This document shows, one piece after another, positions 1-64,000 of a stretch of DNA of 64,000 nucleotides (position 1 is the stretch's first letter; every line of letters begins with the position of its first letter). The position numbers and the translations under genes are program-made. Source of the stretch: Agromyces cavernae (GTDB lineage Bacteria > Actinomycetota > Actinomycetes > Actinomycetales > Microbacteriaceae); NCBI RefSeq assembly GCF_021044935.1, contig NZ_JAJNMP010000003.1:186001-250000 (forward strand). The letters are read 5' to 3'. A model generated the notes under the pieces. The model was not told the DNA's origin. It saw only the letters and a program-made list of their open reading frames with translations, and did not search any database.

Positions 1-1
1 G

Positions 2-226
2 TTCTGGGTCTCGAACGGCCTCGCCGGCCTCTTCGGCGGCACCGTCCTCACCGTGGCCGCACCGCTGCCGACCGATCCCGGCCCGACCGGGATCTTCACC
101 TGGATCGTCGACATCGGCGCCGCCGCCATCGCGAACTACGGCTTCCTCGGGTTCGTGATCGGCACGGTGCTCGGCGGAATCGTCGGGTGGCGTGGCGCCG
201 AGCTGTACGAGCGGCTGCATCCGTAG
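2..226 (+). CDS. C-terminal end of a membrane protein (5' end outside window)
   Basis: The frame is open from the window edge and stops with TAG at 224-226, leaving 74 residues. It has two hydrophobic stretches: the first about 20 residues (NGLAGLFGGTVLTVAA) and a second one (IANYGFLGFVIGTVLGGIVGW) ending in a short basic/acidic tail that closes with RLHP. This looks like the last two membrane helices of an integral membrane protein. The family cannot be told from this fragment. The next gene starts 47 bases downstream on the same strand. Confidence 0.6.
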   Translation, partial: FWVSNGLAGLFGGTVLTVAAPLPTDPGPTGIFTWIVDIGAAAIANYGFLGFVIGTVLGGIVGWRGAELYERLHP

Positions 227-273
227 AGCCGATCGCCGTTGATCCGGGCCCGACCTTCGGGCATCCTGAACCC

Positions 274-666
274 ATGAGCGACCGTGAGGAATTCCTGGCC
301 TGGCTCGACGGCGAACTCGTGCAGGCGGAGCGAGCCATGTTGAACGGCGATACCGGCCCGCGCCGTGAGATCTGGTCGAAGGTCGAGCCCGTGAGCGTGC
401 TCGGCGCCTGGCGGAACGCGGTCGGTCGAGAGGACCTGGTCGAGGCGTTCGAGCTGCTCGCCCCGAGCTTCTCGAACTGCACCGACTACGCGTTCGAGCT
501 GATCTCGTTCGATATCGCCGACGGCATGGCGTACACGGTCGGCTACGAGCGCATCTCGGCCTCGATCGATGGTCAGCCACGAACGTTCACGTTGCGCGCG
601 ACCCAGGTGTACCGTCGCGAGGACGCCGGCTGGCGCGTGGTGCACCGGCACGCTGACACCCTGTAG
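274..666 (+). CDS. SnoaL-like / DUF4440-type NTF2-fold protein
   Basis: This is a 130-residue cytosolic protein of the NTF2-like (SnoaL / ketosteroid-isomerase-like) superfamily. It begins MSDREEFLAWLDGELVQAE. The late motifs 'RATQVYRRED' and 'GWRVVHRHAD' near the C-terminus are typical of the last beta strands in this fold, where such proteins end. The ATG at 274 was preferred over upstream in-frame starts because the residues before it are low-complexity arginine/alanine sequence overlapping the preceding gene. The family includes small-molecule hydrolases or isomerases and non-catalytic binding proteins; no substrate can be assigned. It is convergent with the VOC gene, with 12 bases between the stops. 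Confidence 0.75.
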   Translation: MSDREEFLAWLDGELVQAERAMLNGDTGPRREIWSKVEPVSVLGAWRNAVGREDLVEAFELLAPSFSNCTDYAFELISFDIADGMAYTVGYERISASIDGQPRTFTLRATQVYRREDAGWRVVHRHADTL

Positions 667-678
667 GTTCGCGCGGCC

Positions 679-1323
679 CTACTCGGTCGCCGCAGTCGAC
701 GTTCCCCACTCGAAGCCATCGGGGTCGGTGAAGGACCCGGCATCGCCGTTGACCTGGAGCCGGTGCGATCCGGAGCCCTCGGGAGCGACGCCGGCGGACT
801 TCGCGAGCGCGCGGCGCTTGTAGAGTCCGAGGCCGATCGGGCTGCCCGGGGTCGCGAAGTCGACGTAGCTGCCGAAGCTCTTCGCGACCCCCAGCCCGCG
901 GTCGACGTAGAACCGCTTGGTCGCCGGAACGTCCTCGGCTCCGAGCAGGAGAACGATGCTGTCGAACTGCTTGCTCGCCGGGCGGGTGTCCTTCTTGGTC
1001 GAGGTCGCGAGGTTCCAGATCGCCCCGTCGGGTGCCTGGACGACGCCGCCGACACCCCAGAGCGACTTCTCGACGGGCTTGAGCACCGTCGCCCCGGCGG
1101 CGACCGCCGAGTCGAACAGCGCGTGCACGTCGGCCGGCTGCGCCACGACGAGCGACATCGTGAATCCGCGGAAGCCGGTGGTCGGGGCATCCGACGCACG
1201 TGTGCGCACCTGATCTTGCAATCCGAAGGCATCGGCGTAGAAGCGTACGGCCGCTTCGGGATCGACGACGTCGAGCGTGATCGAGTCGATGGACGTGAGG
1301 GTGAGGGAGTCGGTGTTGTTCAT
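679..1323 (-). CDS. VOC (glyoxalase/bleomycin-resistance) superfamily protein
   Basis: A 214-residue protein with two VOC half-modules. The first starts at about residue 10 (SIDSITLDVVDPEAAVRFY). The second starts at about residue 117 (FDSIVLLLGAEDVPATKRFY) and ends with 'SFTDPDGFEWG', the usual closing beta strand. VOC enzymes are metal-dependent lyases, dioxygenases or drug-binding proteins. Here the usual metal His is absent from the first strand (SITLDV), so a binding rather than catalytic role is possible. The start at 1323 (MNNTDSL) is the first ATG that does not add unlikely sequence; another ATG-initiated extension exists upstream. It lies downstream of the GyrI-like gene on the same strand. 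Confidence 0.8.
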   Translation of the reverse strand: MNNTDSLTLTSIDSITLDVVDPEAAVRFYADAFGLQDQVRTRASDAPTTGFRGFTMSLVVAQPADVHALFDSAVAAGATVLKPVEKSLWGVGGVVQAPDGAIWNLATSTKKDTRPASKQFDSIVLLLGAEDVPATKRFYVDRGLGVAKSFGSYVDFATPGSPIGLGLYKRRALAKSAGVAPEGSGSHRLQVNGDAGSFTDPDGFEWGTSTAATE

Positions 1324-1394
1324 GCCTTCGACGTTATTCACGGCCGACCGCGCGTGCTTCTCGAATCCTGCTCGATCAGGCTGGCGCTGCGCGC

Positions 1395-2027
1395 TCAGAC
1401 CGGGCGCACCGGCTGGCGCAGGATGGTGCGGAGCTTCTCGGGCGCCGTTCGACGGGCATCGCTCAGGTAGATCTCGTGGTGGTCGCCGTTGAACGTGAGT
1501 CCGTGCTGCGGCATCCACTCGTGGTGCAGCCGCGCGAGCGTCGGTGCCTCGTCGTCGTACGAGCCGACGTGGAGGATCTGAGCCGAGCGCCCTTCGCGGA
1601 GCTCGCGGAGTCGCAGCCTCGCGAGCGCGGGCCGCTCGCCCTTCGCGCGCACGGCCGTGACGGCGTCGGCGACCATCGCGTCGTCGATCCAGTCGGGCTG
1701 CGAGATGAGCATCGTCCAGCTCCAGGCCGTCTTGTCGCGAGTCACGAACGATTCGGGATCGTCGGCGCGCCAGAGTCCCTCGAGCGGCGCGACGACGAAG
1801 TCGCGACCGAGCTGCTGCTTGCTGCGGAACTTCACCGCGTAGGCCACGCTGAAGAGCGCCTCGACGGCGTCGGCGTACGCGGGCGCGGTGTTCGGATCGC
1901 CGTGCCCGTCGACCGCGAGGTACGTCGCCGGCGGCACGTCGACGATCGTGAAATCCCGAGCGGATGCCCCGTAGAGCTCGCGCCGGTCGCGCTTGACGTC
2001 GTATTTCTCGCTCGGGTCGACGCTCAT
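1395..2027 (-). CDS. GyrI-like domain protein
   Basis: A 210-residue cytosolic protein of the GyrI-like family (the small-molecule-binding SHS2 fold of GyrI/SbmC and of Rob/BmrR effector domains, here without a DNA-binding part). Typical features are 'ATYLAVDGHGDPN' near residue 34, 'FVVAPLEGLW' near residue 77, 'MLISQPDWID' and the closing 'GDHHEIYLSDARRTAPEKL'. Stand-alone members bind or hydrolyse small toxic molecules. It starts three bases after the stop of the upstream CPBP gene, so the two are probably co-transcribed. Function beyond the family is unknown. Confidence 0.85.
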   Translation of the reverse strand: MSVDPSEKYDVKRDRRELYGASARDFTIVDVPPATYLAVDGHGDPNTAPAYADAVEALFSVAYAVKFRSKQQLGRDFVVAPLEGLWRADDPESFVTRDKTAWSWTMLISQPDWIDDAMVADAVTAVRAKGERPALARLRLRELREGRSAQILHVGSYDDEAPTLARLHHEWMPQHGLTFNGDHHEIYLSDARRTAPEKLRTILRQPVRPV

Positions 2028-2030
2028 GGG

Positions 2031-2837
2031 TCAGCCCGCGGCTGTTGCTGCCGCGCCGATCACCGCGGAGGTGATGAACACCCAGTCGTTGATGATGTGG
2101 GCGCCGGCCGACACCCAGACGTTCTTGGTGCGGATGAATGCGAGGGTGAGCGCGATGCGCGCCGAGCCGATGATGACGATCGCCTGCACCCAGTTCCAGT
2201 CGTAGGTGGGCAGGTGGGCCGCACCGAACCAGACCGACGAGATGATCCAGGAGAGGATGATCGCCGTCTTACGCGAGACGCCCGCCTTCGCGAACAGGAA
2301 GTACATGAGGGCGAGGAACGGCAGCACGACGAACACCTCTTCGCCGACGAGTTGGATGCCGCTGCCGATGTAGAGGGCGATCGTGTCGGCGACCCCACCC
2401 GTTCCTGCGCCCTCGATGGTCGTGTTCGGGGCAACCGGGAAGACGAGCGAGACGAGCCCGCCGATGACGAACGTCAGGGCGATGTTGAGGGCGGCGAAGA
2501 AGAACATGTTGCCCACGTCGACGACGCGCACGCGGCGGAAGATCGCCGTCCAATGGCGACCAGCGACGAGGGCGAGCACGGCGAGCGGGATCGCGACGAA
2601 CAGCGCACGCGGCAGGATCGCCACGAAGTTGTTCGGCTGCGGGATGAACATGAGCGCCAGGATGCCGACCGCGGCCGAGGCCCAGACGAGGATCCACCTG
2701 CCCACCGAGAGCTCGACCGGCACCGCGTTGTAGAACGGGAAGTCGGCCCCGTCGCGCCGTTCGATGAGGCGCCCGAAGCGGTCCTTCTCGGTCACGGGCC
2801 GGATCTGCCCCGACGTCGTGTTGGGCTCGGTGGTCAT
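2031..2837 (-). CDS. CPBP-family intramembrane metalloprotease (Abi/CAAX-like)
   Basis: A 268-residue protein with about eight hydrophobic helices and a soluble N-terminus of about 45 residues. The CPBP core is visible: motif 1 Glu-Glu at residues 166-167, motif 2 'FGAAH' with His 208, and motif 3 'HIIND' from His 247 to Asp 251. These are the expected glutamyl-intramembrane-protease ligands. Motif 1 is usually EExxxR; here the sequence is EEVFVV, so the conserved arginine is missing. Members process membrane proteins or prenylated peptides, or give bacteriocin self-immunity. It is the first gene of a probable operon with the GyrI-like gene. Confidence 0.85.
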   Translation of the reverse strand: MTTEPNTTSGQIRPVTEKDRFGRLIERRDGADFPFYNAVPVELSVGRWILVWASAAVGILALMFIPQPNNFVAILPRALFVAIPLAVLALVAGRHWTAIFRRVRVVDVGNMFFFAALNIALTFVIGGLVSLVFPVAPNTTIEGAGTGGVADTIALYIGSGIQLVGEEVFVVLPFLALMYFLFAKAGVSRKTAIILSWIISSVWFGAAHLPTYDWNWVQAIVIIGSARIALTLAFIRTKNVWVSAGAHIINDWVFITSAVIGAAATAAG

Positions 2838-2933
2838 TCTGCTCCCCTGAGTGCACGTGGCCGCTCCCCCTCGGAGCGTGCCCGCCTATCCTGACAGAGC
2901 GAGCAGTCGGATCGCGCGGAACGATCCCGTGCG

Positions 2934-4544
2934 TCACCCCGACAGCGATGGCGTGAACGCGTCCCAGGCCCGGCGTCGTTCGCTGCGCGGATCTGCCTCG
3001 ACGCGGTCCGTTGCGTCGATCACGAGCGTCGATCGCGCCTGCTCGTCGTATCGGGGCCACTGGGGCCCCGGCGTTCCGGTCTCCGCGAAGTGCAACCAGT
3101 GCTGCCGCATCCGCTCGCCCGCCGCCGCGTACTCCTCATAGCCGCCCAAGGAGGTGATGAACCGAGCCATCGGTGCCCCGATCTGGTTGAACAGTGCGAA
3201 CATCTCGACGCCGTGCGTCGCGTCGAGGCCGACGAGCTTGAGCAGGCGCGGCGCGAAATCGAACCGGTACGACCAGACCGGCGCGTGCCGGGAGCAGGTG
3301 TCGGCCACCCGCGTGCTCGGGTACCAGAATCCGTAGTCGCCGCCGAAGTCCGCGGCGGCCCGCCGCGAGGAGCGCAGCTCGGGGTACGCCTCGCGCATCG
3401 CTCGGCGCGCGACGCCGGGGGCCCGGGCGAACACCTCGCTGATCCGCTTCTCGGTCCGCGGCAGGATGTCGCCTCGACCACGGAAGATCGAGCCCTCCCG
3501 ATCGTTCGTGCCGATGATGAGCGGCACCCGGCTCGAGCGGCCTTCGCGAAAGGCGACGAACGGTCGCTCCGGGACGATGTCGCCGTCGATCACCGGCGCG
3601 AAGCAGAACGCGCCGGCGTAGGCATCGGGCGTCCGCACCTGGAGTGCGACGGATGCGGCGACGAGGTCGTCGGCGCTCGCGTCGGCCAGCAGCTGCTGCG
3701 GCGTCGGGGGCGTCGGCGGGACGCCGGCACCTGGCGCCGTCTCGCGCGCCGCGGCATCCTTCTCGTCACGCTCGCTCACGACCCCGCGCAGGAGCGCGAC
3801 GTACTCCGCCGCCCACCTCGCCGTCATCTTGCGCTCGTAGACCGCGTCGGGCGGCGGGCTCTGCGCGATGGCCCCGGCGAAGAGCTCGCGCGCGGACGGT
3901 GTCGCCATGAGCGTCGTGACCGCGTTGCCCCCCGCCGACTCGCCGAACACTGTGACCCGAGCGGCATCTCCACCGAAGGCGGCGATGTTCTCCCGGACCC
4001 ATGCGAGCAACGCGATCTGGTCGCGCAGCCCGAGATTGCTGTCGAAGCGGCGTCGGTCGGTGGTGTACCGCGTGAAGTCGAGGTAGCCGAGCGCGCCGAG
4101 CCGGTAGTTGAAGCTCACGTACACGACGCGCCCGCTGCGGACGAACCCCTCACCCTGTCCCGAGAAGTCACGCGACGAACCCGCACTGTATCCCCCGCCG
4201 TGGATGAAGACCATAACCGGCAGGGGCACGCCGTCCGCCTCGCGAACGGGTGCCGAGACGTTCACCGTCAGGCAGTCCTCGTCGGCGGTGACGGCGCTCA
4301 CCGCAGCTCCGAGCAGGCGAGGACGCCAGCCGTGCTGGGGTGCGACCGCGCCGAACGCCGACGCGTTGCGGACACCGATCCACGGCAGCACCGGCGCAGG
4401 CGCCCGGAACCGCAGATCCCCCGTCGGCGGGGCCGCATACGGCATACCGCGCCACGCGAGCATCTCGCCCTCACGAACTCCGCGCGCGACGCCACCCGTG
4501 ACGCGGACGTCGAGCCCGTCATCCGTTCCCGCGTGCGCGGTCAC
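2934..4544 (-). CDS. Type B carboxylesterase (para-nitrobenzyl esterase family)
   Basis: A 536-residue alpha/beta hydrolase of the carboxylesterase/cholinesterase family, about the family's usual length. It shows the oxyanion loop 'HGGGYSAGSS' at about 115-124, the nucleophile elbow 'GESAGG' with Ser 203, an acid in the second half, and the catalytic-His segment 'THGVEMFALFNQ' late in the protein. 'EDCLTVNV' near residue 89 is another family signature. No signal peptide is visible, so it probably acts in the cytosol on short-chain esters. It is transcribed like its neighbours, with 96 bases to the CPBP gene and 50 bases to the FosX-like gene. Confidence 0.92.
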   Translation of the reverse strand: MTAHAGTDDGLDVRVTGGVARGVREGEMLAWRGMPYAAPPTGDLRFRAPAPVLPWIGVRNASAFGAVAPQHGWRPRLLGAAVSAVTADEDCLTVNVSAPVREADGVPLPVMVFIHGGGYSAGSSRDFSGQGEGFVRSGRVVYVSFNYRLGALGYLDFTRYTTDRRRFDSNLGLRDQIALLAWVRENIAAFGGDAARVTVFGESAGGNAVTTLMATPSARELFAGAIAQSPPPDAVYERKMTARWAAEYVALLRGVVSERDEKDAAARETAPGAGVPPTPPTPQQLLADASADDLVAASVALQVRTPDAYAGAFCFAPVIDGDIVPERPFVAFREGRSSRVPLIIGTNDREGSIFRGRGDILPRTEKRISEVFARAPGVARRAMREAYPELRSSRRAAADFGGDYGFWYPSTRVADTCSRHAPVWSYRFDFAPRLLKLVGLDATHGVEMFALFNQIGAPMARFITSLGGYEEYAAAGERMRQHWLHFAETGTPGPQWPRYDEQARSTLVIDATDRVEADPRSERRRAWDAFTPSLSG

Positions 4545-4594
4545 TCCCGCCCGCCGCTCATCCCCTCATTCAATCCCTGCCGTGTCCGTTCCGT

Positions 4595-5023
4595 CTACCT
4601 CGCCGCGGGCGGCGTGTACACGGCGAGGCGTTCGCGCAGCGAGCCGGCATGCAGCTCGAAGAGGTGGCCGTCGTCGTCGTAGAAGTAGACGGAGTCGCCT
4701 TCGCCGTCGACCCGCGAGCGCGGTGGGCGGATGTCGAGGCCGAGGTTCGCGATGGTCGCGCGCAGGCCGGGCAGGTCGGCCCGCTCCACTTGGAACGCGA
4801 CGTGGTTGTAACTGCGCGGCAGGCCGCCGTCGCCGAACATGATCGCCACCCAGGTCGCCGCATCTCCGTCGCCGATGAGGAAGAACCGCTCCTCCGAGAG
4901 CGAGAACGTGCGGCTGCCGCTGTCGTAGACGCGGACGGCGCCGAGCACGTCCGTGAGGATCCGCTCCATGCGATCGAGGTCGCGCACGATGAAGGTCACA
5001 TGACTGAGTCCGCTGCTGGTCAC
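4595..5023 (-). CDS. fosX: FosX-like fosfomycin epoxide hydrolase (VOC fold)
   Basis: A 142-residue VOC enzyme whose whole length reads like FosX, the Mn(II)-dependent hydrolase that opens fosfomycin with water. The metal ligands fit: His in 'GLSHVTFIV' near residue 8, His in 'YNHVAF', and Glu in 'HLFELHAGSLRERL'. The general-base Glu region 'SLSEERFFLI' is present, as are 'SRVDGEGDSVYFYD' and the C-terminal FosX signature. A thiol transferase (FosA/FosB) cannot be excluded without alignment, but the C-terminal half is FosX-like. A decayed copy of its last 40 residues lies at 14501-14634. Confidence 0.8.
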   Translation of the reverse strand: MTSSGLSHVTFIVRDLDRMERILTDVLGAVRVYDSGSRTFSLSEERFFLIGDGDAATWVAIMFGDGGLPRSYNHVAFQVERADLPGLRATIANLGLDIRPPRSRVDGEGDSVYFYDDDGHLFELHAGSLRERLAVYTPPAAR

Positions 5024-5088
5024 CCCGCAACGCTATGCGACGCTCGGCACTGAGAGAATCGCCATGGATGCCCGAACGGAGGCGGTTG

Positions 5089-5898
5089 ATGCGAGAAGAC
5101 GAGTACGTCGAGCAGGAGCTGCGGCGAGAGCCCGGCCTGGCGGATGAATGGCTGCGGCAGAACAACCTGATGTACGGCGCCCTCGTCGGCATCTGCATCG
5201 TGCTCGTGCAGCCGCTCGTGACCGTTGCCGCGCCCTCGTCGCTCGGGCTCGCGAGCATCATCCTCTTCGCCATCGCCATCCCGTTGCTCGCTGCGCTCAT
5301 CATGCTGAACTGGCAGGAGCACTACCGCCATCGCCTCGCGAGGTCTCGCACGGTGACCGTGGCCCGGTCGCTCGCGATGGGTGCCGCGTTCGCCGGGGTC
5401 GTGACCACATTCTGGGAGATCAGCTGGATCGCCGGGGTCGGGCTGCTCGTCAGCGCGTTCGTCGCGTTGTTCGTGCACGGCGCGGGGTACGCGGGGGTCG
5501 AAGGAATGCTGAATTGGCAGAACTGGTCGTGGCGACCTGAGGGCCGCCTGGCATCCGGCCCGCCCGTGGCAGCCGGTGGCGAGGCATCCGGTCAGCCCGG
5601 CGGCGACGACGCGCCGTTCACGCTCTGCTGCCTCCTCTGGGCTCGGCCCGGACTCGAAGACGACCTCGTCGCCTACGAGGATCGCGTGCTCGCGCTGCTC
5701 CCCGACTACGGCGTCGAGGTGACCGAGCGAGTGCGGAGCGACCGAGGGCCGGAGCATCCGCTCGAAATCCAGCTGTACCGCGTCCCGAGCCAGGTGCTCC
5801 TCGACGCGTACCTCGCCGACCCGCGGCGGCTCGAGCTCGCCGCCGAACGCGACCGCGTCGTCGCCCGCACCGAGCTGTTCCGGGTGCCCCGCCCGTAG
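5089..5898 (+). CDS. Four-helix membrane protein with C-terminal DUF1330-like domain
   Basis: A 269-residue protein. Residues 1-23 are acidic and soluble. Four hydrophobic helices follow between about 27 and 150 (for example MYGALVGICIVLVQPLV). After a Gly/Ala-rich linker there is a soluble domain from about 180 to the end (FTLCCLLWARPGLEDDLVAY ... YLADPRRLELAAERDRVVAR). That layout resembles DUF1330 / dimeric alpha-beta barrel domains. The ATG at 5089 follows a GGAGG-like site at about 5079-5083. Upstream starts would add arginine-rich sequence that overlaps the FosX-like promoter region. No function is known; I do not know of a named fusion of this type. Confidence 0.7.
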   Translation: MREDEYVEQELRREPGLADEWLRQNNLMYGALVGICIVLVQPLVTVAAPSSLGLASIILFAIAIPLLAALIMLNWQEHYRHRLARSRTVTVARSLAMGAAFAGVVTTFWEISWIAGVGLLVSAFVALFVHGAGYAGVEGMLNWQNWSWRPEGRLASGPPVAAGGEASGQPGGDDAPFTLCCLLWARPGLEDDLVAYEDRVLALLPDYGVEVTERVRSDRGPEHPLEIQLYRVPSQVLLDAYLADPRRLELAAERDRVVARTELFRVPRP

Positions 5899-5995
5899 GG
5901 CGCTCATTCCTCGACAGGTGCGCGCTGGTCGCGGTCATGGTGCTCCTTCAGGTTGTCAACGACGGTGATGACGGTGGCGAAGCGCAAACGCGGTC

Positions 5996-7429
5996 TCAGT
6001 ACGATGCGGCGGCGGCGGTTGCGGCGGCGGCGAACTCCAGTGCCGGCCACCAGGCCGGGTCGGTCCACAGGGCGAGTTCCTGCTCGAGCGCGGCGCCGAC
6101 GCGGAACACGGTGGCGTCGTCGTACGTGCGGCCGACGATCTGCACGCCCGTCGGCACGCCGTTCGGGGCGATGCCCGACGGCACCGCCAGCACCGGCACC
6201 CGGCCGATCACGTTGAACGGCAGCGTCATCAGCTTCGAGAACACGTCGGCACTGTCGGTGCAGGGTTCGTCGGCGGCGAGGCCGGTCGTCGCGATCGTGG
6301 GGCAGATCAGTGCGTCGTAGCCGGTCATGAGCTCGGCGAACGGCCGGTAGAACGCGGATTCCGCCTCGAGGCCGCTCACGTAGTCGCCGCCCGCTGCGGC
6401 CTCGGCGGCGAACGCGCGGGTGTACGGCATCAGCTGGGCGGCGCGAGCCTCGTCGCCCTCGGCGATGCTCTCGATGAACGGCCCCATCACGGCGCCGAAG
6501 TGCGGCCATGCCGTCGACAGCACCCGCTCGGGCCCCCACGGCAGGGCGACCTCGTCGACGGTCGCGCCCGCGGCGACGAGCGCCGCAGCGACGGCACGGG
6601 TGTTCGCCTCGATCGCGGGGTCGACGTCGTAGCCGCCGAGGTCGAGACACAGGGCGATGCGGATGCCCCGCAGCGAGCCCGCCGCGCCCGAGACCGCCGC
6701 GACCTCGCGAAGCGATGCGGCGTCACCGACCCAGGGGCCCGAGATCACGTTCTGCAGGAGCGCTACGTCGGCCACGCTGCGCCCCATTGGCCCGTCGGCG
6801 CAGTAGGTGTCGGAGTTGAACGGCGCCATCCCCGGTACCCGGCCGAACGGCGGCTTGAACCCGACCACGCCGCAGAACGAGGCGGGGATGCGGATCGACC
6901 CACCGATGTCGGAGCCGGTCGCGAGCAGCGTCGACCCGGCCGCGAGCACCGCTCCCGAGCCGCCCGACGAACCGCCCGGCGTGAAGTCGGGGTTCCACGG
7001 GTTGCGGGTGATGCCCCACAGCTTCGAGTGAGTCACCGGCGCGCAGCAGTATTCGGGGGTCGTCGTGCGAGCGTGGATGACCGCGCCGGCCGCCTGGATG
7101 CGCTCGACGATCGGATGCGTCTCCTCGGCGATGGTGCCCTGTTCGAGCAGGCAGCCGTCTTCGAGCGGGCGGCCGGCGATCGGCTGCTCATCCTTCAGCA
7201 TCAGCGGGATGCCCTCGAGCGCGCCGACGGGCTCCTCCGCGACGAATCGCGCCTCCGACCTGGCGGCCGCCGAGCGCGCCTCATCGATCCACTGCTCGGT
7301 GACGGCGTTGATCATCGGCTCGGTGGCCTCGGTGCGCGCGATCACCGATTCGAGCAGGTCGACCGGGGAGAGTTCCCGGCGTCGGAACAGCTCGGATGCC
7401 TCGGTGGCCGTCAGTCGATACAGGTCCAT
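5996..7429 (-). CDS. Amidase signature family enzyme
   Basis: A 477-residue enzyme of the amidase-signature family (GatA-like fold), which hydrolyses carboxamides with a Ser-cisSer-Lys triad. All three are visible: Lys 79 in 'GIPLMLKDEQP', cis-Ser 154 in 'GGSSGGSGA' and nucleophile Ser 178 in 'GSDIGGSIRIPA'. No GatB or GatC gene is adjacent, so this is a stand-alone catabolic or detoxifying amidase. The start at 7429 (MDLYRL) is preceded by GAAAGG; a longer frame would cross the operator. It is divergent from a TetR gene, with a perfect palindrome in the shared 54-base promoter region, so TetR control is likely. Confidence 0.93.
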   Translation of the reverse strand: MDLYRLTATEASELFRRRELSPVDLLESVIARTEATEPMINAVTEQWIDEARSAAARSEARFVAEEPVGALEGIPLMLKDEQPIAGRPLEDGCLLEQGTIAEETHPIVERIQAAGAVIHARTTTPEYCCAPVTHSKLWGITRNPWNPDFTPGGSSGGSGAVLAAGSTLLATGSDIGGSIRIPASFCGVVGFKPPFGRVPGMAPFNSDTYCADGPMGRSVADVALLQNVISGPWVGDAASLREVAAVSGAAGSLRGIRIALCLDLGGYDVDPAIEANTRAVAAALVAAGATVDEVALPWGPERVLSTAWPHFGAVMGPFIESIAEGDEARAAQLMPYTRAFAAEAAAGGDYVSGLEAESAFYRPFAELMTGYDALICPTIATTGLAADEPCTDSADVFSKLMTLPFNVIGRVPVLAVPSGIAPNGVPTGVQIVGRTYDDATVFRVGAALEQELALWTDPAWWPALEFAAAATAAAASY

Positions 7430-7448
7430 GCAGGTCTTGCCTTTCGTG

Positions 7449-7469
7449 CGTCCGTACAATGTACGGACG
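7449..7469. promoter_or_regulatory. TetR operator: perfect 10-bp inverted repeat
   Basis: CGTCCGTACA and TGTACGGACG form perfect 10-base arms around one central A, midway between the divergent amidase and TetR genes. A -10-like TACTGT lies at 7471-7476, only 7 bases before the tetR ATG, suggesting a leaderless tetR transcript whose -35 region is covered by the palindrome. This is the classic layout for an autoregulating TetR repressor that also controls the divergent enzyme gene. Confidence 0.85.
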
Positions 7470-7483
7470 ATACTGTTGCACGC

Positions 7484-8113
7484 ATGGCGCGACGTCAAGA
7501 GGTTCCGCAGGAGATTCGGCAGAACCTGGCCCGGCACGACCTCACGTCGGCCGCGATCACACTCATCGAACGCGATGGTCTCAACGCCTTGACCATGCGG
7601 CGACTCGCCTCAGAGCTCGATTGCGCCCCGATGAGTCTGTACACCCACGTGCGCAGCCGCGACGACCTGATCGACGCGATCGTCGCCCACCTGATCGAAC
7701 GACTCGACCTGCGCGAACCCAGCGGCGAGTCCTGGCAGCAGCTCATCCGGCAGACGCTCGACTCCTACCGCGACCTGGCGGTGCAGCTGCCGAACTCCTT
7801 CGAACTGCTCGCCCTCGCACCGTACGGCTCGTCGCCCGTCGCACCGCATCTGGGCACCGTCGTCGCACGCCTCGAGCAGACCGGCCTCGCGCCCGAGCAC
7901 GCGCGCCAGATCCTCGGCATCGTCGACGCCTACGCGTCGGGGTTCCTCGTCGTGTGGGCGCGAAGCCGGGCTCAGGGCCCGCTGAACGATCAGCTCGCGG
8001 CGCAGTCCGGGATCACCGGCCTGCGCGACCTCGAGATGTTCGATCAGGGTCTCGATGCGCTGATCGCCGGCCTCGACGCGACGCTCGTCCGAGGCGGCCC
8101 CTCCGACGCGTAG
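7484..8113 (+). CDS. TetR-family transcriptional repressor
   Basis: A 209-residue regulator. The N-terminal helix-turn-helix spans about residues 15-60 ('LTSAAITLIERDGLNALTMR' then 'RLASELDCAPMSLYTHVRSR'), the normal TetR N domain. The C-terminal ligand domain ('LDSYRDLAVQLPNSFELLAL' onward) resembles the TetR_C group of the TetR/tetracycline-repressor-like class. Its own upstream region carries a perfect palindrome. It probably represses itself and the divergent amidase, with an amide or its product as the likely inducer; that last point is inference from position. Confidence 0.92.
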   Translation: MARRQEVPQEIRQNLARHDLTSAAITLIERDGLNALTMRRLASELDCAPMSLYTHVRSRDDLIDAIVAHLIERLDLREPSGESWQQLIRQTLDSYRDLAVQLPNSFELLALAPYGSSPVAPHLGTVVARLEQTGLAPEHARQILGIVDAYASGFLVVWARSRAQGPLNDQLAAQSGITGLRDLEMFDQGLDALIAGLDATLVRGGPSDA

Positions 8114-8140
8114 CGGTCCCCACACTCCGGCGTGTGTCCG

Positions 8141-9004
8141 CTATCCGCCGATGCAGTTCGGGTCGCCCTCTCCCATGCACGTCGGGCCGCGGGGCACTTC
8201 GGGCGCCGGTGCCGGCTCAGGAAAGAAGCGGTCGGCCGGAACCGGCACGGCGAACGCGAGGATCACGCCGAGGCATCCGATGATGCACGCGGTGATGATG
8301 AGCCCGCGCCGACGGCTGACCGCGGCGAACACGATGGCGCCGACGTAGGCGCCGAGCGTGAGCGCGGCCGTGACGAGGTACCTGTCCTCCTGCGCCGGTG
8401 TGACCACCACTGGCGACCCCCAGATCGTGAAGTACGTCTCGAAGGCCTGCCAGAGGAGCACGAGCGTGAGCAGTCCGCCAAGGGCGAGCAGCCCGCCCGC
8501 GATCCTCGCGGACGTGCGCCGTTCCCGGCCGAGGAACGCCGCGGAGAACACGATGCCGAGCGCGACGACGGCGGTGAGGATCCCGGCGTCGATCCAGGCG
8601 ATGCCGCTGCCCAGTACCGCGGCGAGGCCGGCGCCGGCGAGGCTGGGAAGACTGCGCACGGCGGTCGCCAGCAGCACCGCGACGGGCGCGGCGAGCAGGA
8701 TCAGCGCCCAGCGCCCGGGCCTGCGCATCGATCGCAGCCCGAACTGCACGACCGCGGTGAGCGCGACCCACGTCAGCAGGTTCGGGTCGGCGACCAATGC
8801 GATGAGCGGGAACAGCGCGTCGGTCGAGCCGAGCCCGTATGACGAGACCACGAGCAGCAGCACGCCCAGCAGGCGAAGCACCACGACGGATGTCACGAGC
8901 ACGACGGTCTCGACGACGCGCGCTCGCAGGTCGAACGCGCGGTCGGGCGCGACCGGTCCGCTGGCGCCGGTGTCGCCGTCGGCTTCGGAGAGGGCTCCGC
9001 TCAT
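8141..9004 (-). CDS. Polytopic membrane protein, unknown function
   Basis: A 287-residue protein with an acidic soluble N-terminus of about 25 residues, then about seven hydrophobic segments (for example VVETVVLVTSVVVLRLLGVL and ARIAGGLLALGGLLTLVLLW). It ends in a proline-rich tail with two cysteines (PTCMGEGDPNCIGG). The start at 9004 (MSGALSEADG) is preferred; earlier in-frame codons give arginine-rich low-complexity sequence. No family is recognised. It is convergent with tetR, 27 bases away; an imperfect CACAC/GTGTG hairpin lies between the stops. Confidence 0.65.
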   Translation of the reverse strand: MSGALSEADGDTGASGPVAPDRAFDLRARVVETVVLVTSVVVLRLLGVLLLVVSSYGLGSTDALFPLIALVADPNLLTWVALTAVVQFGLRSMRRPGRWALILLAAPVAVLLATAVRSLPSLAGAGLAAVLGSGIAWIDAGILTAVVALGIVFSAAFLGRERRTSARIAGGLLALGGLLTLVLLWQAFETYFTIWGSPVVVTPAQEDRYLVTAALTLGAYVGAIVFAAVSRRRGLIITACIIGCLGVILAFAVPVPADRFFPEPAPAPEVPRGPTCMGEGDPNCIGG

Positions 9005-9104
9005 CCGCCAAGCGTCCTTCGGCCGGCGGGCTCCCGCATCAGGGTCGCCCCGGAAACGCTGCGGCCGCAGCCTCGGACGACGATGGCCCTGCGCGATCGA
9101 CTCC

Positions 9105-9719
9105 TTACGACGCCTCGGACGCGGTACCGCGCACGCGCGCGTAGTGCTCGCGAACCCGATTGCGATTACCGCAGTCCGACGCGATGCACCACCGGCGATT
9201 GTGCCGCGGCGAAGTGTCGAGGAAGACCCAGCCACACTCCGCATCCGAGCACTGGCCGAGCAGGTCGAGATCGTCGCGCATCAGTAGGTCGACTGCGGCG
9301 AGCGCGATGCGCCGACGGGGCAGCGCGAGGTCGGCCGGGAACTCCCACGTCCATCGGTCGCCGTCCCGGTCGAGCCGACCCGCCGCGACGGCCTCCGCGT
9401 GCGCCTCGACGAGCGGTTGCGTGGGGCCGTCCTCGTATGCGGCCGAGTAGAGCGCCTCACGCAACGCGATCACTCGTGCCACCTCGGCCTCGGCATTCAC
9501 CGGGAGCTCTTCGGCGAGCACCCTGAGCGCTGCGTCCTGGGCGTCGTCGATGAGGCCGAGCTGGTGCGCCCACCGCCGCACGGCGTCGTAGTCGACGAAG
9601 TGCTCGATGAACCGTTCGGCGCTGAGCCGCCACGACACGGTGTTGACCAGATCGAGAGCGACGGCACCGCCGACCTGCGCGTAGGTGTCGCGCGAGCGCA
9701 ACCTCACCGAGGCAACCAT
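9105..9719 (-). CDS. CGNR zinc-finger (ABATE-domain) protein
   Basis: A 204-residue protein. The N-terminal part (ALDLVNTVSWR ... DYDAVRRWAHQLGLID) matches the ABATE stress-response domain. The C-terminal 40 residues form the CGNR zinc finger: 'CSDAECGWVFLDTS', 'RRWC' and 'SDCGNR', giving the Cys ligands and the name motif. These proteins are presumed nucleic-acid-binding regulators. The start at 9719 (MVASVRL) was chosen because the alternative ATG 36 bases upstream approaches the divergent MFS gene start. It is divergent from that exporter with 63 bases between, so it may regulate it. Confidence 0.85.
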   Translation of the reverse strand: MVASVRLRSRDTYAQVGGAVALDLVNTVSWRLSAERFIEHFVDYDAVRRWAHQLGLIDDAQDAALRVLAEELPVNAEAEVARVIALREALYSAAYEDGPTQPLVEAHAEAVAAGRLDRDGDRWTWEFPADLALPRRRIALAAVDLLMRDDLDLLGQCSDAECGWVFLDTSPRHNRRWCIASDCGNRNRVREHYARVRGTASEAS

Positions 9720-9782
9720 CCACCCAGCATAATGCCTGATTCGGATTTCGCCCATTTGAATCGAGCTGTCATTGTGTAACGC

Positions 9783-11087
9783 ATGGATCGTGAATCACCT
9801 ATTAGTTCAGGCGAGCGAGCGTGGCCTCGCGACTTCGCGCGGCTTTGGCTCGCCCAGGGTGCGTCCGTCGCCGCTCAACAGGTCGCCGAGCTTGCCCTCC
9901 CGCTGCTCGCAGTACTCGTGCTGCATGCCTCGGCGATGGAGCTCGGCCTGCTCGGCGTGGCCCGCTGGCTGCCCTTCCTGCTGCTCGCCCTGCCTCTCGG
10001 GGTGCTCGTCGACCGGCACCGGCGCCGCCCGCTCATCGTCGCCTCCGACTGGGCCCGAGCCGCAATCACCCTCGCGATCGTCGCCGCCTCGGTGGCGGGC
10101 GTCCTGTCCTTCCCGGCCCTCGCTGCGCTCGCCGCGGCGATCGGCTGCTTCACCGTGCTCTTCGAGGTCTCGTACCAGTCGGTGCTGCCGAGCGTCGTGC
10201 CCACGTCGGCGCTCGCCGGTGCGAACACCCGGCTCGCCGCGACCGCCTCCGCCGTGCAGGTCGGCGGGCCCGGGCTCGGCGGCCTCCTCGTGCAGGCCGT
10301 GGCCGCGCCATTCGCCCTGCTCGTCACCGCGGGCGGCTACATCGTCTCGGCGATCTCGGTCGCCTGCATCCGCGCACCCGAGGCCCCGTCGGGGCGAAGC
10401 GGCGGGTTCCTGGCCGAGCTTCGCAGCGGCCTGCGCTTCGTGGCACGCGACCGCTACCTGGTGGCGAACCTCGGGTTCTCGGCCCTCTACAACCCGTTCA
10501 TCCAGTGGATCCTGGTGCTGTTCACTCTGTACGCCGTGCAGGAGCTCGGGCTCGACGCCGCCCAGCTCGGCCTCATCCTCGCGATCGGGGCGGTCGGCGC
10601 CCTCGCCGGCTCGATGCTCGCTGGACGTATGGTCCGCCGCTTCGGTGCGGGTCGCCCGATCATGTGGTGCGCGGCCGTCAACTGCCTCGCGCTCTTCGCC
10701 GTGCCGGTGGCGGATGCCTCGTGGGGCGCCCCTTGGCTCATCGCTGGGCTCGGCGCGGTGTTCGCGATGAACGGGGCCAGCGCGACGCTGTCCAGCGTGA
10801 TCCTCGTGACAATCCGTCAGCTGCGCACGCCCGACCGGCTGCTCGGGCGGGTGAACGCGAGCATGCGGTGGGTGTCGTTCGGCACGATCGCTCTCGGCGC
10901 GGCGGCCGGCGGCTTCGCCGGTGAGCTGCTGGGCACACGGGCGGCGCTCGCCATCGGCGCCATGCTCAGCGTCGGATCGCTCGTCTGGGTCGCCCTGTCG
11001 CCGCTGCCTCGCATCGGCAACCCCGGCGAGCTCGCCATCGCCGAGCGACGAGAGCCCGATCGCGCGGCCGCCGAGCCGGTCGAGTAG
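9783..11087 (+). CDS. MFS transporter (EntS/MFS_3-like exporter)
   Basis: A 434-residue major facilitator with about 12 hydrophobic segments. 'GVLVDRHRRRPLIVASD' near residue 75 is the MFS loop 2-3 motif, and the region after the sixth helix is a short polar loop. The layout (DFARLWLAQGASVAAQQ start; 'DRLLGRVNASMRWVSFGTIALG' near the end) is that of the MFS_3 group, which exports siderophores, macrolides or other drugs. The last residues 'EPVE' and the TAG stop come from a copy of the CTACTCGACC-type repeat, so the natural C-terminus may have been altered by that insertion. It is divergent from the CGNR protein gene. Confidence 0.88.
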   Translation: MDRESPISSGERAWPRDFARLWLAQGASVAAQQVAELALPLLAVLVLHASAMELGLLGVARWLPFLLLALPLGVLVDRHRRRPLIVASDWARAAITLAIVAASVAGVLSFPALAALAAAIGCFTVLFEVSYQSVLPSVVPTSALAGANTRLAATASAVQVGGPGLGGLLVQAVAAPFALLVTAGGYIVSAISVACIRAPEAPSGRSGGFLAELRSGLRFVARDRYLVANLGFSALYNPFIQWILVLFTLYAVQELGLDAAQLGLILAIGAVGALAGSMLAGRMVRRFGAGRPIMWCAAVNCLALFAVPVADASWGAPWLIAGLGAVFAMNGASATLSSVILVTIRQLRTPDRLLGRVNASMRWVSFGTIALGAAAGGFAGELLGTRAALAIGAMLSVGSLVWVALSPLPRIGNPGELAIAERREPDRAAAEPVE

Positions 11088-11099
11088 GCACGCCAGGCT
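11078..11099 (+). repeat. Half copy of the CTACTCGACC palindromic repeat, supplying a stop codon
   Basis: GGTCGAGTAGGCACGCCAGG matches one arm of the repeat family seen at 14394-14510, 30587-30620, 31689-31768 and 45381-45463. The GTCGAGTAG core overlaps the last codons (Val-Glu-stop) of the MFS gene. Confidence 0.75.
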
Positions 11100-11202
11100 G
11101 GTACGGATGGCGCATGCGCTCGCTCTCCCTCGCTCCGACCGGCACCCGGGCGCGGGCCGCGGGAGTCGCCACACAGGCGTGACGCCCGGCGAGCGGGATT
11201 GA

Positions 11203-11239
11203 CGAACGGCCGGCCCTCGAAGTGAAGGCCGGGCGTTCG
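11203..11239 (-). terminator. Relic terminator hairpin of the clpC ghost
   Basis: CGAACGGCCGGCC and GGCCGGGCGTTCG form a strong stem around a short AAGTGA-containing loop. It is nearly the same as the terminator of the intact Clp ATPase gene at 30549-30585 and lies in the same place, just after a matching C-terminal coding tail (11296-11391). It may still stop transcription coming from the CLCA-like gene, or from the MFS gene on the other strand, since the hairpin is symmetrical. Confidence 0.75.
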
Positions 11240-11295
11240 GATTCGACCGGTTACGGCCGCCGCCTCATACGGTTACGTGCGACGCCGCGAGGTGG

Positions 11296-11391
11296 TTACG
11301 CCGCGGTAGCCAGATCCACGGTCGCGCGCGGCACCGGAACGACGATGAACTCGCCGCCCGCGGCATCCACCTTCACGGCCGCCGGCGACGG
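11296..11391 (-). pseudogene. Ghost of the Clp ATPase C-terminus
   Basis: The minus strand encodes '[20 protein letters not shown]' and ends LATAA-stop (TAA at 11298-11296). It closely matches the last residues of the intact Clp ATPase ([20 protein letters not shown], ending SLAA). A matching terminator follows. Everything upstream of this tail is missing and has been replaced by the CLCA-like gene. The CLCA-like stop TGA (11394-11392) is in the same frame and directly adjacent, so readthrough would fuse this tail to that protein. Confidence 0.85.
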
Positions 11392-13422
11392 TCAGGCCGT
11401 CTCGTACGGCTGGCGATCCGCCCGATCGGGCTCCTTCTCGTCCTCGTGCTCGGGCTCGCGGATCTTCTCCTCGCCGACCACCACGGAGAGCGCGAAGCGG
11501 CGCTCGAATGCGGGGATCGGGTTCGTGTTGACCGCGTCGCCCACAACGAGCCGCTCGCCCACCTCGGGATAGAACGCCGAGACCCCATCACTGACGACGG
11601 CGACCTGGAACGTATAGATGCCCTCGAGATCGTGGGTCTCGTCGAACAACGCGGAGTACATTCCGTCCTTCGGTACGGCGTCGCCGGTCAGCGGATCGCC
11701 GTCATCGCCGAACCGCACAGGTGCCGTCGATCCGTCCGGGAGTGTGGCGACGCCGCTGACCTGGAGTCCGCTGAGGGGCTGGTCGAAGTAGGTCTGGAGG
11801 AAGAGTGGGATCACGTCCCCCGGAGCATACTGAGGCGTCGGGGTGAACAGCGCACCGTCGACGTGCGGATTCTGGCTGAACACGTACAGCTGGCCGCGGC
11901 CCGTCGCCCCGCCTTCCGATCGGATCACGATCGTCCATTCGCCCGGTGTCGGCTTCTCGATCTGGAACCCGGTGTACGGGAATCCGCTGTCGATCGGACG
12001 CGCTTCCGCGGGGAAGGACCCGAGAGAGATCGACACACCGTCGGGCGACTCGAGCTCGAGCGCGACACCGCCGGGCTGGCCCTCCCAGGTGACCGCGAAC
12101 GTCGCCGATTCGCTCCCGTCCTCGATCAGTACCCGACGCTCGATGAGCTTCTCCTCGGCGATCTCTTCGGGCCGTGTCGTGACGACTCCGCCGTTGTCCC
12201 GGGCGACGCCGGAGATCTCCTGGAGCACCGTTCGGATCCGGAACTCCTGCGCGGATGCTGACAGGGTGGGGTCGATGCGGTAATACGTGCCGCCCGTACC
12301 GCTTGCGATCGCCTGCAGGAGCGTGCTGTCGATGGATGGCCCCACGCCGATGGTGTACACGCGAACGCCGTTGGCTGTCAGGTCTGGAATGACCGCGCCG
12401 GGGTTCTCTCCGAGGTTGTGGAGCCCATCGGTGAGCAGCACGATCACCTGGGTCGCTGCGCGCTGACCGGCGGCGAGAATCTCGTTGAGTCCCTGCCGGA
12501 GCCCGTCGCCGATTGCAGTCTGACCGCCGGCGGCGATCCCGCCGATCGCGTTCTGCACTGCGACGCGGTCGGCATCGCTCGTGATGGTGGTGAGGCCGAT
12601 GTCGGTGCGGGTCGTCGTCGCGAATGAGACCACGCCGAGCCGGTCGTTGTTCTGCGCGTTGTCGGCCCACCAGTCGGACCCGATGAGTGCCTGGTCGATC
12701 TTGTTCCCCTGCATGCTGCCCGAGCGGTCGATGACGAGCACGTAACGCTGCTCAGGTGCGAGCACAACCCAGGTGATCGTGCCGGCCCCGCCGGGAGCCG
12801 GGGCGCTGGGTGTTCCAGCCGGCACTGTGAGACCCGGGTGATTCGCCACCATCGTCTGCCAGCAGGCCACGCCGTGAACCTCATCCTGATCGGTGTCGCC
12901 GTCGGGGTCGTGATTCCCTGCGACGCAGAACTCGCTGACGCGTCCACTGACGAGCGCACCACCGGTGGCGGCGTTGCCGAATCGATCCCCGTCGGACCAG
13001 GCTGACTCCATGATGCACGCGTCGGACGTCGTGCCGCCGATGCATTCCGCGGCTCCCGCACTGCCGTTGTACTCGTCGTACACGCCGTATCCGTAGTGCC
13101 CGAACTCGTGGATGACGATGAACGGCTTGAACCGTTCGTCGCCGTACAGCGTCATGTGCGCCGTCTCGGAACCGAGCGCGTCGACCGCGGACACGGATCT
13201 GCCATCGGGCTCGAGGAGCCACGCATCGGCATTCCGGCCACCACTCGAGTTGTTGCAGACCCAGATGGTGCCGAACCTGTGCTGTCCATCGGTCGCGTCC
13301 CACAGAAGCCTCGACGCCTGCGCGAACGATGCCTCCCATTCATCCACACGCGCCTGTGCGGCGTTGTGGCGAATCGACACGATCAAGTCGAAGTGGTTGC
13401 CGACCAACCTTCCGATGCCCAT
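11392..13422 (-). CDS. Bacterial CLCA-like protein: metalloprotease plus VWA domain
   Basis: A 676-residue protein with the domain order of animal calcium-activated chloride channel regulators. The N-terminal zincin domain carries HEFGH at residues 105-109 inside 'VIHEFGHYGYGVYDEYNG', very like the CLCA 'HEWAHLRWGVFDEYN'. A Cys-containing segment follows (CIGGTTSDACIMES, EFCVAGNHD, VACWQT), then a VWA domain with a complete MIDAS (VLVIDRSGSM, Asp 232/Ser 234/Ser 236; DGL near residue 338). The C-terminal half is beta-rich. CLCA proteins are secreted, self-cleaving metalloproteases. No signal peptide is visible from the start at 13422, which has a GGGGGGAATGAG site before it, so export or the true start is uncertain. 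The C-terminal 20 residues (EHEDEKEPDRADRQPYETA) look like read-in junk at the join with the clpC ghost. Confidence 0.85.
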   Translation of the reverse strand: MGIGRLVGNHFDLIVSIRHNAAQARVDEWEASFAQASRLLWDATDGQHRFGTIWVCNNSSGGRNADAWLLEPDGRSVSAVDALGSETAHMTLYGDERFKPFIVIHEFGHYGYGVYDEYNGSAGAAECIGGTTSDACIMESAWSDGDRFGNAATGGALVSGRVSEFCVAGNHDPDGDTDQDEVHGVACWQTMVANHPGLTVPAGTPSAPAPGGAGTITWVVLAPEQRYVLVIDRSGSMQGNKIDQALIGSDWWADNAQNNDRLGVVSFATTTRTDIGLTTITSDADRVAVQNAIGGIAAGGQTAIGDGLRQGLNEILAAGQRAATQVIVLLTDGLHNLGENPGAVIPDLTANGVRVYTIGVGPSIDSTLLQAIASGTGGTYYRIDPTLSASAQEFRIRTVLQEISGVARDNGGVVTTRPEEIAEEKLIERRVLIEDGSESATFAVTWEGQPGGVALELESPDGVSISLGSFPAEARPIDSGFPYTGFQIEKPTPGEWTIVIRSEGGATGRGQLYVFSQNPHVDGALFTPTPQYAPGDVIPLFLQTYFDQPLSGLQVSGVATLPDGSTAPVRFGDDGDPLTGDAVPKDGMYSALFDETHDLEGIYTFQVAVVSDGVSAFYPEVGERLVVGDAVNTNPIPAFERRFALSVVVGEEKIREPEHEDEKEPDRADRQPYETA

Positions 13423-13641
13423 CTCATTCCCCCCAGAATCGTGACGTCCGTATCGGACCGTCGTTCACTCATCGTCGAGTTCCGGGGGACGTCCAGCATC
13501 GCTGCAGCCCGTGGCGCGCGACATGTTCTCCCCCAGACACATGGCAGCTGCCGAGGTACAGCGTTCTCCGCTCGGTGATCCGCCGCAACCGGTGAAGAAC
13601 CCCCCGTTCGGGTACCCGAGTCACTCCGAGTCGAGTTCGGC

Positions 13642-14379
13642 GAGGAGGTCACGATCTCTGCAGCCACTTCCCCCGGGCTGTTTCCTGGATGGAGGTCGGG
13701 CAGTCGCTGACGGTCACCACCGACGGATGGATCGTCGAGGTCGGTGTGTATCCGGCCAACTGGTCGTCCGTGGCAGAAGCCCGCACGGTCGAGACCGGGC
13801 TGCGCATCATCGACGGCAGCGGGCTGGCGGGCGCGACATTGAGCGGCCCGCAGACTGTCGAGTGGGATCTTCTGGCCGGCGGCAGCACGCAACTGCAGAT
13901 GGTGACGCTCGATGAACCCGTGCAGGTGCAGTCGGGCGACATCGTCACGATCGGCCTCCCGGACGGCTGCGATTTCGGTATTGCGTGGGGCAGCTCCAGC
14001 GTCTTCGGCACGTACGCCGGCCGCAACGTCTTACGTCGGCACGGTCGCAGACACGATGGATCTCGGCTTCCGCGCGGTGATCGTCGACTCGCTCGTGACC
14101 GACGGCGACGGCGACGGCGTGACGGATGACGCGGATGTCTGCCCGGGCACCGACCTCGCCGCCGAGTCCGACGCCCCCTCGAAGTCGCTGAAGCCCAACC
14201 ACCTGTGGTCGACCGCCGACGGCTTCGTCGACCGCACTGGCAGCGTCGTGTACTCGTTCGAGGACACCGGCGGCTGCTCCGCCACCCAGATCATCGCCGC
14301 GGCTGCCCTCGGCGGCGGCCACGCGAAGTTCGGCATCTCGTCAGCGGCCATGGCCGCCTGGATCTCCGGGCTCGACTGA
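13642..14379 (+). pseudogene. Frameshifted secreted protein with TSP3/GCSAxQI C-terminal module
   Basis: This is a paralogue of the intact protein at 52193-53008. The matching coding sequence starts around 13642 (GEEVTIS) in one frame. It moves to a second frame near 13690 (MEVGQSLTVTTDGWIVEVGV) and back near 14033, where dropping one T from GTCTTACGT restores 'RNVYVGTVADTMDL'. The rest is intact: a calcium-type repeat 'DGDGDGVTDDADVCPGT', then 'LKPNHLW', 'DTGGCSATQIIAAAAL' and 'FGISSAAMAAWISG', ending at TGA 14377-14379. No signal peptide remains, because a stop at 13576 limits the frame. Two independent shifts and the lost N-terminus argue for decay rather than a single sequencing error. 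Confidence 0.8.
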
Positions 14380-14393
14380 CCCCGTTCGACGCC

Positions 14394-14510
14394 GGTCGAG
14401 TAGGCGCGCCAGCGCCGTATCGAGGCCAGCCCAGGTGGTCTCGATACACGCTTCGCGCTACTCGACCGGCGGGTCGAGGGGCCTCGATACGCACTCCGCG
14501 CTACTCGACC
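14394..14510. repeat. Cluster of three CTACTCGACC palindromic repeats
   Basis: Three units lie side by side: 14394-14425 (starts GGTCGAGTAGGCGCGCC, ends GTATCGAGG), 14437-14467 (starts GGTCTCGATACACG, ends CGCTACTCGACC) and 14480-14510 (starts GGCCTCGATACGCA, ends CGCTACTCGACC). The first is inverted relative to the other two. Each unit is an imperfect palindrome beginning GGTC or GGCC, or with its complement ending GACC. The third unit provides the stop codon of the fosX ghost. The cluster sits downstream of the secreted-protein pseudogene and may act as its terminator. Confidence 0.85.
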
Positions 14511-14634
14511 GACGACGAGGGCGTGTACGCCGCGAGGCGCTCGCGCAGCGAGCCGGCGTGCAACTCGAAGAGGTGCCCGTCGTCGTCGTGGAAGTAGATC
14601 GAGTCGCCTTCTCCATCGACCCGAGAGCCTCCGG
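14501..14634 (-). pseudogene. Ghost of the fosX C-terminus
   Basis: The minus strand encodes 'SRVDGEGDSIYFHDDDGHLF' followed by 'ELHAGSLRERLAAYTP', nearly the same as the last 40 residues of the FosX-like protein at 4595-5023 (YFYD, LAVYTP there). It then reads SSSVE-stop, the stop being contributed by a CTACTCGACC repeat. The rest of the gene is gone and it cannot make an active enzyme. The DNA match runs over about 120 bases (14518-14636 against 4609-4729) at roughly 85% by eye. Confidence 0.88.
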
Positions 14635-14730
14635 AGGCGAGGAATGTTCGAAACTGTTCGGCTCGGTCACACCCGGCGGCACCGGCGGTTACCGTGTCAT
14701 CACGTTCCGCGTCCGCTTCAACGATGGGTG

Positions 14731-16773
14731 ATGACCTTGGCCGCTTTCCCCCGCTCCCCGCTCTCCCGACGCCACCTCCTGCAGCTCGGTGCTGCCGGCG
14801 GTCTCGCGCTGGCCGCCTCGGCGGCCACGCCCGCCCACGCGAGCGGAGCGAGCTTCGGCGCAGCTGCCGCAGCTCAGGCTCCGACCGTCAGCGTGACCGA
14901 CCTCGGCCCGGCGGTGACCGCGTTCACGCACGCAGGGGCGACGCTGGTCGGCGACACCGTCTACGTCGCGTCGCGCAACATCGATCCGATGCGGGTCGTT
15001 GGCTATCACATCCCGACCGGCAAGGTCACGAGCGTCACGAACGGGCCGGGCATCAGCACGCAGCTGCTGGTTCCCGATGCCGCTGGACGCTACCTCTATT
15101 CGGCGATCCGCCAGTACAACACCGCCCCGGGGCCGGGTCTCATCCGGCTCGACCTCAGCCAGCCGGGCGCGCCCAAGGAAGACCTGCACGACATCCCGGC
15201 TCTCGACCCGTACGGGTTGACAGTCACGCCCGACGGCGTGGTGTACTTCGGCGGGCGTGAGATGAGCGCCGATCTTCGCCCGCGCCTTCGCCGGTACGAC
15301 CCCGCGACCGGGCGGCTCGACGAGGTCGCGATCCCCGACCCGCGTGCCACCATGATCCGGTGCCTCGCGTCGAGCGAGACCGAGGTCTACATCGGAACCG
15401 GCAGTTCGCTCAACGCGCTGCCGACGAGCTCCAAGGCGGGGCTCTGGGTCATGGATCGTGCGACCAACACCGTGCGCTCGATCCTGCCGCCCGAGTTCGC
15501 CGGCGGCGTCGAGGTGCGCGACGTGACGATCGTCGACGATGACACCCTGTGCATCATCGGCACGACCGCCCAGGGCTCAGCGCTGGCCTTCATCGACCGG
15601 GGGAACCCGTCGTCGTACACGATCGCTCCCGTCGGGCGCACCGGCTCGGGCAAGAACCTCGTGCACGCCGACGGCAGGATCTACTTCCTGCTCGGGGGCA
15701 TCAACGAGTACGACCCGGGCACCGGCACGTTCCGAAACCTGAGCCCGAGCGGCGTGGACCTCGGCGAGCAGTGGGGGCTGTTCGTCCGCGACGGCAAGGT
15801 GTGGACCGTGTCGGCATTCGCCCTCGCGGTCGAGGTGGACCTCGCTACGGGTGAGTCCACCCTGCATGACCTCATCGAGGCGGGAGCCCCGGCAGGCGCC
15901 CAGCTGGCGATGTCGGTGGCGGCGGGCGCCGGCGGAGTGTACGTGGGCGGCACGAACGCGGTATCGCGCCGGGATGCTGCGACGGGCGCCGTCACGAGGC
16001 TCTTCGCCGGATCCGAAGCCAAAGACATCGACATCGTGAACGGCGTCGGCTACTTCGGCCAGTACAGCGGTGTCGGCATCCTCGCCCACGACCCTGCGAC
16101 CGACGGCCAGTGGCCGCGCTTGGTGGAGAAGTTCCCCACCGCGCAGAACCGTCCGCACCAGGTGGTGTGGGACGAGGTCAACCAGCTCCTGCTGCTGGGC
16201 ATCCAGAACGACACGAAGGGCGGCGGCAGTCTCGTCGCCTACGACCCGGTGCGCGACGTGTCGACCGCGGCGATCAATCCGATCGACGCTCGCCAGATGG
16301 TGCGCTCCGTGGCGACACACGATGGTGTGGCGTACCTCGGCGGCGATGTGACCGGGGGCCGCGGCGTCGTGGTCGCTTGGGATCCGGTGACCCACACCGA
16401 GCTGTGGCGGGTGGATCCGCTCGAAGACACGGCGGGGGTCACCGGCCTGGTCGTGCGCGGCCCGCACCTCTACGTCATGGGATACCGCGGCGAGCTGGCG
16501 GTGCTCGACCTCGAGACGCGGGCCGTGATCCACCGCTCACGTCACCGCGACGTCGTGCCGAACTACGGAACGCTGCTGGTCAACCGCGGCATGGTGTACG
16601 GAACCTCCAGCGCCGCGTTCTTCCGGTTCGACCCCAAGACATTCGAGCGCACGACCCTGACGACGCTCAACGGCGAGTGGTACGGCATACCGCGAACCGC
16701 AGTCGACGAGGAGGACAACTTCTACGCGATCAAGGGCCGCAATCTGGTGCGCATCGAAGTCAGCCAGCGATGA
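14731..16773 (+). CDS. Tat-exported beta-propeller protein
   Basis: A 680-residue protein with a twin-arginine signal peptide (LSRRHLLQLGAAGGLALAAS, predicted cleavage after ATPAHA near residue 38). The mature part consists of repeated 40-50 residue blades such as 'LVGDTVYVASRNID', 'TPDGVVYFGGREMS', 'SSETEVYIGTG', 'HADGRIYFLLGG', 'GVAYLGGDVTGG' and 'HLYVMGYRGELAVLD'. This is a PQQ- or NHL-like beta-propeller. No catalytic motif is visible; it could bind a ligand or be a lyase-like enzyme. The ATG at 14731 places the RR motif near the N-terminus. Earlier in-frame starts would read into the fosX ghost. No adjacent gene shares an obvious role. Confidence 0.8.
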   Translation: MTLAAFPRSPLSRRHLLQLGAAGGLALAASAATPAHASGASFGAAAAAQAPTVSVTDLGPAVTAFTHAGATLVGDTVYVASRNIDPMRVVGYHIPTGKVTSVTNGPGISTQLLVPDAAGRYLYSAIRQYNTAPGPGLIRLDLSQPGAPKEDLHDIPALDPYGLTVTPDGVVYFGGREMSADLRPRLRRYDPATGRLDEVAIPDPRATMIRCLASSETEVYIGTGSSLNALPTSSKAGLWVMDRATNTVRSILPPEFAGGVEVRDVTIVDDDTLCIIGTTAQGSALAFIDRGNPSSYTIAPVGRTGSGKNLVHADGRIYFLLGGINEYDPGTGTFRNLSPSGVDLGEQWGLFVRDGKVWTVSAFALAVEVDLATGESTLHDLIEAGAPAGAQLAMSVAAGAGGVYVGGTNAVSRRDAATGAVTRLFAGSEAKDIDIVNGVGYFGQYSGVGILAHDPATDGQWPRLVEKFPTAQNRPHQVVWDEVNQLLLLGIQNDTKGGGSLVAYDPVRDVSTAAINPIDARQMVRSVATHDGVAYLGGDVTGGRGVVVAWDPVTHTELWRVDPLEDTAGVTGLVVRGPHLYVMGYRGELAVLDLETRAVIHRSRHRDVVPNYGTLLVNRGMVYGTSSAAFFRFDPKTFERTTLTTLNGEWYGIPRTAVDEEDNFYAIKGRNLVRIEVSQR

Positions 16774-16864
16774 TCGGCCGCGGCGAATACCGCCTTCACA
16801 GGAGACATCCTGTCGCCGGAATCCGGCCTCCCTCACCGGCGGCCTGCACGGAGTCCGCTCGCGC

Positions 16865-17596
16865 CTACGCGAGCGGACGCTGCGTGATCCGGCTGCGCCC
16901 CACAGCCAGCCAGATCCCGGCGATCGTGAGCCACAGCGGCATCAGACCGCCCGGCAATCCCGGGACGCCGCTGACGACCACTGCGCCGAGCGTGCCCACG
17001 GCGGCGAGTCCGCAGAACGCGCCGAGCACCCGCGAGACGTTGCGCTCCACGTACGCCATCCAGGCGAGGCCGCCCGCCGCGACGACCACGCCGAGCCAGG
17101 GCATGTAGGCGCCGAAGTCCGTGAGCATGTAGTAGATGAACAGCCCGTCGGGGCTGTAGTTGTGCGACTCCGGCCCGAGGTAGGTGGCGAGGCCGCCGCG
17201 CCAGCCGTAGCCGAGCACGAGGCCGCCCGCGGTGGCGATGATGCCGCCGCTCACGGCGCGCGCACCGGCGGAGCGGGTGAACTCGCTCTCGATGTTTCGC
17301 CGCCACACTGCCTGGAACACGAGCAGCGCGACGATCGCCACCACGCCGGCGACGTAGCCGTACCGCGCGAGCGTGGGGTCGAGCTCGACCATGTCGGCTG
17401 CGGTCACCCTGTAGAGCTCGCCGTTGGCGATCGCATCGATCTCGCCCTGGGGGCGCAGGTCGGTGATCACGGTACCGATGAAGCCGGCGGTGCCCGCGAG
17501 CGCCGCCCAGAGCGGCCAGGCGCGGAATCGGGTGGGCGTCGTCTCGGGGCTTCCTGCCGGGTGGGCCATGTGCGGGGACTCGGTGCTGGAGGACAT
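16865..17596 (-). CDS. Membrane protein of unknown function
   Basis: A 243-residue protein with six or seven hydrophobic helices (for example WPLWAALAGTAGFIGTVITD, VAGVVAIVALLVFQAVW and LMPLWLTIAGIWLAVGRSRI). A periplasmic loop after the first helix contains 'LRPQGEIDAIANGELYRVTA'. The sequence resembles the DUF4386-type actinobacterial membrane proteins, but I cannot assign it firmly. The ATG at 17596 (MSSSTESPHM) follows a GAAAG site; a start 33 bases upstream is possible. It lies 3' of the response regulator on the same strand, with about 150 bases between, so it may be a target or a late member of that operon. Confidence 0.6.
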   Translation of the reverse strand: MSSSTESPHMAHPAGSPETTPTRFRAWPLWAALAGTAGFIGTVITDLRPQGEIDAIANGELYRVTAADMVELDPTLARYGYVAGVVAIVALLVFQAVWRRNIESEFTRSAGARAVSGGIIATAGGLVLGYGWRGGLATYLGPESHNYSPDGLFIYYMLTDFGAYMPWLGVVVAAGGLAWMAYVERNVSRVLGAFCGLAAVGTLGAVVVSGVPGLPGGLMPLWLTIAGIWLAVGRSRITQRPLA

Positions 17597-17746
17597 GGGT
17601 CTGCTTTCGTTCGTCGGCGGCGCCCTCATGCGGGCGGCGCGCGCCGCGGGGGCGCGGCACTGATCCAGCCTCCGGTGCCCGGTCGTCCGACGGGCAGGTG
17701 TGGATGTCCTCGATCGACCGGGACGTCCGCCCCGACGGCACCGACG

Positions 17747-18418
17747 TCAGGGCGCGGTCGTCGACGCCCCGAAGCCCGCTTCGCGCGCCAGGACGATGAG
17801 CGCACTGCGGTCGTGGGCTCCGAGCTTCGTGATGATGGCGTACACGTAGTTGCGCACGGTCTTGCTCGTCAGCACGAGCGTGCGCGCGATCGAGCCGTTG
17901 TCGAGCCCGCGTGCGACGAGCTCGAGCACATCCGTCTCCCGCTCGGTGAGCTCGGGGAACGGCCGCACGGCCGACTCGGGTGCCGTGCCGCTGAGCACGG
18001 CGACGGCGCGCGCCGCGACCTCCGCCCCGAAGAGCACCTCGCCGTCGGCGACCGCGTGGATGGCCCGCTCGACCTCGCGCGGCGACGCGACCTTGAGCAG
18101 GTACCCGCGCGCTCCCGCGCGCATCGCCGCGAACAGCGAGTGATCGTCGCCGAGCATGGTCAGCACGAGCACCGCGACCGACGGATGTCGCCGCGTGATC
18201 GAGCGCGTCGCGTCGATGCCGGATCCGGTACCGAGGTCGAGGTCCATCAGGACGACGTCGGGGACCCGCGCGTCGACGAGGTCGAGCGCCTCGTCGACCG
18301 TCGCGGCGTCGCCGACGACCTCGACGTGCTCGAGCGTTTCGAGCAGCGAGATGATTCCCCTGCGGAAGAGCGGGTGGTCGTCGACCACGGCGACCGTGAT
18401 CGTGTGCTCCGCGTCCAT
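17747..18418 (-). CDS. NarL/LuxR-family response regulator
   Basis: A 223-residue two-domain regulator. The receiver domain shows 'VAVVDDHPLFRRG', the phospho-acceptor Asp 59 in 'PDVVLMDLDLGTG', and Lys in 'GYLLK'. The C-terminal LuxR helix-turn-helix spans 'LTERETDVLELVARGLDNGS' and 'LVLTSKTVRNYVYAIITKLG'. It is the output of the preceding two histidine-kinase-like genes and starts 37 bases after the intact kinase. GGAG precedes the ATG at 18418; an ATG 15 bases upstream would add MNGAA. Its targets are not visible here. Confidence 0.93.
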   Translation of the reverse strand: MDAEHTITVAVVDDHPLFRRGIISLLETLEHVEVVGDAATVDEALDLVDARVPDVVLMDLDLGTGSGIDATRSITRRHPSVAVLVLTMLGDDHSLFAAMRAGARGYLLKVASPREVERAIHAVADGEVLFGAEVAARAVAVLSGTAPESAVRPFPELTERETDVLELVARGLDNGSIARTLVLTSKTVRNYVYAIITKLGAHDRSALIVLAREAGFGASTTAP

Positions 18419-18455
18419 CGCCGCTCCGTTCATGTGCGTTCCGCGCTCCAGTGTG

Positions 18456-20570
18456 TCACCTCTCGGCGACCGCCCGCCCTGCCCCCGGCTCCTCGGTTGC
18501 CGCCGGTCCCGGCAGCGGCAGGCGCGCGAGAACCGTGGTGCCGGATGCCCCGGACTTGACTTCGAGCGATCCGCGCAGCTCGAACGCACGCTCGCGCATC
18601 GACCGCAGCCCGACGCCCCGCGGCGCGCCGGGTGCGATGCCGGAACCGTCGTCCGCGACCCGCACTTCGAGAGAGCTGTCGTGCGCCACGACATCGACGT
18701 CGATGCGACCGGCGTCGGAATGGCGCACGGCGTTGGCGATGGCCTCTGCGGCGATGAGGTACGCCCCGTCCTGGACGTCGCGCGGCACCGCGTGTCGCGG
18801 CTCGAGGTCGACACGCCGACGGATCTCTCGTCCCGGAGCGTCGAACCGGCCGGCGAGGTCGGCGAGCGCCGCGTCGAGACTCGCGCCCTCGAGCGGCGAC
18901 GGTGTCACCGCATCGGCGAGCGAGCGAACGTCACGGACGCGCCGGGTCAACTCGTCGCCGAGTTCGGCGAGCAGCGACTCCGCCTTGCGGCGGTCGCGAT
19001 CCCCCTCGAGCAGGTTCTCGACGGCGGCGAGGCCGAAGCCGACGCCCGCGAGCGAGGGGCCGATGGCGTCGTGCAGTTCGCGGCGGATTGCCCGGCGCTC
19101 CTCGACACGGCGGGCGATGAGGTCACGGCGGGCCCCCTCGAGCACGAGGTTCGTGTCGATGAGCTGCAGCGCAGCGGCGACGAGGCCTGCGATGTCGGCG
19201 AAGAGCCGCAGCGTGCGGGCGTCGAACCGCTGGCCGTGGCGGGGGTGCATGATCAGCTCGCCGATGCGCCGTCCGTGCGCACGGAGCGGCAGCACCACGG
19301 GCTCGCCGCTCGCGGAGCCGGCGGCTGCGGCGAGCTCGGGGCGCACGACCGAACGCACCTCCACGGCGCCGAGCCGCAGGGCCAGGCGAAGCGCCTCGCA
19401 CACCTGCCGCAGCCCGGCGGACCCGGGTTCGAGCTCTCCGATCCGGTCGCCTAGCCGCTCGAGCAGCACCGCCGGGTCGGCGCCTTCGCCGTAGACCAGC
19501 ACGTCGATGCGCCGTTGGAGCCATGCCCGCACGGGCTGTGCGACGAGCGCGATCAGCACCGGTACCACGAACCACAGGCCGCCAACCGGACCAACAGTGA
19601 AACCGCCAGCGAGCACGGCCGGTAGGAGCGCGACCAGCCCGAGGTAGAGCACCATGCCGCTGATCGTGAGCAGCGACCAGAGCACGATCCTGCTGACGAT
19701 GAGCTCGACCCCCCACAGCCGCTGGCCGAGCACGACGACCAGGATCGCCGCGGGGTAGAGCACCTGACCGAGCATCGGCGCGACCATGCCGAACCAGGTC
19801 GCCCAGGGCGGCACGTCGAGGCCCTCGGGCAGCACGAGCGCGAAGTACGACAGCGTAAGGAAGGCGTGCCCGAGCGTGAGCCAGGCCACCCCGGCGCGGG
19901 ACCCCCGGCCCGACCGCGCCCACCGCACAATGAGTACGCCGAGGGAGAGGAACGCGATGGCGACCCCGACGAACGACAGCGCGGCGTACAGCCCGGGCAC
20001 GATCGCCTGGTAGGCAGGCACGGTGATCGCGAACGGGTTCCGCGGTTCGGGCACGCTCTGCTGGGTGAGGCTCAGCACGAACGCGACGGCCGCGACTACC
20101 ATGGCGATCACGACCACCCCCCGCTGCCATCCGGGCATCGTGCCGCGGCGGATGAGCAGCGGCAACGCCGCCGTCATGAAGGTTCCCGGCACGAAGCCCC
20201 AGCCCGCGGCGAAGGCGAACAGCCCCCAGAGCGGCAGCCCGGGAACCTCGGCGCCGAGCAGACCGTACTGCACGCCGAACGCGGTGACGCCGGAACCCAC
20301 GGCGTGCACGGCGAGGATCACACCGACCGGATGCGGCCGACGTATGAGGATGAGGGCGCTCACCGGTCCGTAGATGAGCGCGACCGTGACGCCGAGGTCA
20401 TCGAACCGGGAGTGCAGCTCGGCCGGAGCGGGCGAGAGGGTGACGCCCGGCAGCGGCTCCTGCGGCAGGCCGAACGACCAGGCGATCAAAAGCGACGCCA
20501 GCGCGAGCGCCCAGGACACCGCCCACACGACCGTGGCTGCGACACGGCGACCGCGCACGTCGCGGCTCAT
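18456..20570 (-). CDS. Membrane sensor histidine kinase (NarL-type, HisKA_3)
   Basis: A 704-residue kinase. About ten hydrophobic helices fill residues 10-350, then comes a GAF-like region (about 365-475), then the HisKA_3 dimerisation helix with the phospho-acceptor His 500 in 'AIRRELHDAIGPSLAG'. The HATPase domain has a full N box ('AAEAIANAVRHS'), G1 ('VADDGSGIAPG') and G2 ('GVGLRSMRER'). The start overlaps the stop of the upstream kinase-like gene by four bases (ATGA), which implies translational coupling. Together with the LuxR-type regulator it forms a two-component system sensing an unknown membrane or envelope signal. Confidence 0.92.
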   Translation of the reverse strand: MSRDVRGRRVAATVVWAVSWALALASLLIAWSFGLPQEPLPGVTLSPAPAELHSRFDDLGVTVALIYGPVSALILIRRPHPVGVILAVHAVGSGVTAFGVQYGLLGAEVPGLPLWGLFAFAAGWGFVPGTFMTAALPLLIRRGTMPGWQRGVVVIAMVVAAVAFVLSLTQQSVPEPRNPFAITVPAYQAIVPGLYAALSFVGVAIAFLSLGVLIVRWARSGRGSRAGVAWLTLGHAFLTLSYFALVLPEGLDVPPWATWFGMVAPMLGQVLYPAAILVVVLGQRLWGVELIVSRIVLWSLLTISGMVLYLGLVALLPAVLAGGFTVGPVGGLWFVVPVLIALVAQPVRAWLQRRIDVLVYGEGADPAVLLERLGDRIGELEPGSAGLRQVCEALRLALRLGAVEVRSVVRPELAAAAGSASGEPVVLPLRAHGRRIGELIMHPRHGQRFDARTLRLFADIAGLVAAALQLIDTNLVLEGARRDLIARRVEERRAIRRELHDAIGPSLAGVGFGLAAVENLLEGDRDRRKAESLLAELGDELTRRVRDVRSLADAVTPSPLEGASLDAALADLAGRFDAPGREIRRRVDLEPRHAVPRDVQDGAYLIAAEAIANAVRHSDAGRIDVDVVAHDSSLEVRVADDGSGIAPGAPRGVGLRSMRERAFELRGSLEVKSGASGTTVLARLPLPGPAATEEPGAGRAVAER

Positions 20571-22555
20571 CGCACGATCACCGCCTCGACGGTGCGGGCG
20601 GGCCCCGAGGAATCCGCTCGCAGCGTCGCGCCGAGTTCGGCGCTGCGGTCCGCGATCGCATGGCGGAGCGACTCGACATCGCGCTCACTTGCCCGATCGA
20701 GGCAGAGCTCGAGCACGGCGGCGTCGTCGCGCAGCCGAACGCCGATCGCCAGGCCCTCGCCGTCGCCCTGAGCGCGAACGTGACGCACCGCCTCTGCGGC
20801 GAGGAGGTACACGGCGAGCTGCGTACGGTCGTCGAGTACGTCCGCCCCGGTGGAGTCCACCGTCACCCGCCGACCGTCGTCGGTCGACCGCTGGGCGAGC
20901 TCACGCAGCGCTGCGTCGAGGTCGCCCTCATCGAGCGCGGCGGGGAACAGCGCACGGGCGAGCCGGCGCACCTCCTCGGCACGTTCGGCAACCTCCCCCC
21001 GGAGCGCCGCGACGGCTGCTCCCGCTCCCGCCGAACCGACCACCACGAGGCGGCGAGCAGCTGCGACGCCGTATCCGAGGCCGGCGAGCGACGGCGCGAG
21101 CTCGTCACGGAGCTCGCGGTGCAGCAGCCGACGCTCCTCATGGCGAACCCCGAGCATGCGTCGGCGGGTTTCGACGACGTCGCAGTTGAGGTCGGCGAGG
21201 AGCACGGCGACGGCGAGGAGGCCGGAGATCTCCTCGAGCACTGGTCGGACCGAGCCGTGCAGCACGCCGTGGTCGCCACCCGTCACCTCGACTGCGCCGA
21301 CGCGGCGGCCGCCCGCGACGAGGTGGACCGTGAGACTCGACGCTCCGGTGGCGCCCACGCGCCTGGCCGCGCCGCTCGCCCCGTCCTGTCCGCCGTCTTC
21401 GCCCGTGATCATGACCGAGTCGAGCGCCCAGGTCGCGCGGAGCGCCTCGGCCAGGCCGCGAAGCCCCTCGCCCGTGTCGGGTGCGTCGGCCAGGTGCTCG
21501 TCCAGCGACTGCAGCAGGTCACGGGCGTCCGCACCGGCCGGAGCGACGATCGCCTCGGTGCGGTGGCGCACGAAGCGGTTGACGGGACGGAACGCGAGCG
21601 CGAGCGCGCCACCGGCGAGAGCACCCGCCGCAGTGTGGTCGAGGCCGAGGAGCATCCCCGTCTCGAGCACCACGAGGAAGAGGCTCACGGCGACGGCGAT
21701 CGCCTGCACCCAGACCGTGGCGGCGAACAGGCGACGGTCGCCGCCCTGCTCGCCGCCGAGCGTGACCGCGAGGATGGCGGTGGGCAGTATGCCGCTCGCG
21801 AGCACGAACAGGGCGTTCGCGAGTGTCATCAGCGGGTCGGGAAGCGCAACGGCGATCGGCAAGTACGAGAGTACGAGCAGCGCGCCGCCGAGGCCGAGCC
21901 AGGCCAGCGCGTCGCGCCGCGGGCCGTGGTCGCGACGCCACTCGTCCGCCAGTTCGATGCTCGCCACGACGAACAGTGCGAGCGGCACGACGAGGGTGAC
22001 GAGCACGATCGGTCCGAGGGGCTCCGGCGTCAGCGCCACGATGGTGGTGACGACGATGTCGACCGCGACCGCCGTGATGCCCAAGGCGAGGCCCGCCCGC
22101 CTGAGGCGCGGCCGCCGCCGCGTGAGGAGCCATGGGAGCACCGCGAGTGCCGCGATCTCGGGAACGCGCGGCCAGAACAGCACCCATCGCAGCGCCTCGG
22201 CGAACTCCGAGCCGTCGATGAGCACCGTCGAGTCGAGTGCGACCAGCAGGGCGAGCCATCCGCTGTTCACGGCCAGCGCGCCGAGGATCACCGCAACCGC
22301 CGAACGCCGCCGGACGAGCATGACCGCCGCGACCGGCGCGTAGACGAGCGCCGTCACGATCACGCGCAACGGTCTCTCCCAGCCCGGTTCACCGGAGGTG
22401 AGGAGTACGGCTGCCACGATCGCGGGCGCCCACGCGAGCACCACGATCGCCACCCCGAGCCGTCGCGGCGCGCGGCCGGCGCGCCCCGGCGCCCGCCACA
22501 CGTCCGCCGTCGCCCGCTCCCCGCGCCCGGCGGAGGAAGAGGTGGAGGCCGTCAT
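20567..22555 (-). CDS. Degenerate (pseudo) sensor histidine kinase
   Basis: A 662-residue paralogue of the next gene, with the same layout: about ten helices, a GAF-like region, then HisKA_3-like and HATPase-like parts. The dimerisation helix aligns well ('EERRLLHRELRDELAPSLAG' against 'EERRAIRRELHDAIGPSLAG'), but the phospho-acceptor His is Arg 483. The ATP domain keeps its start ('VYLLAAEAVRHV') yet lacks the N-box Asn and any DxGxG or GxGL motif. It should bind neither ATP nor phosphate. The ATGA overlap with the intact kinase suggests a fixed partnership, perhaps a regulatory heterodimer. It is the first gene of the signalling operon. Confidence 0.85.
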   Translation of the reverse strand: MTASTSSSAGRGERATADVWRAPGRAGRAPRRLGVAIVVLAWAPAIVAAVLLTSGEPGWERPLRVIVTALVYAPVAAVMLVRRRSAVAVILGALAVNSGWLALLVALDSTVLIDGSEFAEALRWVLFWPRVPEIAALAVLPWLLTRRRPRLRRAGLALGITAVAVDIVVTTIVALTPEPLGPIVLVTLVVPLALFVVASIELADEWRRDHGPRRDALAWLGLGGALLVLSYLPIAVALPDPLMTLANALFVLASGILPTAILAVTLGGEQGGDRRLFAATVWVQAIAVAVSLFLVVLETGMLLGLDHTAAGALAGGALALAFRPVNRFVRHRTEAIVAPAGADARDLLQSLDEHLADAPDTGEGLRGLAEALRATWALDSVMITGEDGGQDGASGAARRVGATGASSLTVHLVAGGRRVGAVEVTGGDHGVLHGSVRPVLEEISGLLAVAVLLADLNCDVVETRRRMLGVRHEERRLLHRELRDELAPSLAGLGYGVAAARRLVVVGSAGAGAAVAALRGEVAERAEEVRRLARALFPAALDEGDLDAALRELAQRSTDDGRRVTVDSTGADVLDDRTQLAVYLLAAEAVRHVRAQGDGEGLAIGVRLRDDAAVLELCLDRASERDVESLRHAIADRSAELGATLRADSSGPARTVEAVIVR

Positions 22556-22652
22556 CCGTTCAGTATGGGATGTCGGACGTCCACTCGGGGAGGGGCGGAT
22601 GTCCCGGATCCCGGGTTCGTCGCAGTTGATCGCAGACTGACGCCAGTCGGGC

Positions 22653-23978
22653 TCAGCGACCGAGGCGGTAGAACACGAACGGGATCGCCGACACCAGGCA
22701 GCTGGCGGCGGGTACGAGCGTGAGCGATGCGAAGACGGTCCACTGCATCTCGGGGGTCACTGTGACACCGGCCTCGTAGCCGGCGAGCCCGATGAATATG
22801 CCGAAGACGAGCACCGCCAAGGCGGCCATGGTCTGGGATACGAAGGTGAGGGTCGAGAACGAGATGCCGTCGTTGCGCACCCCGGTGCGGCGCTCGATGT
22901 CGTCCACGGCGTCGGCGATCATCGTCGCCTGCACGACGAGGAAGATGCCGAGAGTCATCCCGGTGAGGAAGATGAATACCAGCAGCACGGCGATGTTCTC
23001 GAACCCGGCGAAGAACATCGCCAAGAACAGCGCCGCGCCGATCACCGAGCTGCCGATCGCGAGAATCTTCGCCGACATGCCCTTGAGCAGCAGCGGCGTG
23101 AGGAACGACGCGAGCACCATGCCGATGATGATCGCTGCGCCGATGAGGGTGAACGCGCCCTCGCTGTCGTAGGCGATGACGACGAACACCGCGCCGCCGG
23201 CCTGCACGATGAAGCGGCCGAAGCCGAGCACCGACCCGATCAGCACCATGAGCAGCGGTGTGTTTCGCAGCAGTGTGCCGAACAGCTGCCGGAACGTGAG
23301 GCGATACTGCACTCCGGGGCTGTACCGCTCGCGCGTGTTGGTGAACGCCAGCAAGAAGAGGCCCATGCCCAGGAACGAGACGACGCCCACCGCCAGCGAC
23401 CATCCGGTGCCGGTGGTCTGGTCGCCCGGGCTGAGCAGGAGCGCGAGCCACGGCATCCCGAGCGTCGCCAGCCCGAGCGCGATCCCGCCGTACGCGCGCA
23501 CGTTGGAGATCACGCGCATGCGGTAGTCGGATTCGGAGAACGCCGAGCCGATGAGCCCCCAGAACGGCACATCGCACACCGTGTAGGCGACGCCCCACAA
23601 GACGTAGCAGACGGCGAAGAAGACGAGCTTGCCCGTCTCAGACACATCCGGCACGGTGAACAGCAGCGTCGACAGCACCGCGACCGGCACGGCGGAGAAG
23701 AGGATGTACGGCCGCAGCTTTCCCCACCGCGTGCGGGTCATATCGACGAGACTGCCCATCACCGGGTCGTTGATCGCGTCGAAGATCTTCGCGGCCGTGA
23801 TCACGGCGGTGACCACCGCCATGCCCTGGGTGCTGATGCGGGCGTACTGCAACAGGTACAGGAGGATGAACGTCGTGACCGTCGTGAGAACGAGGTTCTG
23901 GCCGAACCCGGCCACGACGATCGAAATCCGCTGCGTGCGGCGGCTGGGGATCCGCGCTTCGGCGGCGCCGACGCTCAC
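22653..23978 (-). CDS. GPH-family sugar:cation symporter
   Basis: A 441-residue transporter of the glycoside-pentoside-hexuronide:cation symporter family (MelB-like), with 12 hydrophobic helices. Family marks include 'YLLQYARISTQGMAVVTAV', 'KIFDAINDPVMGSLVDMTRT' with the conserved Asp and Asn-Asp-Pro, 'GKLRPYIL' and 'DVPFWGL'. It starts inside the end of the GH38 gene (ATGA overlap), so it is translated with the alpha-mannosidase and probably imports mannosides or oligomannose fragments. About 97 bases separate it from the downstream kinase operon on the same strand. Confidence 0.92.
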   Translation of the reverse strand: MSVGAAEARIPSRRTQRISIVVAGFGQNLVLTTVTTFILLYLLQYARISTQGMAVVTAVITAAKIFDAINDPVMGSLVDMTRTRWGKLRPYILFSAVPVAVLSTLLFTVPDVSETGKLVFFAVCYVLWGVAYTVCDVPFWGLIGSAFSESDYRMRVISNVRAYGGIALGLATLGMPWLALLLSPGDQTTGTGWSLAVGVVSFLGMGLFLLAFTNTRERYSPGVQYRLTFRQLFGTLLRNTPLLMVLIGSVLGFGRFIVQAGGAVFVVIAYDSEGAFTLIGAAIIIGMVLASFLTPLLLKGMSAKILAIGSSVIGAALFLAMFFAGFENIAVLLVFIFLTGMTLGIFLVVQATMIADAVDDIERRTGVRNDGISFSTLTFVSQTMAALAVLVFGIFIGLAGYEAGVTVTPEMQWTVFASLTLVPAASCLVSAIPFVFYRLGR

Positions 23979-26944
23979 GGGCGTTCCAGAAGGATCGTCT
24001 TGATCTCGAACGGGCGGAAGCTCAGGTGCGCGAGATCCGCCGAACCGAGACGTCGTTCGATGAGGTCGGTCGCGAGGGCTCGCGCGTGGGGGATGCTGGT
24101 GCGCAACGCCGTCTGAGTCGGCCGCCCGAGGCTCTCATACAGCCGCACGACCACGCCCGAGCCGTCCTCGGCGGGCTTGACGGTCTCGACGACCACCCCC
24201 GGGTCGTCGGCCGAAACGGCGCTGTCGAACACCACGCCGTCGGCGAGCAGCAGCGGATTGTTCAGGCGGTAGGCCTCGCGCACGACGGCGGCCAGATCGT
24301 CTGGCGCGAAAGGCATGAACGCGTACGTGAACTCGTGTGTGCCCCGGTCGGCGGTCTTGTCGGGGAAGGTCGGCGCCCGCAGCAGGTTGAGGCTGACGAG
24401 CCCGTTCTTCGCCCGATGCCCGTACTTGGAATCGTTGAGCAGGGCGAACCCACCGGCATCCCCTCTGTCATCCGGCCCACCGGCATCCCACCCACCGTCA
24501 TTCGACACGGTCGCGATCCACTTGTGTGCGCAGATCTCGAACTGCGCCTTCTCCACGGAGTCGCGCTCGGTCGTGGGGCGTGCGATGTGCCCGAACTGGA
24601 TTTCGCACAGCGCCTCGGCGCCGTAGTGACGCGGGCGGAACTCGGCACGCAGCATCCTGTGTCTCTCACGCCAGTCGACGTGCGTCTCGAACCGGATGAC
24701 GGGGCTGCCCGCCTCGAGCACGACGCGCTGATGCACGGTGACCTTCGGCGCACGGTACTCGTGGTGGCGGATGACGAGGGGCCCGTCGATCGACGTGCGG
24801 TGGGAGGTGACAGCCAGCACCTGCGGTTTCGTGTCGACGTAACCGGGGTCGATGTCCCACGCGTCCCACGGGAACTGGTACGGGTCCTTGTACACCGCGA
24901 GGCGGTTGAAACCTCCGGCCACATGCTCGGTGCCTACGGCGTCGACGCACGAAACGAGCTCGCCGCTGGGGTCGAAGCGCACCGTGAGCAGTCCGTTCGA
25001 GATCGTGTCGGCGGTGTCCGACAGTTCCGAGAACGAGCCGACCGGCTGCAGTCGGGAGGCCGCATACGGGTCGACGTCGGCCGACCACCACCGACCGCCG
25101 ACGCGGAGGTGGTCGCGCCGGGGGAAGGAGGTGAGGTTGATCGCCGACGCGCCGGTATCGCCGCGGGGCAGCTCGCCCGTCAGTCGCGCACCGATGCGGT
25201 CGAGAGCCGTCTCGATGGCGGTGTACGACTCGCGCGCTTCGCGGTTGACGCGCTCGATCGACGAGCCGGTGATGGTGTCGTGGAACTGGTTCAGCAGCAC
25301 GTCGCGCCACAGCGGCCCGAGTTCGACGTTCACGTCAGCGCCCGCCAGCGCGGCGAGCGCCTCGACCTCATGCAGCTTGCGTTCGGCGATGCGGTTGTGC
25401 CGCTTCGTGTGCCCGATCGTGGTGTACGTGCCCTGGTGCGTTTCCAGGTAGAGCTCGCCGGAGTGTCGCTGGGGGATGTCGCGGTGCTCGAGAGCTCGGA
25501 AGAAGGCGGATGCCGTGGACTTCTCCACCTTCGGAAGTCCACGCAACGATCCCTCGCGCCGGAGCAGTTCGTGGTGCACCTCGCCAGGTCCGCCCCCGCC
25601 GTCGCCGGCGCCGTACACCAGTAGTGCCGTCCCCAGGTCGCGCTCGGGGTACTGGTCGATGCCCTTGAGCAGGCCGTCGGCCGCGGCACGGCTGTTGTAG
25701 TCACCTTCGGGCGGCATATGCACGAGCACCGAAGACCCGTCGATGCCCTCCCAGTGGAACGTGCGGTGCGGGAACACGTTGACGCGGTTCCACGACAGCT
25801 TGATGGTCTGGAACCAGTCCATGCCGCAGCCGCGAAGGATCTGCGGGAGGTTGCCGCTGTAGCCGAAGGTGTCGGGCAGCCAGCATAGCCGCAGGTCGTC
25901 GTCGTCGAGCCCGAACTCCTCCTTCAGGAATCTTCTGCCGACCAGAGCCTGGCGGATCAGCGATTCCCCGCTGGGCAGATTCGTGTCGGGTTCCACCCAG
26001 AACGAGCCCTGCAGTTCGATGCGGCCCTCCGCCACGGCATCCTTCACCGGCTCGAACAGTTCAGGATGACGCTCCTTCGTCCACTGCAGCTGCTGCGGCT
26101 GGCTCGTCCCGTAGATGAAGTCGTCGTAACGGTCGATTGAGTCCAGCGCCTTGACGAACGTGCGCGCGGCCTTGCGCTTGGTCTCGCGGATGGGCCAAAC
26201 CCACGCCATGTCGAGGTGGCCGTGACCGACGGCGCTGTACGTGAACGCACTCGTGGAGGGTTGCGAGAGCTCGTCCGCGAGCCGGACGCGGGCGGCTCGG
26301 GTGTCTCCGTTGGCGAACCGGGAGAACGCTTCGCCGAGCGCTGCGTGCAGGTCGGCCGCGAGCCGAGAATCACCGGTCGACTCGGCCAGGGCGAACAGCG
26401 CGAGGTAGTCGTAGTAGAGCCCGAATGCGTCGTCGTCGCGCCTGGCGAGGTGCGCGCCGAAGTACACGCCGCGCCCGACTCCGAGGAACAGGAAGCCGTT
26501 GAACGCGACGTCGGCGTACAGGTCCACCCGGCCGCTCGACAGGTCAGCGTGGGGAACCGGCCGGAACCTTCCGCCGCTGTGCGGCAGATCGCCCTGGATC
26601 CACACCGTGCTGATCGAGTCGAGCATCGTTCCGTCGGACGAGTAGACGAGTCCTTCGCCGCGGATGCCGAGCATGACGACGGGATCTGCAGTTGCCGCCG
26701 GCACGTCTCCCGTGATGTGCAGCCACGCGCATTCGAGCGTCTGGCCGAAGCGGGCGCCGGCGCGGATCGGTTCGAATGCGCCATGGTCGAGTTCGGCGAA
26801 CCGGATCGGCTCTCGGGAGCGTACGACCTCGGCGCGCAGGCCAACGATTCTGCGGTAGACGCGGCTGCGAATCGCGCGCAGTCGCCGGCCATGGAACGGA
26901 TGCTTGTCGACCAGCCCCGGCAACGTCGCCAACACCCCGAGCAT
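23975..26944 (-). CDS. GH38 alpha-mannosidase
   Basis: A 989-residue glycoside hydrolase of family 38. The zinc-binding 'HGHLDMAWVWPIRET' lies at residues 241-255 (His 241, Asp 245) and the nucleophile Asp 358 in 'WLPDTFGYSGNLPQI'. A further zinc-ligand His is in 'NQFHDTITGSS'. The middle and C-terminal beta domains are full length. No signal peptide is visible, so it should act in the cytosol on imported mannosides, fitting the coupled GPH transporter. The ATG at 26944 (MLGVLATL) has GGGAGG 8 bases upstream. A longer frame running upstream through the clpC ghost was rejected because it is arginine/serine-rich and antisense-like. Confidence 0.95.
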   Translation of the reverse strand: MLGVLATLPGLVDKHPFHGRRLRAIRSRVYRRIVGLRAEVVRSREPIRFAELDHGAFEPIRAGARFGQTLECAWLHITGDVPAATADPVVMLGIRGEGLVYSSDGTMLDSISTVWIQGDLPHSGGRFRPVPHADLSSGRVDLYADVAFNGFLFLGVGRGVYFGAHLARRDDDAFGLYYDYLALFALAESTGDSRLAADLHAALGEAFSRFANGDTRAARVRLADELSQPSTSAFTYSAVGHGHLDMAWVWPIRETKRKAARTFVKALDSIDRYDDFIYGTSQPQQLQWTKERHPELFEPVKDAVAEGRIELQGSFWVEPDTNLPSGESLIRQALVGRRFLKEEFGLDDDDLRLCWLPDTFGYSGNLPQILRGCGMDWFQTIKLSWNRVNVFPHRTFHWEGIDGSSVLVHMPPEGDYNSRAAADGLLKGIDQYPERDLGTALLVYGAGDGGGGPGEVHHELLRREGSLRGLPKVEKSTASAFFRALEHRDIPQRHSGELYLETHQGTYTTIGHTKRHNRIAERKLHEVEALAALAGADVNVELGPLWRDVLLNQFHDTITGSSIERVNREARESYTAIETALDRIGARLTGELPRGDTGASAINLTSFPRRDHLRVGGRWWSADVDPYAASRLQPVGSFSELSDTADTISNGLLTVRFDPSGELVSCVDAVGTEHVAGGFNRLAVYKDPYQFPWDAWDIDPGYVDTKPQVLAVTSHRTSIDGPLVIRHHEYRAPKVTVHQRVVLEAGSPVIRFETHVDWRERHRMLRAEFRPRHYGAEALCEIQFGHIARPTTERDSVEKAQFEICAHKWIATVSNDGGWDAGGPDDRGDAGGFALLNDSKYGHRAKNGLVSLNLLRAPTFPDKTADRGTHEFTYAFMPFAPDDLAAVVREAYRLNNPLLLADGVVFDSAVSADDPGVVVETVKPAEDGSGVVVRLYESLGRPTQTALRTSIPHARALATDLIERRLGSADLAHLSFRPFEIKTILLERP

Positions 26945-27026
26945 CCGACCTCCCGCCGACGCGCGGCGCCCCTTTGCCGCCACGACCAGCCTATGTGTTG
27001 ACCATTGACGGAGACGGGCGATTCCG

Positions 27027-27215
27027 TCACCTCGAAGGCGACCTCGCGTGCCGCAAGGCGAGCGGGGATGCCCCGAGCATGAGTCGCACGATCTGCTCGA
27101 GCTGCGACTGGTCGAGCTTCTGGAACAGCACGATCTCATCGATGCGGCCCAGGAACGCGGGGCGCCGGCGCATCGCCTCACGCACCTTGCCCATGACGCG
27201 GTGCGCACGAGTCAC
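27027..27215 (-). pseudogene. Ghost of an internal Clp ATPase segment
   Basis: The minus strand encodes '[20 protein letters not shown]' followed by '[20 protein letters not shown]' and LGAS. This matches the second AAA+ module of the intact Clp ATPase at about 30885-31015 ([20 protein letters not shown]...LGAS). Reading then shifts frame, though the DNA similarity continues to about 27024. Both flanks are unrelated. This is a second, internal clpC fragment, distinct from the C-terminal ghost at 11296-11391. It lies between the GH38 promoter region and a divergent membrane-protein gene. Confidence 0.88.
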
Positions 27216-27264
27216 GGGGGTTATCTGGATGGCGGGTGATGCACGTGCTCTTTAGATTCGCAGC

Positions 27265-27810
27265 ATGCCTCTCGCCACCTTCCTCCGAACCTGGCTCGCC
27301 TCGATCGTCGGCTGCCTTCCGCTCTTCGCGTTGCTGCTCATTCCCGAGCTCATGCGCAGTCGAGCGGGCAGCGGGCAGCTGCTCATGATCGGCATGTTCG
27401 CTCTGCTCGCGCTCCTCGTCGCGGCATTCATCGCCGCCCCCGTGATGAGCGCGATCGCAGCGCCGGTTGCCGACCGATGGACGGCTCGGTCGGCACTGCG
27501 GGCGACGCGGGCGGTGTGGCGGGTGCGAACCGCGCAAGCGTGGTTGACGCTCGTCGTCGCTCTGCTCATCTACGCGGCAGGGCAGGCTGTCGGGTACTGG
27601 GTGGGCGCGGTCGTGCCATCGGTGAGCGACAACCCGGCTTTCGGCACCGACGAGTCGGAGGCGCGATGGCTCATCGATTACCCCGCCTACGCGCTGCAGG
27701 CCGTTGCGATCTACGCGGTGACGACGCTCGCGATCGCCTGGTACGGATGGCGCATCCGCACCCTCGCCCTCGCCCTGACGGGCGCCGGTGCTCGATCCGC
27801 CAGCCCATGA
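27265..27810 (+). CDS. Small membrane protein, unknown function
   Basis: A 181-residue protein with four hydrophobic helices (LASIVGCLPLFALLLIPELM, LLMIGMFALLALLVAAFIAA, AWLTLVVALLIYAAGQAVGY, ALQAVAIYAVTTLAIAWYGW) and a polar loop rich in Asp/Glu between the third and fourth. A -10-like TAGATT at 27253-27258 lies only 6 bases before the ATG, and there is no Shine-Dalgarno sequence, so a leaderless mRNA is likely. No family is recognised. The gene is followed by a 143-base gap holding the MerR operator. Confidence 0.65.
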   Translation: MPLATFLRTWLASIVGCLPLFALLLIPELMRSRAGSGQLLMIGMFALLALLVAAFIAAPVMSAIAAPVADRWTARSALRATRAVWRVRTAQAWLTLVVALLIYAAGQAVGYWVGAVVPSVSDNPAFGTDESEARWLIDYPAYALQAVAIYAVTTLAIAWYGWRIRTLALALTGAGARSASP

Positions 27811-27920
27811 CGTTGGCGACGTCGATCACGACGACGAGCGCGGTTCCGGATGTCGCGGGGCGGGCCATCCGCCGATCATGGCACCTTCTGCACCGAGCAA
27901 GCCCCGAGGTTCCGCAGTGG

Positions 27921-27946
27921 TAGTAGTACTATCGATAGTGCTACTA
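27921..27946. promoter_or_regulatory. MerR operator: 26-bp near-perfect palindrome
   Basis: TAGTAGTACTATC and GATAGTGCTACTA face each other about a central ATCGAT, with a single mismatched pair. This AT-rich island in GC-rich DNA ends 7 bases before the ATG of the merR gene. It contains possible -10 sequence (TACTAT), so the promoter probably lies within the palindrome, as is usual for MerR-controlled promoters. Confidence 0.75.
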
Positions 27947-27953
27947 TCAGCGC

Positions 27954-28619
27954 ATGCGGATCTCCGAACTCAGCCGGCGAAGCGGCGCTCCCGTCTCGAC
28001 CCTGAAGTACTACCTGCGTGAGGGGCTGGTGCACGAGGGCGATCGCCTGAGTGGCAACCAGACCGATTACGACGAATCCCATGTGCAACGCGTGCGCCTC
28101 GTGCGCGCCTTGCTCGAGACGGGTGGGTTGTCGATCGCCGCCGCAAAGCGGGTGCTCACGACGCTCGACGCCGAGGACAGCTCGATCGCCCACACGTTCG
28201 CGGCCGCGCAGCACGCGATGACCGACGGTCGCGCGCACGGCGACGCATCCGAGACCTCGCGAGCACGGGTGGCCGCACTCGCCGACGCACAGGGCTGGCG
28301 CACGTCGCCCGACAATCCGGGATTCGGCGTCGCGGCGCGTGTGCTCGACGACTTCTCGGCGGTCGGCTTCGAGCCGTCCGACTCGTACCTCGGCGCGTAC
28401 GCCTCGGCGGCCGACCAGATCGCACGGGCCGATCTCTCGGCCCTGATCGGCCGCGAAAGCCCCGAGCTCACCGCCGAGTTGATGGTCGTCGGCACCGTGG
28501 TGGGCGACGCGCTCATCGCGGGGCTCCGGCGCCTCGCCCACCAGGAGGCGACGGCCGAGCTGTTCCCCACCTCCGACGCAGCGAGCCCGCACACCACGCA
28601 ACGAAAGGATCTGCCATGA
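27954..28619 (+). CDS. MerR-family transcriptional regulator
   Basis: A 221-residue regulator. Residues 1-70 form the MerR winged helix ('MRISELSRRSGAPVSTLKYY' then 'LREGLVHEGDR ... NQTDYDESHVQRVRLVRALL'). The rest is a helical effector domain unlike the metal-binding type, with no Cys cluster. It resembles the group that carries a TetR-like or TipA-like C-terminal ligand domain. It sits behind a near-perfect palindrome. Its stop overlaps the start of the epimerase gene (ATGA), so the two are co-translated and the epimerase is the likely regulated product. Confidence 0.92.
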   Translation: MRISELSRRSGAPVSTLKYYLREGLVHEGDRLSGNQTDYDESHVQRVRLVRALLETGGLSIAAAKRVLTTLDAEDSSIAHTFAAAQHAMTDGRAHGDASETSRARVAALADAQGWRTSPDNPGFGVAARVLDDFSAVGFEPSDSYLGAYASAADQIARADLSALIGRESPELTAELMVVGTVVGDALIAGLRRLAHQEATAELFPTSDAASPHTTQRKDLP

Positions 28620-29539
28620 CCACCCACGTCGTCCTCGGGGGCAACGGCGTCGTCGGACGCGAGACGATCGCGGCCCTCCGCGCCGGCGACCAAGAGGTGC
28701 GGGCGGTGTCGCGCACGCCCTCGCCGTCGGAGCCGGGCATCACCCGGGTCGCGGCCGACCTCCGCGATGCGACATCCGCGACCGACGCACTGCGTGGCGC
28801 CGACGTCGCCTACCTCACGGTCGGCCTGCCGTACTCGACCACGGTGTGGCGGCGAGATTGGCCGGTCATCGTGCGCAATGCGATCGACGGATGCCTCGCG
28901 GCCGGCGCCCACCTCGTGTACTTCGACAACGTCTACGCGTACGGCCGCACCGACGCACCGATGACGGAGTCGACGCCGATCAGGCCGACGAGCCGCAAGG
29001 GCGCGCTGCGTGCCGAACTGCTTCGCATGCTCGATGCCGCCCGCGACGAACACGGGCTGGAGGTCACCGTGGGTCGGTCAGCCGACTTCTACGGCCCCGG
29101 GGCGGCGACGAGCGTGTTCAACTTGTTCGCGATCGACCGGGCCGATGCCGGCAAGCCGCCGATGTGGTTGTTCGGCGCGAACCAGCCCCACTCGATGACC
29201 TATACACCCGATGTCGGCGCGGGACTGGCGGTATTGGGTACCGACGACCGTGCCCGCGGGCTTACGTGGCACCTCCCGACCGCGCCCGCCCTGACGGGCG
29301 AACAGTACCTCGCCCTCGTGTCGGGTGGCCGACTCGCGCATCGCACCATGTCACACGGCATGATGCGGTTGGGCGGGCTGTTCGCGAGCACTGCCCGCGA
29401 GACGCTCGAGATGGCCTACCAGTACACGTCGCCCTATCACTTCGACTCGACGGCATTCGAGCGCACGTTCGACGTCGCACCAACGCCGTACGCCGAGGGC
29501 ATCGCGAGGTCGTTGGGATACGCCGCGGCGAAGGTGTGA
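28616..29539 (+). CDS. NAD-dependent epimerase/dehydratase family protein
   Basis: A 307-residue atypical or extended short-chain dehydrogenase with an N-terminal Rossmann motif 'VVLGGNGVVGRETIAAL' (GxxGxxG at residues 8-14) and 'DLRDATSATDALRGADVAYL'. The catalytic region is modified: 'YFDNVYAYGRTD' carries the tyrosine near residue 103, without a clean YxxxK. Such NAD(P)-binding proteins act on nucleotide sugars or as redox sensors. It is translationally coupled to the MerR regulator. The substrate is unknown. Confidence 0.82.
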   Translation: MTTHVVLGGNGVVGRETIAALRAGDQEVRAVSRTPSPSEPGITRVAADLRDATSATDALRGADVAYLTVGLPYSTTVWRRDWPVIVRNAIDGCLAAGAHLVYFDNVYAYGRTDAPMTESTPIRPTSRKGALRAELLRMLDAARDEHGLEVTVGRSADFYGPGAATSVFNLFAIDRADAGKPPMWLFGANQPHSMTYTPDVGAGLAVLGTDDRARGLTWHLPTAPALTGEQYLALVSGGRLAHRTMSHGMMRLGGLFASTARETLEMAYQYTSPYHFDSTAFERTFDVAPTPYAEGIARSLGYAAAKV

Positions 29540-29693
29540 CGCGGGTTCAGGTGGCGGCGCGAGTGAGTCGCATCGACGCGTGGCGCCCGGTAATCGGAGC
29601 GAAGCTGCAGACTCCTGGTGTTTCTCTCACGCGAGCAAGGCAAAGGACGCGGGTTGCGGATCGATGCTGCGGCGGCTCGCTCGGCCGCCCCGC

Positions 29694-30428
29694 CTAGTGC
29701 GATGCAGCCCAGTTCGTCAGAACGGTGAGGCTGATGCCCGACTGGGATTCGCGCTTGCTCAACCCGAGCGCGCTCGCGATCTGGCTCGCCGAGCATCCGC
29801 CGGCGTCGATCACGGTGTGGCCCGACGCCTTGCCGGTGCCATCCACGAACCGACCGCTCGAGAGGGCATAGTACTTGCCCGCGACCTTGCGGGACACGCT
29901 GTCGGGGAGGATGGTGCCGGCGCACGAGTCGGCCGAGTTCGCCACGCCGTCGCGGTCGGTGTCGGTGGTGGTGGTCGTGCCGCCGGTCGAGCACGTGAAC
30001 GTCCACGTGAGGCTCGAGGGCCGGGTGCCGGACGTCTTGAGCGACCAGCCGAGGTTGAATGTGCCGCCGTACGGGGCGGTGTACTTCAGGCCGGATGTCG
30101 CCGGGGCGGAGTAGAACACGAAGTTGAGGCCCGAGGTGACGCTCAAGAAGATCTCGTCGCCGACGCGCGCCGGAGAGACGGTCGCGCCGATCACCTCGCC
30201 GGCCTTCAGGCTGACGGAACTGCGGTTGACCGTGTCGGCCGTCACGGTGAGGCCGTTGAAGTGGGCGCAGGTGTAGGTCGAGGTGGCCGTCGCGGTCTGG
30301 CCGGAGGGCTGAGGCTTCGCCGCGGACGCGGACGCGGACGCAGGCGCGACGGCGGTCGTCGCGGCCAGCGCCAGGCCGATCATGGCGCCGATGGCAGCCA
30401 GACGAGAGGTACGTGCACGTGCTCGCAT
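29694..30428 (-). CDS. Secreted protein with TSP3/GCSAxQI C-terminal module
   Basis: A 244-residue exported protein. The Sec signal peptide is 'RLAAIGAMIGLALAATTAVA' with a cleavage site near APASASA. Residues 50-150 form a beta-rich domain with two Cys (YTCAHFNGLT ... TWTFTCSTGG) that resembles immunoglobulin-like or carbohydrate-binding folds. The C-terminal 90 residues are the shared module: the calcium-type 'DTDRDGVANSADSCAGT', then 'GRFVDGTG', 'IDAGGCSASQIASALGL' and 'SGISLTVLTNWAAS'. The same order occurs at 13642-14379 and 52193-53008. The ATG at 30428 has AAGGAG upstream. Its role outside the cell is unknown. Confidence 0.8.
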   Translation of the reverse strand: MRARARTSRLAAIGAMIGLALAATTAVAPASASASAAKPQPSGQTATATSTYTCAHFNGLTVTADTVNRSSVSLKAGEVIGATVSPARVGDEIFLSVTSGLNFVFYSAPATSGLKYTAPYGGTFNLGWSLKTSGTRPSSLTWTFTCSTGGTTTTTDTDRDGVANSADSCAGTILPDSVSRKVAGKYYALSSGRFVDGTGKASGHTVIDAGGCSASQIASALGLSKRESQSGISLTVLTNWAASH

Positions 30429-30548
30429 GGTGGGGCACTCCTTGCCTTCAGGTCGCGGTATCGCCATTGACACCGCGCCCGTCGAGCGGGCGCGATACAT
30501 GAGATTTCCTATCAGATCAGGCGGAATGACGCCACTGTGCTCGCACGT

Positions 30549-30585
30549 CGAACGCCCGGCCCTCGCGTTGAGGGCCGGGCGTTCG
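30549..30585 (-). terminator. Terminator of the Clp ATPase gene
   Basis: A perfect 16-base stem: CGAACGCCCGGCCCTC pairs with GAGGGCCGGGCGTTCG around the 5-base loop GCGTT. It lies 41 bases after the Clp stop codon, between the convergently placed signal-protein promoter and the Clp gene. A degenerate twin lies at 11203-11239 behind the clpC ghost. Confidence 0.9.
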
Positions 30586-30586
30586 G

Positions 30587-30620
30587 GGTCTCGATACGGC
30601 GCTGGCGCGCCTACTCGACC
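30587..30620 (+). repeat. CTACTCGACC palindromic repeat
   Basis: A full unit beginning GGTCTCGATACGGCGC and ending GCGCCTACTCGACC, inserted between the Clp stop codon and its terminator. The clpC ghost at 11296 has no repeat at the same place, so the insertion probably came after the two copies parted. Confidence 0.85.
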
Positions 30621-30625
30621 GACGG

Positions 30626-33244
30626 CTACGCGGCGAGCGAGACTGTGGCGCGCGGCACCGGGACGACGACGAACTCGCCGTCTGCGGCATCCACTCGCAC
30701 GCCCTCCCCGTCGCCGAGCGCACCGCTGACGAACAGGTCGCTGATGCGGTCGTCGATCTCGCGCTGGATCACGCGACGCAGCGGGCGGGCACCGTACTCG
30801 GGCTCGTAGCCGCGCTCCGCGAGGAGCGCCACCGCGGCATCCGTCACCTCGAAGGTGACCTCGCGCGCCGCGAGGCGAGCGGCGGATGCCCCGAGCATGA
30901 GCCGAACGATCTGCTCGAGCTGCGGCTGGTCGAGCTTCTGGAACAGCACGATCTCGTCGATGCGGTTCAGGAACTCGGGCCGCATGGCCTCGCGCACCTT
31001 GCCCATGACGCGGTTGCGCACGTCGTCGGCTGACGAGAAGCCGGAGCCGTCGATCGACGCGACGAACCCGAGCGCGCCCGAGCGCGACGCGAGGAACTCC
31101 GAACCGAGGTTCGAGGTCATCACGATCACCGTGTTGCGGAAGTCGACCGTGCGTCCCTGGCCGTCGGTGAGGCGCCCGTCGTCGAGCACCTGCAGCAGCA
31201 GGTTGAACACGTCGGGGTGCGCCTTCTCGATCTCGTCGAACAGCACGATCGAGTACGGGTTGCGCCGCACGCGCTCCGTGAGCTGCCCGGCCTCGTCGTA
31301 ACCGACATAGCCGGGAGGGGCGCCGACGAGGCGTGACACGGTGTGCCGCTCGCCGAACTCGCTCATGTCGAACCGCACGATCGCCTGCTCGTCGTCGAAG
31401 AGCGACGACGCCAGCGCACGCGCCAGCTCGGTCTTGCCGACACCCGTCGGCCCGAGGAACAGGAACGATCCGACCGGACGCTTGGCGTCGCCCATGCCGG
31501 TGCGGCTGCGGCGCACGGCCTTCGCGACCGCGGTGACCGCGTCGTCCTGGCCGATGACGCGCGCGTGCAGCTCGCCCTCGAGGTCGCCGAGGCGCTCGCG
31601 CTCACTCTCGGTGAGGCGGTTCACCGGAATGCCGGTGGCCCGCGAGATCACCGCGGCGATCTCGGCCTCGTCGATGACGGCTTCCGCCGGTCGAGTAGGA
31701 CGCGAAGCGCCCGTATCGAGACCCTCAGTGTCCTGGTCTCGATACGGCGCTGGCGCGCCTACTCGACCGGCGACGGTGGCCTCGTCGAGCTTCGCCTGCA
31801 CCTTCGAGATCTCGTCGCGGATGCGCGAGGCCTCTTCGTAGTGCTCGGCGCCGACGGCGGCGTTCTTGTCGGCCTCGAGGGTCGCGAGACGCTCGATGAG
31901 GGCCGACACGTCGACCTTCACGCCGAGCCGCAGGCGCAGTCGCGCCCCGGCCTGGTCGATGAGGTCGATGGCCTTGTCGGGCAGCACGCGGTCGGTGAGG
32001 TAGCGGGCGCTGAGCTCGACGGAGGCTCGCAACGCGGCATCCGTGTACTCGACGCCGTGGTGCTCCTCGTAAGCCGACTTCAGGCCGTGCAGGATCAGCA
32101 CGGCGTCTTCGATGCTCGGCTCGCCGACCTTCACCGGCTGGAACCGGCGCTCGAGCGCGGGGTCCTTCTCGATGACGCGGTACTCCTTGAGCGTGGTCGC
32201 ACCCACGAGGTGCAGCTCGCCGCGCGCGAGGCGCGGCTTCAGGATGTTGCCCGCGTCGGTGCCGCCGTCGCCCGAGCCGCCCGCACCGACCACGGTGTGG
32301 ATCTCATCGATGAACACGATGAACTCGCCCTTGTTGGCGGCGATCTCCTCCATGGTCTTCGTGAGGCGCTCCTCGAAGTCACCGCGGTAGCGGGTGCCGG
32401 CGAGCATGCCGGGCAGGTCGAGTGAGATCACTCGCTTGCCGAGCAGTGCCTCGGGCACCGACTCCTCGACGATCGCGCGGGCGAGGCCTTCGACGATCGC
32501 GGTCTTGCCGACGCCTGCCTCGCCGATCAGCACCGGGTTGTTCTTGGTGCGGCGGCTGAGGATCTCGATGGTCTGCTCGATCTCGTCGACGCGTCCGACC
32601 ACGGGGTCGAGCTCGCCGTTCTCGGCGAGCGCCGTGAGGTCGGTGCCGAACTTGTCGAGCATCGGGGTTTTGGTGGATTGAGGAGGCGCGCCAGCGCCGT
32701 CTCGAAATTCGCCTGCGTCAACCGTCTCCCGCAGGCCTTGCGTGAGGGCCTCGGCGGTGACCCCGGCGCGCGCGAGCACCTGCCCGGCAGGGGCATCCTG
32801 CCCCAGCACGAGCGCGAAGAAGAGGTGCTCGGGGTCGATGTAGGTCGATCCGGACGAGCGCGCCACCTGGTAGCTGTGGAACAGCGCGCGGCTCGCGCTT
32901 GGGGTGATCGTGGCCGAATTGATGTCGGCCGTCTCACCGGCGGCGGGCAGGCGCGCCTCCGTCGCGGTGATGATGCGCTCGGGGGCGACGCCGATGCGCT
33001 CGATCGCCTGCTTCACGGCCTCGTCTTCGACGATGACGCGCAGGATGTGCAGGGCGTCGAGCTCGGTCTGGCCGCGCTCGAGCGCGAAGCGTCCTGCCTG
33101 CTGCAGGATGCCTTGCGTGCGGGCGGTCAGGAACCGGCTGAGGTCGATCGACCGAGCCTGACGCGCCTGCTCACCCGCAAGGTACCGGGACAGGAACTCG
33201 TCGAACGAGCTCGCGCCGGCTTCGGGGTTGAAGTCTTCGGGCAC
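30626..33244 (-). CDS. Clp ATPase (ClpC-type HSP100 unfoldase)
   Basis: An 872-residue AAA+ unfoldase. A Clp N domain spans residues about 15-175. AAA1 has Walker A 'GEAGVGKT' (241-248) and 'FIDEIH'. A short middle region holds a UVR-like helix ('[20 protein letters not shown]'). AAA2 has 'GPTGVGKT' (598-605), '[14 protein letters not shown]' and a 'GALGF' loop like the ClpP-docking loop of ClpC. The ClpB-type long coiled coil is absent. GTG at 33244 is the start, with AGGAGG 5 bases upstream. A HAIR operator stands just before it, so HspR heat-shock control is likely. Two CTACTCGACC-type repeats are translated in frame, in the N-AAA1 linker and the middle region. Confidence 0.92.
31689..31768. 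repeat. Two inverted palindromic repeats inside the Clp ATPase gene
   Basis: Units at 31689-31723 (starts GGTCGAGTAGGACGCG, ends TATCGAGACC) and 31735-31768 (starts GGTCTCGATACGGCGC, ends CCTACTCGACC) face each other with an 11-base spacer. Together they form a large hairpin. They are translated in frame as about residues 491-517 ([20 protein letters not shown] and RPTR) in the middle region between the AAA modules, without breaking the gene. Confidence 0.9.
32675..32706. repeat. Degenerate palindromic repeat in the Clp N-domain linker
   Basis: TTGAGGAGGCGCGCCAGCGC followed by CGTCTCGAAA matches the inverted unit at 14394-14425 with a few changes. It is translated as the linker [15 protein letters not shown] between the N domain and AAA1. 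Confidence 0.7.
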
Positions 33245-33259
33245 CAATCCTCCTGGGAA

Positions 33260-33280
33260 CTTGAGTTGGGTACGCTCAAG
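33260..33280 (-). promoter_or_regulatory. HAIR operator (HspR-associated inverted repeat)
   Basis: On the plus strand CTTGAGT, 7 bases, then GCTCAAG; read on the minus strand it is CTTGAGC-N7-ACTCAAG. This is the HAIR consensus CTTGAGT-N7-ACTCAAG with one change. The symmetry extends outward to GAACTTGAG and CTCAAGTTC. It lies 16 bases upstream of the Clp GTG start, next to the AGGAGG site, so HspR bound there would block transcription of the Clp gene. Confidence 0.88.
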
Positions 33281-33477
33281 TTCAACGCGGAGGGAGCGCG
33301 GGTATTCCCGTCGGCAATCAAAGGGCGCGTTAGTTGTAGCAGCTCCCCCGCGGCCATTTGAACGAGGATTGCATGCTCGCGGGCCCGTCGAGCCTTCTAC
33401 CCCACTTCGGGGGTGATTCGGTCCCGTCTGCGCGGCTCGTGGGCCCATGTTCCTATGCGGCTCGTAGGATCTGCTCG

Positions 33478-34437
33478 ATGGACGACCAGTCAGCGAGCGC
33501 GATTCGCTGGGCCCAAGAACTCGCCGCTGTCGCGCGCCCTGGTCCGGACGGAATTGGAAACTACCTCATCACTGTCGGTGAGGCAAAGGTGCTCGAAAAC
33601 ACGCGCACTCGACTCCACACACACTGGATTGCATTCGACGGAAACGGGCGCCCTCGGGTAGATGCCCTTGCGAAGCGGCTCTCCGAACTAGTGCTCGACT
33701 ACTGCATCCCCCGGACACGCATCCAGGAGGCTCAGGACTACTTCATCGAGACGCAATCAACGAGCAAGCTCGTCGCGCTCCACAATGAAGCGCTCTCGCG
33801 CTTCACGCGCTTAGAGAAGTCAGGCGAAGGCGGCGAGCTGCTTCTCTACTTCCTGATGGAGATCGGGCTCAAACTCCCGCAGGTTCTTTCGAAGATGGCA
33901 CTCAAGACCGATAGCCAGATGCATTTCAATGGTGCGGATGGTGTGCATCTTGGACCTGGGCGGAATGGCAATCTCGCTGTTTATTGGGGCGAGGCGAAGG
34001 TGTACGACAGTTTTGATGGTGCTGCGCGAGACTGCATGGCGGGCATCTCTGGTTTCCTCCTTGACGAAGGTTTCGGCAACTTGCAAGAGGATCTTCTCCT
34101 CGTCCGCGATCATCTCGACATCGGATCCAGAGAACTGTCGTTGCGACTCGTCAAGTACTTCACGGAGGGCGAAAAAGAGCGACTACATCTGGAGGCCCGT
34201 GGTGCTTGTCTGATCGCATACACACATGACGACTACCAGCACCCGCTCGATCCAGATGACATGTCGGTGCTCGCCTCTACTGTTACCCAGATGACGAACT
34301 GGGCCGAGTCGATTGGCAAGAAGATAAAGAACAAAGAAATTGCGCAGTTCGATCTCGAAGTCTTCTGCGTCCCCATGCCATCATCCGCAAAGTTTCGCGA
34401 GAGTATCCGTCTTGCTTTGAAGATCGATGGACGCTGA
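33478..34437 (+). CDS. hamA: HamA, Hachiman anti-phage nuclease (DUF1837)
   Basis: A 319-residue DUF1837 protein, the effector of the Hachiman system. The PD-(D/E)xK-type core is visible: 'EKSGEGGELLLYFLMEIGL' around Glu 117/120, 'FNGADGVHLG' with Asp 154, and 'LAVYWGEAKVYDSF' with Glu 172-x-Lys 174. Established knowledge: HamA is a DNase held inactive by HamB and released when HamB meets damaged or invading DNA. The ATG at 33478 follows a -10-like TAGGAT at 33465-33470; the region upstream is non-coding. It overlaps hamB by 11 bases. Base composition is clearly less G+C-rich than the flanking genes, which points to transfer. Confidence 0.92.
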   Translation: MDDQSASAIRWAQELAAVARPGPDGIGNYLITVGEAKVLENTRTRLHTHWIAFDGNGRPRVDALAKRLSELVLDYCIPRTRIQEAQDYFIETQSTSKLVALHNEALSRFTRLEKSGEGGELLLYFLMEIGLKLPQVLSKMALKTDSQMHFNGADGVHLGPGRNGNLAVYWGEAKVYDSFDGAARDCMAGISGFLLDEGFGNLQEDLLLVRDHLDIGSRELSLRLVKYFTEGEKERLHLEARGACLIAYTHDDYQHPLDPDDMSVLASTVTQMTNWAESIGKKIKNKEIAQFDLEVFCVPMPSSAKFRESIRLALKIDGR

Positions 34438-36934
34438 CGACTACTGGCGCGAGGTCGGAGAGCTGCGAGCATTCCGAAACGCCGTCAACGTGCTCACCCT
34501 TCAGTCCGTGGCGCTTTCGCTTCCGGCAATCTCGGTCGCTCGCGAGGATCCGGTCGAATGGAGTGCCGCGCTCCTGGCTGCGTCCCTCGTGGAGCGTGGA
34601 GCACCCGAGTCGCTCCTGGATGGCGCATTGCGCATTGCGCAGGGGTGCGTGCAAGCCACCGATTCCACTCTTCTGCAACGGGAGGCGGGGCGGATCCTGC
34701 TCCAAAGGCTCGGTAATTCGCGCTCGGTGGAGTTGGCAATCCAGCGCGGCCTGCTAGCGCCGAACGCGCCTGTCTATTCAACTTGGGCCGAAATCGACGC
34801 ATTTCGAACACACATGGAGCTGACAGTTCCCCTAGCGTCTGGTGAAGTTCTACACGCGAACGACTTTCAAGCGAGGTTCTGGAGGGCTGCCGAAACATCT
34901 CAGTGGGTAAGCGCGACGGCTCCAACCTCGGCCGGAAAATCCTTCATAGTGAAGCAGTGGCTCCGGGACCGATCCACCAATCAGGCAGTGTTCACCTGTG
35001 TCTATATCGTGCCCACCCGGGCGTTGATTGAGGAGGTAGCTGCCGACCTCCGCGAGGAAGGCGCCAACTTGTTTGACGTGTTCGAGCTGCCTTGGGACGA
35101 AAGGATCAAGCAAAGCCAGCGACGCGTTCTGGTTCTGACGCAAGAACGTCTCCATGTGTTGCAACAGGAAAACGCTGACCTGCGCCCAGACCTGATCTTC
35201 GTGGATGAAGCACAGAAGATCGGCGACGGCCGGCGGGGGGTCCTCCTCCAGCGCGTACTGGACGATGCCACGAGGCGCAACCCGGATGCGCAAGTGATGT
35301 TTGCAAGCCCGATGGCGGCCAATCCCGAGCTGTTGGTCGAAAACGCCATTGGCACAGTTTCGGTAATCTCTGACTCTGCACCGACGGTCAACCAGAACGT
35401 GATCTATGCACAGCAGGTGCGTGGCAAACCGCGTGAGTGGATTGCATCTGTAATGGCTGGAGGGGAATCTCGCGAAGTCGGCGGATTCACAATTTCGGCC
35501 CGTCCCGTACCAGACAGCAAGCGACTGCCGTTGGTTGCAGCCGCGCTCGGCTCGTCGAGTTCGGCGAACATCGTCTACGCGAACGGACAAGCGGACGCAG
35601 AGAAGATCGCGAGCCAGTTGTTCGATCTCCTTCCAGCGCAGACCGCTCTCCACGAGGACATCGAAGCCGTCCGAGAGCTGGTCGAGCGAACCGTCCACCC
35701 TAAGTACTCTCTGCGCACCTATCTGGAGCGTGGAATCGCATTTCATTATGGGAACATGCCTTTGCTCTTGAGGGAGGCAATCGAGTCGCTCTTCAAGACA
35801 GGGCGCATTCAGTTTCTGGTGTGCACCTCAACGCTGCTTGAAGGCGTGAATCTTCCCTGCCAGAACATCTTCGTTAGAGCACCGCGCAAGGGCAGGGGCC
35901 GTCCTATGCCGCCAAGCGATTTCTGGAACCTTGCCGGCCGCGCGGGGCGATGGGGCAAGGAGTTCCAGGGGAACGTCATCTGTGTCGACGCAGAGGATTG
36001 GGAGCACCCGCCGATTCGACGCGATCGTCAGAAAATTGTGCGGGCGACTGATGCTGTGCGCAGGGATCTCCCGCAGTTCCTTCGTTTCATCAACGGCGAC
36101 GAACTCGAGATTCCGGCTGACCAGCATGCAGTTTTCGAGAGCACGCTCAGCCTGCTCGCGTCGCGAACTAGTGATGCAAATTCGTTCCCCTGGCTGAGCC
36201 TGGATCCCGACCAACAGAACGAACTGGCCGAACGCATGAGGAAGGCGCTCGGCGACATTACGGTGCCGAGCCAACTTGTTCAACGGCATGCCGGCATCGA
36301 CCCTCGCGGCATGAACCGTCTACTCAAGTTCTTTGAGGCCTCAGGAGTGGGCGATGCATACGCGATTCCACAACCTGAAGCAGCCGAATCGGCCGGAAAG
36401 ATCGCGACGGCACTGTCCCTGGTTGATCAGCACCTCGGCGGCACCTTCGGCGCACACACTGGGCGACACATGCAGCTAGCGATCCTTCTCGTCTATTGGA
36501 TGCGCGGGCGCCCTCTTCCCGTGCTAATCGACGAACGGGTGCGTTGGGAGCGCTCCAACAAGCCGAATTTCAGTCTCCCCCGAACAATCCGAGACGTGAT
36601 GAGCGACGTCGAGCAGTACGCACGGTTCGAAGCGCCCCTCTTCTTGTCCTGCTTCATGGATCTTCTCCAAGCAAGTGGCACAACGACCGATCTCGAACTC
36701 CCAGATATCGCGATGATGCTTGAACTCGGGGTGTCTCGCGGCACGGAGGTCTCTGCCCTGGCAATCGGCATCAGCCGGACGTCCGCGGTCGCGCTTGCAG
36801 AGCATATTGCTGCAGACGATCTGAGTCCGGCGCAGCTCGCGGAGTGGTTGCACACTCGCGATCTCGACGAGATTGACCTACCCGAGCTTGTGAGAAGCGA
36901 TGTTCGTCGCGCGCTGGGGGGTTTTGTGGCATAA
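34427..36934 (+). CDS. hamB: HamB, Hachiman superfamily 2 helicase
   Basis: An 835-residue helicase that starts inside hamA. It has a helical N-terminal region (about 1-140), motif I 'APTSAGKS' (165-172), motif Ia 'VPTRALIEEVA', motif II 'DEAQ' (260-263), motif III 'FASPMAANPE', and a second RecA domain with 'CTSTLLEGVNLPCQN' and motif VI 'NLAGRAGRWG'. A helical C-terminal region of about 300 residues follows. In Hachiman, HamB senses DNA and controls HamA. The gene looks full length and undamaged. G+C content is lower than in the host genes, as for hamA. Confidence 0.92.
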   Translation: MDADDYWREVGELRAFRNAVNVLTLQSVALSLPAISVAREDPVEWSAALLAASLVERGAPESLLDGALRIAQGCVQATDSTLLQREAGRILLQRLGNSRSVELAIQRGLLAPNAPVYSTWAEIDAFRTHMELTVPLASGEVLHANDFQARFWRAAETSQWVSATAPTSAGKSFIVKQWLRDRSTNQAVFTCVYIVPTRALIEEVAADLREEGANLFDVFELPWDERIKQSQRRVLVLTQERLHVLQQENADLRPDLIFVDEAQKIGDGRRGVLLQRVLDDATRRNPDAQVMFASPMAANPELLVENAIGTVSVISDSAPTVNQNVIYAQQVRGKPREWIASVMAGGESREVGGFTISARPVPDSKRLPLVAAALGSSSSANIVYANGQADAEKIASQLFDLLPAQTALHEDIEAVRELVERTVHPKYSLRTYLERGIAFHYGNMPLLLREAIESLFKTGRIQFLVCTSTLLEGVNLPCQNIFVRAPRKGRGRPMPPSDFWNLAGRAGRWGKEFQGNVICVDAEDWEHPPIRRDRQKIVRATDAVRRDLPQFLRFINGDELEIPADQHAVFESTLSLLASRTSDANSFPWLSLDPDQQNELAERMRKALGDITVPSQLVQRHAGIDPRGMNRLLKFFEASGVGDAYAIPQPEAAESAGKIATALSLVDQHLGGTFGAHTGRHMQLAILLVYWMRGRPLPVLIDERVRWERSNKPNFSLPRTIRDVMSDVEQYARFEAPLFLSCFMDLLQASGTTTDLELPDIAMMLELGVSRGTEVSALAIGISRTSAVALAEHIAADDLSPAQLAEWLHTRDLDEIDLPELVRSDVRRALGGFVA

Positions 36935-36961
36935 GTCCCTGCGAGGACTACGAAGGTGAGG

Positions 36962-37678
36962 TCAACACGGCGGCAGCCACGCTCGCTCGTCTGAACGCGG
37001 TCGCCGTGCCGCCTCGTGGGCGGCAACCAGTAGCGGCTGGGCAAGCTTGTCGTAAAAGTCCCGCCACCGACCCATCACGTCTGCGTCGCGAAAAGCAGTG
37101 CCAATCGCCGTTCTCCCATCGCCCGACGTGACGGCTATTGCGTCCCAGCCGCCTTCGCGTGCGGCGAAGGCGTACGTCAACTGTGCCCACGTGGGGTTCT
37201 CGTAGATCACGCGCGCTTCATGTTCATCCGCGAAAGGAAGGCCGCTCGAATCGCTGACCGTCGGACTAGACGTTGCGAAGCGACGGTCGCGGTACTCGAT
37301 GCGTCGACCTTCCACCGCGCCTCTCATCGCTTCCTTCACATCCGACTTGTGCGAATGCGCGTAGATTGCTGTCCGATAGCTGAAGTCCACGGTTGACCCA
37401 TCCGTTCGTCGGATCCAGATTCCCCGAGCATCGCTCCGGACGTATGATCTGCCGCCGTCCTTAGTGAGACCTACGTAAAAGAACTCGACTCCGCCACCGA
37501 TCTTCTCGGCGTGATCCGGATGACGTTCGAGGAGCTCGCGCAGCATCTGATCATGTTCAGGGCTGTCTATCGGTGCATTCAACTCGTAACCCGAGTCCCT
37601 GAGAATTGCACGAAACGCCGCTTCCGCAGAGGAGCGCGTCGACCATCGGAAAGAATCCAGCACGACGGCGATTGCCAT
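36962..37678 (-). CDS. DUF3223 (DCL-like) protein
   Basis: A 238-residue protein. Residues 5-110 fit the DUF3223 domain, related to plant DCL (defective chloroplasts and leaves): 'FRWSTRSSAEAAFRAILRDS', 'DSPEHDQMLRELLERHPDHA', 'EKIGGGVEFFYVG', 'RIDGSTVDFSYR'-like text (RRTDGSTVDFSYR). The remainder is alpha/beta and unassigned. DCL-type domains are linked to rRNA processing or nucleic-acid association in plants; the bacterial role is not known to me. The gene converges on hamB with 27 bases between and shares its lower G+C, suggesting it arrived on the same island. The ATG at 37678 has GGGGGA upstream. Confidence 0.72.
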   Translation of the reverse strand: MAIAVVLDSFRWSTRSSAEAAFRAILRDSGYELNAPIDSPEHDQMLRELLERHPDHAEKIGGGVEFFYVGLTKDGGRSYVRSDARGIWIRRTDGSTVDFSYRTAIYAHSHKSDVKEAMRGAVEGRRIEYRDRRFATSSPTVSDSSGLPFADEHEARVIYENPTWAQLTYAFAAREGGWDAIAVTSGDGRTAIGTAFRDADVMGRWRDFYDKLAQPLLVAAHEAARRPRSDERAWLPPC

Positions 37679-37836
37679 CACATCCCCCATCTACTGTCCC
37701 GACAACACATGATTCGACATACTCCCGCGATGTCGCGGACAGAGCTTCAACGAAGCTATCTCATGTGCATTGGTGGGTGAACCCGCCGGCACCTAGATCC
37801 ACTTTCGTGACCCCACACACCCAAACACAGCGACCC

Positions 37837-38029
37837 GGCGGCACCGGATTCTTCGGACGCCACGTGGCCGAACGGCTCGGGCCCGAGGCATCCGTCGTCA
37901 TCTCTCGCTGCACGTCGACACCAGTTTCGTCGACGCGCTCGCCCGAGCGTTCGAGGGGCACGGAGTCGTCGCGCGCTGCGCGGGTATCAACCGCGAGATC
38001 GACGACCAAGCCTGCCAGCGGGGGAAGCA
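37837..38029 (+). pseudogene. Relic of an NAD(P)-binding epimerase-type gene
   Basis: One frame reads 'GGTGFFGRHVAERLGPEASV', a Rossmann start with GxxGxxG. After a shift near 37900 a second frame continues 'DALARAFEGHGVVARCAGIN' then REIDDQACQ, the next conserved block of atypical NAD(P)-binding epimerases. Nothing downstream fits the family. Within 37679-38298 I see no intact gene. A further fragment 'GTEIKVDMREIVDFHHREHH' at about 38070-38130 may be another relic of unknown origin. Confidence 0.7.
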
Positions 38030-38298
38030 CCCAGACCCTTCGGAGAGGACGCCTGACGGACGAGACCCTGGAACCCGGGGACCGAGATCAAGGTCGACAT
38101 GCGCGAAATCGTCGACTTCCACCACCGCGAGCACCACATGGACTGGATCGCCGTCCGGGAGGTCATTTCGGGGAGCCGGGGCCACCGATACGCGTGCACA
38201 TGCAGTCACGGCCGTGCTCCTACGCAGAGCCGGAGAACATCCGAAAGGTCCGAACTGGCCGGTGACCCGACAACGGCTCCGCGGTGCCGAGCAGAGAT

Positions 38299-39108
38299 CT
38301 ACTCGCGCCCGCTCGCGTTGCCGTGCTGGTCGATGAAGTACACGATGGCCGCCCCGCAGATGCGGACGACGAGCGCGGCCTCCGCGGTCGTGACCTCCGC
38401 GTCGATGTACTGCGAATGCCGCGCCCCGGGCACCTTCGACACGTAGCCGTAGAGCGACTTCAACGAGGCGCCGAGCGCGTTGCGCCACGGGGTCGAGTCA
38501 CGAACCAGATCCGACGCCGCATCTCCGAGCGAGACGCTGTCGCGGCCGGTGATGATCTTCAAGACCGCCTCGAGCGCGTTCACCGACTCCCTGATCGCGT
38601 CCTTCGGCCTGACGGGGAACGCGTCGAGAGCCTGCACCGCCCGCAGGTACTCCTCGCGGGCTGGTCGGTACCGGCCGATCATCACCTCGAGCGCGTCCCG
38701 CTCGTCGCCGGCGACGTCGAACTCGGCGCCGGTCTCGTCGAGGCGCTGCAGATGCCCGTTCACCATCTCGTAGGCGACCCGGGCCCGCGCGAACACCTCG
38801 TTCACCTTCTGGTCGTACCAGGCCCGCTTCGTCTCGCCCTTCGGGGCCTCCTGCTCTAGCAGCCGGTACACGCTCAGCCAGTCCAGTTGGGGTATCAGCT
38901 CGTCGAGCCTGCCGCTCACCCAGGTCGGGCTGGTGTAGTTGCTCGTGTCCTCGTCGAGCTCAGCGCCGACCAAGGTGAGCGCGCCCTTCGGCCCCAGCTT
39001 CTCGGCGAGGTGCTCCCTGAGAAATAGACGCACGAGCTGGGGTGCGTGCTCGACGACCGTCCGGTCGTGCTGACGAGGCGTAACGCCGAGGCGGGACTCG
39101 AGTGACAT
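38299..39108 (-). CDS. Abi-like protein (abortive infection C-terminal-type domain)
   Basis: A 269-residue all-helical protein. The C-terminal third ('DAIRESVNALEAVLKIITGR', 'SLGDAASDL', 'LGASLKSLYGYVS', 'ARHSQYIDAEVTTAEAALVV') follows the pattern of abortive-infection C-terminal (AbiJ-like) proteins: a helix with E-S-x-x-A-x-E, a 'LYGY' block and a '(I/A)RH' motif followed by a late E-A-x-L. These are HEPN-related proteins, often RNases that stop phage growth by dormancy or death. The N-terminal part is unassigned. It stands alone on the minus strand among decayed genes and close to Hachiman, which supports a defence role. The exact class is uncertain. Confidence 0.65.
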   Translation of the reverse strand: MSLESRLGVTPRQHDRTVVEHAPQLVRLFLREHLAEKLGPKGALTLVGAELDEDTSNYTSPTWVSGRLDELIPQLDWLSVYRLLEQEAPKGETKRAWYDQKVNEVFARARVAYEMVNGHLQRLDETGAEFDVAGDERDALEVMIGRYRPAREEYLRAVQALDAFPVRPKDAIRESVNALEAVLKIITGRDSVSLGDAASDLVRDSTPWRNALGASLKSLYGYVSKVPGARHSQYIDAEVTTAEAALVVRICGAAIVYFIDQHGNASGRE

Positions 39109-39371
39109 GCTGCTCCTCCGGGGCTAGTGCGTCCACGGTACCCACCAACCCGCGCCAACGCTCAGACTGCCCCCGGCGCGGCCGCTTCGCTCAGTCGAGT
39201 TGCGCGAGCTCGCCGTACTTCCTCGGAACGCACGGTCGTGGTTTGCTTCGCTGGCCGGGGTGTAGGGCCAGAGTCCGAGCAGTTCGATGGTCTCCTCGGC
39301 GGTGAGCCCGCCGTCGGCGAACTGGTAGGCGATCGCGCTCGGCGAGTCCCCGCCGCGTACTGCGACCTGGA

Positions 39372-39540
39372 TCAAGCCGGCGGGGCGGTCGAGAGCCCGA
39401 TGATTTCGCGGGCGACTTCCCCGACCTCGGCGACGCCGCTGGCCTGCCCGACCGAGCTCCGGCACCTGGACGAGCCACCACTGCCCATCGCGTCGGGCCG
39501 TCGCGTCGTAGGTCGTCGCTCCGTCATGCGCTCCATCCTC
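39372..39540 (-). pseudogene. Relic of a HicB-like antitoxin gene
   Basis: The minus strand reads 'TTYDATARRDGQWWLVQVPE' then LGRAGQ, the opening of HicB-type antitoxins. The reading frame is broken near 39450; the next block 'GVAEVGEVAREIIGLSTA' continues in another frame, which ends at 39372. There is no intact start codon in the first frame. Downstream on the same strand the first frame continues 'AIAYQFADGGLTAEETIELL', unassigned. No HicA-like toxin gene is visible in 39109-39629, so the pair is broken. Confidence 0.62.
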
Positions 39541-39629
39541 GGGCCTCGACCTTGGCGACAGGGGCGGAATCTAGTGGAATCTACCCCCGTCTAGTGAATA
39601 CCTAGACGGGGAATGATCTTCGTAGATCC

Positions 39630-40547
39630 TCAGTTCTCGGCGGCCTCGACATGGTCGGGGTAGACCGGCCGACCATGCTCGTCGATGGTTACGCCGGCGT
39701 GCTCCCAGGTGTCGCGGAGCACGGCGTTGCGCTCGCCCTCCCATCGTTTCGTGACGTCAGGGTCGGGGGTGAAGTACGCCACGAGGATGTCGCCGAGGAA
39801 GAGGCAGCAGGCCGTCTGCATATGGGTGACTTCGAGGACGAGGGGCCTCGACATCGAGAGTGCGTCCTGCTCGGCGGTCATGAACATCTGGATGCCGGCC
39901 GATTCTGCGTGCGCGGCCGCCGAGAGCTGCGAGTAGCGGCGGCGCCCTCCAGCGTCGGGGGCGGTCTCGTCGAGGAGGTCGGTGGTGAGCTTGGTGGCAC
40001 CTGGTGCTTTCGGCTCGTCGACCTCCAGCTCGGCGAGCATCCTAGTGAGCTGGGCCCGGTACTCGTCGACGTCCAGCGGGCCGCCCTCCCGGGTTGCCAT
40101 CTGACCAGGCTCGGTGGCGTATCGCATCTCGGCGCGGGCGAGCGCGATGCTCCGGCCGAGGAGGGCGCCGGTGTCATCGCCCTCGGCGCCGAGGAGGTAA
40201 CGTGCCCGGGCGAACGCCTCGAGCGCGCCGCGCGCCAGCGTCCAGTTCGACACCGTGCGGCCGTCCCGGATGCCGGCAGCGAATGCGAGCATGTGATCGG
40301 CGCCGGCGAGGCAGGCGATCCACGCAGAGGCCTGCGCATGCGCGAGGTGGGTGCTGCCGTCGGAGCTCTGGATGTTGAGCGGTGAGGCAAGGTCGGCCGC
40401 GGCACGCGATCCTTCGCCGGGGCCGTTCGCACGGATGCCGGCGATGAGCCGCCCGAGCGCGATGGCGATGCGCTGCACCGTCGCGTCGACGAGGTGAAGA
40501 TCATTGGCGCCCACGGGCACCGTCTGCCAGTCCAGGTCGGTCGTCAC
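39630..40547 (-). CDS. Hypothetical helical protein (HEPN-like)
   Basis: A 305-residue, mostly helical protein. Features seen: 'HAQASAWIACLAGADHMLAF', 'LARGALEAFARARYLLGAEG', 'GGRRRYSQLSAAAHAESAGI' near residue 205, and 'ACCLFLGDILVAYF' near the C-terminus. The mix of an early R-x-A-x-E-A helix with a later 'YSQLSAAAH' helix recalls HEPN-like or DUF5677-like proteins of defence islands, but I cannot place it firmly. It is flanked by decayed antitoxin relics. The start at 40547 (MTTDLDW) is the first ATG of the open frame. Confidence 0.6.
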   Translation of the reverse strand: MTTDLDWQTVPVGANDLHLVDATVQRIAIALGRLIAGIRANGPGEGSRAAADLASPLNIQSSDGSTHLAHAQASAWIACLAGADHMLAFAAGIRDGRTVSNWTLARGALEAFARARYLLGAEGDDTGALLGRSIALARAEMRYATEPGQMATREGGPLDVDEYRAQLTRMLAELEVDEPKAPGATKLTTDLLDETAPDAGGRRRYSQLSAAAHAESAGIQMFMTAEQDALSMSRPLVLEVTHMQTACCLFLGDILVAYFTPDPDVTKRWEGERNAVLRDTWEHAGVTIDEHGRPVYPDHVEAAEN

Positions 40548-40585
40548 CCCGAGAGACTACTGGCCGCCCCGCGGCCGCCGTCCCA

Positions 40586-40785
40586 TCAGCGGGTGGCGCC
40601 GCGCGCCGAGCTCGGGTAGAGCCGGTGCACCTCGTCGAGCTTCTCCTCGAGCGAGATCTCGCGGGCGGCCCAGCGCTCGTACAGGGCCGCGTGTCGGCCG
40701 ACACGCGGCCGCCATCCATCTCGATCGAGTGCCTCGTGTCGTCCAGCACTTCGCGACGAGCTGCCTCGGACTCGGATCGCTCCAT
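40586..40785 (-). pseudogene. Frameshifted VbhA-like antitoxin gene
   Basis: From the ATG at 40785 (a GGGGAGAG site is upstream) one frame reads 'MERSESEAARREVLDDTRHS' then IEMDGGRVSADT. The continuation 'ALYERWAAREISLEEKLDEV' HRLYP lies in another frame and stops at 40586. Joined, this resembles VbhA-type antitoxins of Fic toxins (R-R-x-V ... S-I-x-M-x-G ... E-x-x-x-G-x-I-x). No Fic gene is present. A further open frame (40557-41042, minus) overlaps it. Its N-terminal part ('ENLQMLREAGAPVVRYAEYS') may be real, but its end is frameshifted junk, so I do not list it separately. Confidence 0.55.
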
Positions 40786-41063
40786 TGCAGTCTCTCCCCT
40801 ACTGCAGCGCGAGCGGGGTTGCCGTCCTCGTCGACCGCCCACGTTCCGGGCGCCCCGGAGTACTCGGCGTACCGGACCACTGGGGCGCCGGCCTCGCGGA
40901 GCATCTGCAAGTTCTCCTCGTGCTCACGGTCGTCCGCAGCCTCCCGGCGACGGCGATCATCCGCAACTCGGGCCTCGGCTACGCAATCCTCCAGTCCGGC
41001 ACACCAGACACGCCTGACGTCCTCAGGTAGACGCGGGCTCACGGTCTACCCCTCCGCAGCCGA

Positions 41064-41086
41064 ACGATATATCGTTGATATATCGT
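41064..41086. promoter_or_regulatory. PadR-type operator (AT-rich palindromes)
   Basis: ACGATATATCGT, a perfect 12-base palindrome, is followed by T and GATATATCGT. Two overlapping half-sites thus repeat with 12-13-base spacing. This AT island lies 37 bases before the padR-like ATG. Palindromes built on ATATCGATAT-like cores are usual for autoregulated PadR-family genes. Confidence 0.75.
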
Positions 41087-41122
41087 CGAGACCCGACCAG
41101 GGCCCGTTTCAGGGAGGTCATC

Positions 41123-41692
41123 ATGAGCGGTTCGTACATGGGCGAGGGCTTCACCGGTCCCTCGGGCGGATGGGGGCAAGGCCGCTCAGGTCCGGGATTC
41201 TGGGAGGCCATGGAAGGGCTTCGCGGGATGTTCGAGCAGAAGGTCGCGCCGCGGATGGGTCGCGGTGACGTCCGCGCGGCGGTGCTCGCGCTGCTTGCCG
41301 AGCGGCCGATGCACGGCTACCAGATCATCAGCGAGATCGCCGAGCGCAGCGGCGGTGCCTGGAAGCCGAGCGCGGGCTCGGTCTATCCGACGCTGCAGCT
41401 GCTCGCCGACGAAGGGCTCATCAGCGCCGAGGAGGCGGACGGCCGCAAGACCTACTCGCTGACCGAAGCGGGGCGGGCCGAGGCCGAGGCATCCGCTGAT
41501 CGTCCCGCGCCCTGGCAGACCTCGAGCGAACGCGACTCCGGCACGATCGGGGCGCTCCCGAAGGCCGGCATCGAGCTCGCACAGGCGGCGGCGCAGGTCG
41601 GGCGCACGGGCACTCCCGAGCAGATCAAGCAGGCGGTCGACGTGCTCGACGAGGCGCGTCGGAAGCTCTACTCGATCCTCGCCCAGGACTGA
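41123..41692 (+). CDS. PadR-family transcriptional regulator
   Basis: A 189-residue regulator. A glycine-rich N-terminus (about 45 residues) precedes the PadR winged helix, 'RAAVLALLAERPMHGYQIIS' then 'AGSVYPTLQLLADEGLISAE' and 'GRKTYSLTEAGRAE'. The C-terminal helix 'QIKQAVDVLDEARRKLYSIL' is the dimerisation helix. GGGAGG precedes the ATG at 41123. It should repress its own operon through the palindromes at 41064-41086. A UbiB-like kinase gene starts 5 bases after its stop. Confidence 0.92.
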   Translation: MSGSYMGEGFTGPSGGWGQGRSGPGFWEAMEGLRGMFEQKVAPRMGRGDVRAAVLALLAERPMHGYQIISEIAERSGGAWKPSAGSVYPTLQLLADEGLISAEEADGRKTYSLTEAGRAEAEASADRPAPWQTSSERDSGTIGALPKAGIELAQAAAQVGRTGTPEQIKQAVDVLDEARRKLYSILAQD

Positions 41693-41697
41693 CCCCG

Positions 41698-43458
41698 GTG
41701 CCCTCGGAACGTCGGGGTCCAGGAGACTCGACGCCCGATGTCGGCAACACGCGCGCCCGCTACCGGCGGATCCTGCGGTTCGCCGCGCGACACATCGTGC
41801 AGATCTGGTGGTTCGAGCTCGTGCTGCCCCGCCTCGGACTGGCGAAGGTCGCGGCACGCGGGCGGGAAGCGCGGCTGACTCGCATCGCCCAGCGCTTCCA
41901 CGTGCTCGCCGTTGACCTCGGCGGCCTCATGATCAAGGTCGGCCAATACCTCTCGTCGCGACTCGACGTGCTGCCGCCCGAGATCACGCGCGAGCTCGCC
42001 GGGCTCCAAGACGAAGTGCCGCCCGTGCCGTTCCACGCGATCCAACGGCTCGCGGAGGCCGAGCTGGGCGTTCCGCTCGAGCGCGCGTACGCGTGGTTCG
42101 ACCCGACACCGCTGGCCGCGGCATCCCTCGGTCAAGCGCACCGCGCCCGGCTCTCGCCGATCGACGCCGCCGACATGGGGTACGACGAGGCCGTCGTCAA
42201 GGTGCAGCGACCGGGCATCGAGACGATCGTCGACGTCGACCTGGCGGCGCTGCGCCGCGTCGCCGGATGGCTCAGCCGCGTGAGATTCGTCGCGAGCCAC
42301 GTTGACGTCCCGTCCCTCGTCGAGGAGTTCGCCGCCACGAGCCTCGAGGAGATCGACTACCTGCAGGAAGCCGGCTACGCCGAGCGGTTCGCCGCGAGCT
42401 TCGCACACGACCCGCGGGTCGCCGCGCCCGAAGTCGTCTGGGAGCGCACGACGCGGCGCGTGCTGACGCTCGCCGACGTGACGGCGATCAAGATCAACGA
42501 CCGCGAGTCCCTGGTGGCGGCGGGCATCGACCCGAAGGCGGTGGCGAAGCAGTTCGCGGCCGTCATGTTCGACCAGCTCTTCCGCGACGGCTTCTTCCAC
42601 GCCGACCCGCACCCCGGCAACATCTTCATCACGCCGGTCGAACAGGTGACGGATGCCGCGCCGCGGGCTTCTTCGACGGTGACGGATGCCGCATCGCCGG
42701 CGTACCGGCTCACCTTCATCGACTTCGGCATGATGGGCGAAGTGCCCGACGGGCTGCGCCGCGGCCTTCAGCAGGTCATCCTCGCGATCGCTGCGCGCGA
42801 CGGCAAACGCCTGGTCGACAGCATCCGCGGTGTCGGCATTCTGCTGCCGTCGGCCGATACGGCGGAGCTCGAGCGAGCGATGACCGAGCTGTTCGCGCGC
42901 TTCGGAGGCATGGGCCTCGCCGAGGTGCGGCAGATCGACGAGCGCGAGCTGCGCAGCTTCGCGATCGAGTTCGGCGAGGTGATGCGGGCGCTGCCGTTCC
43001 AGCTGCCCGAGAACTTCCTGCTCGTCATCCGGGCGATGTCGCTCACGTCGGGCATGTGCAGCTCGCTCGACCCCGACTTCAACATGTGGGACGCCGTCGA
43101 GCCCTACGCCGCGCAACTGCTGCGCGACGAGCGCGGCAACTTCGTGCAGGCGCTCGGGCAGCAGGCGCTGTCGGTCGCAGCCACGGTCGCGCGGCTGCCG
43201 CAGCGCCTCGATGCGCTCGCCGACCGCATCGAGGAGGGGCGCCTCGTCGCGAACTCGCCGCGGCTCGAGCAGCGGATGGCGCGGCTCGAGCGTACGGCCC
43301 AACGGATCGTCTCGGCGGTGCTGTTCGTCGGCCTGTTCATCGGCGGAATCCAGCTTCGCCCCGACGAGCCGGTGTGGGGCGTCGCGCTGATCGCGGTGTC
43401 GGTGATCCCGCTCTTGCACGCCCTGTTCGCCGGAGTGTTCCGCCGCGGGCCGCGGTGA
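41698..43458 (+). CDS. ABC1/AarF/UbiB-family atypical kinase
   Basis: A 586-residue protein. The UbiB core shows 'LMIKVGQYLSSRLDVLPPEI' (the KxGQ motif), Ala-rich 'AAASLGQAHRA' replacing the P-loop, 'AVVKVQRPGI', 'FFHADPHPGNIFI' and 'LTFIDFGMMGE'. Two hydrophobic helices close the protein (VLFVGLFIGGIQLRP, WGVALIAVSVIPLLHALFAGVF). The family supports quinone biosynthesis and lipid transport at membranes as an ATPase. A 21-residue Ala/Ser-rich insertion at about 319-340 (VTDAAPRASSTVTDAASPA) separates the last two motifs. The GTG at 41698 lies 5 bases after padR, so co-expression is expected. Confidence 0.9.
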   Translation: MPSERRGPGDSTPDVGNTRARYRRILRFAARHIVQIWWFELVLPRLGLAKVAARGREARLTRIAQRFHVLAVDLGGLMIKVGQYLSSRLDVLPPEITRELAGLQDEVPPVPFHAIQRLAEAELGVPLERAYAWFDPTPLAAASLGQAHRARLSPIDAADMGYDEAVVKVQRPGIETIVDVDLAALRRVAGWLSRVRFVASHVDVPSLVEEFAATSLEEIDYLQEAGYAERFAASFAHDPRVAAPEVVWERTTRRVLTLADVTAIKINDRESLVAAGIDPKAVAKQFAAVMFDQLFRDGFFHADPHPGNIFITPVEQVTDAAPRASSTVTDAASPAYRLTFIDFGMMGEVPDGLRRGLQQVILAIAARDGKRLVDSIRGVGILLPSADTAELERAMTELFARFGGMGLAEVRQIDERELRSFAIEFGEVMRALPFQLPENFLLVIRAMSLTSGMCSSLDPDFNMWDAVEPYAAQLLRDERGNFVQALGQQALSVAATVARLPQRLDALADRIEEGRLVANSPRLEQRMARLERTAQRIVSAVLFVGLFIGGIQLRPDEPVWGVALIAVSVIPLLHALFAGVFRRGPR

Positions 43459-43561
43459 GCGGAGCTCGCGTGGCGCATCAGGGCCAGCCCGGAACTGCGG
43501 AGGCGGGGAGAGGCCATAGAGTGTGGCGACCAGTGTCGCTGACCGCCCGAAGTGGAGCCCC

Positions 43562-44287
43562 ATGAACGTCGCCACCCGCCGCTCCGCCCTAATCGTCTCG
43601 GTCGCCGCCGCTCTCGCGCTGACGGGGTGCACGTTCGGCACGGCCCCGGTGCCCACACCGTCGCCCGAGGCGGTCGCATCGATGACTCCGACGTCGACTC
43701 CCGAGCCAGTCGACCCGCTCACCACGGTCTCGGCGATCGTGGTTCGGCCAGAGCACTTGGACCTCCTCGACGCCGCCGGAGCCGTCGTCACGACGCTCTC
43801 CTACGACGCCGAGAGCGCCGAGTTCATCGACACGCTGTCGACGGTGCTCGGCGCAGAACCCACCCTGAGCGAGCACGGTGCGAGCATGGAGACCCCACCG
43901 AGAACCGAGTATGACTGGGATGGCGTGCGGGTCACCGACGATCACGAAGACGACGTCCCGACCGACAGCGGCGCGAACTACGGCGAGGTGGACATGAACG
44001 TGAGCGTGCACTTCAGAGCGCCGACGGTCGGCGACGGCGTGGCCGTGCGCACGGTCAACGGATTCCAGCCGGGCGGCGACGCGCAGGCGCTCGCCGCCGA
44101 GTTGGGCGAGCCGTGGTACGACAACGGCTTCGACCACGTGCGGGTCGAGACCGGCGAGCCGATCGGCGAGCAGCAGTCGTACACCGAGTACGAGAACGCG
44201 TACTCGGTCGCGGTCAACACGTGGGAGTGGGAAGGCGCGTCGAACACGGTGTTCGCGCCGTGGAACTTCGGCATCGGACACGTGTAG
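43562..44287 (+). CDS. Lipoprotein, unknown function
   Basis: A 241-residue exported lipoprotein. The signal 'RRSALIVSVAAALALTGC' ends in a lipobox LTGC, so the mature N-terminus is the lipidated Cys near residue 23. A Pro/Thr/Ser linker (PVPTPSPEAVASMTPTSTPE) follows, and then an acidic domain with 'TVSAIVVRPEHLDLLDAAGA' and 'WDGVRVTDDHEDD'. No known family is recognised. The ATG at 43562 is preferred because the region upstream has no signal-like sequence; TAGAGT at 43517-43522 may be its -10. Confidence 0.75.
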   Translation: MNVATRRSALIVSVAAALALTGCTFGTAPVPTPSPEAVASMTPTSTPEPVDPLTTVSAIVVRPEHLDLLDAAGAVVTTLSYDAESAEFIDTLSTVLGAEPTLSEHGASMETPPRTEYDWDGVRVTDDHEDDVPTDSGANYGEVDMNVSVHFRAPTVGDGVAVRTVNGFQPGGDAQALAAELGEPWYDNGFDHVRVETGEPIGEQQSYTEYENAYSVAVNTWEWEGASNTVFAPWNFGIGHV

Positions 44288-44338
44288 CGAGCGGCATCCG
44301 TCGTCCTACTACGCCACACTGGCTCGTAGGCTGGAAGG

Positions 44339-44929
44339 GTGCCCCGACTCCACGCAGAGCCCGATCGATCCAAGTGGGTACCCGTCACGGACTCCCTCGG
44401 ATTCCGCGGTCGCCGCCACCGAAAGGCGGCGATCGGGATGCTGCTGGCGCAGGCCAAGGGCCCCGACGCAGCGCCGTCGAGCGCGGGCGGCGGCTTCACC
44501 GCCTGGGCGATGAGTCAGGCCGTTCCGTTCCTGATGCGCAGGGCGGCCGGCCGGGTGCTCGTGTGGGTCTGGAAGGCCGACCCCGAGTTGGTCGTGGCGA
44601 TGGCCCAGGTGCAGACCGCGACACCGCAGTTGCGGGTCGCCCGTGCATCGATGCCGATCGAGTATGACGACACCGAGGAGTTCCGTGGCACCTACCTCGG
44701 CCTCGGCGAGAAGCTCGTCATGCCGCTTCCGCCCGGCGGTCGCCCGCCGTTCGCCACGTACACGTGGGACCTCGGCACGCACTTCGTGAGCGTGACGGCG
44801 GTGTGCGGCGATCGCGAGCGGTTCGGCACCGTGATCGGGGCCGTCGATGACCTCGCGCGCGGCATCCGCGTCATCGACGACCTCACCATCGGCGAGTCGG
44901 CGCCGGTACTGCGCATCGACCCGGCCTGA
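44339..44929 (+). CDS. Hypothetical cytosolic protein
   Basis: A 196-residue protein with no signal or membrane segment. It has a basic N-terminus (LGFRGRRHRKAAIGMLLAQA) and a beta-rich second half ('FATYTWDLGTHFVSVTAVCG', 'RFGTVIGAVDDLARGIRVID'). I do not recognise the family. The GTG at 44339 is the proposed start; a later start is possible. The upstream gap is 51 bases to the lipoprotein. It is convergent with the zincin-like gene, with 54 bases between. Confidence 0.55.
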   Translation: MPRLHAEPDRSKWVPVTDSLGFRGRRHRKAAIGMLLAQAKGPDAAPSSAGGGFTAWAMSQAVPFLMRRAAGRVLVWVWKADPELVVAMAQVQTATPQLRVARASMPIEYDDTEEFRGTYLGLGEKLVMPLPPGGRPPFATYTWDLGTHFVSVTAVCGDRERFGTVIGAVDDLARGIRVIDDLTIGESAPVLRIDPA

Positions 44930-44983
44930 TCACCGCCACGGCATCGCGGCGAGCGCTGAGAGGAGCCCGCGCAATGCGGCGCC

Positions 44984-45334
44984 CTACGCCCAACCGAGCT
45001 CGCGGAGCCGAGCGTCGTCCAGCCCGAAGTAGTGACCGATCTCGTGCACGAGCGTGATGTGCACCCGCGCACGCAGCGCGTCGAGGTCGGCGCTGTGATC
45101 CTGAAGGTTGTTCTTGAACAGCGTGATCCGATCGGGAAGCTCTCCGAAGCCATAGACCCCGCGCGTGGTCAGGGGATGCCCGCGGTACTGCCCGAACAGC
45201 CGCGGCCGCTCGCCCACCGGTTGGTTCTCGACGACGATCCCGACGTTCTCGAGCCCACGCACCATGTCGTCGGGGAGCGCGTCGAACTCCTCGGCGACCA
45301 TGCGCTCGAAGTCGTCGTCGGAGATCTCGACCAT
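44984..45334 (-). CDS. Zincin-like metallopeptidase-family protein
   Basis: A 116-residue protein of the small bacterial 'possible zinc metallopeptidase' family (DUF1025-like). 'ITLVHEIGHYFGLDDARLRE' supplies HExxH and the downstream Asp ligand near the C-terminus. The N-terminal half 'FERMVAEEFDALPDDMVRGL' then 'ENVGIVVENQP' and 'GVYGFGELPDRITLFKNNL' fit the family from start to end. No signal peptide is present, so it is cytosolic, with an unknown substrate. The start at 45334 is fixed by the family's usual 'MVxxxxxxFE' opening. Confidence 0.88.
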   Translation of the reverse strand: MVEISDDDFERMVAEEFDALPDDMVRGLENVGIVVENQPVGERPRLFGQYRGHPLTTRGVYGFGELPDRITLFKNNLQDHSADLDALRARVHITLVHEIGHYFGLDDARLRELGWA

Positions 45335-45380
45335 GCCCCAATTGTGCCCGCTGGTTCGAGCCGATATCCGGGCGCTGACG

Positions 45381-45463
45381 GGTCTCGATACGCGTCGCCG
45401 CTTCGCGTCGGCGCTACTCGACCGACGGGAGGCGTCGCCGCTTCGCGACGGCGCTACTCGACC
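45381..45463. repeat. Two tandem CTACTCGACC palindromic repeats
   Basis: Unit 1 (45381-45423) starts GGTCTCGATACGCGTCGCCG and ends GGCGCTACTCGACC. Unit 2 (45431-45463) lacks the first arm and reads GGCGTCGCCGCTTCGCGACG then GCGCTACTCGACC. The GTCGCCGC-TTCG-CG core of each can form its own small hairpin. They abut the stop codon of the ECF41 gene and probably end its transcript. Confidence 0.85.
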
Positions 45464-45470
45464 GACGGGG

Positions 45471-46346
45471 TCATCGCACCAACTCCGTCGCCTCGTCGAG
45501 CCGGCCGAGCTTGTTCGGGTTGGCGATCGAGAAGATCCGCGTGATCCGTCCGCCCTCGATCTCGAAGCAGATCGCACCGGCCAGCTCGCCGTCGACCTCG
45601 CCGCGGATCGCCGGGTGGCCGTTCACCCACGTCGGCTTCGCCTCGAACGCCACGCGGGCCTTCGCGAGCCCGCCGAGCAGGTAGCGGGCGATCTTGTCGG
45701 CGCCGAGGATCGGGCGCCGCGCGGCACCGCGCACGAGTCCGCCGCTGTCGGCGACGGAGACGACATCGGGTGCGAGCACGTCCATCAGCCCCTGCAGGTC
45801 GCCCGAGTTGACCGCCGTGAGGAATCTCGCGACGACCGCCTCCTGCTCGGCGGGGTCGACCGCGACGCGCGGGCGCCGGGCGGCGACGTGCTCCTTCGCG
45901 CGGTGGGCGATCTGCCGCACGGCCGCGGGCGACTTGTCGACCGCCTCGGCGATTTCGTTGTACGGCACGTCGAACACCTCGCGCAGCACGAACACCGCGC
46001 GCTCGGTAGGGCCGAGCGTCTCGAGCACGGTCAGCATCGCGATCGAGACGCTGTCGGCGAGCTCGACGTCGTCTGCGACATCCGGACTCGTGAGCAGCGG
46101 CTCGGGAAGCCACTCCCCCACGTACGACTCGCGCCGCCGCGCCAGCGCCCGCAGATGGTTGAGGGCCTGCCGGGTCACGACGCGCACGAGGTACGCGCGC
46201 GGATCGCGCACCTCGCTGCGGTCGACCTGATCCCAGCGCAGCCAGGACTCCTGCAGCACGTCCTCGGCGTCGGCCGCGGAGCCGAGCATCTCGTACGCGA
46301 CCGTGAAGAGCAGGCCACGGTGGGTGACGAACGGGTCGTCGGTCAT
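45471..46346 (-). CDS. ECF41-family sigma factor with C-terminal SnoaL-like domain (SigJ-like)
   Basis: A 291-residue sigma factor. Region 2 (THRGLLFTVAYEMLGSAADA, EDVLQESWLRW) and region 4 ('LGPTERAVFVLREVFDVPYN', 'AVRQIAHRAKEHV') are followed by a SnoaL-like domain ('FLTAVNSGDLQGLMDVLAPD'). ECF41 marks are present: 'WLPEP' in the linker and 'NPNKL' near the C-terminus. Family knowledge: no classical anti-sigma factor; the C-terminal domain controls activity. Its start overlaps the stop of the carboxymuconolactone-decarboxylase gene (ATGA), the usual ECF41 partner. The two are presumably expressed from the ECF41-type promoter at 47034-47060. Confidence 0.92.
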   Translation of the reverse strand: MTDDPFVTHRGLLFTVAYEMLGSAADAEDVLQESWLRWDQVDRSEVRDPRAYLVRVVTRQALNHLRALARRRESYVGEWLPEPLLTSPDVADDVELADSVSIAMLTVLETLGPTERAVFVLREVFDVPYNEIAEAVDKSPAAVRQIAHRAKEHVAARRPRVAVDPAEQEAVVARFLTAVNSGDLQGLMDVLAPDVVSVADSGGLVRGAARRPILGADKIARYLLGGLAKARVAFEAKPTWVNGHPAIRGEVDGELAGAICFEIEGGRITRIFSIANPNKLGRLDEATELVR

Positions 46347-46972
46347 GACGCCGAGCCTACGACTCCGGCCGGGGCCTCGGTTGGGACATCCGCCGTCGTA
46401 GACGCCCGGGTGACGAGCGGCGGCAGCTCGCACGCATCGGCGTAGCCCTCGGAATGGATGCCGAGCGCCAGGTTCATGCGCGCGCTCATGTTCATGAACG
46501 CGACCTTGGCGGTGAGCTCGATGAGGGCGGCCGCCCCGAGTTCATCGAGCAGCGCAGCCGACAGCTCGTCGGTGACGGCCGGCGGGGTCTGGCTCATCGC
46601 TTCGGCGTAGTCCATGACGTGGCGTTCGAGGGGTGTGAAGACGCGTGCCTCGCGCCAGTTCGGCACCTGCCGCGCCTTCGCTTCGTCGAGGCCCTCGTTG
46701 TGCGCCTTGTAGTAGTTGAAGTCGAGGCACCAGCTGCAGCCGACGAACGCCGCCGTCGCCATCACGGCGTACGACGCGAGATTGCGGTCGAGCTCGTGCA
46801 GCCCCTCGATCTTGCGGCCGATGCCCATCGACGCCCGCATGAGGGCGGGGTGGTGCGCGAGCACGCCCATCGAGTCCGGCACGCGGCCGACCATCCGGCG
46901 GGCGGCGACCTTCACGACCGCCCCGAAGATTCCGGTGAGCTCGGTGGGCGGGATGCGTGTCTGGGTGGTCAT
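46343..46972 (-). CDS. Carboxymuconolactone decarboxylase (AhpD-like) family protein
   Basis: A 209-residue all-helical AhpD-like protein with the redox 'GCSWCLDFN' (CxxC) near residue 70; the usual His after the motif is replaced by Asn. 'ERHVMDYAEAMSQTPPAVTD' and 'LIELTAKVAFMNMSARMNLA' complete the family pattern. These are the standard targets and neighbours of ECF41 sigma factors, presumably peroxide- or thiol-linked enzymes. AGGAGG precedes the ATG at 46972. The gene overlaps the sigma gene by four bases, and an ECF41-type promoter stands about 60 bases upstream. Confidence 0.9.
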   Translation of the reverse strand: MTTQTRIPPTELTGIFGAVVKVAARRMVGRVPDSMGVLAHHPALMRASMGIGRKIEGLHELDRNLASYAVMATAAFVGCSWCLDFNYYKAHNEGLDEAKARQVPNWREARVFTPLERHVMDYAEAMSQTPPAVTDELSAALLDELGAAALIELTAKVAFMNMSARMNLALGIHSEGYADACELPPLVTRASTTADVPTEAPAGVVGSAS

Positions 46973-47033
46973 CGTGTCCTCCTGCGATCGTCGACGGCCC
47001 GGGTTCGGTTTCCGGATGACCCGTCGACATGCA

Positions 47034-47060
47034 GACACCGCGCGCGGCGCGGTTGTGACA
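47034..47060 (-). promoter_or_regulatory. ECF41-type promoter for the CMD-sigma operon
   Basis: Read on the minus strand: TGTCACA (47060-47054), 16 bases, then TGTC (47037-47034). The ECF41 consensus is TGTCACA-N16-CGTC; the -35 is perfect and the -10 differs by one base. It lies 62 bases before the AhpD-like ATG, leaving room for a leader with AGGAGG. Confidence 0.78.
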
Positions 47061-47138
47061 TCGCGGCGATGCCGATCGAGTCCGACGACGCCGAGGAAGC
47101 AGTCGCGCCGCGGTAGCGGCCGAATTCGGGACGGCCCC

Positions 47139-47201
47139 TTGACGCCCCTCGCGGCGATCGCATAGGTTCGAGATCAACTTAGTTTACTGAGTTACTAAAG
47201 T
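47139..47201 (+). promoter_or_regulatory. Promoter with downstream operator before the GH84 gene
   Basis: TTGACG (47139-47144), an 18-base spacer and TAGGTT (47163-47168) make a housekeeping-type promoter. Right behind it, at 47177-47201, the AT-rich ACTTAGTTTACT-G-AGTTACTAAAGT forms an imperfect inverted repeat that would cover the start site. ROK, LacI or GntR regulators of sugar genes use operators like this. The rest of 46973-47377 has no gene; the untranslated leader would be about 200 bases. Confidence 0.65.
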
Positions 47202-47377
47202 GGGCCTGAAGGCGCGGGATCTCCCCGTCGCGCGAGTCCCGCGGTCGGGATAGGCCGCGCGACTCCGGCTCCGTCTGCGCGCCCTACCGCCATGTGCTGT
47301 GCTGCGTGCCGTCGGCGTGCGACGAGACCTCCGCTGCTCAGGCGATGAACAGGATCGTCGAGACGTTGGAGGCAATG

Positions 47378-49735
47378 ATGCAATCAATTCGTAGGACGCT
47401 CGCGACGGCGGGAGTCTGCGCCGTCGCCCTGGCGGGGGTGCTCGTGCCGCTTCCGGCAGCAGCGGCCCCGCCCGCGGGGCCGCTCCCCGCTGTGAGCCCG
47501 ACTCCGCAGTGGATCGACCGCGCCGGCGGCGACATCAACGTGCCGGGCCGCGTCGAGATCGTCGTCGACGACGGCACCGATGCGGCGGCCCTCGCCGAGC
47601 TGCGCGAGACCCTGGGCGAGCACGGCGTCGACCGCATCGACGAGCGCGTAAAGGCGACGGGCACCGCGCCGCTCACCATCACGCTGGGTGCGGCGTCGCG
47701 GGCCGACATCGCGGCGGCGCTCGGCGAGACGGATGTCCCCGACCACGCCGAGGGCTACGCACTGCGGGCCGACGCCTCGAAGGGACCCCTGGGCACGATC
47801 GCGCTCGGCGGTGTCGACGGCGCGGGCCAGTACTACGCGGTCAAGACCCTCGACCAGCTGTTCGTGCCGAAGGACGACGGCGGCTACCGCATCGCGGGCG
47901 CCTCGGTCAGCGACTACCCGTCGATGCCGCTGCGCGGCACGATCGAGGGCTTCTACGGCAACCCGTGGACCCACGAGGAACGCGTCGACCAGCTCGAGTT
48001 CTACGGCGACGTCAAGGCGAACACCTACGTCTACGCGCCGAAGGACGACCCGTACCACCGCGACCGCTGGCGCGAGCCGTACCCCGCCGACAAGCTCGCC
48101 GAGCTCGGCGACCTCGTGACGACGGCGACGGCGAACCACGTGCGCTTCACGTTCGCCCTCTCCCCCGGCAACACCGTCTGCTACTCGAGCGACGCCGACT
48201 ACCAGGCGCTCACCTCGAAACTGCAGCAGATGTACGACCTCGGCGTGCGGGCATTCAACATCCCGCTCGACGACATCGACTACGGCCGCTGGCACTGCGA
48301 CGGCGACCGCACCGCGTTCGGCGCGCCGAGCGGGCGCACCGCGGGCATCGCGCAAGCGACCTTCCTCGACCGCGTGCAACGGGAGTTCATCGAGACGCAC
48401 GAGGGCGCGTACCCGCTGCAGATGGTGCCCACCGAGTACTACAACACGACCGATTCGGGCTACAAGAGCGCGCTGCGCGGCATGGACGAGGACGTCATCG
48501 TGATGTGGACCGGTGAGGGCGTCGTGCCGCAGTCGGTGACCGTCGCCCAGGCGCAGAAGGCCGCGACCGTCTTCGGCGGGCCGACCTTCCTCTGGGACAA
48601 CTACCCCGTCAACGACTACGGCAACACCTCCGGCCGCCTGCTGCTCGCGCCCTACGACAAGCGCGAAGCCGGCCTCGGCGAGTACCTCTCGGGCATCGTC
48701 TCGAACCCGATGAACCAAGCCGCGGCCAGCAAGATCGCGATCTTCGGCGTCGCCGACTTCACCTGGAACGACGAGGCGTACGACGCGGGCGCCAACTGGT
48801 CGCAGGCGCTTCGATACGTCGCGAACGAGGATGCCGCGACGACCGCTGCGCTGCGCGTCTTCGCCGACCTCAACCACCTCGCACCGAGCTTCGGGGCGCC
48901 CTGGCAGCCGCAGGCGCCCGAACTCTCGGCCGCGATCGCCGGGTTCTGGGAGCAGTGGGACGCCGGTGACAAGACCGAGGCCGTCGCCGATCTCCGCGAG
49001 TACGCCGAGGCCATCGCCGCCGCCCCCGCGGCCATCCGCAGCGGCCCGACCGACCCGGCGTTCCTCGCCGACGCGAGCCCGTGGCTCGACGCGACGACGC
49101 TGTGGGGCCAGGCGACCGTGCAGCTGCTCGACGCCGTGCAGGCACGGATCGACGGCGACGAGGCGACCTCGGCAGAGCTCGCGGCGACGGCCAAGTCGAC
49201 CGCGGCGCAGGCTGCCGCGACCGTCGTCGACCCGGCCGACAACAGCTGGGGCAAGGCGAAGGTGCGCATCGCCGACGGTGTGCTCGACCTCTTCCACGGT
49301 CGCATCGGGTTCACGCTCGCGATGTGGGAGGCGGGTGACGTCGTGAACGTCGCGCCGCAGGGCACGGCGACCGCGTCGAGCGTCGAGGTGCCGCAGTTCG
49401 GCACCAAGAACGTCAACGACGACAACCTGTCGACCCGTTGGGCGTCGGGATACAGCGACGACTCGTGGGTGCAGGTGAAGCTCGCCGAGCCGACGGTCGT
49501 GCGGGGCATCACGCTCAACTGGGAGTCGGCGTGCGCGAACGAGTACGCGCTGCAGACCTCGAACGATGGAGTCACGTGGACGACGATCCGCACGGTCGAC
49601 GACTCGACCTGCGGGCTCGACCTGTTCACGTTCGATGCCGGCGACCCGGTTCAGTACGTGCGCATGCAGGGCATCGACCGCAAGACGACGTGGGGCTACT
49701 CCATCTGGGAACTCGGCGTCTACGCGGCGGGCTGA
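47378..49735 (+). CDS. Secreted GH84 beta-N-acetylhexosaminidase with CBM32-like domain
   Basis: A 785-residue exported enzyme. The signal peptide is 'AGVCAVALAGVLVPLPAAAA', cut near residue 30. A GH20b-like domain (about 40-180) precedes the GH84 barrel: 'RGTIEGFYGNPWTHEERV' and the catalytic Asp pair 298-299 in 'NIPLDDIDYGRW'. The closing F5/8-type (CBM32-like) domain is 'ATASSVEVPQFGTKNVNDDN' to the end. Such enzymes release GlcNAc from glycoproteins or hyaluronan. GGAGG at about 47368-47372 favours the second of two adjacent ATGs (47378). A 17-bp terminator follows. It could feed GlcNAc-containing substrates to the cell. Confidence 0.94.
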   Translation: MQSIRRTLATAGVCAVALAGVLVPLPAAAAPPAGPLPAVSPTPQWIDRAGGDINVPGRVEIVVDDGTDAAALAELRETLGEHGVDRIDERVKATGTAPLTITLGAASRADIAAALGETDVPDHAEGYALRADASKGPLGTIALGGVDGAGQYYAVKTLDQLFVPKDDGGYRIAGASVSDYPSMPLRGTIEGFYGNPWTHEERVDQLEFYGDVKANTYVYAPKDDPYHRDRWREPYPADKLAELGDLVTTATANHVRFTFALSPGNTVCYSSDADYQALTSKLQQMYDLGVRAFNIPLDDIDYGRWHCDGDRTAFGAPSGRTAGIAQATFLDRVQREFIETHEGAYPLQMVPTEYYNTTDSGYKSALRGMDEDVIVMWTGEGVVPQSVTVAQAQKAATVFGGPTFLWDNYPVNDYGNTSGRLLLAPYDKREAGLGEYLSGIVSNPMNQAAASKIAIFGVADFTWNDEAYDAGANWSQALRYVANEDAATTAALRVFADLNHLAPSFGAPWQPQAPELSAAIAGFWEQWDAGDKTEAVADLREYAEAIAAAPAAIRSGPTDPAFLADASPWLDATTLWGQATVQLLDAVQARIDGDEATSAELAATAKSTAAQAAATVVDPADNSWGKAKVRIADGVLDLFHGRIGFTLAMWEAGDVVNVAPQGTATASSVEVPQFGTKNVNDDNLSTRWASGYSDDSWVQVKLAEPTVVRGITLNWESACANEYALQTSNDGVTWTTIRTVDDSTCGLDLFTFDAGDPVQYVRMQGIDRKTTWGYSIWELGVYAAG

Positions 49736-49753
49736 TCGCGCCTCTCGGTGACC

Positions 49754-49792
49754 CGGGTGCCCTCCCGCTCGTGCAGAGCGGGAGGGCACCCG
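49754..49792 (+). terminator. Terminator of the GH84 gene
   Basis: CGGGTGCCCTCCCGCTC pairs perfectly over 17 bases with GAGCGGGAGGGCACCCG around the loop GTGCA, 18 bases after the GH84 stop. TCTTGG follows instead of a long T run. It is symmetrical, so it may also end the convergent MFS transcript (stop at 49870). Confidence 0.92.
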
Positions 49793-49869
49793 TCTTGGCG
49801 CGCCGTGACGCTGTCGCCGCCGAGCAGTCAAGACGTTCGCGTCGGCTGAGGCCTCGCCGCAACTCGCGG

Positions 49870-51072
49870 CTAACGCGTTGCAGCAGGTTCTGGTGCGGCG
49901 ACTTCCGCAGGCTTGAGGAACCCGGTCGCCCACGCGGCGACGATCGAGACCGCCCCGACGACGGCGCCGGCCACGACGGCCGCTGAGACGCCGCCGACGT
50001 TGATCGCCACTCCCCCGAGGAACGCTCCGCCGGCGATTCCGGCGTTCACGGCCGACGCCGGCAGCGAGGCAGCGAGGGGCGCTCCGACTCCGGCGAGGCT
50101 GACGACCCGGTGCTGGAGCGAGGGTCCCGTCGCCATGCCGAACAGCCCGATGCCGATCACGGCGAGGGCGACGACGAACGGGTTGCCGCCGAAGCTGAGC
50201 AGCACGATGAGTGAGACCGTGACGCCCGCCGCCCCGACGATCAGCGCGCGCGTGGCGTTCGCATCCGCGAAGCGGCCGCCGACGAACGAGCCGATGGTGG
50301 TCGCGACGCCGTAGGCCATCAGGTATGCGCCGACCGCCGGGCCTGAGACATCCGTCTGCTCGGCAAGGAACGGAACCAGATAGGTGACTGCCGACTGGAT
50401 GGCCACGAAGATCAGCGCCGCCAGGCCGAGCACGGCGAGTACCCGCGGGGCGAAGGCGAACCGGGCCTGTCCGACGGCATCGCCCTGGCGGGGTGTCGGC
50501 ACCGACGGGAGGACCCGGGCGGCGACGAGCAGGATGGCCAGCGCGACCGCGACGACCGCCGCGAACGATCCGCGCCAGCCGACCGCCTGCCCGAGCAGCG
50601 TGCCCAGCGGCAGCCCCAGCGCGCTCGCCGACGCGAATCCGGTGATGACCACGGCCATCGCGCGGCCGGCACGATCGGGCGGCACGATCGAGGTCGCCGT
50701 CACCATGGCGGCCGCGATGAACAGCCCCTGTGCCGCGCCGATGACCGCACGAGCGACGAGGGATGTCGCATAGTCGGCGCCGAACGCCGGGAGGAGGTTC
50801 GCCAGCACGAACACGACCAGCGTGGCGAGCAGCACCTGTCGCCGATCGAATCGCGTCGTCAGGAACGTCAGCAGCGGGCCACCGATCGCCAGCCCCAGCG
50901 CGTTGGCGGTGACCAGCGCGCCCGCGGCCGGTACCGAGACCGACAGGTCGACGGCGATCAGGTCGATCAGGCCGACGACGAGCATCTCGGCGCAGCCCAT
51001 GACGAACGCACCCGCGAACAAGACGGCGAGCACGAGCATCGGGCGGGTCGGTGTGCGGCGGTTGGCGGTCAT
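49870..51072 (-). CDS. MFS transporter, DHA1 drug-efflux type
   Basis: A 400-residue transporter with 12 hydrophobic helices. 'GPLLTFLTTRFDRRQVLLAT' carries the loop 2-3 motif, and 'GLPLGTLLGQAVGWRGSF' in helix 5 is motif C, which marks proton-drug antiporters of the DHA1 (AraJ/CmlA-like) group. The substrate is unknown. The ATG at 51072 has GAGTGAGAC upstream and no strong Shine-Dalgarno sequence. The SDR gene lies 75 bases upstream in the same direction, so both may answer to the twin operators at 51982-52031. Confidence 0.9.
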   Translation of the reverse strand: MTANRRTPTRPMLVLAVLFAGAFVMGCAEMLVVGLIDLIAVDLSVSVPAAGALVTANALGLAIGGPLLTFLTTRFDRRQVLLATLVVFVLANLLPAFGADYATSLVARAVIGAAQGLFIAAAMVTATSIVPPDRAGRAMAVVITGFASASALGLPLGTLLGQAVGWRGSFAAVVAVALAILLVAARVLPSVPTPRQGDAVGQARFAFAPRVLAVLGLAALIFVAIQSAVTYLVPFLAEQTDVSGPAVGAYLMAYGVATTIGSFVGGRFADANATRALIVGAAGVTVSLIVLLSFGGNPFVVALAVIGIGLFGMATGPSLQHRVVSLAGVGAPLAASLPASAVNAGIAGGAFLGGVAINVGGVSAAVVAGAVVGAVSIVAAWATGFLKPAEVAAPEPAATR

Positions 51073-51147
51073 GTCTCACTCCTCGGTTGTTGCTACGTGA
51101 CAGTTACTGATTGACGCTCGGGCGGTGCCCGAGCCCGATGTCGCGGC

Positions 51148-51942
51148 TCAGTCGACGAGCGCTCCGGCCGACAGGTTCGCGATCGCCCCGGTCATCGAGC
51201 GGGCACGATCGGATGCCGCGAATGCGAGGTACTCCGCGACCTCGTCGAGCACCGGCAGTCGGCCGAGCAGGGTCATGCCGACCAAGCCGTTGAGCCACTG
51301 ATCCATCGGGATGCCGCCGGCGTCGGCGATGCGGCCGAACATCTCGCCCGTGTACGAGGTTGCGAGGGCATCCGACATCGCGTGCGGACGCACGCAGACC
51401 ACCCGAACACCATCGGGCCCGAGCTCGCCGGCGAGCGCCCGCGAGAACCCCTCAAGCGCGGCCGACTGGGCAGCATTGCCGAGGAGCCCGCGACCGGTGA
51501 GGCGCGCACCCGGCGTCGAGATCGTGAGGACCACACCGCTCCCCTGTGCGATCATGTGCCGCGACACGGCCTTCGCGGTCACGAAGTTCGTCTGCAGGTA
51601 CCCGACGACGGGGTGCAGGTAGTCGTCGAGCGACGTCTCGGCGATCGGGAGGCCCTGCACGTGGTCGAACCCGACCGTGTTCAGGGCGATGTCGATGCGG
51701 CCGGCAGCGTCCGCCGCCTCGTCGACGTGCCGGTCGACCGCGGCTTGGTCCATCGCGTCGACGACGGCGATCGAGACATCCGCCCCCTCGGCCCTCGCGA
51801 CGGATGCCGCAGCCTCGAGGCGCGGCAGGCTCTTGCCCGCGAGGAACAGCCGCGCGCCCTCGCGGGCGAACACTCGCGCGGCCGCGCCTCCGATCGAACC
51901 GCCACCGCCATGGATCACGGCCACCTTGTTCTCGAGCAGCAT
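51148..51942 (-). CDS. SDR-family protein lacking the catalytic YxxxK
   Basis: A 264-residue Rossmann protein of the short-chain dehydrogenase family. The cofactor loop 'VIHGGGGSIGGAAARVFARE' and 'LNTVGFDHVQGLPIAETSLD' (in place of the NNAG motif) are clear. At the active site the text is 'GNAAQSAALEGFSRALAGEL', where other SDRs have YxxxK before AALEG. Both Tyr and Lys appear replaced (Asn and Ser), although the Ser strand 'VVLTISTPGA' remains. It may bind NAD(P) without usual catalysis. It precedes the MFS exporter gene, and tandem operators lie 40 bases upstream of its start. Confidence 0.85.
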   Translation of the reverse strand: MLLENKVAVIHGGGGSIGGAAARVFAREGARLFLAGKSLPRLEAAASVARAEGADVSIAVVDAMDQAAVDRHVDEAADAAGRIDIALNTVGFDHVQGLPIAETSLDDYLHPVVGYLQTNFVTAKAVSRHMIAQGSGVVLTISTPGARLTGRGLLGNAAQSAALEGFSRALAGELGPDGVRVVCVRPHAMSDALATSYTGEMFGRIADAGGIPMDQWLNGLVGMTLLGRLPVLDEVAEYLAFAASDRARSMTGAIANLSAGALVD

Positions 51943-51981
51943 CGCGCGCCTCCATTCGTGTCGTCGTTCGTTCGAGACTGT

Positions 51982-52031
51982 TGCAACCAGATGGTTGCAT
52001 ATCGATGACCGAATCGCAACCCGTGGGTTGC
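51982..52031. promoter_or_regulatory. Two tandem inverted-repeat operators (TetR-type)
   Basis: TGCAACCA-GA-TGGTTGCA (51982-51999) and GCAACCC-GT-GGGTTGC (52016-52031) have nearly the same half-sites. Their centres are 33 bases apart, about three helical turns. They precede the SDR-MFS genes. No regulator gene is adjacent: the 160 bases between the second operator and the secreted-protein gene contain only GGCGTCAGGGCGTC direct repeats. The regulator is either elsewhere or was deleted. Confidence 0.75.
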
Positions 52032-52192
52032 ATGTTCTTGGCGTCAGGGCGTCCGGATGTCAGGCGTCAGGGCGTCAGCGCGAAGGCGGAAGACCGTTGC
52101 AGCCCACGAACGGGGGCTTTCCTCCGCTTTCGCCACGCTCTAGGGTGATGGCGGCTTCGGCCGACGGTGCCGATGTCAGGACGGAGTGGTCC

Positions 52193-53008
52193 ATGGGCAA
52201 GCACGGAATTGCGCGAACGGCCGGGGTTCGCATGTTCGTCGGCATGGGAGCGGTCGCACTGCTCACTCTCGGCACGGCGAGCGCGGCGTCGGCCGAAGAG
52301 GTCGTGATCGAACATCTGAGCGCCGATCCTGAGTCCCCGTTCGACTTCGGATTCACGCTGTGCAACGACGAAGCGCTCGGACAGTCGTTCACCGCCACCG
52401 CGACCGGATCGGTGACGGAGGTCACCATCTTCCGCTCGGGAATCGAGGCAACGACGACGCTCAGCGTCTACGACGGCGACGGTACGTCGGGCGAACCAGT
52501 CTCTACACAACTGGTGTCGTTCGCCGACGATTTCGGCTTCGAGCCGAGAGTCTTCACTCTCGAAGCACCGCTCCCGGTCGTCGCCGGCAACCGGTACTCC
52601 TTCGAATTCGAGCACATCCCCGAATGCCAGAACCAGGCCTTCGTGTGGGGCGCCTACGGATACAACGGAGGAACCAGCTTCCTCGATGATGTCGCCCAGG
52701 CCGATCTCGACCTCGCCTTCCGTGTCGTGATCGACACCTCCGACGAGGACGGGGACAAGGTAGCGGATGCCGCGGACCAGTGCGCCGGCACCACGTTCGG
52801 TGACGCGCCCGACCTCCGCCCGAACCGGTTGTGGTCGACTTCGGTGGCCGGGTTCGCGGATCGCGACGGAGTCATTCGGTACACCCTCGCCGACACCGCA
52901 GGCTGTTCAGCAGAGCAGATCATCGCCGCAGCCGGTCTCGGAAAGGGGCACGGCGCTCACGGAATCTCGGTCGGCGCATTGAGGGACTGGGTCGCTGCGA
53001 CGCACTGA
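52193..53008 (+). CDS. Secreted protein with TSP3/GCSAxQI C-terminal module
   Basis: A 271-residue exported protein. The signal is 'RMFVGMGAVALLTLGTASAA', cut near SASAEE. A beta-rich N domain of about 150 residues (CNDEALGQSFTATATGSVTE ... LSVYDGDGTSGEPVSTQLVS) recalls the jelly-roll binding domains with an early Cys and a late 'HIPECQNQAF' Cys. It is followed by 'DEDGDKVADAADQCAGT', 'LRPNRLWST', 'DTAGCSAEQIIAAAGLGKGH' and 'HGISVGALRDWVAAT'. It is the intact paralogue of the pseudogene at 13642-14379. GGAG lies 8 bases before the ATG at 52193. The role is unknown; extracellular calcium binding is likely from the DxDxDG-like motif. Confidence 0.82.
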   Translation: MGKHGIARTAGVRMFVGMGAVALLTLGTASAASAEEVVIEHLSADPESPFDFGFTLCNDEALGQSFTATATGSVTEVTIFRSGIEATTTLSVYDGDGTSGEPVSTQLVSFADDFGFEPRVFTLEAPLPVVAGNRYSFEFEHIPECQNQAFVWGAYGYNGGTSFLDDVAQADLDLAFRVVIDTSDEDGDKVADAADQCAGTTFGDAPDLRPNRLWSTSVAGFADRDGVIRYTLADTAGCSAEQIIAAAGLGKGHGAHGISVGALRDWVAATH

Positions 53009-53041
53009 CCCGTCCTGATCATACTCGCTCGCCGCTGCCGG

Positions 53042-53464
53042 TCAGCCCCGCTCGAACACGATCGCCGCGGGGAACCGCTTGAGCACCGGGCGGAACGGCG
53101 CCCTCGCGAGCCGCTCGGCGTCCGCTCCGTCGACGATCCGCGGACGGACGAGCTCGATATCGCGCGCCCTCCACCGAAGCGATGCGCCACCCGCCGCCAC
53201 GACGTTGCGAGCCCAATTGGTCTTCGCGCCCCATGGCAGGCCGATCATCACGATGGAGGCGTCCGTCGTCGGCACGACCGCGATCGGCGTCTCGTAGGCG
53301 GTGCCGCTCCGGCGTCCGCGATGGCAGATGAGCGCCCAGAACGGCATCCAGCGGCGACCCGCCAATGCGCGCGCGACCGGCGCCGTGGCCTTCACGAGGC
53401 GGCGGGGAGGCCCTCCGCCGACGCGCGGATCGTGGAGTCGGGACCGATGAGACGTCTCGTTCAT
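53042..53464 (-). CDS. F420/deazaflavin-type nitroreductase-family protein
   Basis: A 140-residue protein of the split beta-barrel Ddn/DUF385 family. 'RWMPFWALICHRGRRSGTAY', 'TPIAVVPTTDASIVMIGLPW', 'GAKTNWARNVVAAGGASLRW' and the closing 'RPVLKRFPAAIVFERG' follow the family line by line (xNPxxxLxGxGxxxVRxxG pattern). These enzymes reduce quinones or nitro compounds with deazaflavin F420H2. Its promoter at 53473-53499 matches the ECF41 consensus, and the transcript would begin at or very near the ATG, hence leaderless. It is divergent from the ECF41 sigma gene. Confidence 0.85.
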   Translation of the reverse strand: MNETSHRSRLHDPRVGGGPPRRLVKATAPVARALAGRRWMPFWALICHRGRRSGTAYETPIAVVPTTDASIVMIGLPWGAKTNWARNVVAAGGASLRWRARDIELVRPRIVDGADAERLARAPFRPVLKRFPAAIVFERG

Positions 53465-53472
53465 GCAGAGAG

Positions 53473-53499
53473 AACGGATGACCCGGGGTCGATGTGACA
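53473..53499 (-). promoter_or_regulatory. ECF41-type promoter for the nitroreductase-family gene
   Basis: On the minus strand TGTCACA (53499-53493), 16 bases, CGTT (53476-53473). The consensus is TGTCACA-N16-CGTC. The -10 lies 9 bases before the ATG at 53464, so the mRNA is probably leaderless. Confidence 0.75.
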
Positions 53500-53532
53500 T
53501 CCGATGGACATCGCAAGCGACATCCGTGCTTG

Positions 53533-53559
53533 CGTCACATTCGCTGCGGGTGGATCGTC
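53533..53559 (+). promoter_or_regulatory. ECF41-type autoregulatory promoter of the sigma gene
   Basis: CGTCACA (53533-53539), 16 bases, CGTC (53556-53559). One base differs from the -35 consensus TGTCACA; the -10 is perfect. The sigma ATG at 53568 is 8 bases downstream, so the transcript is leaderless. Positive autoregulation is the simplest reading. Confidence 0.78.
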
Positions 53560-53567
53560 TACATGTC

Positions 53568-54443
53568 ATGACCGAGTTCGCCGACCTGTGGACCGCGCAC
53601 CGGCACGTCGTCCGCGACGTCGCCTACCGGGTGCTCGGATCCGTCGCCGAGGCCGAGGATGTCACCCAGGAGACGTACCTTCGGTTGCTCGCTCGCGGCG
53701 ACGAGCCCGACGCGCCACCGCTCGACGAGCCGCGCGCATGGCTCATCACGGTCGCGTCGCGTCTCGCGATCGACCGGCTGCGAGCACACGAGAACTCCCG
53801 TCGCACCTACGTCGGGCCATGGCTGCCCGAGCCGATCGTCACCGACGAGCGGATCCTCCCCGAGGACCGTGTCACACTCGACGATTCGGTGCGGATGGCG
53901 CTGCTCGTCGTTCTCGAACAGCTCACGCCCGCGGAGCGGACGGCGTTCCTCCTCCACGACGTCTTCGACCTCGGCTTCGACCGCATCGCCGAGGTCCTCG
54001 GCGTGAGCCCGGCGAGCGCGCGGCAGTCGGCGTCGCGCGCCCGGAAGCGCATCGCCGCGCACGGCGAGGCCCGATTCGCCGTCGACCCCGCCGCGGCCCG
54101 CCGATTGTCGGAGCGATTCGCCGCCGCAGCCTCAGACGGCGACCTCGACGGACTGGTCGCGGTGCTCGCCGCCGACGCCACGGGCCACTTCGACTCCGGC
54201 GGTGTCTTCCCGGATGCACCGACCGAGGTGGTGGTCGGAGCCGAGACCCTCGCCCGCCGGTTCCTCGCTGGTGTCGGCGGTCGCGGCCTCGACTTCGAGG
54301 TCGCGGAGGTGAACGCCGAACCCGGGATCGTCGTGCGCCGCCGGGGTCGGGTCATCTCCGTGCTCGCACTCGAGTTCGCAGACGACCGGATCTCGGTCAT
54401 CCACGGCGTCGGCAACCCGAAGAAGCTCTCGCACGTACGGTGA
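53568..54443 (+). CDS. ECF41-family sigma factor with SnoaL-like C-terminal domain
   Basis: A 291-residue paralogue of the sigma factor at 45471-46346. Region 2 ('HRHVVRDVAYRVLGSVAEAE', 'DVTQETYLRLLARGDE'), the linker 'GPWLPEP', region 4 ('LTPAERTAFLLHDVFDLGFD', 'SARQSASRARKRI') and the SnoaL-like domain ('RFAAAASDGDLDGLVAVLAA') are all present. It closes with 'NPKKL', the ECF41 C-terminal signature. No AhpD-like gene is adjacent; the nitroreductase-family gene stands in that place. A recognisable ECF41 promoter precedes the ATG by 8 bases. There is no ribosome-binding site, in keeping with leaderless translation. Confidence 0.92.
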   Translation: MTEFADLWTAHRHVVRDVAYRVLGSVAEAEDVTQETYLRLLARGDEPDAPPLDEPRAWLITVASRLAIDRLRAHENSRRTYVGPWLPEPIVTDERILPEDRVTLDDSVRMALLVVLEQLTPAERTAFLLHDVFDLGFDRIAEVLGVSPASARQSASRARKRIAAHGEARFAVDPAAARRLSERFAAAASDGDLDGLVAVLAADATGHFDSGGVFPDAPTEVVVGAETLARRFLAGVGGRGLDFEVAEVNAEPGIVVRRRGRVISVLALEFADDRISVIHGVGNPKKLSHVR

Positions 54444-54502
54444 GGCAATGGTGCGACCTCGGATGAGCAATGCGCGTCGTCGCTCGCTGGAACACTGGAG
54501 GA

Positions 54503-55036
54503 ATGCTCCGCGATCTCGACCTCCCCGCCATCTTCGACGGCCCCTCAGGCCAGATCACTCTCCGCCGCGCGACATCCGATGACCTCGACCGGCTGATGGC
54601 GCTGCTGGCCGACGACGCGGTCAGCGCCTCCCGTGGCGATGTCGCGGCGCCGGACGACCGGCTCGCCTACCTCGACGCGCTCGAGCAGATCATCGGCGAT
54701 GCGAGCAACGACCTGCTGGTGGCGACCGACCCGGCGGGCCGGCTCGTCGGCACCTTTCAGCTCACGCGGATCCCCGGCATGGCGCGCCGCGGTGCGACCC
54801 GCCTCCAGGTCGAGGCGGTGCGGGTGCGCAGCGAATCACGCTCGTCCGGCATCGGCACCGCGATGATGACCTGGGTCAGGGATGTCGCAGCGCCGGCGCT
54901 CGGCTCACCCCTCGTACAGCTCACCTCCGATGCCGCCCGCGCCGACGCCCACCGCTTCTACGAGCGCCTCGGGTTCCACGGCTCGCACGTCGGATTCAAG
55001 TACCGGGTTCCGGACGAGGCATCGCGGGGCGAGTGA
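54503..55036 (+). CDS. GNAT-family N-acetyltransferase
   Basis: A 177-residue acetyltransferase. 'ITLRRATSDDLDRLMALLAD' opens the fold, 'LVATDPAGRLVGTFQLTRI' is the central strand, the acetyl-CoA loop is 'RVRSESRSSGIGTAMMTWVR' (Q/RxxGxG/A type), and 'DAARADAHRFYERLGFHGSH' the closing motif. The substrate is unknown; small-molecule amines are usual. TGGAGGA lies just before the ATG at 54503. Confidence 0.92.
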   Translation: MLRDLDLPAIFDGPSGQITLRRATSDDLDRLMALLADDAVSASRGDVAAPDDRLAYLDALEQIIGDASNDLLVATDPAGRLVGTFQLTRIPGMARRGATRLQVEAVRVRSESRSSGIGTAMMTWVRDVAAPALGSPLVQLTSDAARADAHRFYERLGFHGSHVGFKYRVPDEASRGE

Positions 55037-55118
55037 GGTAACGCCCGCTCTGCGGTGCGACGCGAGATCCGTGCAGCACACGGATGACGCGGCGAGTCGC
55101 ACCGCCTACCTTGCTGCC

Positions 55119-55517
55119 ATGACCCCAGATACCGGCCGGCTCGACCCTGGGACATCCGAACCGAATTCGGGCTGGCTCGCGCGAACACCGCTGTGGGCGC
55201 GCATCGCGGTGCCTGTCGTGGTGATCGCGGGCGGCGCGGCGGTGCTCGCGGCCGTCGTGGCGGCGGGAGCGCAGCCGCCGGCGACCGTGGAGTCGATGTG
55301 CCGGTCGACCATCGTGGCCACCCTCGAATCGCGTGGGCACTCCGAGATCGAGGTGAGCCGATCCCTGAAGATCACCGAGGCCGACGGCGCCCAGCGCGTG
55401 TCGGGCACCGTGACCTCCGTCGACGACTCGGGCCGCGCCGATCACGCCCAGATCCGTTGCGTCGTCCGCGTCGACGGCGACACGATGCACGTCGTCAGCG
55501 CGCGCCTGTCGGATTGA
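55119..55517 (+). CDS. Small single-pass membrane-anchored protein
   Basis: A 132-residue protein: a short cytosolic N-terminus, one helix (IAVPVVVIAGGAAVLAAVVA, residues about 29-50) and an extracellular domain with two Cys ('ESMCRSTIVATLESRG', 'AQIRCVVRVDGD'). The strand pattern 'EVSRSLKITEADGAQRVSGT' is typical of small anchored actinobacterial domains without assigned function. The ATG at 55119 is the only start that leaves the helix near the N-terminus. Confidence 0.65.
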   Translation: MTPDTGRLDPGTSEPNSGWLARTPLWARIAVPVVVIAGGAAVLAAVVAAGAQPPATVESMCRSTIVATLESRGHSEIEVSRSLKITEADGAQRVSGTVTSVDDSGRADHAQIRCVVRVDGDTMHVVSARLSD

Positions 55518-55562
55518 GACCGCCATACGCCGTCTGATGCCTCCTCGACTAGGGTCGCCGGT

Positions 55563-56006
55563 ATGGCCGACCATCGCGAGAGCACGGCGCCGCTCACGCC
55601 GCCCCGGAGGCGACTGCCCGAGCTCATCGTGGCGGTCGTGCTCGGCTACCTCACCGGCATCGTGCAGATCCTCGCGGGCATCGCGCTCATGTTCGCCCGG
55701 TACCTGCCCGACACGACGGCGACCGAGCGCGCGGTCTTCACCATCGTCGGCGCCTGCACCGTGCTGCTCGGCCTCTTCGTCATCACGATCGCCGCGGGGC
55801 TCACACGCGGTCGTCGCGACGCCCGGGTGCTCGTGACGGTACTGCTCGGCATCTCGATCGTGTTCGACGTGGTCACCCTCGTCTCGTCGCCCGATACCTG
55901 GTCGGTGATCGTGAACGTGGTGCTCAAGGCAGCCGTCGTCACGGTGTTGTGGACGGGTCGAACCGCGCGGTCCTTCGCACGTAGCGACGGTGCACGAACC
56001 GGATGA
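55563..56006 (+). CDS. Four-helix membrane protein, unknown function
   Basis: A 147-residue protein with four hydrophobic helices ('IVAVVLGYLTGIVQILAGIA', 'FTIVGACTVLLGLFVITIAA', 'ARVLVTVLLGISIVFDVVTL', 'VIVNVVLKAAVVTVLWTGRT'). No family is recognised. The 3' end overlaps the convergent P-type ATPase gene by 68 bases (55939-56006); the overlap holds basic C-terminal residues on both sides. This could be a real long convergent overlap. Confidence 0.65.
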   Translation: MADHRESTAPLTPPRRRLPELIVAVVLGYLTGIVQILAGIALMFARYLPDTTATERAVFTIVGACTVLLGLFVITIAAGLTRGRRDARVLVTVLLGISIVFDVVTLVSSPDTWSVIVNVVLKAAVVTVLWTGRTARSFARSDGARTG

Positions 56007-58359
56007 CCTCGATCGCGGCGATGCTCACCACCGACACGACGAGCACGAGCAACGACGTGATGATCGACGGGTCGACGAGGACCAGGAACTCCGTGACCAG
56101 CGGCACCGAGTAGACGAGGATCAGGCCGACCATCATCGCGCCGATGATGAGGATCTTCCACCCATCGATCGGCCGTGAGAGCACGACGAGCACCCACAGG
56201 CCGATGATGGTGAGCAGCATGGTCGACCCCGTTCGCAGCTCGTCCTCGCCGATGCCCGCCTGAGTCGCCGCCCAGCTGTAGACGAACAGCGCGATGGCGA
56301 CGACGATGCCTGCCGGGATCGCGAAGGTCAGCGACCGCCGCAGGAACCCCGGCACGTACCGCCGCGCGTTCGGCATGAGGGCGAGGAAGAACGCGGGCAG
56401 GCCGATCGTGAGACCGTCGATCACCGACAGCTGGCGTGGCAGGAACGGGAACTCGAGCACGAACGCCCCGAAGAGCACCGCGAGGCCGGTCGCGTAGACC
56501 GTCTTCGTGAGGAACAGCATCGAGACCCGCTCGATGTTCGCGATCACCTGACGCCCCTCGGCGACCACGCGAGGCAGGTGCGAGAACCTGCCGTCGAGCA
56601 GCACGATGCGCGCGACCGCCTTGGTTGCAGGCGAGCCCGACTCCATCGCGATGCCGATGTCGGCCTCCTTGATGGCGAGCGCGTCGTTGACACCGTCACC
56701 GGTCATGGCGACGGTGTGCCCGGCCTGCTTCAGCGCGACCACGATCGCCTTCTTCTGGTCGGGCGTCACCCTCCCGAACACGACGTGTTCCCGCAGCACC
56801 GCCGCGAGCTCGGCGGGGTCGTCGGGCAGCTGCCTGGCGTCGTAGCCGTCGGCCGCGTCGAGGCCGACGCTGCGGGCGATCGCGGCGACGGTCTCAGGGT
56901 TGTCGCCTGAGATGATGCGCACGGCCACGTCCTGCTGCGCGAAGTACGCGAGGGTCTCGGCGGCATCGGGACGGATCCGTTCGCGGAACGTCATGAGCGC
57001 GACCGGTTCGAGCGCGGCGGGCAGTCGTTCGGCCGCTTCGTCGAGCGGCTCGGCGCTGTGCGCGAGCACGAGCGTGCGAAGTCCGGATGTCGCGAGCTCG
57101 CGCGAGTCGCCGGCGAGTCGATCGTCGGGGAAGACCATCTCGGGTCCGCCGAGCACCCAGCTGCCCGCGGCATCCGTGTCTTCGGCGAAGGCGACCGCGC
57201 TCCACTTGCGGGCTGACGAGAACGGGATGCGCGCGACCGGCGCCGCAGCCGGCGCCGAATCGTAGGCTTCGGCGAGGCAGCGGGCGGTGGCGTTCGCGTC
57301 GGGTTCGCTGCCGTACCAGCCGAGCACCTTGCGCCAGCCGCCGCCTTCGGGTCGGCCGTCGGCAGCGCTCGTGCCGAGCCGGTGTTCGGCATCGAAGGCG
57401 ATGGTGCCCTCGGTGAGGGTGCCGGTCTTGTCGAGGCAGATGAGGTCGACGCGCGCGAGGCCCTCGACCGCAGCGAGTTCCTGCACCAGGACCTGCTGTC
57501 GCGCGAGCTTCACCGCGCCGACGGCGAAGGTGATGCTCGTCATCAGCACCAATCCCAGCGGGATCATCGCCACCAGCGCCGCGATCGTATTCACGGCAGC
57601 CTGGCGCCAGTCGCCCGACTCGAGCGCCTGCTCCCAGCCGCCGAACACGAACATCTGCGCGTTGAACACGAGCAGCGCGATCGGTCCGACGATCCACGCG
57701 ACCACCCGCAGCACCTTGTCGATCGAGGAGCGCAGCTCGCTCGCGACGAGCGAGAACTTCTTGGCCTCGGCCGCGAGCCGGTTCGCGAACGACTCGGCGC
57801 CCACGCGCACCACGATCGCCTCACCCTCGCCGGCGATGACCACCGACCCCGAGAGCACGTCGTCGCCGGGTGCCTTGTCGACGGCGTCGGACTCGCCGGT
57901 GAGCATCGACTCGTCGAGCTGCAGGCGAGCGGATGCCGCGACCCGAGCATCCGCAGGGACCTGGTCGCCCGCGCGGAGCACGAGCACGTCGTCGAGCACG
58001 ATGTCTGCGACGGCGACCTCGGTGATGGCGCCGTCGCGGCGCACCCGCGCGCGCGGCGCGTGCAGCAGTGCGAGCCGGTCGAGCGCGGCCTTCGCGCGGA
58101 ACTCCTGCACCGACCCGATGACGGTGTTCGCGATCGCGCTGATGCCGAACAGGGCGTCCTGCCAGCGCCCGAGCAGCAGCAGTACGAGGAAGCAGGCACC
58201 GATGATCCCGTTGAACAGCGTGAGCACGTTCGCCCGGATGATGCTCGAGGCGCTGCGGCTCGACTGCTGCGTGAACGCGTTCGACCGACCGTCGGCGACG
58301 CGCTGCGCCACTTCGGAACTCGTGAGGCCCGCTGGTGACTCGACATCGGTCGCGCGCAT
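55939..58359 (-). CDS. CtpE-like P-type cation-transporting ATPase
   Basis: An 806-residue P-type ATPase. 'MLTGESDAVDKAPGD' (actuator TGES), the phosphorylation motif 'ICLDKTGTLTEG', 'SGDNPETVAAIARSVGL' and the hinge 'MTGDGVNDALAIKEADIGIA' are all present. Helix 4 reads 'VAMIPLGLVLMTSITFAVGA', close to CtpE of mycobacteria, a calcium transporter. The IPLGL replaces the IPEGL seen in many calcium pumps, so the ion cannot be fixed from sequence. The N-terminal heavy-metal domain is absent. It is convergent with, and overlaps, the membrane gene before it. Confidence 0.93.
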   Translation of the reverse strand: MRATDVESPAGLTSSEVAQRVADGRSNAFTQQSSRSASSIIRANVLTLFNGIIGACFLVLLLLGRWQDALFGISAIANTVIGSVQEFRAKAALDRLALLHAPRARVRRDGAITEVAVADIVLDDVLVLRAGDQVPADARVAASARLQLDESMLTGESDAVDKAPGDDVLSGSVVIAGEGEAIVVRVGAESFANRLAAEAKKFSLVASELRSSIDKVLRVVAWIVGPIALLVFNAQMFVFGGWEQALESGDWRQAAVNTIAALVAMIPLGLVLMTSITFAVGAVKLARQQVLVQELAAVEGLARVDLICLDKTGTLTEGTIAFDAEHRLGTSAADGRPEGGGWRKVLGWYGSEPDANATARCLAEAYDSAPAAAPVARIPFSSARKWSAVAFAEDTDAAGSWVLGGPEMVFPDDRLAGDSRELATSGLRTLVLAHSAEPLDEAAERLPAALEPVALMTFRERIRPDAAETLAYFAQQDVAVRIISGDNPETVAAIARSVGLDAADGYDARQLPDDPAELAAVLREHVVFGRVTPDQKKAIVVALKQAGHTVAMTGDGVNDALAIKEADIGIAMESGSPATKAVARIVLLDGRFSHLPRVVAEGRQVIANIERVSMLFLTKTVYATGLAVLFGAFVLEFPFLPRQLSVIDGLTIGLPAFFLALMPNARRYVPGFLRRSLTFAIPAGIVVAIALFVYSWAATQAGIGEDELRTGSTMLLTIIGLWVLVVLSRPIDGWKILIIGAMMVGLILVYSVPLVTEFLVLVDPSIITSLLVLVVSVVSIAAIEVIRFVHRRYVRRTARFDPSTTP

Positions 58360-58549
58360 GTCGGGAGACTATCTGGCGGGCGCCGACCGCGTGCGGGTGG
58401 TACACCCGTGAAGGGGAAACTGCCGGGCAGGTCGCGCACGCTCTGGAGCGGTTGCAGCCCAGCAGATCGGTGGCGGGACCAGACGGGAGGGACATCACGG
58501 GGCGCGGCCTCCTGTCGCTCGGCGACCGGCTGGCCTAGTGTGTGCGGTG

Positions 58550-60331
58550 ATGGCCGACCGCACGCACGAAGACGGCGATGGCACCCAGCCCTCCCGACGA
58601 GAGTTCCTGCGCGTCGGCGGCGCCGCTGCGGCCGGGGCCGCGGTGGGTGGTGCGGCCGGCTATGCGATCGGTGTTGCCGGCGCGGGGCGGCCGGGTGCGA
58701 CCGGTGCGGACGAGGCATCCGACCCACCGCCTTCACCGCTGCCCGAGGGCACGATCCCGCCGCGCGCGAGCGGGCCCGGGTTCGATCACCTCGTCGTGGT
58801 GATGTTCGAGAACCGCTCGTTCGACAACCTGCTCGGCTACCTCTACGAGGCGGGCGTCCCCGAGGGGCAGGTGTTCGCAGGCATCAACGAGGGGCCGTTC
58901 AGCAACCGCGACCACGAGAACCGACCCGTCGAGACCCATGTCTACACCGGGTCGACCGACGAGATCATGAGCAGTCCGCGGCCCGACCCGGGCGAGGACT
59001 ACCCGCACGTGAACACGCAGCTGTTCGGCACTGTCGACCCGTCGTCGAATGCGCACGCGCAGGTGGCGCAGATGCAGGCACCCTTCAACACGCCGCGCGA
59101 TGCGACGGCCGCAGCGCCCCCGCCGATGGATGGCTTCGTGAAGGACTACGTCAACACGTTCCACGCCGAGCGCGGCACCGCACCGACGCACGAGGAGGCA
59201 CGGGTCGCGATGGGCGCGTTCTCGCCCGACATGCTGCCCGTGCTCTCGACGCTCGCGCGGGGCTTCGCGGTATTCGATCACTGGCACTGCGCGGTGCCGG
59301 GGCCGACGTTCGCGAACCGGGCCTTCTTCCACGGCTCGACGTCGCACGGCTTCGTCACGAACCACGACGACGGCGGATATGCGAAATGGCGCAGCAAACG
59401 GGCCGACACGCCGACGATCTTCAACCGGCTCGAAGAGGACGACATCTCGTGGGCGGTCTATTACGACGACCGCCAGCGCGTGTCGCTGACCGGTCTCATG
59501 CACGAGCGCGCGCTGAAGCCGTACTGGCGCAGCCGGTTCTTTCCGATGAGCCACTTCTACCAGGCCTGCGCCGACGGCACCCTGCCTGCTTACGCGTTCA
59601 TCGAGCCGCGCATGGCCTACGACCACAACGACATGCATCCGCCGGTCGGCGACGTGCGCACGACCGAGGTCGACGGCGTGCGCGTCACGGGCGGAGCCGT
59701 CTCCGACGTGCGCGCGGGCGAGGCGTTGCTGCACGAGATCTACTCGGCGGTGCGGGCCGCCGACTCCCACGATGGGTCGAACGCGATGAACACGATGCTG
59801 CTGGTGACCTTCGACGAGCACGGTGGCACGTTCGACCACGTTCCGCCGCCCGCAGCGGTGCCGCCCGGCGACGGCGCCGATGGCGAGATGGGTTTCGCGT
59901 TCGACCGTCTCGGCCTACGCGTGCCGGCGATCGCGATCTCGGCCTACACGGCGGCCGGCCGGGTGATCAACGACCCCATGCATCACGCTTGCGTCATCAG
60001 CACGCTCACGACCAAGTACGACCTCGAGCCGCTGACCGCCCGCGACCGCGGGGCACCGACGCTCGACCTCGCCGTCACCCTGACCGAGCCGCGCCCTGCG
60101 TCCGCCTGGCCGCAGACGCATCCGCAGTACACACCGCGCAACCCCGAGTCATCCGACCCCGTGCCCACCGGCGACGACGACCGCCCGCTCAGCCCACCCG
60201 GCCGCGGCCTCCTGGGCCTACTGGCGGCGCACAAAGGTGTGTCGGATGCCACGCCCGCCACGTATCGGCAGGCGCACGCGTTCCTCGAGCAGCACGGCGC
60301 AGGCCTCTTCGGCCCGGCGCCTGCGCCCTGA
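58550..60331 (+). CDS. Tat-exported phosphoesterase (phospholipase C / acid phosphatase family)
   Basis: A 593-residue enzyme. The Tat signal 'SRREFLRVGGAAAAGAAVGG' is followed by an Ala/Pro-rich stretch. 'HLVVVMFENRSFDNLLGYLY' is the family's first motif, with the nucleophile region 'ENRSFD'. Further blocks are 'HWHCAVPGPTFANRAFFHGS' and 'LLVTFDEHGGTFDHVPPPAA', with the metal ligands Asp-Glu-His. The family cleaves phosphodiesters of lipids or phosphomonoesters at the cell exterior. The ATG at 58550 is the second of two near ATGs; a -10-like TAGTGT lies just upstream at 58536-58541. Confidence 0.9.
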   Translation: MADRTHEDGDGTQPSRREFLRVGGAAAAGAAVGGAAGYAIGVAGAGRPGATGADEASDPPPSPLPEGTIPPRASGPGFDHLVVVMFENRSFDNLLGYLYEAGVPEGQVFAGINEGPFSNRDHENRPVETHVYTGSTDEIMSSPRPDPGEDYPHVNTQLFGTVDPSSNAHAQVAQMQAPFNTPRDATAAAPPPMDGFVKDYVNTFHAERGTAPTHEEARVAMGAFSPDMLPVLSTLARGFAVFDHWHCAVPGPTFANRAFFHGSTSHGFVTNHDDGGYAKWRSKRADTPTIFNRLEEDDISWAVYYDDRQRVSLTGLMHERALKPYWRSRFFPMSHFYQACADGTLPAYAFIEPRMAYDHNDMHPPVGDVRTTEVDGVRVTGGAVSDVRAGEALLHEIYSAVRAADSHDGSNAMNTMLLVTFDEHGGTFDHVPPPAAVPPGDGADGEMGFAFDRLGLRVPAIAISAYTAAGRVINDPMHHACVISTLTTKYDLEPLTARDRGAPTLDLAVTLTEPRPASAWPQTHPQYTPRNPESSDPVPTGDDDRPLSPPGRGLLGLLAAHKGVSDATPATYRQAHAFLEQHGAGLFGPAPAP

Positions 60332-60347
60332 TCGGCTCGAACACCGG

Positions 60348-61235
60348 TCAAGAGCGGGCGCCGGTGACCGCCTCGACCACGAACGGCCAGGCGCTCGGCG
60401 GCAGCTCGTGCCCGCCGCCGGGCACCGGCACGAGCCTCGCCCCCGGGATGTCCCGCGCCAGCGCCTCACCGTGGCCGATCGGGAACATCGGGTCGGCGGT
60501 TCCGTGCACCACGGTCGTCGGCACGCGGACATCCCCGAGCCGTTCGCGCCAGCGCGCCGCATCCTCGAACTCGTCGGCCCCACCCTCGTCACGATGCATG
60601 CCCGGTGACCTTCTCACCGTGTCGGTCCAGATCGCACGGTCGTGCGCCTCGTCGAACTCGTCGCCCGCATAGTCGCGATCGATCTCGATGTAGTGCTCGA
60701 TCACGGAATCCGCGTCGTTCCAGTCGGGATCGGGATGCGGGTTCGCCCACGCCTCGCGGAGCCGTGCGGCCGCACCGGGGAGGTCGGCGTCGGCCTCGAA
60801 CATCGTCGGACTCGTCGACACGAGCGTCAGCGCCCGCACCCGATCGGCGTGGTCGAGCGCGGCGAGCTGGCACACCCATCCACCCGCCGAGAACCCGACC
60901 CAGTGGGCTTCGCGTGCGCCTGCGGCGTCGAGCAGGGCGAGGGCGTCATCGACCCCCACGGCCAGGCCATCGCGGCGCGTGCCCGGCGGTCCGAGCGACG
61001 TCTCGCCCATGCCGCGCTGGTCGTAGCGCGCGACCCGCAGCCCGCGGGCGACGAGCAGGTCGCAGAACGCGGGTCGCCACCAGTCCATGGACGACTCGCC
61101 GCCGGCGACGAGCAGGACGAGCGGATGTCCCGGCGAGCAGATGAGCTCGGCCGCGATCACCGCGCCGTCGGGGCGCGGAATCCACAGCGACTCGACCTCG
61201 GCCCGGGACATCCGCTCGCCGTCGGAATGTTCCAT
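60348..61235 (-). CDS. Alpha/beta hydrolase
   Basis: A 295-residue hydrolase. The nucleophile elbow is 'HWVGFSAGGWVCQLA' (GFSAG), the oxyanion loop 'LVAGGESSMDWW', 'YDQRGMGETS', the acid 'VHGTADPMFPIGHG' and the base 'GGGHELPPSAW'. It resembles haloperoxidase- or lactonase-like aldehyde-independent esterases of the alpha/beta fold. The substrate is unknown. The start at 61235 leaves only 5 bases after the DHFR-like gene; ATG at 61211 is a possible alternative. The two probably form an operon. Confidence 0.9.
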   Translation of the reverse strand: MEHSDGERMSRAEVESLWIPRPDGAVIAAELICSPGHPLVLLVAGGESSMDWWRPAFCDLLVARGLRVARYDQRGMGETSLGPPGTRRDGLAVGVDDALALLDAAGAREAHWVGFSAGGWVCQLAALDHADRVRALTLVSTSPTMFEADADLPGAAARLREAWANPHPDPDWNDADSVIEHYIEIDRDYAGDEFDEAHDRAIWTDTVRRSPGMHRDEGGADEFEDAARWRERLGDVRVPTTVVHGTADPMFPIGHGEALARDIPGARLVPVPGGGHELPPSAWPFVVEAVTGARS

Positions 61236-61240
61236 GGCTG

Positions 61241-61774
61241 CTACGCCGGCGCGTACCTGGCGGCGATGATGCCCGAGTCGAACGTCTCCGCTCCGAGCAG
61301 TCGCAGCCCCACGGGGTGCGGCGTGCGCAGCCGATCCTCGGCGTTGCCCACCAGGAACGGATGGATTCCCGCGTGCACCTCGTCGACCAGGCCTGCGTCG
61401 ACGAGCGTGGCGGCCAACTGGCCGTAGCCGTGCGAGATGATCGACTCGTACTGGTCGCGCAGGCGCCGCACCGCCTCGACCACATCGCCCTCGATGAGCG
61501 TGGCGTTCCAGTCGAGTGGACCCGTCAGCGTCGTCGAGGCGACGTACTTCGGCAGCGCGTTGTAATGCGCGGCGAAGCCGCGCTCATCGGTCTGCGCAGG
61601 CCAGTACTCGCGGAAGAACTCGTAGGCCTTGCGGCCGACCAGCACCGCGTCGGCACCGAAGACGAGTTCGTCGGAGTGGCGCACCAGCTCGGGATCGTTC
61701 ACGTCGAACCAGTGCTCCATCTGGTCGAACACGCCGTCGAGCGTCATTTCGAATGAGATCGTCACTTTGCCCAT
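61241..61774 (-). CDS. Dihydrofolate reductase / RibD C-terminal family protein
   Basis: A 177-residue protein of the RibD_C/DHFR-like fold. 'MGKVTISFEMTLDGVFDQME', 'LVFGADAVLVGRKAYEFFRE', 'ALPKYVASTTLTG' and 'SHGYGQLAATLVDAGLVDEV' are the family blocks; the NADPH-binding 'GYGQL' is intact. Many actinobacteria carry several copies; the substrate is not known. The start at 61774 fits a family N-terminus without extra sequence. It lies upstream of the alpha/beta hydrolase gene on the same strand, with 5 bases between. Confidence 0.9.
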   Translation of the reverse strand: MGKVTISFEMTLDGVFDQMEHWFDVNDPELVRHSDELVFGADAVLVGRKAYEFFREYWPAQTDERGFAAHYNALPKYVASTTLTGPLDWNATLIEGDVVEAVRRLRDQYESIISHGYGQLAATLVDAGLVDEVHAGIHPFLVGNAEDRLRTPHPVGLRLLGAETFDSGIIAARYAPA

Positions 61775-61897
61775 GCGCCCCAGCCTGCTCCCTTCGCGGC
61801 CGGATGTCACGGGGCACACCCTGCCGTGCCGCCGTTCCGCCCGGCGGATGCCCAGCCGCCGCGGAACACCCGCGGCCCATCCGGCGTTGCCCCCAGC

Positions 61898-62944
61898 ATG
61901 AGAGCGATGGCGTACTCGAAGACCGGTGATTCCCCCGTACTGCAGCTCGTGGAGCGCGGCATTCCCGAACCCGCTGCGGGCGAAGTGCGCGTTCGCGTGG
62001 TCGTGTCGGGCGTGAACCCGACCGACTGGAAGGCACGCGCCGGGTCGCACGCCGGCAGGCCGACGCCGTTCCCCGAGGTCGTCCCGAACCAGGACGGCGC
62101 GGGCGTCATCGACGCCCTCGGCGCCGGCGTGACCGGCTTCGAGGTCGGCGATCGCGTCTGGGTGTTCCTCGCCGCGCACGAGCGGCCCACCGGCACGGCG
62201 CAGGAGTTCACGGTGCTGCCGACCTCACGGGTCGTGCACCTGCCGGATGCCGCGGGCTTCGCCCTCGGGGCATCCCTCGGCGTGCCTGCCATGACCGCGC
62301 ACCGGGCTCTCACCGTGCACGAGGACGGACCCGCGAGCCTGGCACCGGGAGCGCTCGACGGCCGCACCGTGCTCGTCGCGGGCGGAGCCGGCGCCGTCGG
62401 CCACGCGGCGATCCAGCTCGCGCGATGGTCGGGCGCGCGCGTCATCACCACCGTGAGTTCACCCGAGAAAGCCGCCCTCGCCACCGCGGCGGGCGCGCAC
62501 CACGTCGTGAACTACCGAGCGGATGACCCGGCGAAGGCGATCCGCGCGATCGCACCCGACGGCGTCGACCAGGTCGTCGAGGTCTCCCCCGCCCGCAACG
62601 CCGAGCTCAACGCCCGCGTCATCGCGAACCACGGCTCGATCTCGGTCTACGCCACCGACGGCGGCGCCGAGATGACGCTCGACGTGCGTCGGCACTTCGC
62701 GCTCAACGTGCGCTACCAGTTCCTGTTGCTCTACACCGTCGGTGATGCCGCCCTCGCGACGGCCGCAGAGGACATCGTGCGCGCAGTCGACGACGGTGCG
62801 CTGCCGGTCGGCGAGCAGGCGGGGCTGCCGCTCACCCGGTTCCCGCTCGAGCGTGCGGCCGAGGCGCATGACGCCGTCGAGGCTGGCACGGTGGGCAAGG
62901 TGCTCATCGACGTCGCCGCCGATGCAGCGGGTACGACAGCCTGA
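61898..62944 (+). CDS. NADPH:quinone oxidoreductase (MDR family, zinc-free)
   Basis: A 348-residue medium-chain reductase. The GroES-like N-terminal part shows 'VSGVNPTDWKARAGS' and 'NQDGAGVIDALGAGVTGFEV'; the cofactor domain is 'VLVAGGAGAVGHAAIQLARW' and 'VITTVSSPEKAALATAAGAH'. No zinc-binding Cys cluster is seen, so it is of the quinone-reductase (QOR) type. It probably reduces quinones or other electrophiles in the cytosol. The start at 61898 (MRAMAYSK) begins the fold; an upstream start adds a proline-rich run. Confidence 0.92.
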   Translation: MRAMAYSKTGDSPVLQLVERGIPEPAAGEVRVRVVVSGVNPTDWKARAGSHAGRPTPFPEVVPNQDGAGVIDALGAGVTGFEVGDRVWVFLAAHERPTGTAQEFTVLPTSRVVHLPDAAGFALGASLGVPAMTAHRALTVHEDGPASLAPGALDGRTVLVAGGAGAVGHAAIQLARWSGARVITTVSSPEKAALATAAGAHHVVNYRADDPAKAIRAIAPDGVDQVVEVSPARNAELNARVIANHGSISVYATDGGAEMTLDVRRHFALNVRYQFLLLYTVGDAALATAAEDIVRAVDDGALPVGEQAGLPLTRFPLERAAEAHDAVEAGTVGKVLIDVAADAAGTTA

Positions 62945-63029
62945 ACTCACAGCACGGCGGCGTTGTGCTTGTGATCGCGTGAACCCGGCTGCCACGATGG
63001 CGTCACCACCGAAGAGGAAGCAGAGCCGC

Positions 63030-63536
63030 ATGCCCGAGACCCTCGCCAACCGCCCGAGCGCGAATCTCGCCACGCTGCCCGGTGCCGCCGTGCTGTTGCG
63101 GGTGCGAAGGCTGCTCGTGCTCGCGCTGATCATGTCGTTGGTCTACGGCTTCTTCACGCATGTCTCCAAGAGCTACTGCCCCGGTGGCTTCAGCGGCGAC
63201 GGCGGGTTCGTCGACGCCGATGGTCGACCTACGGATGTCGCGCCGAGTTGCATCTCGCTGACCCTCGGGCCCAGTTGGCTCGTCTACGCGGCGATCGGTG
63301 TCGCCGTGTTCATGGCGATCACGCGAGTCCTCAAGCGCGCGGCGACCGAGGCCGACGCGCTCCGAATCCTCGACCGCGCTGCGGCCTTCATCGGCATCTT
63401 GGCCGTGGCCTCGATCGTGATCAGCCACGTGTGGTTCGCGCTGATCCCGATCGACGAGTCGGGCACCGGCGCCTTCCTGTTCCCGTTTCCGTTCGGCGCC
63501 GTCACGGTCGACATCTCACCGATGACGAACGGCTGA
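63030..63536 (+). CDS. DUF2975-like membrane protein, unassigned
   Basis: A 168-residue protein with three or four hydrophobic segments (RRLLVLALIMSLVYGFFTHV, PSWLVYAAIGVAVFMAITRV, FIGILAVASIVISHVWFALI). An extracellular loop holds two Cys ('SYCPGGFSGDGG', 'APSCISLTLGP'), possibly a disulfide. The family is unknown; DUF2975-type helices are only a guess. A start 33 bases upstream (62997) is also possible. Confidence 0.6.
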   Translation: MPETLANRPSANLATLPGAAVLLRVRRLLVLALIMSLVYGFFTHVSKSYCPGGFSGDGGFVDADGRPTDVAPSCISLTLGPSWLVYAAIGVAVFMAITRVLKRAATEADALRILDRAAAFIGILAVASIVISHVWFALIPIDESGTGAFLFPFPFGAVTVDISPMTNG

Positions 63537-63570
63537 CTCGTCGGCCGGCCCGGCGCGGCGGTCAGTCCGG

Positions 63571-63602
63571 GATCAGTTCGCGATCAGTTCGCGATCAGTC
63601 GC
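63571..63602. repeat. Three tandem 11-bp repeats
   Basis: GATCAGTTCGC occurs at 63571 and 63582 and, one base shorter, at 63593 (GATCAGTCGC). The array lies between the membrane protein stop and the resolvase-like stop, partly inside the last codons of the latter. Confidence 0.7.
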
Positions 63603-63999
63603 GGGCGTCCTCGAGGTGCGGTGCGCCGTGACTCAGCACCTTCACCACGAGGTTGTGGCGGCGCAGGGCTCGGATCGTACGCGCGACCTCGTCGCTGTCG
63701 CGGCCGAGGGCGCGCTCGTTCGCGACCACGAGCACGTCACCGGCTCGCAGCGTACCGAACAGCCGGCCGAGCCGCTGCTCCCACGGCTCCTGCGCCTCGG
63801 GGGCCGGGTGCTTGAAGTCGAGGATCGCAACGCCGAAGGCGGCCAGATCGCTGCGCTGCTCGGCGACCGTCGGCATGTCGTCGCGCGCGACCACGAGCCC
63901 GACGAGGCGTGCCCCTTCGGGGCGCGCCTTCCACCAGTCACGGTTTCGCTGCAGCTCCTCGAAGCACTCGGGGCAGCCGAGAGCGTGGTGCCCGGGGCT
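63595..63999 (-). CDS. Resolvase-N-terminal-like protein (5' end outside window)
   Basis: At least 134 residues are open from the window edge on the minus strand. 'GCPECFEELQRNRDWWKARP' near the start gives two Cys, then 'ARLVGLVVARDDMPTVAEQR', 'FGVAILDFKHPAPEAQEPWE' and 'GTLRAGDVLVVANERALGRD'. The order (catalytic-like strand, a helix with R, 'GDVLVVANERALGR', 'IRALRRHNLVVKVL') resembles the serine-recombinase N-terminal fold. The catalytic Ser near the start would be missing or cut off, so this may be a non-recombining relative. No phage or IS genes are adjacent in the window. Confidence 0.6.
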   Translation of the reverse strand, partial: SPGHHALGCPECFEELQRNRDWWKARPEGARLVGLVVARDDMPTVAEQRSDLAAFGVAILDFKHPAPEAQEPWEQRLGRLFGTLRAGDVLVVANERALGRDSDEVARTIRALRRHNLVVKVLSHGAPHLEDARD

Positions 64000-64000
64000 G

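Follow-up and report, generated by a model that had tools for sequence, protein, structure and literature searches.

A degenerate histidine kinase beside its intact paralogue in Agromyces cavernae as a candidate non-catalytic sensor subunit

Histidine kinases are as a rule regarded as homodimers; for most of them it is open whether both subunits must sense and whether catalysis takes place in cis or in trans. The 64,000-nucleotide stretch of Agromyces cavernae DNA analysed here (the window) holds a histidine kinase gene stripped of catalytic residues (HK1) next to the gene of an intact kinase (HK2), which raises the question of what the first protein does for the second. HK1 is, on balance, considered to be a non-catalytic, signal-sensing allosteric subunit that would set HK2 activity within an HK1:HK2 heterodimer. 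As sensing and catalysis seem to be split over two genes, both questions become testable without engineered heterodimers; useful natural variants include homologues with or without the acceptor His and one live kinase mostly without its sensor. No description of the pair was found in the titles and abstract openings of the open-licence literature, which also gave no match for histidine kinase/LuxR two-component systems of Agromyces.

The locus and its two kinases

The features of the locus are collected in Table 1. An earlier note on this DNA described a fused kinase pair completed by a LuxR regulator; HK1 and HK2 are separate genes that share the ATGA overlap it had reported, and a NarL/LuxR-type response regulator (RR) gene does come after HK2 (Response_reg 83.4 bits, GerE 56 bits). 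The membrane protein gene follows RR in 7/7 clade-I loci, and its product is a possible operon member or target.

Table 1. Features of the two-kinase locus in the Agromyces cavernae window
Feature	Position	Strand	Basis or content
HK1 (degenerate/pseudo histidine kinase), 662 aa	20567..22555	minus	membrane helices, GAF-like linker, DHp, dead CA domain
Arg483 codon of HK1, column of the phospho-acceptor His	21107..21109	minus	alignment to HK2 and relatives
HK1 counterpart of the N-box, EAVRHVRAQG, without Asn	20765..20794	minus	
ATGA overlap, HK1 stop/HK2 start	20567..20570	minus	
HK2 (intact HisKA_3 histidine kinase), 704 aa	18456..20570	minus	His500, Asn613, Asp640-Asp641-Gly642, GVGL
RR, NarL/LuxR-type response regulator	17747..18433	minus	Pfam; homologue downstream in relatives
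Fourth gene, 254-aa membrane protein	16865..17629	minus	no family matched in Pfam or NCBIfam

In Pfam searches HK1 matches HisKA_3 at 24 bits, exactly the cut-off, and has no HATPase_c match at E<=1, whereas HK2 reaches 33.6 bits for HisKA_3 (cut-off 24) and 44.3 bits for HATPase_c. Alignment places Arg483 of HK1 (LLHRELRDELAPSL) in the column of HK2 His500 (AIRRELHDAIGPSL), with a further His, H479, one helical turn upstream; the N-box reads AEAVRHVRAQG in HK1 against AEAIANAVRHS in HK2, G1 reads LCLDRASE against VADDGSGI, and GVGL is missing from HK1. HK2 has all of its boxes (ANAVRH for N, DDGSG for G1, GVGL for G2) and carries both halves expected of an active histidine kinase, HisKA_3 with its His and HATPase_c with the N, G1 and G2 boxes; HK1 has neither the His nor the boxes. 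The Arg substitution and the missing N and G boxes claimed earlier are thus correct for the window protein. Among 24 HisKA_3 matches in the A. cavernae genome, HK1 alone lacks both the His and the N-box Asn (read by eye); the HK1-like state appears not to be common among the HisKA_3 kinases of this genome, and annotation by HisKA_3 alone counts pseudokinases among kinases.

The predicted model of HK1 (pLDDT 81.8) resembles the CA domain of VraS over residues 538-662 (4gt8; Z 13.5, 3.0 Å, 121 aligned), and HK1 may be classed as a histidine pseudokinase, with the kinase fold kept in the model and the catalytic residues lost. Residues 343-459 match solved GAF domains, for example 3ci6 (Z 11.3, 3.1 Å, 114 residues); the GAF-like region of the earlier note therefore stands as a structural match to the model but not as a sequence family, since Pfam gave no GAF match at E<=1. 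Superposed on DesK over its whole length, residues 461-662 deviate by an rmsd of 8-16 Å, which limits the agreement to separate domains. A GPCR or microbial rhodopsin-like seven-helix fold for residues 53-278 is not claimed, as its Z of about 11 lies within the helical-bundle background.

Conservation, distribution and ancestry of the pair

The HK1-HK2 pair occurs in at least 12 genomes, from Agromyces, Herbiconiux, Leucobacter, Protaetiibacter, Aeromicrobium and others; the count rests on 60 regions taken from many matches, so that further pairs may exist. The live and dead kinase genes are adjacent with a 4-bp overlap in 11/11 usable pairs, and the HK1 reading frame is open in 11/12 genomes; two of the points against which the earlier note had asked for its reading to be checked, a conserved gene order and a pair not confined to this strain, are borne out across several genera. 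The remaining genome, G299 (a single-contig assembly of 89% completeness), has frameshifts in both kinases and was excluded from the overlap, tree, dN/dS and distance counts and included for residue states. The pair is known from some soil actinobacteria.

The pair is rare and HK1 is fast-evolving. HK2 orthologues (>=550 bits) were found in exactly the HK1-bearing genomes (5/299 in the family, 4/60 in the genus), and among the best candidates per genome neither gene occurred without the other in the samples searched; on the same basis, the next matches after HK1 itself in the HK2 searches score 280 and 286 bits. As these searches scored the best 3, 19 or 4 candidates per genome, they may miss weak or third copies. 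A single-query scan for related loci (P0001) gave no relative among 90 candidate stretches, and a scan with the HK1 alignment gave at least seven loci among 480 stretches sharing one short pattern, a lower bound biased toward carriers of the LDxGD motif; genomes already found account for five of the seven. At the level of the order (396 genomes), 25 loci from other families, part of which serve as outgroup, all keep the His and the N-box Asn, with no further dead kinase among them.

All 12 HK1s lack the N-box Asn, the G1 Asp and the second G2 Gly, which all 12 HK2s keep (11 complete proteins and one fragment); the acceptor His is likewise kept in 12/12 HK2. At the same position HK1 has R, A, Q, S, D, E or H: the canonical His persists in three (Agromyces sp. 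H66, G341 and Leucobacter) and is lost in nine, and R is seen only in the window and Aeromicrobium (2/12), which rules out His-to-Arg, the change that the earlier note had proposed to look for, as a conserved signature. The conserved HK1 defect is the ATP-binding domain rather than His-to-Arg. The fewest His changes on the second tree is four, on a topology in which some inner clade-I forks are weak (84/30, 89/66). A His one turn upstream, as in the window, is found in 6/7 clade-I HK1s; neither that His nor the canonical one is present in Aeromicrobium or the four clade-II HK1s examined. Dead homologues with an alternative His, which the earlier note had named as evidence against its reading, were thus found in part of the family, and its absence of G boxes does not extend to the four clade-II HK1s (with G299), which retain a VDGRG remnant of G1.

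HK1 and HK2 form sister clades (HK2 100/99, HK1 82/60), each with the same two-group split, and look like the products of one tandem duplication, the support for HK1 monophyly being moderate; for the first tree, 19 of 85 rows were set aside as redundant or as short unrelated kinases, and the second tree has 16 outgroup rows. HK1 and HK2 distances correlate at 0.96 (8/11 genomes, those with a delimited RR), hardly above the 0.93 and 0.92 of either kinase with RR, which points to operon co-inheritance and to no special HK1-HK2 bond. Within genomes the resemblance of the two kinases is highest in DHp alpha1 (mean identity 43%) and lowest in CA (24%). The alpha2/linker motif, LLPPxLDELGL or close forms in single relatives, is retained in HK1 as LLPxxLDxGD or close forms and is missing from HK2; decay appears to have been reciprocal, HK1 keeping a motif that HK2 lost.

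The first dimerisation helix of HK1 is under purifying selection, and its ATP domain is drifting in Agromyces: dN/dS (NG86) is 0.05-0.23 in DHp alpha1 (six comparisons), below 0.65 in the linker and sensor, and 0.77-1.01 in HK1 CA in three Agromyces comparisons, against 0.45-0.62 for HK2 CA in the same three, figures to be taken as ranks rather than values given a near-saturated dS (0.33-1.04), GC-rich DNA and the 44 codons of alpha1. In the G180 group HK1 CA is still constrained (0.17-0.23) and keeps the VDGRG remnant, so the domain may retain a role. A functionless, decaying HK1 is the least probable of the readings considered: a CA ratio near 1 in Agromyces and the patchy distribution would suit such a duplicate, but the open frames, the constraint on DHp alpha1, linker and sensor, and the co-occurrence and gene order kept across genera argue against it.

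Division of labour between HK1 and HK2

In the favoured reading, the duplication would have shared out the tasks of one sensor kinase between two proteins that dimerise through their DHp helices. HK1 would supply the membrane sensor module and a DHp with the ancestral alpha2/linker motif, without ATP-binding or phosphotransfer chemistry, and HK2 the ATP-binding domain and His500, from which phosphate would pass to the LuxR-type regulator; bringing a sensor and DHp without catalysis, HK1 would act as an allosteric subunit controlling HK2. The retention of a dead kinase beside a live one, their co-occurrence, the matching trees, the constrained dimerisation helix and the loss of most HK2 sensor helices in Protaetiibacter mangrovi fit such a heterodimer indirectly; the earlier note had likewise proposed one, with the dead subunit sensing for or restraining the live one. 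The rarity of the pair, the fast evolution of HK1, the moderate support for HK1 monophyly and the constrained CA of the G180 group count against it.

In P. mangrovi, one of four pair-bearing genomes of that genus, HK2 is 411 aa long: compared with its neighbour G300 it lacks a net 849 bp (283 codons), with the reading frame preserved. Most of the sensor helices are cleanly gone, while HK1 retains the full sensor, and no other part of the P. mangrovi genome than HK1 itself matches the missing stretch. The dead HK1 is thus left with the sole full sensor of this pair, and the deletion favours a sensing rather than a restraining HK1.

DesK is phosphorylated in trans; if this family does the same, a heterodimer with a His-less HK1 could not autophosphorylate and HK1 would restrain. 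HK1 would then titrate HK2 into autokinase-dead heterodimers, leaving the HK2 homodimer active until a signal at HK1 lifts the inhibition, a rather unlikely alternative that draws on the His loss in 9/12 HK1, the conserved DHp interface and the RetS:GacS precedent (PMC12189002). It would leave the Protaetiibacter HK2 homodimer without a full sensor; furthermore, the His kept in three HK1s is unexpected were His loss the mechanism, and restraint alone does not predict that the alpha2 motif should decay in HK2. Those three His-keeping HK1s could be open to trans-phosphorylation, and so to a different phosphate route.

The DHp, the best conserved part of HK1, is the usual RR-binding surface of histidine kinases, and HK1 might act on RR as a dedicated phosphatase or as a docking or sequestering partner, which is rated improbable. 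The His is dispensable for HisKA_3 phosphatase activity, as in NarX, and a Gln five residues after it is key to the reaction (PMC5231405); however, that position is Pro in 11/11 HK1 and 11/11 HK2 examined, so that HK1 lacks the Gln motif of a HisKA_3-type phosphatase, although the outgroup kinases also have Pro (by eye) and the family may use another residue. Still less probable is a phospho-acceptor role of the kind proposed for FasC, in which the HK2 ATP domain would phosphorylate an HK1 His in trans: it agrees with the canonical His of three HK1s, with the upstream His of most clade-I members and with clade B (G273, G068), which keeps HDN alongside a dead CA, but not with the HK1s that have neither His or with the retention by HK2 of its own His in all 11.

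Beyond the proposed sensor subunit, it is tentatively suggested that reciprocal loss after tandem duplication led to an obligate heterodimeric sensor kinase, with sensing and the DHp/linker motif on one subunit and catalysis on the other, a separation nearly complete in Protaetiibacter. A second lineage of this family (G273, G068), in which it is the live subunit that bears the full sensor, would have separately reached a dead-plus-live pair, so that actinobacteria may have arrived at asymmetric kinase dimers repeatedly.

Comparison with known two-kinase systems

AbrC3 of Streptomyces coelicolor is a NarL/LuxR-type regulator; RetS and GacS of Pseudomonas aeruginosa are hybrid kinases not known to form a tandem duplicate pair, and DivL and CckA of Caulobacter are not known to be operon paralogues and belong to another kinase family. 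As described in the available parts of the sources cited below, AbrC1/AbrC2/AbrC3 is, like the present locus, an atypical actinobacterial system with two kinases; in contrast to this pair, AbrC1 and AbrC2 are both reported to autophosphorylate and have a defined His (H214, H270), and neither is described there as degenerate (PMC4428217). RetS and GacS heterodimerise, one controlling autophosphorylation of the other, but RetS also siphons and removes phosphate; DivL, an inactive pseudohistidine kinase, switches the live CckA, but this is tied to cell-pole localisation (PMC12189002). The ChrS pseudokinase of evolved Corynebacterium glutamicum is likewise actinobacterial, has a destroyed CA domain, does not need its His and promotes signalling from its paralogue HrrS; however, it arose by laboratory mutation, the paralogous kinases belong to two separate systems, and a heterodimer of truncated ChrS was not shown by two-hybrid (PMC9491836).

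The working mode of HK1:HK2 is best read, by analogy, as like that of streptococcal FasC/FasB. FasBCA of group A Streptococcus also has two sensor-kinase genes and one regulator per locus; FasC is a proposed pseudokinase with a dispensable kinase domain and an N-terminal half proposed as the sensor, FasB provides kinase activity and functions without its membrane part, and the FasB/FasC heterodimer was observed by two-hybrid (PMC12675982). The adjacent, co-occurring live and dead kinase genes are shared with FasBC, whereas FasC keeps a required acceptor His, H246 (PMC12675982), that has no counterpart in 9/12 HK1s, the window included. FasA is ComE-like (PMC12675982) and the regulator here is of the NarL/LuxR type.

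The pseudokinase-kinase pair and its distribution

HK1 is a degenerate (pseudo) histidine kinase followed by HK2, an intact HisKA_3 kinase, and by RR, a NarL/LuxR-type response regulator. The kinases had been described in the earlier note as fused; however, they are two separate genes, whose reading frames share an ATGA. HK2 scores above the cut-off for both HisKA_3 and HATPase_c, while HK1 lies just at the cut-off for HisKA_3 and gives no ATPase domain match at E≤1; aligned over 662 columns, the two share 30% identity. As the same note had claimed for the window protein, alignment places Arg483 at the acceptor-His position of HK1, and none of the N-box, G1 and G2 motifs of the ATP site survives. 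The whole genome gives 24 HisKA_3 matches, and by the authors' reading HK1 alone among them is missing both the His and the N-box Asn; two neighbouring HisKA_3 kinases on contig C4, outside the window and ~2.1 kb apart, both have intact motifs and HDGIQQ.

Features of the kinase operon and of the other loci discussed
Feature	Location	Strand	Size or description
HK1	20567-22555	minus	662 aa
HK2	18456-20570	minus	704 aa
RR	17747-18433	minus	
Membrane protein after RR	16865-17629	minus	254 aa, multi-helix
Transporter and 1077-aa protein genes	22653-27208	minus	adjoining HK1, upstream
Large secreted surface proteins, Ig-like repeats	L038:11964-16470, L142:12698-14965, L137:12988-15900, L098:2644-5880		downstream of operon
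Shortened HK2, Protaetiibacter mangrovi	L039:8672-9907		411 residues
Genes between HK2 and RR, Herbiconiux	L138:8202-10701		
Dead-plus-live pairs, separate lineage	L043:6353-9662, L045:7287-10641		
Neighbouring intact kinases, same genome	C4:282144-284498		

An AlphaFold2 model of HK1 (mean pLDDT 81.8, 15-row alignment) matches GAF domains over residues 343-459 (Z about 11), ATP-binding domains over residues 538-662 (VraS 4gt8, Z 13.5, 3.0 Å, 121 residues), and DesK over residues 461-662, with the domains differently placed (rmsd 8-16 Å); from these matches HK1, which lacks the catalytic residues, is predicted to retain the architecture of a kinase. Residues 53-278, the membrane part of the model, resemble seven-helix receptors and rhodopsins at a Z of about 11, a match that may reflect no more than a shared helical arrangement. 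Hydropathy analysis gives 9-12 segments per HK1 and 8-11 per full HK2, counts that include some segments in the linker or beyond that are not membrane helices.

An HK1 search of 299 family genomes matched 95, mostly through other kinases; among the fetched regions the pair is present in five (the window's own genome, Herbiconiux moechotypicola, G180, P. mangrovi, and Microbacteriaceae bin RM56_bin.064). Searching the genus added G309, Agromyces sp. H66, and G341 (4/60 including the own genome), the genus of G180 added Micrococcales bacterium 72-143 and the frameshifted G299 (4/9), and two more, Aeromicrobium sp. PE09-221 and Leucobacter ruminantium A2, came from scanning named genomes with an alignment, for a total of 12 genomes. 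The pair is conserved beyond this genome: HK1 and HK2 overlap by 4 bp in 11/11 usable pairs, and an RR homologue lies downstream in all 11 usable loci. HK1-HK2 is a real, conserved pseudokinase-kinase pair. In Herbiconiux RR follows two intervening genes, one for a trypsin/PDZ protease and the other on the opposite strand. Upstream of HK1 in the window, an MFS_2 sugar transporter gene overlaps by 4 bp that of a 1077-aa protein, glycoside hydrolase-like by eye only; neither has a match in the related loci compared.

Degeneration and descent of the two copies

The N-box Asn, G1 Asp, and second G2 Gly are absent from 12/12 HK1 and kept in 12/12 HK2 (one a fragment); a VDGRG remnant of G1 persists in four HK1s, counting G299, of clade II, one of the two groups into which the genomes split. 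A conserved His-to-Arg change, which the earlier note had suggested looking for, is not seen: the acceptor column holds Arg in the window and Aeromicrobium only, and otherwise Ala (G309), Gln (Herbiconiux), Ser (RM56_bin.064), Glu (Protaetiibacter), Asp (G180, G299, and bacterium 72-143), or still His (Agromyces H66, G341, and Leucobacter). Judged from sequence, the conserved feature of HK1 is its dead ATP domain. On an 11-pair tree, some forks of which are weak, at least four changes are needed at the acceptor column versus one for the ATP domain; thus the ATP domain probably died first, after which the His could change freely. One turn upstream of the acceptor, a further His (H479 in the window) is present in 6/7 clade-I HK1s and in none of the four clade-II HK1s examined.

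In the ML tree the HK2 clade (11 rows, 100/99) adjoins the HK1 clade (11 rows, 82/60), intact kinases from the order's other families fall outside both, and each clade divides into the same two genome groups. Among the best few candidates scored per genome, orthologues found with an HK2-alignment profile (550-1133 bits) are confined to HK1-bearing genomes (5/299 and 4/60); besides HK1 itself, the next-best matches score 280 and 286 bits. Pairwise distances across 8 genomes correlate at 0.96 for HK1-HK2, 0.93 for HK1-RR, and 0.92 for HK2-RR, which shows co-inheritance of the whole operon, not a special bond between the kinases.

By NG86, dN/dS in alpha1 of the HK1 dimerisation domain (DHp) is 0.05-0.23 over six comparisons. 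Three Agromyces give 0.77-1.01 for the ATP domain of HK1 and 0.45-0.62 for that of HK2; in the Protaetiibacter group the HK1 ATP domain gives 0.17-0.23. When the two kinases of one genome are compared, identity peaks in DHp alpha1 (43%) and reaches its minimum, 24%, in the ATP domain. HK1 retains, as LLPxxLDxGD, the outgroup motif LLPPxLDELGL of DHp alpha2 and the linker; HK2 has lost it, and small variants occur. These patterns of selection, identity, and motif retention indicate that the two copies lost different things.

Sensor loss, proposed mechanism, and candidate targets

The P. mangrovi HK2 begins at the same ATGA and lacks a net 849 bp (283 codons) relative to bacterium 72-143; this clean in-frame deletion removes most N-terminal sensor helices, leaving the catalytic motifs intact and three hydrophobic segments, one of them in the linker. 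HK1 is full length in this species, and apart from HK1 nothing else in that genome matches the deleted part of HK2; by sequence content, only HK1 could supply a full sensor. In the separate clade B (G273 and G068) the first gene is short and keeps the His but has lost the N and G boxes, and the second kinase is full length and live by motifs. One full sensor per pair, on either subunit, seems to be enough. At L043 and L045, whose dead-plus-live pair fits the clade B description, the two genes overlap by 11 bp and a regulator comes next.

The reading somewhat favoured is a heterodimer in which HK1 would be the non-catalytic sensor subunit and HK2 the catalytic subunit. The main rival, that HK1 restrains HK2, is considered less likely; DesK phosphorylates in trans, and were this so here, a mixed dimer with a His-less HK1 would be inactive. 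For HK1 as sensor subunit the closest precedent is FasBC, in which FasC is proposed to be a pseudokinase that carries the sensing part, and FasB does not need its membrane part to work (PMC12675982); the likeness would be in the way of working, and HK1s, unlike the dead subunit of FasBC, have mostly lost the His. A phosphatase role for HK1 is less likely, because the Gln named as key to that reaction (PMC5231405) lies five residues beyond the acceptor, where each of the 22 pair proteins examined has Pro; the outgroup kinases also have Pro there by eye, which weakens this test, while DesK has Gln.

The 254-aa membrane protein follows RR in 7/7 clade-I loci; its window copy matches neither a Pfam nor an NCBIfam family, and two other copies lack a Pfam match. 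In the four clade-II loci a large-protein family (BLAST cluster) lies downstream, and members of the same cluster occur farther downstream in Aeromicrobium, Leucobacter, and G341; Ig-like repeats are found in all five large downstream proteins scanned. Both the membrane protein and the large Ig-like proteins are candidate targets of the pair. Two large surface proteins of G180 end, by eye, in LATTG/LAQTG-like sorting tails, and the one scanned gives a sub-threshold match to the NCBIfam LAVTG domain.
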